From contig CALFNC010000103.1 in NCBI GenBank assembly GCA_937902605.1, positions 1-11,562 of the forward strand: a stretch of 11,562 bases of DNA, read 5' to 3'. The DNA comes from an uncultured Acidobacteriota bacterium. GTDB taxonomy: Bacteria > Acidobacteriota > Thermoanaerobaculia > UBA5066. Of this stretch, positions 1-11,562 are shown piece by piece. Position 1 is the stretch's first letter. The number at the start of each line of letters is the position of its first letter. Below the pieces are notes generated by a model, which saw nothing but the letters and a program-made list of their open reading frames with translations, was not told the DNA's origin and made no database searches. The translations under genes and the position numbers were made by a program.

Positions 1-45
1 GAGATATTGGCGTGACTGGAGTTCAGACGTGTGCTCTTCCGATCT
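1..45. other. Illumina TruSeq P7-side adapter with index (artefact)
   Basis: Not genomic. Positions 12-45 match the TruSeq index-read adapter ending in GTGCTCTTCCGATCT. Positions 1-5 (GAGAT) are the end of the P7 primer, and 6-11 (ATTGGC) sit where the six-base index belongs. Reverse-complemented, the index reads GCCAAT, which I recall as TruSeq index 6. Genomic sequence begins at 46, and any reading frame that uses these bases is spurious. Confidence 0.98.
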
Positions 46-1300
46 GCTTTCCCGCCGGGTCGAAGGCTGTGTGGCAGGTGGTGCAGAGCGGCGCCCAGGC
101 CGCGTGACATGCGCTGCACGAGAGGGGTTCGTGCCCCTTCAGCGTGTGGTTCCGGTCGCGCGGCGTCTGCTTCACCGGGACCGGCTTCCCGTCGCTCTTC
201 CGGAAGAGGACCCACCCTTTGCCGCCGGGCCCGGGGCGTAGGTTCCAGACGGGAGTCCCCCGCTTTCCGAGCCGGACCGCCTCACCTCCCGACCGGGACT
301 CCTTCCTCATCCGGAGGAGGTCGCCGGAGATCGGGTCCTCCACCCGGTCCCAGGCCGTCTCGCCTTCCGGCCCGACCGGCCCGTGACACGCCTCGCAGCT
401 GATCTCCACCTGCTGCTCCTTGTGCGCGTGCCGCGTCCCGTTCCCCATCAGGTCGGTGTGCAGGTGGCAGTCGACACAGCCGAGGCCGGAGGCGAGATGG
501 ACGTCGGCCGATGTCCGGCAGACGGGCCGTCCGTCCTCCAACATCTCGGACGCGCACATCTCGCGCTGATTCGGCTCGACCTCGTAGAGCCCCTGGTACG
601 TGAGGGAGATCCGCCCACTCCGGCTGTGGCACCCGAAACAGCGGTCGTCGGCGATCCGGCTGTCGACCGGAGGATGCGGACGCCTCTCCCCCTCTTTCCT
701 CCTCGCCACGTGACACGCCGCGCATCCCGACCCGTTTCCCCGGATCGCGTCGTCACGGCTGCCTCGCCGCGTTCCCAGGTGGCATCCGGCGCAGAGCTTC
801 CGGAGGTGATCCTCGGCCGGCGTCGGGTCGCTCCGGGAGATGAGCATCGCCAACGTGTTCGTTTCGGCGTCGGCGCTCTCGGGGAAGGGGATCTCGCCGA
901 ACGCAAAGCGGTCCACCCCGATGATCCCGCTTCCGCGCGCCATCAGGGACGACGCGACCCGCTCCGCTTCGCGCGGGTGACACCCGATCCGCCCGCACGT
1001 CGACGCGACGGACGAAAGGGCCCCCGGCTCGGGCTCCATCCCCGCGTGAGCCCTCACCTTGTCGAAGGAGAGCGGATTGCCCAGGTGGCAGGAGGCGCAG
1101 CCCAGGGACACGCGAGCATGAGCGCCCCCTGGGTCCTCGTCCGGACGAACGTGGCACGACACGCAGCGTTCCACCGCCCCGCCAGCCCTCGAAGGCCCGC
1201 TCCCGAGCTGGCGGACGCGAGCAGACTCCCTCGCCGCGGAGGCGAGGAGCGCAGCGAGGGCGAAGAGGAGCGCCGTGACGAGCGCACCGGTGCGGTACAT
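46..1300 (-). CDS. Multiheme c-type cytochrome, at least ten haems (3' end cut by adapter)
   Basis: Exported multiheme cytochrome, probably the electron-accepting subunit of the quinol oxidoreductase encoded just upstream. Residues 1-22 form a signal peptide (hydrophobic core about 6-20, ASA before the likely cleavage site). Nine CXXCH motifs begin at residues 46, 68, 170, 193, 221, 275, 302, 395 and 406. A tenth, CGRIGCH at 102-108, is CX4CH. Two further cysteines (249 and 261) lie outside the motifs. The ATG at 1300 is one base after the TGA of the cytochrome b gene, which implies translational coupling; the local ribosome binding site is weak. Only residues 1-418 are real. The next seven apparent residues are translated adapter, so the true C-terminus and any further haems are missing. 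I do not recognise a named family. The closing arrangement, CSACH followed seven residues later by CTTCH, resembles multiheme cytochromes next to bc-like complexes in metal-reducing bacteria. Periplasmic location and role are inferred from the signal peptide and the operon. Confidence 0.9.
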
Positions 1301-1301
1301 C

Positions 1302-2177
1302 TCACCGCCCGCCAGCGAGGAGCAGGATCCGGACCGAGAAGGCGATCCAGGCGAGGACGAGCGTCCCGAGGGCGGCGAGGACGCCCCCCCTCATCCTCCC
1401 GGTAGAGGCGCGGAGGGCTCCGAGGAGGGTGACGAGAAGGAGCGGCACGCCCCAGCCGAGGGCGACGGGAAGGTCGACGAGCATCCCCTGCAGCCCGAGC
1501 AGCGCCCAGGGCCCCAGGAGGACGCCGCGCCCCGGGGGCGGGGGACCGAGCGGAAGGGAAAGCAAGCCGGCGGCTCCGACCGAGACGAGCGTCGCGAGGG
1601 TAGCCGGACGGGTGCCCGGCCAGACGAGCCGAGCGTGCTCGATCGTGAAGAGAAGGACGAGGATCGAGACCGTCCCCGCGTGATGGAGCGCGACCGCCCC
1701 GAGGCTCTCGTGCACCCCTCCCAGGACGAAGGCCGCGAGACCTTGTCCCACGACGGGGATCGACGCCATCAGGCCGCGCCAGACGTCGCCGGCGGCCCTG
1801 GCCTCGGCATCCCCGCGGAGGACGAAGCCCCCGAGCAGCACGAGGAGGAGGAGCGGCACCAGCGCGACCGCGCGCCACCAGGCGCCAAGGCCGAGCTGGC
1901 CCTCGGTCCTCCGCCATGCCACCTGGACGACGTGGATGAGCGTCGCTCCAAGGACAGCGAAGCTGGACCACACGTGCAAGCCTCGGAGGAACGACCCTAA
2001 AGGGACAGCCCCGACGATCGTCTCGAGGCTCAGGAGCGGAGAAACCGGGTCGTAGTGCGGGACGAGGGCGGCGCCGCTGAGGAGCGAGACGGCAAGAAAT
2101 GAGTACGCCAGCTTGCCGAAGTTCCCCGAGGGCCGCGCGGGAGCCTCCGCCTCGGGGGTCAGATCCGCGCGATCCAC
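1302..2177 (-). CDS. Cytochrome b of a bc/b6f-like quinol oxidoreductase
   Basis: Membrane diheme cytochrome b, about 291 residues from the GTG at 2177. That start has GAGGGG about seven bases upstream and overlaps the Rieske gene by 19 bases; the only upstream ATG (2330) lies deep inside the Rieske gene. Helix-rich throughout. The first pair of haem ligands is H68 and H82 (HX13H, helix B). The second is H166 and H181 (HX14H, helix D), the spacing typical of b6 rather than mitochondrial cytochrome b. The first helix and loop carry the usual YxP and G-x3-R-x2-H pattern (Y42-P44, G61-H68). Residues 189-291 add about three helices, resembling subunit IV fused to b6. Where the quinol-oxidation PEWY motif is expected there is GPWA (222-225), followed by LGLQG. 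It lies between the Rieske and multiheme c genes, so it should pass electrons from quinol to those partners. There is no cytochrome c1 gene. The family call is firm; the start is less certain. Confidence 0.88.
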
Positions 2178-2560
2178 CGGTCGCCCCTCTTCTCGAGGAC
2201 CGCGCGAGCTAGCGGCCGCCTGGCCGGTCCCGACGTCACTCGCCCGTCGGCGTCGAACCGGCTCCCGTGACAGGGACACGCGAACCCGCCAGCGGGGCGC
2301 GGCGCGACCCGGCAGCTGAGGTGCGTGCACTCGAGGGAGAGAGCCTTCGGGACGGACGGCGTCCCCGTCAGGAAGAGCCCGCCGGAGGCAAACCCCTCAC
2401 CGGTCGAGAGGCGCGCGAGGAGGTCCGGGGTCAGCTCGACCTCCCGGCTCTCTCCCCGCGCCGGCCGGAGGGACTTCCAGAGGAGCCCGACCCCGAGGGC
2501 CGCGAGCCCGATTCCCATCCAGCGCCAGACTTCGCCGAGGAAGTCGCGCCGGGAGCTCAT
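2159..2560 (-). CDS. Rieske [2Fe-2S] protein with Tat-type N-terminus
   Basis: Small Rieske iron-sulfur protein, 133 residues, expected to take electrons from quinol at the outer face of the membrane. The N-terminus reads SSRRDFLG (twin arginine at residues 4-5), followed by a hydrophobic stretch at about 14-28. This is a Tat signal that would also act as the membrane anchor. The cluster motifs are both present: CTHLSC at 78-83 and CPCHGS at 95-100. By analogy with bc1 proteins the ligands are C78, H80, C95 and H98, with C83 and C97 as the disulfide pair. The serine in CTHLSC replaces the more usual glycine. The ATG at 2560 overlaps the TGA of the upstream activator gene (ATGA), and the 3' end overlaps the cytochrome b start. 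It is shorter than most bc1 Rieske proteins (about 180-200 residues), close to minimal b6f-like or arsenite-oxidase-like forms, so the loops around the core are reduced. Confidence 0.93.
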
Positions 2561-3969
2561 TCGATGCCGAGTTCGTGCATCCGCCGCCAGAGCGTGCTCC
2601 GGCTGATGCCGAGGGCCTTCGCGGCGAGGCTCCGGTTCCACCGGTTGAACGAGAGCGCCTCGACAATCCGCTTCCGGTCGGGATCGGCCTCGTCGGCGAC
2701 CAGGGCCGGACTCGACGCTGGGAACGCCCCGGCTCCAGTCACCTCCAGGCTCAGCTCCGGCGGCAGGTCCTCGATCTGGATCGTCTGGCCCGTGCAAAGC
2801 GTGACGGCATATTCGAGGGTGTTCTCCAATTCGCGGACGTTTCCGGGCCAGGGGTAGCGCTCCAGCACCGCGAGGGTGTCTTGAGAGATGCGGAGAGACC
2901 GCCCCGCTCTACCGCTGATGTGCGCGAGGAGGTGGGGGGCGATGAGGGCGATGTCCTCGGGCCGCTCGCGGAGCGGCGGGATCCGGATCGGGACGACGCG
3001 GAGCCGGTAGTAGAGGTCCTCGCGGAACCGTCCGTGCGCGATTGCGTCCTGAAGGTCGGCGTTGGTGGCAGCGATGATCCGCGCGTCGACGGTGCGGGAG
3101 ATGCTGTCGCCCACCCGCTCGAACTTCCTCTCTTGGATGACGCGCAGGAGCTTGGCCTGGAGGTGGACCGGCATGTCGCCGATCTCGTCGAGGAAAATCG
3201 ACCCCCCTTTCGCCAGCTCGAAGCGCCCGACGCGGTCCTTCACCGCCCCGGTGAATGCTCCGCGGACGTGCCCGAACAGCTCGCTCTCGAGCAGCTCGCC
3301 GGGAAGGGCAGCACAGTTCACGGCAATCAGGGGCCCCGCGCTCCGCGGGGAGTGGGCGTGCAGGGCCCGGGCGAGGACCTCCTTCCCGGTGCCGCTCTCC
3401 CCTGTGATCAGGACGGTCGCGTCGCTCCGGCTGAGCGACTCGACGAGGTGAACGATCCGGAGCATCGCCGGAGAGCGGGCGATCAGCCCGTGCGAGGCGA
3501 TGGCTGTCTGGAGGAAGCTGACGTCGTCCTCCGCGGGCCGGAGGACGATCAGGTAGTAGGCCCTCGGATCGCAATGGTTCGAGACGTACCGCGGGATGAC
3601 GGCCGCCGTCAGCGAGACGAGCCGGGCGCTCCCCTCCCCACAGCGAAGGAATGCCCGGCGCCCTTCTTCGCGCCGTCCCTTCGCGAGGGAGTCACGGAGC
3701 GAGTCCGAGGGACCGAAGAGCTTCGCTCCGACCAGGTCCTCGATCGGCTTGCCGATCGCTTCGGCCGCCGCCCCCTTGTACGTGATTTCGTCGATCGTCT
3801 GGCTGACCCGGATGATCTTGAAGTCCTCGTCCAGGACGATCAACGTCCGGCCGAGGGCCTCGAAGACCGTTTCCAGCGTCCCGAAGCCGGGGTTTCCTTC
3901 CATCACCGACGGCAGGGCGTGTTCGCTCGATTCCATCAGGCCCCCTACGCGTCCGGTCTCGTCGCTCAT
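2557..3969 (-). CDS. PAS-containing sigma-54-dependent transcriptional activator (Fis-type HTH)
   Basis: Bacterial enhancer-binding protein of 470 residues that would use ATP hydrolysis to open sigma-54 RNA polymerase promoters. Domains in order: a PAS-like sensor at about 30-145; an AAA+ domain at about 160-385; a Fis-type helix-turn-helix at about 430-470 ending in [18 protein letters not shown]. The AAA+ motifs are intact: Walker A GESGTGKE (190-197), the sigma-54 contact loop GAFTGA (237-242), Walker B IFLDE (258-262), FREDLYYRL (315-323) and [10 protein letters not shown] (374-383). There is no phosphoacceptor receiver domain, so the signal is probably sensed directly by the PAS region (ligand, redox or haem unknown). 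The ATG at 3969 has GGAG immediately before it, which is too close; ATG 3936 (residue 12) with AGGGGG four bases upstream is a credible alternative. The gene is first in the operon and overlaps the Rieske start. Geobacter BccR, a sigma-54 activator beside the cbcBA bc-type cytochrome genes, is a plausible functional parallel but not shown to be an orthologue. Confidence 0.94.
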
Positions 3970-4009
3970 CTCCGTCTACCGCGCCCCGCGACAAGTCTAA
4001 TGCAGGTGT

Positions 4010-4038
4010 CGGGACTCCTTTCGCCCGTCCCGGGACTC
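4010..4038. repeat. Two direct repeats CGGGACTC with 21-base spacing
   Basis: CGGGACTC occurs at 4010-4017 and again at 4031-4038. The two copies start exactly 21 bases apart, about two helical turns, and each is followed by a TTT-containing stretch. The second copy is part of a perfect ten-base palindrome, GTCCCGGGAC, at 4027-4036. They lie 41-69 bases upstream of the activator start at 3969. The phasing would suit a regulator binding one face of DNA. No function is proven, and short GC-rich repeats can arise by chance. Confidence 0.4.
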
Positions 4039-4289
4039 TTTGCGATCTCCTCGTGGAGCTCCACTTAGGCTGGCTCGAGGTGATGGCGAAAACCGTCCGG
4101 TTCGCCGTCGAGAAAGGGGACTTTCACCCCGGGGTCGACCCCGTGCAGTTCGCGCACGATATGTACGGTGTAATGCTCGCCTTCCACCACGCCTCCCGCC
4201 TCCTCGCGGACGAGAAAGCGGAAGCGCGCGCCCGCAATTCCTTCGAGGGCCTTCTGGCGGCCGCCCGGCCTCCCGGGCAGCCAGCCTAA
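4026..4289 (+). pseudogene. C-terminal remnant of a TetR-family regulator
   Basis: The open frame from about 4026 to the TAA at 4287-4289 encodes a recognisable TetR C-terminal ligand/dimer domain. It begins RPGTLCDLLVELHLGW, continues with AVEKGDFHPGVDPVQFAHDMYG and ends with a LLADEKAEARARNSFEGLL helix; this pattern of helices and the G-x-F-x-P-x-V-D turn is common in TetR C-terminal domains. The N-terminal helix-turn-helix (normally the first 50 residues of about 200) is absent. The DNA where it should be is occupied by the opposite-strand activator gene and its leader. The only start codons are GTG 4053 and ATG 4083, which would give at most 78 residues, without DNA binding. A rare TTA codon sits in the frame. 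It is most likely the leftover of a deletion or rearrangement, or an assembly join. Family call moderately firm; pseudogene status inferred. Confidence 0.68.
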
Positions 4290-4309
4290 CTTTCTGGCGC
4301 GGACGGGTA

Positions 4310-4350
4310 GGGCCAAAGGCCCGAAGGGGGACCCGGCCCGGGTCCCCCTT
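4310..4350. terminator. Tandem hairpins between convergent genes, probable bidirectional terminator
   Basis: The first hairpin is GGGCC-AAA-GGCCC (4310-4322). The second is a perfect 12-base inverted repeat, 4324-4335 pairing with 4339-4350 around a GCC loop (arm AAGGGGGACCCG). They fill the gap between the TetR remnant on the plus strand (ends 4289) and the S9 peptidase on the minus strand (ends 4401). The arm ends are AA/TT, but no longer T-run follows on either strand. Intrinsic termination is therefore plausible rather than certain; transcript-end protection is another possibility. Confidence 0.65.
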
Positions 4351-4400
4351 ATCCAGAATGGCCGCCCTCGGCGAGGCGCGAAGCGACCTCGCGTAGCGAC

Positions 4401-6458
4401 TTATTGCAGCCACTGGTCCAGCCACGCCCGGACCGTGTCGTGCCATAGGAGCGAGTTCTGGGGTTTCAGCACCCAGTGGTTCTCGTCGGGGAAGACGAGG
4501 AGCTTCGAGGGGATCCCCTTCCGCTGGAGCGCCGTGAACGTCGACAGCCCCTGCGTGTAGACGACCCGGAAGTCCTTCATTCCGTGGACGACGAGGGTCG
4601 GCGTCTTCCAGTTCTTCACGAGGTCGACCGGGTTGTGCTTCGCGTAGCCGGCCGGGTTCTCCCACGGGGTGCCGCCGTGCTCCCACTCGGGGAACCAGAG
4701 CTCCTCGGTATCAAAGTAGGCCATTCGCTCGTCCAGGTTCCCGTCGTGAATGACGAGACATTTGAAGCGGTCGGTCTTCCCCGCGATCCAATTGATCATG
4801 TAGCCGCCATACGACGCGCCGAGCGCCCCGACCCGGGTCCCGTCGAGAAACGGCCACGTGGCCAGCGCGTGGTCGAGGCCCTTCATCAGGTCCTCGTACG
4901 GCGCGCCGCCCCAGTCGCCGTTGATCGCGTCGGTGAAGACCTGCCCGTAGCCGGTCGACCCGTGGAAATCGACCATGACCGCGGCATAACCCGCCCCTGC
5001 ATAGAACTGCGGGTTCCAGCGGTAATGGAAGTCGTTGCCGAAAGAGCCCTGCGGCCCGCCGTGGATCAGGAATGCAACCGGGTATTTCTTCGCCGGGTCG
5101 AATCCGACGGGCCGGACCAGGTAACCATGGACGGTGTCGCCCTTCGCTCCTTTGAACGAAAAGCGCTCCGGCTGACCGAACCGGATCGCGGCGAGGTCGG
5201 CGTCGTTCAGGCCGGTCACTTTCTCGACAGGGCCACCTGCCGCCGAGACGGTGAAGAGCTCGACCGGGCTCGTCAAGGTGTGGCGGCCGAAGACGAGCTT
5301 GTCTCCGCCCGCAAGCTGCGGCGAGACGACCGTCCCCTCGCCGACGACGATCCGGGCCTTGCCCGTCGCCGCGTCGACGGCGAAGAGGGCCTTCTGGCCC
5401 AGGTGCTCGGCCGTCGTAAACAGGGTCTTCCCGTCCCACGACCAGAAGAGGTCGGAAGGCGACCGGTCGCCGGTCTTCGTGTCGTCGGCCCGCAGCGTGA
5501 ACTTCCGCTCCGCGCCGGAGAGGCCGTCGCGCAGGACGATCTCGAAGCGGTCGGCCTCGTAGCCGGGGCGGCTCATCGCCAGGTAGGCCAGCGTTTTCCC
5601 GTCCGGGGAGAAGCGCGGCTGGGTGTCCCAGGCCGGGTTGGTCGTCAGCTTTTTCGGCGCCGCCGACCCGTCCGCCGGTACCGCGAAGAGGTCGAAGTTC
5701 GTCGACCATGCCTCCTGCCGGCCCCCGTCGCGCGCCGCGAAGACGACCGTCTTCCCGTCGGGGGAAATCGCCGTCTCGTCGAGGTCACCGAAGGGGCGGG
5801 ACGGCGCGTCGGCGTCCATCGCCGGCATCAGATCGCGGACGGCGCCGCCCGGGAGGTACACGACGAAGAGGTGGTTCCGGGTACCGTCGGCCCAGGCGTC
5901 CCAATGACGGACGAAGAGGCTGTCGAAAAGCATCCCGGTGCTCTTCGCCTTCGCCTTCGCGTCGAGGGCTTTCTTCGTCTCGTCGGGCGTCTTGCCGGGA
6001 AGGACCGCCATCGCGACCAGGAGGGACCGGCCGTCACGGAATGGCTCGAATGCGTCGACGTCGAGCGGCTGGGTGGTCACCCGGACCGCCTCGCCCCCTT
6101 CCAGAGGGAGCTGCCAGATCTGCTGTGACCCGCTCCGCGCCGACAGGAAGTAGAGGCTCTTTCCGTCGGGCGACCAGCGGGGGCTCGAGTCGTTCGACTC
6201 CCCGGATGTCAGCTGCCGGGCCGCCTTCGAGGCCAGGTCGGCGAGCCAGATGCTGGTCCGCCCCTTGTTCGCCTCCATGTCGGTCACCCGGACCGTGAAG
6301 GCGACCGACCGGCCGTCGGGTGAGACCCGCGGGTCGGCGATCCGCTTCATCGCCAGCATGTCGTGGATCGAGAACGGGTGCGGCTCGACGGCCGGGGCCG
6401 GCGCCGCCTGGAGGACGACGAGGAGCGTGAGGGCAAGGCGAAGTCTTGGAATCCGCAT
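4401..6458 (-). CDS. Exported S9-family peptidase (prolyl oligopeptidase / acylaminoacyl-peptidase-like)
   Basis: Serine peptidase that cleaves oligopeptides, 685 residues, the usual size for the family. A signal peptide covers about residues 1-23 (hydrophobic core 8-20, then APA), so it is exported to the periplasm or beyond. The N-terminal half is a WD40-like beta propeller with repeated SPDGK/SPDGR blades, the first at 46-50 and another at 96-100, with further copies before about residue 350. The C-terminal half is an alpha/beta hydrolase with the complete triad: S549 in GASYGG (547-552), D629 in HGMKDFRV and H661 in DENHW. Residues HGGPQGS, about 80 residues before the serine, form the usual oxyanion-side strand and turn. 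The gene is single, divergent from the metallophosphoesterase gene across 36 bases, and followed by a hairpin terminator. No good Shine-Dalgarno precedes ATG 6458. Role is probably peptide scavenging; substrate preference cannot be read from the sequence. Confidence 0.95.
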   Translation of the reverse strand: MRIPRLRLALTLLVVLQAAPAPAVEPHPFSIHDMLAMKRIADPRVSPDGRSVAFTVRVTDMEANKGRTSIWLADLASKAARQLTSGESNDSSPRWSPDGKSLYFLSARSGSQQIWQLPLEGGEAVRVTTQPLDVDAFEPFRDGRSLLVAMAVLPGKTPDETKKALDAKAKAKSTGMLFDSLFVRHWDAWADGTRNHLFVVYLPGGAVRDLMPAMDADAPSRPFGDLDETAISPDGKTVVFAARDGGRQEAWSTNFDLFAVPADGSAAPKKLTTNPAWDTQPRFSPDGKTLAYLAMSRPGYEADRFEIVLRDGLSGAERKFTLRADDTKTGDRSPSDLFWSWDGKTLFTTAEHLGQKALFAVDAATGKARIVVGEGTVVSPQLAGGDKLVFGRHTLTSPVELFTVSAAGGPVEKVTGLNDADLAAIRFGQPERFSFKGAKGDTVHGYLVRPVGFDPAKKYPVAFLIHGGPQGSFGNDFHYRWNPQFYAGAGYAAVMVDFHGSTGYGQVFTDAINGDWGGAPYEDLMKGLDHALATWPFLDGTRVGALGASYGGYMINWIAGKTDRFKCLVIHDGNLDERMAYFDTEELWFPEWEHGGTPWENPAGYAKHNPVDLVKNWKTPTLVVHGMKDFRVVYTQGLSTFTALQRKGIPSKLLVFPDENHWVLKPQNSLLWHDTVRAWLDQWLQ

Positions 6459-6494
6459 TCAAGAATCGTAACGCTCTCCCGTAACATCGCCCGG
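6459..6494. promoter_or_regulatory. Divergent intergenic region, possible back-to-back promoters with leaderless starts
   Basis: Only 36 bases separate the start codons of the S9 peptidase (minus) and the metallophosphoesterase (plus). On the plus strand TAACAT (6482-6487) is a fair -10 match lying seven bases before ATG 6495. On the minus strand TACGAT (6470-6465) lies six bases before ATG 6458. Neither gene has a convincing Shine-Dalgarno, so both transcripts could start at or near the ATG. CGTAAC is directly repeated at 6467-6472 and 6480-6485. Matches to a -35 consensus are poor, so this is a tentative call. Confidence 0.4.
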
Positions 6495-7616
6495 ATGGGC
6501 ACCGCCGCGCGATTTGCGCTGTTCCTGACGATCGTCCTCGGGATCTGGACCGGCTTCCACGTCTGGGCCTGGAGCCGACTGTCGGCCTTCCCGGCGTTCA
6601 CGGCGGTCCCCCACCCGGCCCGCCTCGCGGTCTTCAGCCTCCTCTGGCTCAGCTACCCGCTCGGCCGGACCCTTCTCCACAACGGCTGGAAGGTCCCCGG
6701 CGAGGCGTTGGAGATGGCCGGCGCCGTCTGGATGGGCGTCCTCTTCATCCTCTGTTCCTGGCTCCTCGTAGCGGACCTCGTCACCGGCTTCGGCTTCCTC
6801 CTCCCTCACCACGTCCTGGCCGCCCGGAAGCTCGCGGTGATCGTCGGCCTCGTCCTATCGATCTTCGCGGTCTTCCAGGGTCTTCGCGGCCCTCGGGTGG
6901 TCCGGTATGAGGCGAAGATCCAAGGGCTGGCGCCGTCGTTCGACGGCCTCCGGATCGTCCAGATCTCGGACCTCCACCTCGGGAGCCTCCTGGGACGGCG
7001 CTGGCTGGAGGCGCGTGTCGAGCAGGTCGAAGCGCTCCGTCCCGACCTCCTCTTCGTCACGGGCGACCTGGTCGACAGCGAGGTGGCGCCGGTCCGGCCC
7101 CTCGTTCCGCTCCTGAGGCGCCTTTCGGCCCCGCTCGGCGTCTGGGGCGTGACGGGGAACCACGAGTTCTACGCCGGCATAGAGGCATCCACCGCCCTTT
7201 ACGCCGACGCGGGGATCCGACTGCTCCGCGACTCGTGGGCCGAGGTTCGCCCCGGCCTGGTCCTCGTCGGGGTCGACGACCTCTCGGCCAGGCGGCAGCT
7301 CGGCCTGAACGGCGACCCGGTGGCGCGGGCGTTCCAGGGGGCTCCGGACGGAACCAGGATCTTCCTTTCCCACTCGCCGCTCCGCGTGAAGGACGCGGCC
7401 CGCGCGGGGGCGAGCCTGATGCTCTCGGGCCACACGCACGCCGGCCAGATCTGGCCCTTCACCTACCTCTGCGAGATCCCCTACCCGCACCAGGCCGGGC
7501 TTTACCGGGAGGGAAACCTCCAGATGATCGTCCATCGCGGAACCGGAACCTGGGGCCCGCCGATGCGCCTTTTTCTCCCTTCCGAGATCGTCGAGGTGAC
7601 GCTCCGGAGGGGCTGA
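6495..7616 (+). CDS. Membrane-anchored metallophosphoesterase (YkuE-like)
   Basis: Calcineurin-like phosphoesterase with two metal ions, 373 residues. The N-terminal 130 residues hold about four membrane helices (roughly 7-27, 41-60, 75-98 and 112-130). The catalytic domain follows and carries the whole set of family motifs: DLH (159-161), GDLVD (190-194), GNHE (221-224), SH (292-293) and GHTHAGQ (312-318). GHTHAGQ and the membrane segment point to the YkuE/YaeI-type group, which in characterised members acts on phosphorylated lipid or envelope substrates. The actual substrate here is unknown. ATG 6495 was chosen because the hydrophobic N-terminus starts there; frame-open sequence upstream to 6363 overlaps the divergent peptidase gene and encodes only charged filler. 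It is the first gene of a plus-strand series with the glycosyltransferase 65 bases downstream, so a linked envelope role is reasonable but inferred. Confidence 0.93.
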   Translation: MGTAARFALFLTIVLGIWTGFHVWAWSRLSAFPAFTAVPHPARLAVFSLLWLSYPLGRTLLHNGWKVPGEALEMAGAVWMGVLFILCSWLLVADLVTGFGFLLPHHVLAARKLAVIVGLVLSIFAVFQGLRGPRVVRYEAKIQGLAPSFDGLRIVQISDLHLGSLLGRRWLEARVEQVEALRPDLLFVTGDLVDSEVAPVRPLVPLLRRLSAPLGVWGVTGNHEFYAGIEASTALYADAGIRLLRDSWAEVRPGLVLVGVDDLSARRQLGLNGDPVARAFQGAPDGTRIFLSHSPLRVKDAARAGASLMLSGHTHAGQIWPFTYLCEIPYPHQAGLYREGNLQMIVHRGTGTWGPPMRLFLPSEIVEVTLRRG

Positions 7617-7681
7617 CAGATCCGGACGCGGACGCAGCCGTCGAGATGACACCGGCTGATGACGACATAATCCAGCCGTCC

Positions 7682-8422
7682 ATGCGCCACGGAAAGAAAG
7701 TCGCCGTCGTCATGCCGGCGTACCACGCCGAGAAGACGCTCCTGAAGTCGTACCAGGAGATCCCGAAGGACTGGGTGGACGACATCATCCTCGTCGACGA
7801 CGCGTCCTCCGACCGGACCGCCGACCTCGCCCGGTCGCTCGACGGCATCCACGTCGTCGTCCACCAGAAGAACCGTGGGTACGGCGGGAACCAGAAAACC
7901 TGCTACGCCACCGCCTTGGCCCGGGGAGCGGACATCTGCGTGATGGTCCACCCCGACCACCAGTACGACGCGTCGGTCCTGCCCGAGCTGATCGAGCCGA
8001 TCGCCCTCGGGAAGGCCGACGCGATGTTCGGGAGCCGGATGCTCGGCGGACGCCCGCTGGAAGGCGGGATGCCGAGATGGAAGTACCTCGCGAACATCTT
8101 CCTGACGGCCGTCGAGAACGCCACGTTCTACCTCTACCTGACCGAGTACCACTCGGGGCTCCGCGCCTACTCCCGCCGCTACCTCGAGTCGGTGAACCTA
8201 GCGTCGTTCTCCGACGACTTCGTCTTCGACACCGAGATCATCGCGGCCGGGATCTGGAAACGGATGACGATCCGCGAGGTCCCGATCGTGACTCGCTACT
8301 TCGAGGAGGCGTCGCAGATCGACTTCGGAAGGTCGTGCGTCTACGGGCTGTCGGTGATGGTGACGATGGTCCGCTTCAAGCTCCAGAAATGGGGCTGGCG
8401 GAAGGACCCTCTGTTCCGGTGA
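7682..8422 (+). CDS. Family 2 glycosyltransferase (dolichol/undecaprenyl-phosphate sugar synthase-like)
   Basis: GT-A fold family 2 glycosyltransferase, 246 residues, probably cytosolic and membrane-associated, transferring a sugar from a nucleotide sugar to a lipid phosphate or similar acceptor. Visible motifs: VAVVMPAYHAEKTL (7-20), ILVDDASSDRT (36-46) for the nucleotide site, NRGYGGNQ (64-71), HPDHQYD (90-96) in the DXD/metal position, and a C-terminal block with SGLRAYS (158-164) and DDFVFDTEI (178-186). It lacks the C-terminal membrane helices of CsbB/GtrB-type enzymes, so it resembles the soluble DPM1-like form. ATG 7682 places the first beta strand six residues in, which is usual; ATG 7646 would add 12 residues. 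Neither has a clear ribosome binding site. The downstream YfhO-like gene starts 19 bases after its stop, which suggests co-expression and a shared glycosylation pathway. Confidence 0.92.
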   Translation: MRHGKKVAVVMPAYHAEKTLLKSYQEIPKDWVDDIILVDDASSDRTADLARSLDGIHVVVHQKNRGYGGNQKTCYATALARGADICVMVHPDHQYDASVLPELIEPIALGKADAMFGSRMLGGRPLEGGMPRWKYLANIFLTAVENATFYLYLTEYHSGLRAYSRRYLESVNLASFSDDFVFDTEIIAAGIWKRMTIREVPIVTRYFEEASQIDFGRSCVYGLSVMVTMVRFKLQKWGWRKDPLFR

Positions 8423-8440
8423 CACGGAGAGAATGAACGG

Positions 8441-10741
8441 GTGACCGCTCCGTCCGAGGGGCTCCGGGCCGCCCGGATCCGGACCGTCCTTCTGGCCCTT
8501 CTCGTCCTCGCTGCGGGCGCGCTTTTCAACAGAGACCTCCTCACCGGCGAGGCCACCCCGTTCTACCGCGACATCGGAACGACACAGCGCCCCACCCGTG
8601 AGCTGTATCGCCAGCTCGGACCTGCTTCGTTGAACCCCCACGCGTCGTTCGGTCAGCCGTACTGGGGAAACCCGAACCTCGCCCTGGCTTACCCATTCCC
8701 GAAAGCCGCCCGGTTTCTCGGGCTCCACCTGCTCGTTCACCTCGCTCTCGGAGCGGTCGGGGCCTCGCTCTTCTTCGCGCGGTTCGTCAAGGCGCCGGAG
8801 GCCGCCCTGGTCGGAGGGCTCTCGTTCGGTCTTTCCGGCACCGTCGTCTCGTCGACCGCGTTCCTCAACGCCACGACGACGATCGCCTGGATTCCCTGGC
8901 TCCTCCTCTTCGTGCACCGCGTCCGGGATGCCCGGGGACGGGCCGTCCTCCTCCCGGCCGCCGGAATCGCCGTCTCCGCTTCTCTCCTCGTCCTCGGGGG
9001 AGAGCCTGCGCTCGCCGCGATCGGCCTCGTCCTCGCCGGCACCCTCGCAGTCAGCGGGCCGAGAGGGACGCGGCTTCGCTCCCTCGCGGCCCTCGCCGCC
9101 GGGGGGGTGGCGGCGGCGCTCGTTCTCTCGCCGTGGCTGCTGGAAGTGCTCCGCTCGTCCGCCTTCTCGTCCCGCCGAACGAAGGGCTTCTCCTGGGCCG
9201 AGTTCTCGGCCGTGGCGTTCCACCCGGCCCGCTTCCTCGAGACCCCCTTCCCGCTCCTCTTCGGCGACCCTTCTCGCCTCGTGGACGGCGGGTTCTGGGG
9301 CTTCGCAGTGACGCAGGGGAACCCTCCCTATCTCGCGTCCCTCTCGCTGGGCGTCCTTCCGGCCGTCCTCGCCCTCGCTTTCGTCGTCTCGCCTCGGCGC
9401 CGCGAAGGGCGTTTTTTCGCGTGGGTCGCCCTCGTGGCACTCCTCCTCTCGCTCGTCCCCTTCCTCCCCGGCGCCCGGACGGTCTACGAGGCTCTCCCTC
9501 CCCTGCACCTCCTCCGGTACCCGCTGAAGGCTTTCTTGGCGTTCTCGTTCGCCGTCTCGGGCCTCGCGGCGATCGGAGCCGATCGCCTCCTCGTCCCGGA
9601 GAGCCTCCCTCGCTACCGGTCCCGGGCCGCCTGGCTCCTCATCGGGGCATCGGGTCTTCTCGCGACGGCAGCCATCGCCTTCCGGCTTCGCCCCTCCTTC
9701 GCCAAGCAGCTCCTGATGACGGGCTGGGACCCAAGGTGGGTCTCCTCTCCCGACGCGGTTCTCGGCCCGGTCGTGGCGCGGATTCCGCTCCAAGCGGCCT
9801 CCGCGGCCCTCCTTCTGCTGCTCCTCGCCTGGCTTCTCGGCTCCGCTTCCTCGGGCCGGAGAGGGCGGGCGCTCCTGGTGGTCGGCGTTGCCGCCGAGCT
9901 CCTTGCCGGGGCCCGGCCCCTCCTTCCACGGGTACCGTCCCTCTGGCTCGAAAAAGCCGCGCCGCTCGTCCAACGCGCGGCCGCGATCCCGGGGAGAGTG
10001 TTCGAGCGGACGGGAAAAGACCTCGACCCGGTGCGCCGCGGACTCTTCGGGCGGGTCTGGGGGGACGGCCCAGCGTCGCTCGCCGTCGCGCAGTGGTCGC
10101 AGGGCTGGGCGCTCGCCGGAGCCCCCTTCGGCCTCCGGTACGCCTACGACAAGGACCCCGACGGCAGCTACTCGTACCTGACCCGCATCGCGACGGACCT
10201 GGTGGTCTCCCGGGAGTGGCCGATGCGCTTAAAGTGGCTGCGGGCCTCCGGCGTCGGCTCGGTCATCGCGAGCGACGTCCCTCCGGAGCTGCCCGGACTT
10301 TCACCCGTCTTTCTCGAAGAGAGGGCGGGCATCCCGGCCGTTCTCTTCCGCCTGAACGACCCGCTCGCCGGCGTCCGCCGCGTCGGGCGAGTCGTCGGGT
10401 CGAGATCCGTGAGCGAGGCCGTGGCTCTCGTCGAGAACCCCGAATTCGACCCGGCCACCGACGCCGTCGTGGCCGGAGCCGCGCCTCTCGGAACGGCGCC
10501 TCCCGGAACCGCTCCAGACCGTCAGGCGGACGCGCGCCTCGTCGAGGAAGGGCCCACCCACCTGGTCGTCGCAACCTCCGGCGCCTCGGCGGGGCTGCTC
10601 GTCGCTGACCGCTCCTGGACGCCGAGGACACGCGCCGAGGTGAACGGCGCAGCCGCAAAGGTGTACGCCACGTACGTCCATCTCGTCGGCGTGCCGGTCC
10701 CCCCGGGGCCGGCCACCGTCCGAATCTCCCTTGCCCCTTAA
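8441..10741 (+). CDS. YfhO-like polytopic membrane protein, putative GT-C glycosyltransferase
   Basis: Large integral membrane protein of 766 residues, with about 11-13 hydrophobic segments in residues 1-490 and a soluble, probably extracytoplasmic C-terminal portion. Family marks: a first helix at about 12-29 followed by a long loop with FYRDIG (41-46, the region of the GT-C acidic residues), the GQPYWGNPNLALAYPF segment (71-86), HLLRYPLKAF (356-365), and a C-terminal beta-rich end where LLVADRSWTPRTRAEVNG (719-736) and VPVPPGPATVRISLAP (751-766) match the YfhO tail (surface-loop plus LxxGxHxVxxxY-like pattern). Characterised YfhO proteins in Firmicutes use lipid-linked sugars to glycosylate cell-wall polymers; acceptor here is unknown. 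The GTG at 8441 has GGAGAGA about eight bases upstream, whereas the nearby ATG 8433 runs into a stop after three codons. A gap of 121 bases separates it from the next gene. Confidence 0.85.
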   Translation: MTAPSEGLRAARIRTVLLALLVLAAGALFNRDLLTGEATPFYRDIGTTQRPTRELYRQLGPASLNPHASFGQPYWGNPNLALAYPFPKAARFLGLHLLVHLALGAVGASLFFARFVKAPEAALVGGLSFGLSGTVVSSTAFLNATTTIAWIPWLLLFVHRVRDARGRAVLLPAAGIAVSASLLVLGGEPALAAIGLVLAGTLAVSGPRGTRLRSLAALAAGGVAAALVLSPWLLEVLRSSAFSSRRTKGFSWAEFSAVAFHPARFLETPFPLLFGDPSRLVDGGFWGFAVTQGNPPYLASLSLGVLPAVLALAFVVSPRRREGRFFAWVALVALLLSLVPFLPGARTVYEALPPLHLLRYPLKAFLAFSFAVSGLAAIGADRLLVPESLPRYRSRAAWLLIGASGLLATAAIAFRLRPSFAKQLLMTGWDPRWVSSPDAVLGPVVARIPLQAASAALLLLLLAWLLGSASSGRRGRALLVVGVAAELLAGARPLLPRVPSLWLEKAAPLVQRAAAIPGRVFERTGKDLDPVRRGLFGRVWGDGPASLAVAQWSQGWALAGAPFGLRYAYDKDPDGSYSYLTRIATDLVVSREWPMRLKWLRASGVGSVIASDVPPELPGLSPVFLEERAGIPAVLFRLNDPLAGVRRVGRVVGSRSVSEAVALVENPEFDPATDAVVAGAAPLGTAPPGTAPDRQADARLVEEGPTHLVVATSGASAGLLVADRSWTPRTRAEVNGAAAKVYATYVHLVGVPVPPGPATVRISLAP

Positions 10742-10868
10742 CGCCCCCTGACGTGCCCGGCCCTGCCCAACCCTCCCCGTGCCCGGAACGAGTCTCTGTG
10801 CTAGCGTGCGGAAGCCGGGTGGGTTGGCCTGCGCTGGCCGGCCCGAGCGTCATCCCAGGAGAATGAGC
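10742..10868 (+). promoter_or_regulatory. Intergenic region with possible promoter for the lipoprotein-purE pair
   Basis: 127 bases between the YfhO-like gene and the lipoprotein start. The best promoter-like sequence is TGTGCTAGCGT (10797-10807), an extended -10 form with TG one base before TAGCGT. No good -35 is seen 17 bases upstream (GTGCCC region). AGGAGA at 10857-10862 is a strong ribosome binding site seven bases before GTG 10869. No terminator with a T-run is seen after the YfhO-like gene. Confidence 0.35.
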
Positions 10869-11342
10869 GTGAGAAAGCCAGTCGTCCCAATCGTCGTCCT
10901 CTTTCTCCTCGCGTCCTGCGGGAAAAAGGGTGAACTCGCCAAGGGCTCGATCGCTCCCGAGGCCGCGCACGCTCCCTCGATCGCCCCGGCCGGAGCACCG
11001 CCGGCCGAGGCGATCGAGGGAAAACAGCCCCCTTCCGATCCCATCCACGCCGGAACCGCGAAGGACCCGCACGCCGGGTTGGAACGGCAGGCGATCAACG
11101 CGGGAACCGGCCGCAAAGGGCGGGTCGTGGAGACGATGAACGCTGCCGGGTACACCTACCTCCGGGTGGACGAGAACGGCTCGTCCGTCTGGCTGGCCGT
11201 GATGGAAGTCCCGGTGAAGGTCGGCGACGTCGTGGAGTTCCCCGATTCGCAGCCGATGACCGGGTTCAGGAGCAAGACGCTGAACCGGACCTTCGATTCG
11301 ATCCTCTTTGTCCCGGGCATCCGCGTCGAGCGACCGAAGTGA
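10869..11342 (+). CDS. Lipoprotein with C-terminal NrfJ-like domain
   Basis: Secreted lipoprotein of 157 residues from GTG 10869. The hydrophobic core is followed by the lipobox LASC, with C17 as the lipidated cysteine. Residues about 18-65 are a low-complexity linker rich in Ala, Pro and Gly. From about residue 72 a compact domain follows, with [52 protein letters not shown] and ILFV. This pattern matches a small beta-rich family often labelled NrfJ-like or "DNA-binding" in databases, which is found in periplasmic or cytochrome-associated settings. Function is not established, and DNA binding is unlikely for a lipoprotein. The start is a choice: AGGAGA ends one base before ATG 10863 but seven before GTG 10869, which is the better spacing; the ATG would add two residues. 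The stop codon overlaps the purE start as GTGA. Family call moderate. Confidence 0.78.
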
Positions 11343-11518
11343 CCGCCGCTCCGGCCTCGACTCCTTCGCCCGATTCACCTCTGGTCGGGGTCATCATGGG
11401 GAGCCGGAGCGACTTCGAGACGCTTTCCCCCGCATGCGACGTCCTCCGGGAGCTCGGGGTCTCTTTCGAGACGCGCGTCGTCTCGGCCCACCGGACACCG
11501 GACCGGACGTTCGAGTAC
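11339..11518 (+). CDS. purE: 5-(carboxyamino)imidazole ribonucleotide mutase, N-terminal 60 residues (cut by adapter)
   Basis: Start of PurE, which converts N5-carboxyaminoimidazole ribonucleotide to 4-carboxyaminoimidazole ribonucleotide in purine synthesis. The diagnostic N-terminal signature is present: [13 protein letters not shown] (16-28) with the phosphate-binding GSRSD, and [12 protein letters not shown] (49-60) with the catalytic-region histidine. The reading frame ends exactly where adapter begins at 11519, so roughly 100 residues of the usual 160-170 are missing. GTG 11339 overlaps the TGA of the lipoprotein gene (GTGA) and adds a 14-residue Ala/Pro/Ser tail before the core. The ATG at 11396 lies inside the signature (MGSRSD) and cannot be the real start. 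An overlap with a lipoprotein gene suggests co-translation, though a functional link is not obvious. Confidence 0.93.
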
Positions 11519-11562
11519 AGATCGGAAGAGCGTCGTGTAGGGAAAGAGTGTAGATCTCGGTG
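11519..11562. other. Illumina TruSeq P5-side adapter (artefact)
   Basis: Not genomic. AGATCGGAAGAGCGTCGTGT and the bases that follow match the reverse complement of the TruSeq universal (P5) adapter. The junction with genomic sequence is at 11518/11519. Peptides such as [10 protein letters not shown] in frames that cross this point are translated adapter. Confidence 0.98.

Follow-up and report, generated by a model that had tools for sequence, protein, structure and literature searches.

Electron bifurcation is classically illustrated by the cytochrome bc complexes, in which the quinol site is strongly conserved. The 11,562-nt stretch of DNA analyzed here (the window), from an uncultured member of the Acidobacteriota, encodes a Rieske protein and a cytochrome b beside a multihaem cytochrome c. 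Four genes lie on the minus strand in the order regulator, Rieske, cytochrome b and multihaem cytochrome c, with frames that overlap or nearly touch. They consist of a sigma-54 activator gene with a Fis-type HTH (2557-3969, minus strand), a gene for a Rieske [2Fe-2S] protein of 133 aa (2159-2560, minus), a gene for a cytochrome b of 291 aa with a GTG start (1302-2177, minus) and an ExtM-like multihaem cytochrome c gene that is incomplete at its 3' end (46-1300, minus). The Rieske ATG and the regulator stop overlap by 4 bases, cytochrome b starts (GTG, 2177) within the Rieske frame, and the end of cytochrome b (1302) is nearly contiguous with the multihaem ATG at 1300. Searches of Pfam and NCBIfam identified the Rieske protein, a cytochrome b/b6 and haem repeats of the c7 type, as well as a sigma-54 activator whose PAS match is weak. 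The true start of the regulator may be near residue 12 (3936) rather than at 3969. No sigma-54 promoter was seen upstream of the operon; weak matches lie at 6991 and 7321 (0.69 expected), and a script scan for this promoter returned zero in the window. Next to the operon, we observed the remnant of a TetR-type regulator (4053-4289, plus strand), whose 72 residues are 85% identical to positions 124-195 of a 207-aa protein of the same-genus genome G135. In G135 a kinase gene sits between the two, and its start resembles residues 1-7 of the window regulator (6/7 residues), which suggests that the kinase gene was deleted.

Both ends of the window carry sequence that we take to be Illumina adapter: positions 1-45, of which 12-45 were matched in sequence comparison, and positions 11519-11562 at the opposite contig end, also by sequence match. 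The adapter accounts for the stop at 23 and for the final six or seven residues of the multihaem ORF, which are artefacts. A further remnant is found at 4087-4104 of locus L109, and such remnants at contig ends create false ORF ends. The missing end of the multihaem gene is present elsewhere in the source genome (G000), where contig C158 starts with the counterpart of residues 456-553 of a full-length relative, P0117. Next on C158 come a TyrA/chorismate-mutase-like gene and, on the opposite strand, a CGGC-domain gene; a PsrA-type molybdoenzyme gene (2415-4628) lies 2.1 kb past the multihaem 3' end, and a further gene starts at the contig end. The TyrA-like gene is likewise directly 3' of the multihaem gene in G135, which supports the continuity of the window (contig C103) and C158, two separate contigs. 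The earlier note had raised the possibility of a cytochrome c1 or f gene directly past position 46; this TyrA-like gene is what occupies that place on C158 and in G135.

The Rieske protein has the ligand motifs CTHLSC...CPCHGS and matches PF00355 with 33.7 bits (cut-off 20.3). Its N-terminus matches a TAT signal model with 17.4 bits (cut-off 16.7), indicating a TAT-like signal or anchor. The ligands are kept in all 15 Rieske proteins compared, with the variants CPHLGC (L046), CPCHAS (L044/L045) and CACHNG (L048). The cytochrome b matches PF00033 with 36.2 bits (cut-off 27.2) and presents two histidine pairs, H68/H82 (HX13H) and H166/H181 (HX14H); these haem ligands are found in all 50 aligned rows. 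PF00032, the subunit-IV part, is not matched. We aligned the protein by profile-profile comparison to 20 canonical cytochromes b, selected by script for GYxLPW (18 from class loci and two from the source genome), and the alignment covered columns 19-280 (99.2%, E = 1.2e-19). Three of the 21 class loci (L018-L038) were omitted from this canonical set: L028 and L031 (GYSLVYEQ) and L034 (GYLLPW, no PEWY in frame). The C-terminal half alone aligned to the canonical C-terminal halves with E = 2.6e-5 (74.7%), against E = 0.17 for a control with the canonical N-terminal halves, and to two ExtQ sequences with E = 0.0024 (probability 12%). Hydropathy displays seven main hydrophobic peaks, consistent with 4 + 3 helices. 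By these alignments, the window cytochrome b joins the b6 and subunit-IV parts in one chain, despite the lack of a PF00032 match. The Pfam matches, the histidine pairs and the profile alignment thus bear out the earlier description of a 133-residue Rieske protein and a fused b6/subunit IV-like cytochrome b with HX13H and HX14H pairs. Using a profile of 44 relatives, the best solved relative is cytochrome b6 of the b6f complex (4.2e-17), with only the N-terminal part aligned. Cysteine is absent from the protein, as it is from 67 of 116 homologues, which indicates that there is no covalently bound extra haem.

The multihaem part of the window has 418 full codons before the adapter and ten haem motifs (nine CX2CH and one CX4CH). 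It aligns with residues 1-417 of P0117, a protein of 553 aa with 11 motifs that is 95% identical. Far above chance, all 11 motifs keep both cysteines, and ten of them the histidine, in 36/36 aligned relatives; the histidine of the eleventh motif is kept in at least 90% of aligned relatives. The claim of at least ten haem motifs therefore stands, but we rejected the label "decahaem", since the window gene is cut by the contig end and P0117 has 11 motifs. A plasmid search with P0117 yielded zero matches. The N-terminus of the split form is hydrophobic, with a peak at residue 14, and is followed by conserved R24, E25 and R28; this hydropathy suggests a probable membrane anchor. The protein had been described as secreted; it is more probably periplasmic and anchored in the membrane.

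We further found that the two cytochromes are often encoded as a single chain of ~900-930 aa, with cytochrome b first and the multihaem part second. This fused form is abundant, and its named sources include Terracidiphilus and other Acidobacteriota. Among the listed matches of at least 850 aa to a fused query, 111/112 contain 11 CX2CH motifs and one longer motif; 108 of the best 120 of 1630 matches carry the two histidine pairs together with nine or more CX2CH. One in-frame TGA was reported for the fused gene of G875, yet the matching stretch at 7200-9878 of L124 is without a stop. Since the two parts occur as single chains, the multihaem protein appears to be a stoichiometric subunit, and the fusions provide strong evidence that cytochrome b and the multihaem protein form one complex.

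We searched for the same gene order in 148 genomes of the class, nine of which, including the source genome, have a cytochrome b match at E 1e-30 or better (38-100% identity). The order regulator-Rieske-b-multihaem, which the earlier note proposed to look for in other genomes, is kept in seven of the other eight, counting G143, whose contig begins inside the regulator, and G144, whose multihaem match stops within the gene near the contig end. The remaining genome, G141, has the fused form with a Rieske gene ~4.5 kb off and no regulator match. Named records provided 15 loci titled Acidobacteria or Thermoanaerobaculia, five of which are contigs already counted in the class genomes. Rieske, b and multihaem genes are in a row in L056 and L061, and b-multihaem is accompanied by a divergent Rieske gene in L054. 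In seven loci the multihaem gene has no cytochrome b match (L051, L055, L057, L058, L062, L063 and L064), the contigs of L055 and L064 starting at or near the multihaem gene.

The bc1 complex has cytochrome c1 (PF02167), whereas c1 was over the cut-off in 0/12 genomes of the window's family, with one weak match, of 17.8 bits, in G141. This model detects classical c1 only, as it exceeded the cut-off in just one of 14 control genomes; within that range, the result upholds the view that a multihaem cytochrome replaces c1. The source genome has three further Rieske/b operons, on contigs C312, C433 and C423. On C312 (L047), genes for a Rieske protein, a cytochrome b and a 5-haem cytochrome c form one run with a downstream nitrous oxide reductase (nos propeller) gene, and this complex apparently feeds the N2O reductase. 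The C433 operon has an 8-haem cytochrome c. With no c1 over the cut-off in the source genome, multihaem partners seem to be the rule among its four Rieske/b operons. On C423 (L048, 1670-4891), a canonical cytochrome b is itself fused to a multihaem cytochrome c with nine CX2CH motifs and adjoins its own Rieske gene; this fusion is independent of the fusion in the window branch.

We then reconstructed a tree of cytochromes b from the N-terminal domain of 57 rows, without a Geobacter, Kuenenia or bc1 reference and with five flagged long branches. The tree separates the window family (16 split, 15 fused and 3 divergent rows) from 21 canonical and two ExtP rows with support of 100/100. All 15 fused rows fall together (98/91) beside the split rows, with L046 adjacent, and the ExtP rows cluster with the source-genome C312 and C433 proteins (99/93) among the canonical rows. 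In this tree, the window cytochrome b belongs to a separate, well-supported branch. We know of no biochemistry for this branch.

The branch also differs at the quinol site. The GYxLPW segment belongs to the Qo region of cytochrome b and is generally regarded as a shared feature. Where most canonical proteins have GYxLPW, the window protein reads GFVLRGD; by set, the canonical proteins present GYLLPW(N/D) and the window family GF(V/L)LRGD. GFxx(R/K)(G/A)D fits 115/116 cytochrome b homologues and 101/120 listed matches to the fused query, some of which are fragments. Both histidine pairs are matched by 224 proteins, including P0315 by chance; a slightly wider GFxx-type pattern occurs in 213 of them, and the ten exceptions have GYILKGD, GFLLRGN or GFIIK(G/A)D in that place. 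GYxLPW is absent from the expected place in the 223 listed relatives with both histidine pairs, and GYxLP is present in three of 236 proteins, at another place in the chain. Two class cytochromes b, L028 and L031, have GYSLVYEQLSFW where most read GYLLPW, another departure at the same place, which indicates that the proline-tryptophan of GYxLPW is not universal. At the place of PEWY, the window protein has GPWA and the consensus GPWY, and the C312 and C433 cytochromes b have APWY. The available excerpt of PMC9162462 reports a correlation of redox potential and type of quinone with the second PEWY residue. Since the GYxLPW segment is altered throughout the branch, bifurcation at the Qo site is not assured. 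The replacement by a GFx(L/I)(R/K)(G/A)D-type sequence across the branch would also fit a complex that runs in reverse or does not bifurcate, with electrons from periplasmic sulfur oxidation passing through the haem string and Rieske/b to quinone. We rate this alternative as rather unlikely: a Rieske cluster with the usual ligand set fits quinol oxidation, and the Rieske/b operon beside the nitrous oxide reductase gene implies that reducing directions are in use in the source genome.

The genes that recur near the operon bear on the fate of the electrons. At L041, PsrA matches the Thermus polysulfide reductase (PDB 2vpw) with 710 bits over its length and is accompanied by PsrB, NrfD/PsrC, two YeeE/YedE genes (one with a rhodanese domain) and a FadL-type porin; the PsrA-type protein of C158 is 72% identical to it. 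A molybdoenzyme gene lies near the multihaem gene in L041, L042, L055, L056, L057, L061 and L062. None was found among the four L058 neighbours tested, and in L051 and L058 the multihaem gene has no sulfur partners beside it. The multihaem and PsrA genes are on one contig, ~20-55 kb apart, in G135, G142, G143 and G145 and on different contigs in G141 and G144, and no PsrA match was found in G146 and G147. Near PsrABC, G135 and G142 have an eight-haem gene and a second YeeE pair, and the eight-haem gene of G135 (L110) matches the octahaem tetrathionate reductase family over the cut-off. We also note that the eight-haem cytochrome genes of L110 (11989-13554) and L114 (10511-12079), near PsrABC, are found with a b561-like gene and the YeeE pair.

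We compared the distribution of PsrA across genomes. PsrA is present in 9/11 class genomes with a window-type multihaem gene and in 20/137 others (P = 5.7e-6), a difference that kinship confounds. These 11 derive from 14/148 class genomes with a multihaem match at 1e-20, after removal of the distant matches (32-36%) of G120, G124 and G136; those of G120 and G136 are the ExtM of an Ext-type cluster. When the three were kept, the proportions were 11/14 and 18/134 (P = 6.7e-7). Within the family alone, they were 9/11 and 1/3 (P = 0.18, or P = 0.066 counting an Ext-type genome). In a sample of 396 genomes of the phylum, PsrA was present in 5/5 genomes with a match to the fused protein relative to 24/396 overall (P = 5.4e-7), the five being not fully independent: they include G143 by its split protein only, two share one genus and two are in the window's family. 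The figure of 5/396 is a lower bound, as two candidates were scored per genome and the source genome and G139, both with the multihaem gene, were missed. Three of the five come from two other families and have a Rieske gene immediately 5' of the fused gene, with PsrA less than 4 kb away. A relative of the window regulator is found near PsrA in G135 (62%) and G750 (56%), which suggests that the operon and PsrA may belong to one regulon, although sigma-54 activators are alike in general.

Taken together, PsrABC and YeeE/YedE favour a sulfur or selenium role over extracellular electron transfer. The linked sulfur transporters and Psr-type enzymes would also suit the reverse direction; according to the excerpt of PMC6896113, some Epsilonproteobacterial Psr copies have been proposed to work in the direction of sulfide oxidation, which is considered unlikely in Deferribacter. 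The earlier note had tied the operon to extracellular electron transfer, with quinol oxidation wired to a multihaem protein that sends electrons toward outer-membrane conduits. In its favour, homologues of the multihaem protein are found in the Geobacter Ext cluster, and Cbc6 is counted, in partial descriptions, among the inner-membrane clusters with a role in extracellular electron transfer. Moreover, an Ext cluster with an ExtI porin is present in class genome G120, and the start of a similar one is found on source-genome contig C153. Against it, the MtrB/PioB porin (PF11854) was found in 0/12 family genomes, a weak negative as no control genome reached the cut-off, no second multihaem gene was detected by motif count beside the operon in L039-L043 and L045, and the recurring neighbours are sulfur enzymes. 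An Mtr-type link is thus not supported, and we consider extracellular electron transfer, by this or another route, improbable.

Our preferred reading, which we hold to be reasonably probable, is a membrane quinol:cytochrome c oxidoreductase with an 11-haem ExtM-like cytochrome in place of c1/f and a link to sulfur or selenium. The 11-haem periplasmic cytochrome, attached to the membrane by its N-terminal helix, would take the place of c1/f, and menaquinol would be oxidised at the rebuilt positive-side site. One electron would reduce the Rieske cluster and then the c haem closest to it, and the second would travel via both b haems to a quinone on the negative side, in a Q-cycle-like manner. The haem string may then pass electrons to a periplasmic sulfur or selenium compound, or reduce it itself, and the quinone-linked PsrABC may act in the same pathway via the common quinone pool. 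One point against the sulfur link is that PsrABC has its own quinone-linked NrfD subunit and needs no donor complex. Beyond a quinol:multihaem oxidoreductase, we infer the substrate, direction, bifurcation and mechanism.

A bolder proposal is that the deep and unrecognised branch with its rebuilt quinol site (GFxLRGD for GYxLPW and GPWY for PEWY) constitutes a dedicated sulfur/selenium-linked quinone:multihaem oxidoreductase that may skip the Q-cycle or run in reverse, with the haem wire as a core subunit. We advance it tentatively, and with slightly less confidence than we would otherwise have had because L028 and L031 also depart from GYxLPW. The branch keeps the haem ligands and the Rieske protein, has a charged R/K-G-D-type segment and is often fused to 11-12 haems, so that it could show, as an experiment of nature, which features bifurcation depends on. 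For ExtM-type cytochromes, it also suggests a role with sulfur or selenium, beyond extracellular electron transfer alone.

Finally, we compared the operon to known systems. ExtM and ExtP are the best NCBIfam matches of the window proteins, which could mean that the Ext complex of Geobacter merely recurs here in a different phylum. Yet ExtM (cut-off 800) scores 176.8 bits for the incomplete window gene and 213.5 for P0117, and ExtP (cut-off 290) scores 46.6 for the window cytochrome b and 49.1 for P0001. A separate Ext-type cluster in class genome G120 (L112) is over the cut-offs for ExtM (901.5 bits) and ExtN (469.4), with ExtI at 288.5, and under them for ExtP (223.1; cut-off 290) and ExtQ (141.6; cut-off 150); it includes further multihaem genes. 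Its ExtP retains GYxLP and falls among the canonical cytochromes b, outside the window branch, in our tree, which is without Geobacter. On C153 (L109), the similar cluster extends up to the third haem motif of its last gene, whose start equals that of the ExtM-like gene of G136. Since an Ext-type cluster is found separately in the class and in the source genome, the window operon represents a different complex, and the source genome probably holds both. Given the scores, the tree and this separate cluster, we rejected identity with the Geobacter Ext complex as very improbable. In a sample from the phylum of G151, ExtM-family matches were found in 105/377 genomes, none over the cut-off.

The Ext-type clusters provided two side observations. 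L109 and L112 present a second PsrA/PsrB pair and a cytochrome b561 upstream, which are absent from the available excerpts of the Geobacter descriptions. In addition, NCBIfam NF040968 (FeS_ExtO) scores the multihaem ExtN-like protein at 473 bits and misses the adjacent Rieske protein; from these matches, its ExtO iron-sulfur label looks misassigned.

The CbcMNOPQR (Cbc6) complex is presumably the Geobacter ExtMNOPQS (GSU2930-2935), with matching subunits too. In the excerpts available, a Geobacter cluster of Rieske, b and 10- and 12-haem cytochromes is a candidate for quinol oxidation (PMC2825233, PMC5877670), and a tetrahaem partner is described in other delta-Proteobacteria (PMC2825233). Ext shares with the window a Rieske protein (14.1 kDa), a b6-like cytochrome b and a 12-haem ExtM-type cytochrome c, and has as its own features separate ExtP and ExtQ, the extra cytochromes ExtN and ExtS and a porin, as partially described (PMC5877670, PMC2825233, PMC10989804, PMC11434368). 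In contrast, the window encodes one fused 7-helix b, a single multihaem c and a sigma-54 regulator. The suggestion that the variant is distinct from the Geobacter complexes thus holds for the separate cytochrome b branch and the changed quinol-site segment; the Rieske protein is not the reason, since Geobacter Ext, as excerpted, already pairs one with multihaem cytochromes c.

Other systems have a similar composition. Geobacter CbcVWX (Cbc3) and PcmABCDEFG are likened to the window by description, in excerpts of PMC10989804, sharing a Rieske protein, b-type cytochromes and multihaem or other periplasmic c-type cytochromes (four-haem in Pcm). The Kuenenia complexes Kustd1480-1485 and Kuste4569-4574 likewise have a b6-like core with a hexa- or octahaem cytochrome c in place of f, but have separate b6 and subunit IV and NAD(P) oxidoreductase subunits, and the excerpt of PMC12954380 does not mention an ExtM-like protein. 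The Methanoperedens cluster pairs Rieske/cytochrome b with pentahaem cytochromes but, according to the excerpt of PMC4683180, has a c1/f-type cytochrome too, is archaeal and is linked to nitrate reduction. The b6f complex (PDB 1vf5 and others), the closest solved relative by profile, shares HX13H/HX14H and splits b6 and subunit IV, which are a single chain in the window. We did not find the branch described in the titles or abstract openings of the papers listed by our searches, to which this result is confined, nor an account of this complex in the Acidobacteria literature on Rieske and multihaem proteins. These partial descriptions of Geobacter Ext/Cbc6 and CbcVWX, Kuenenia and Methanoperedens indicate that the composition of Rieske/b with a multihaem cytochrome c is already known; what is new here is the cytochrome b branch and its genomic setting.
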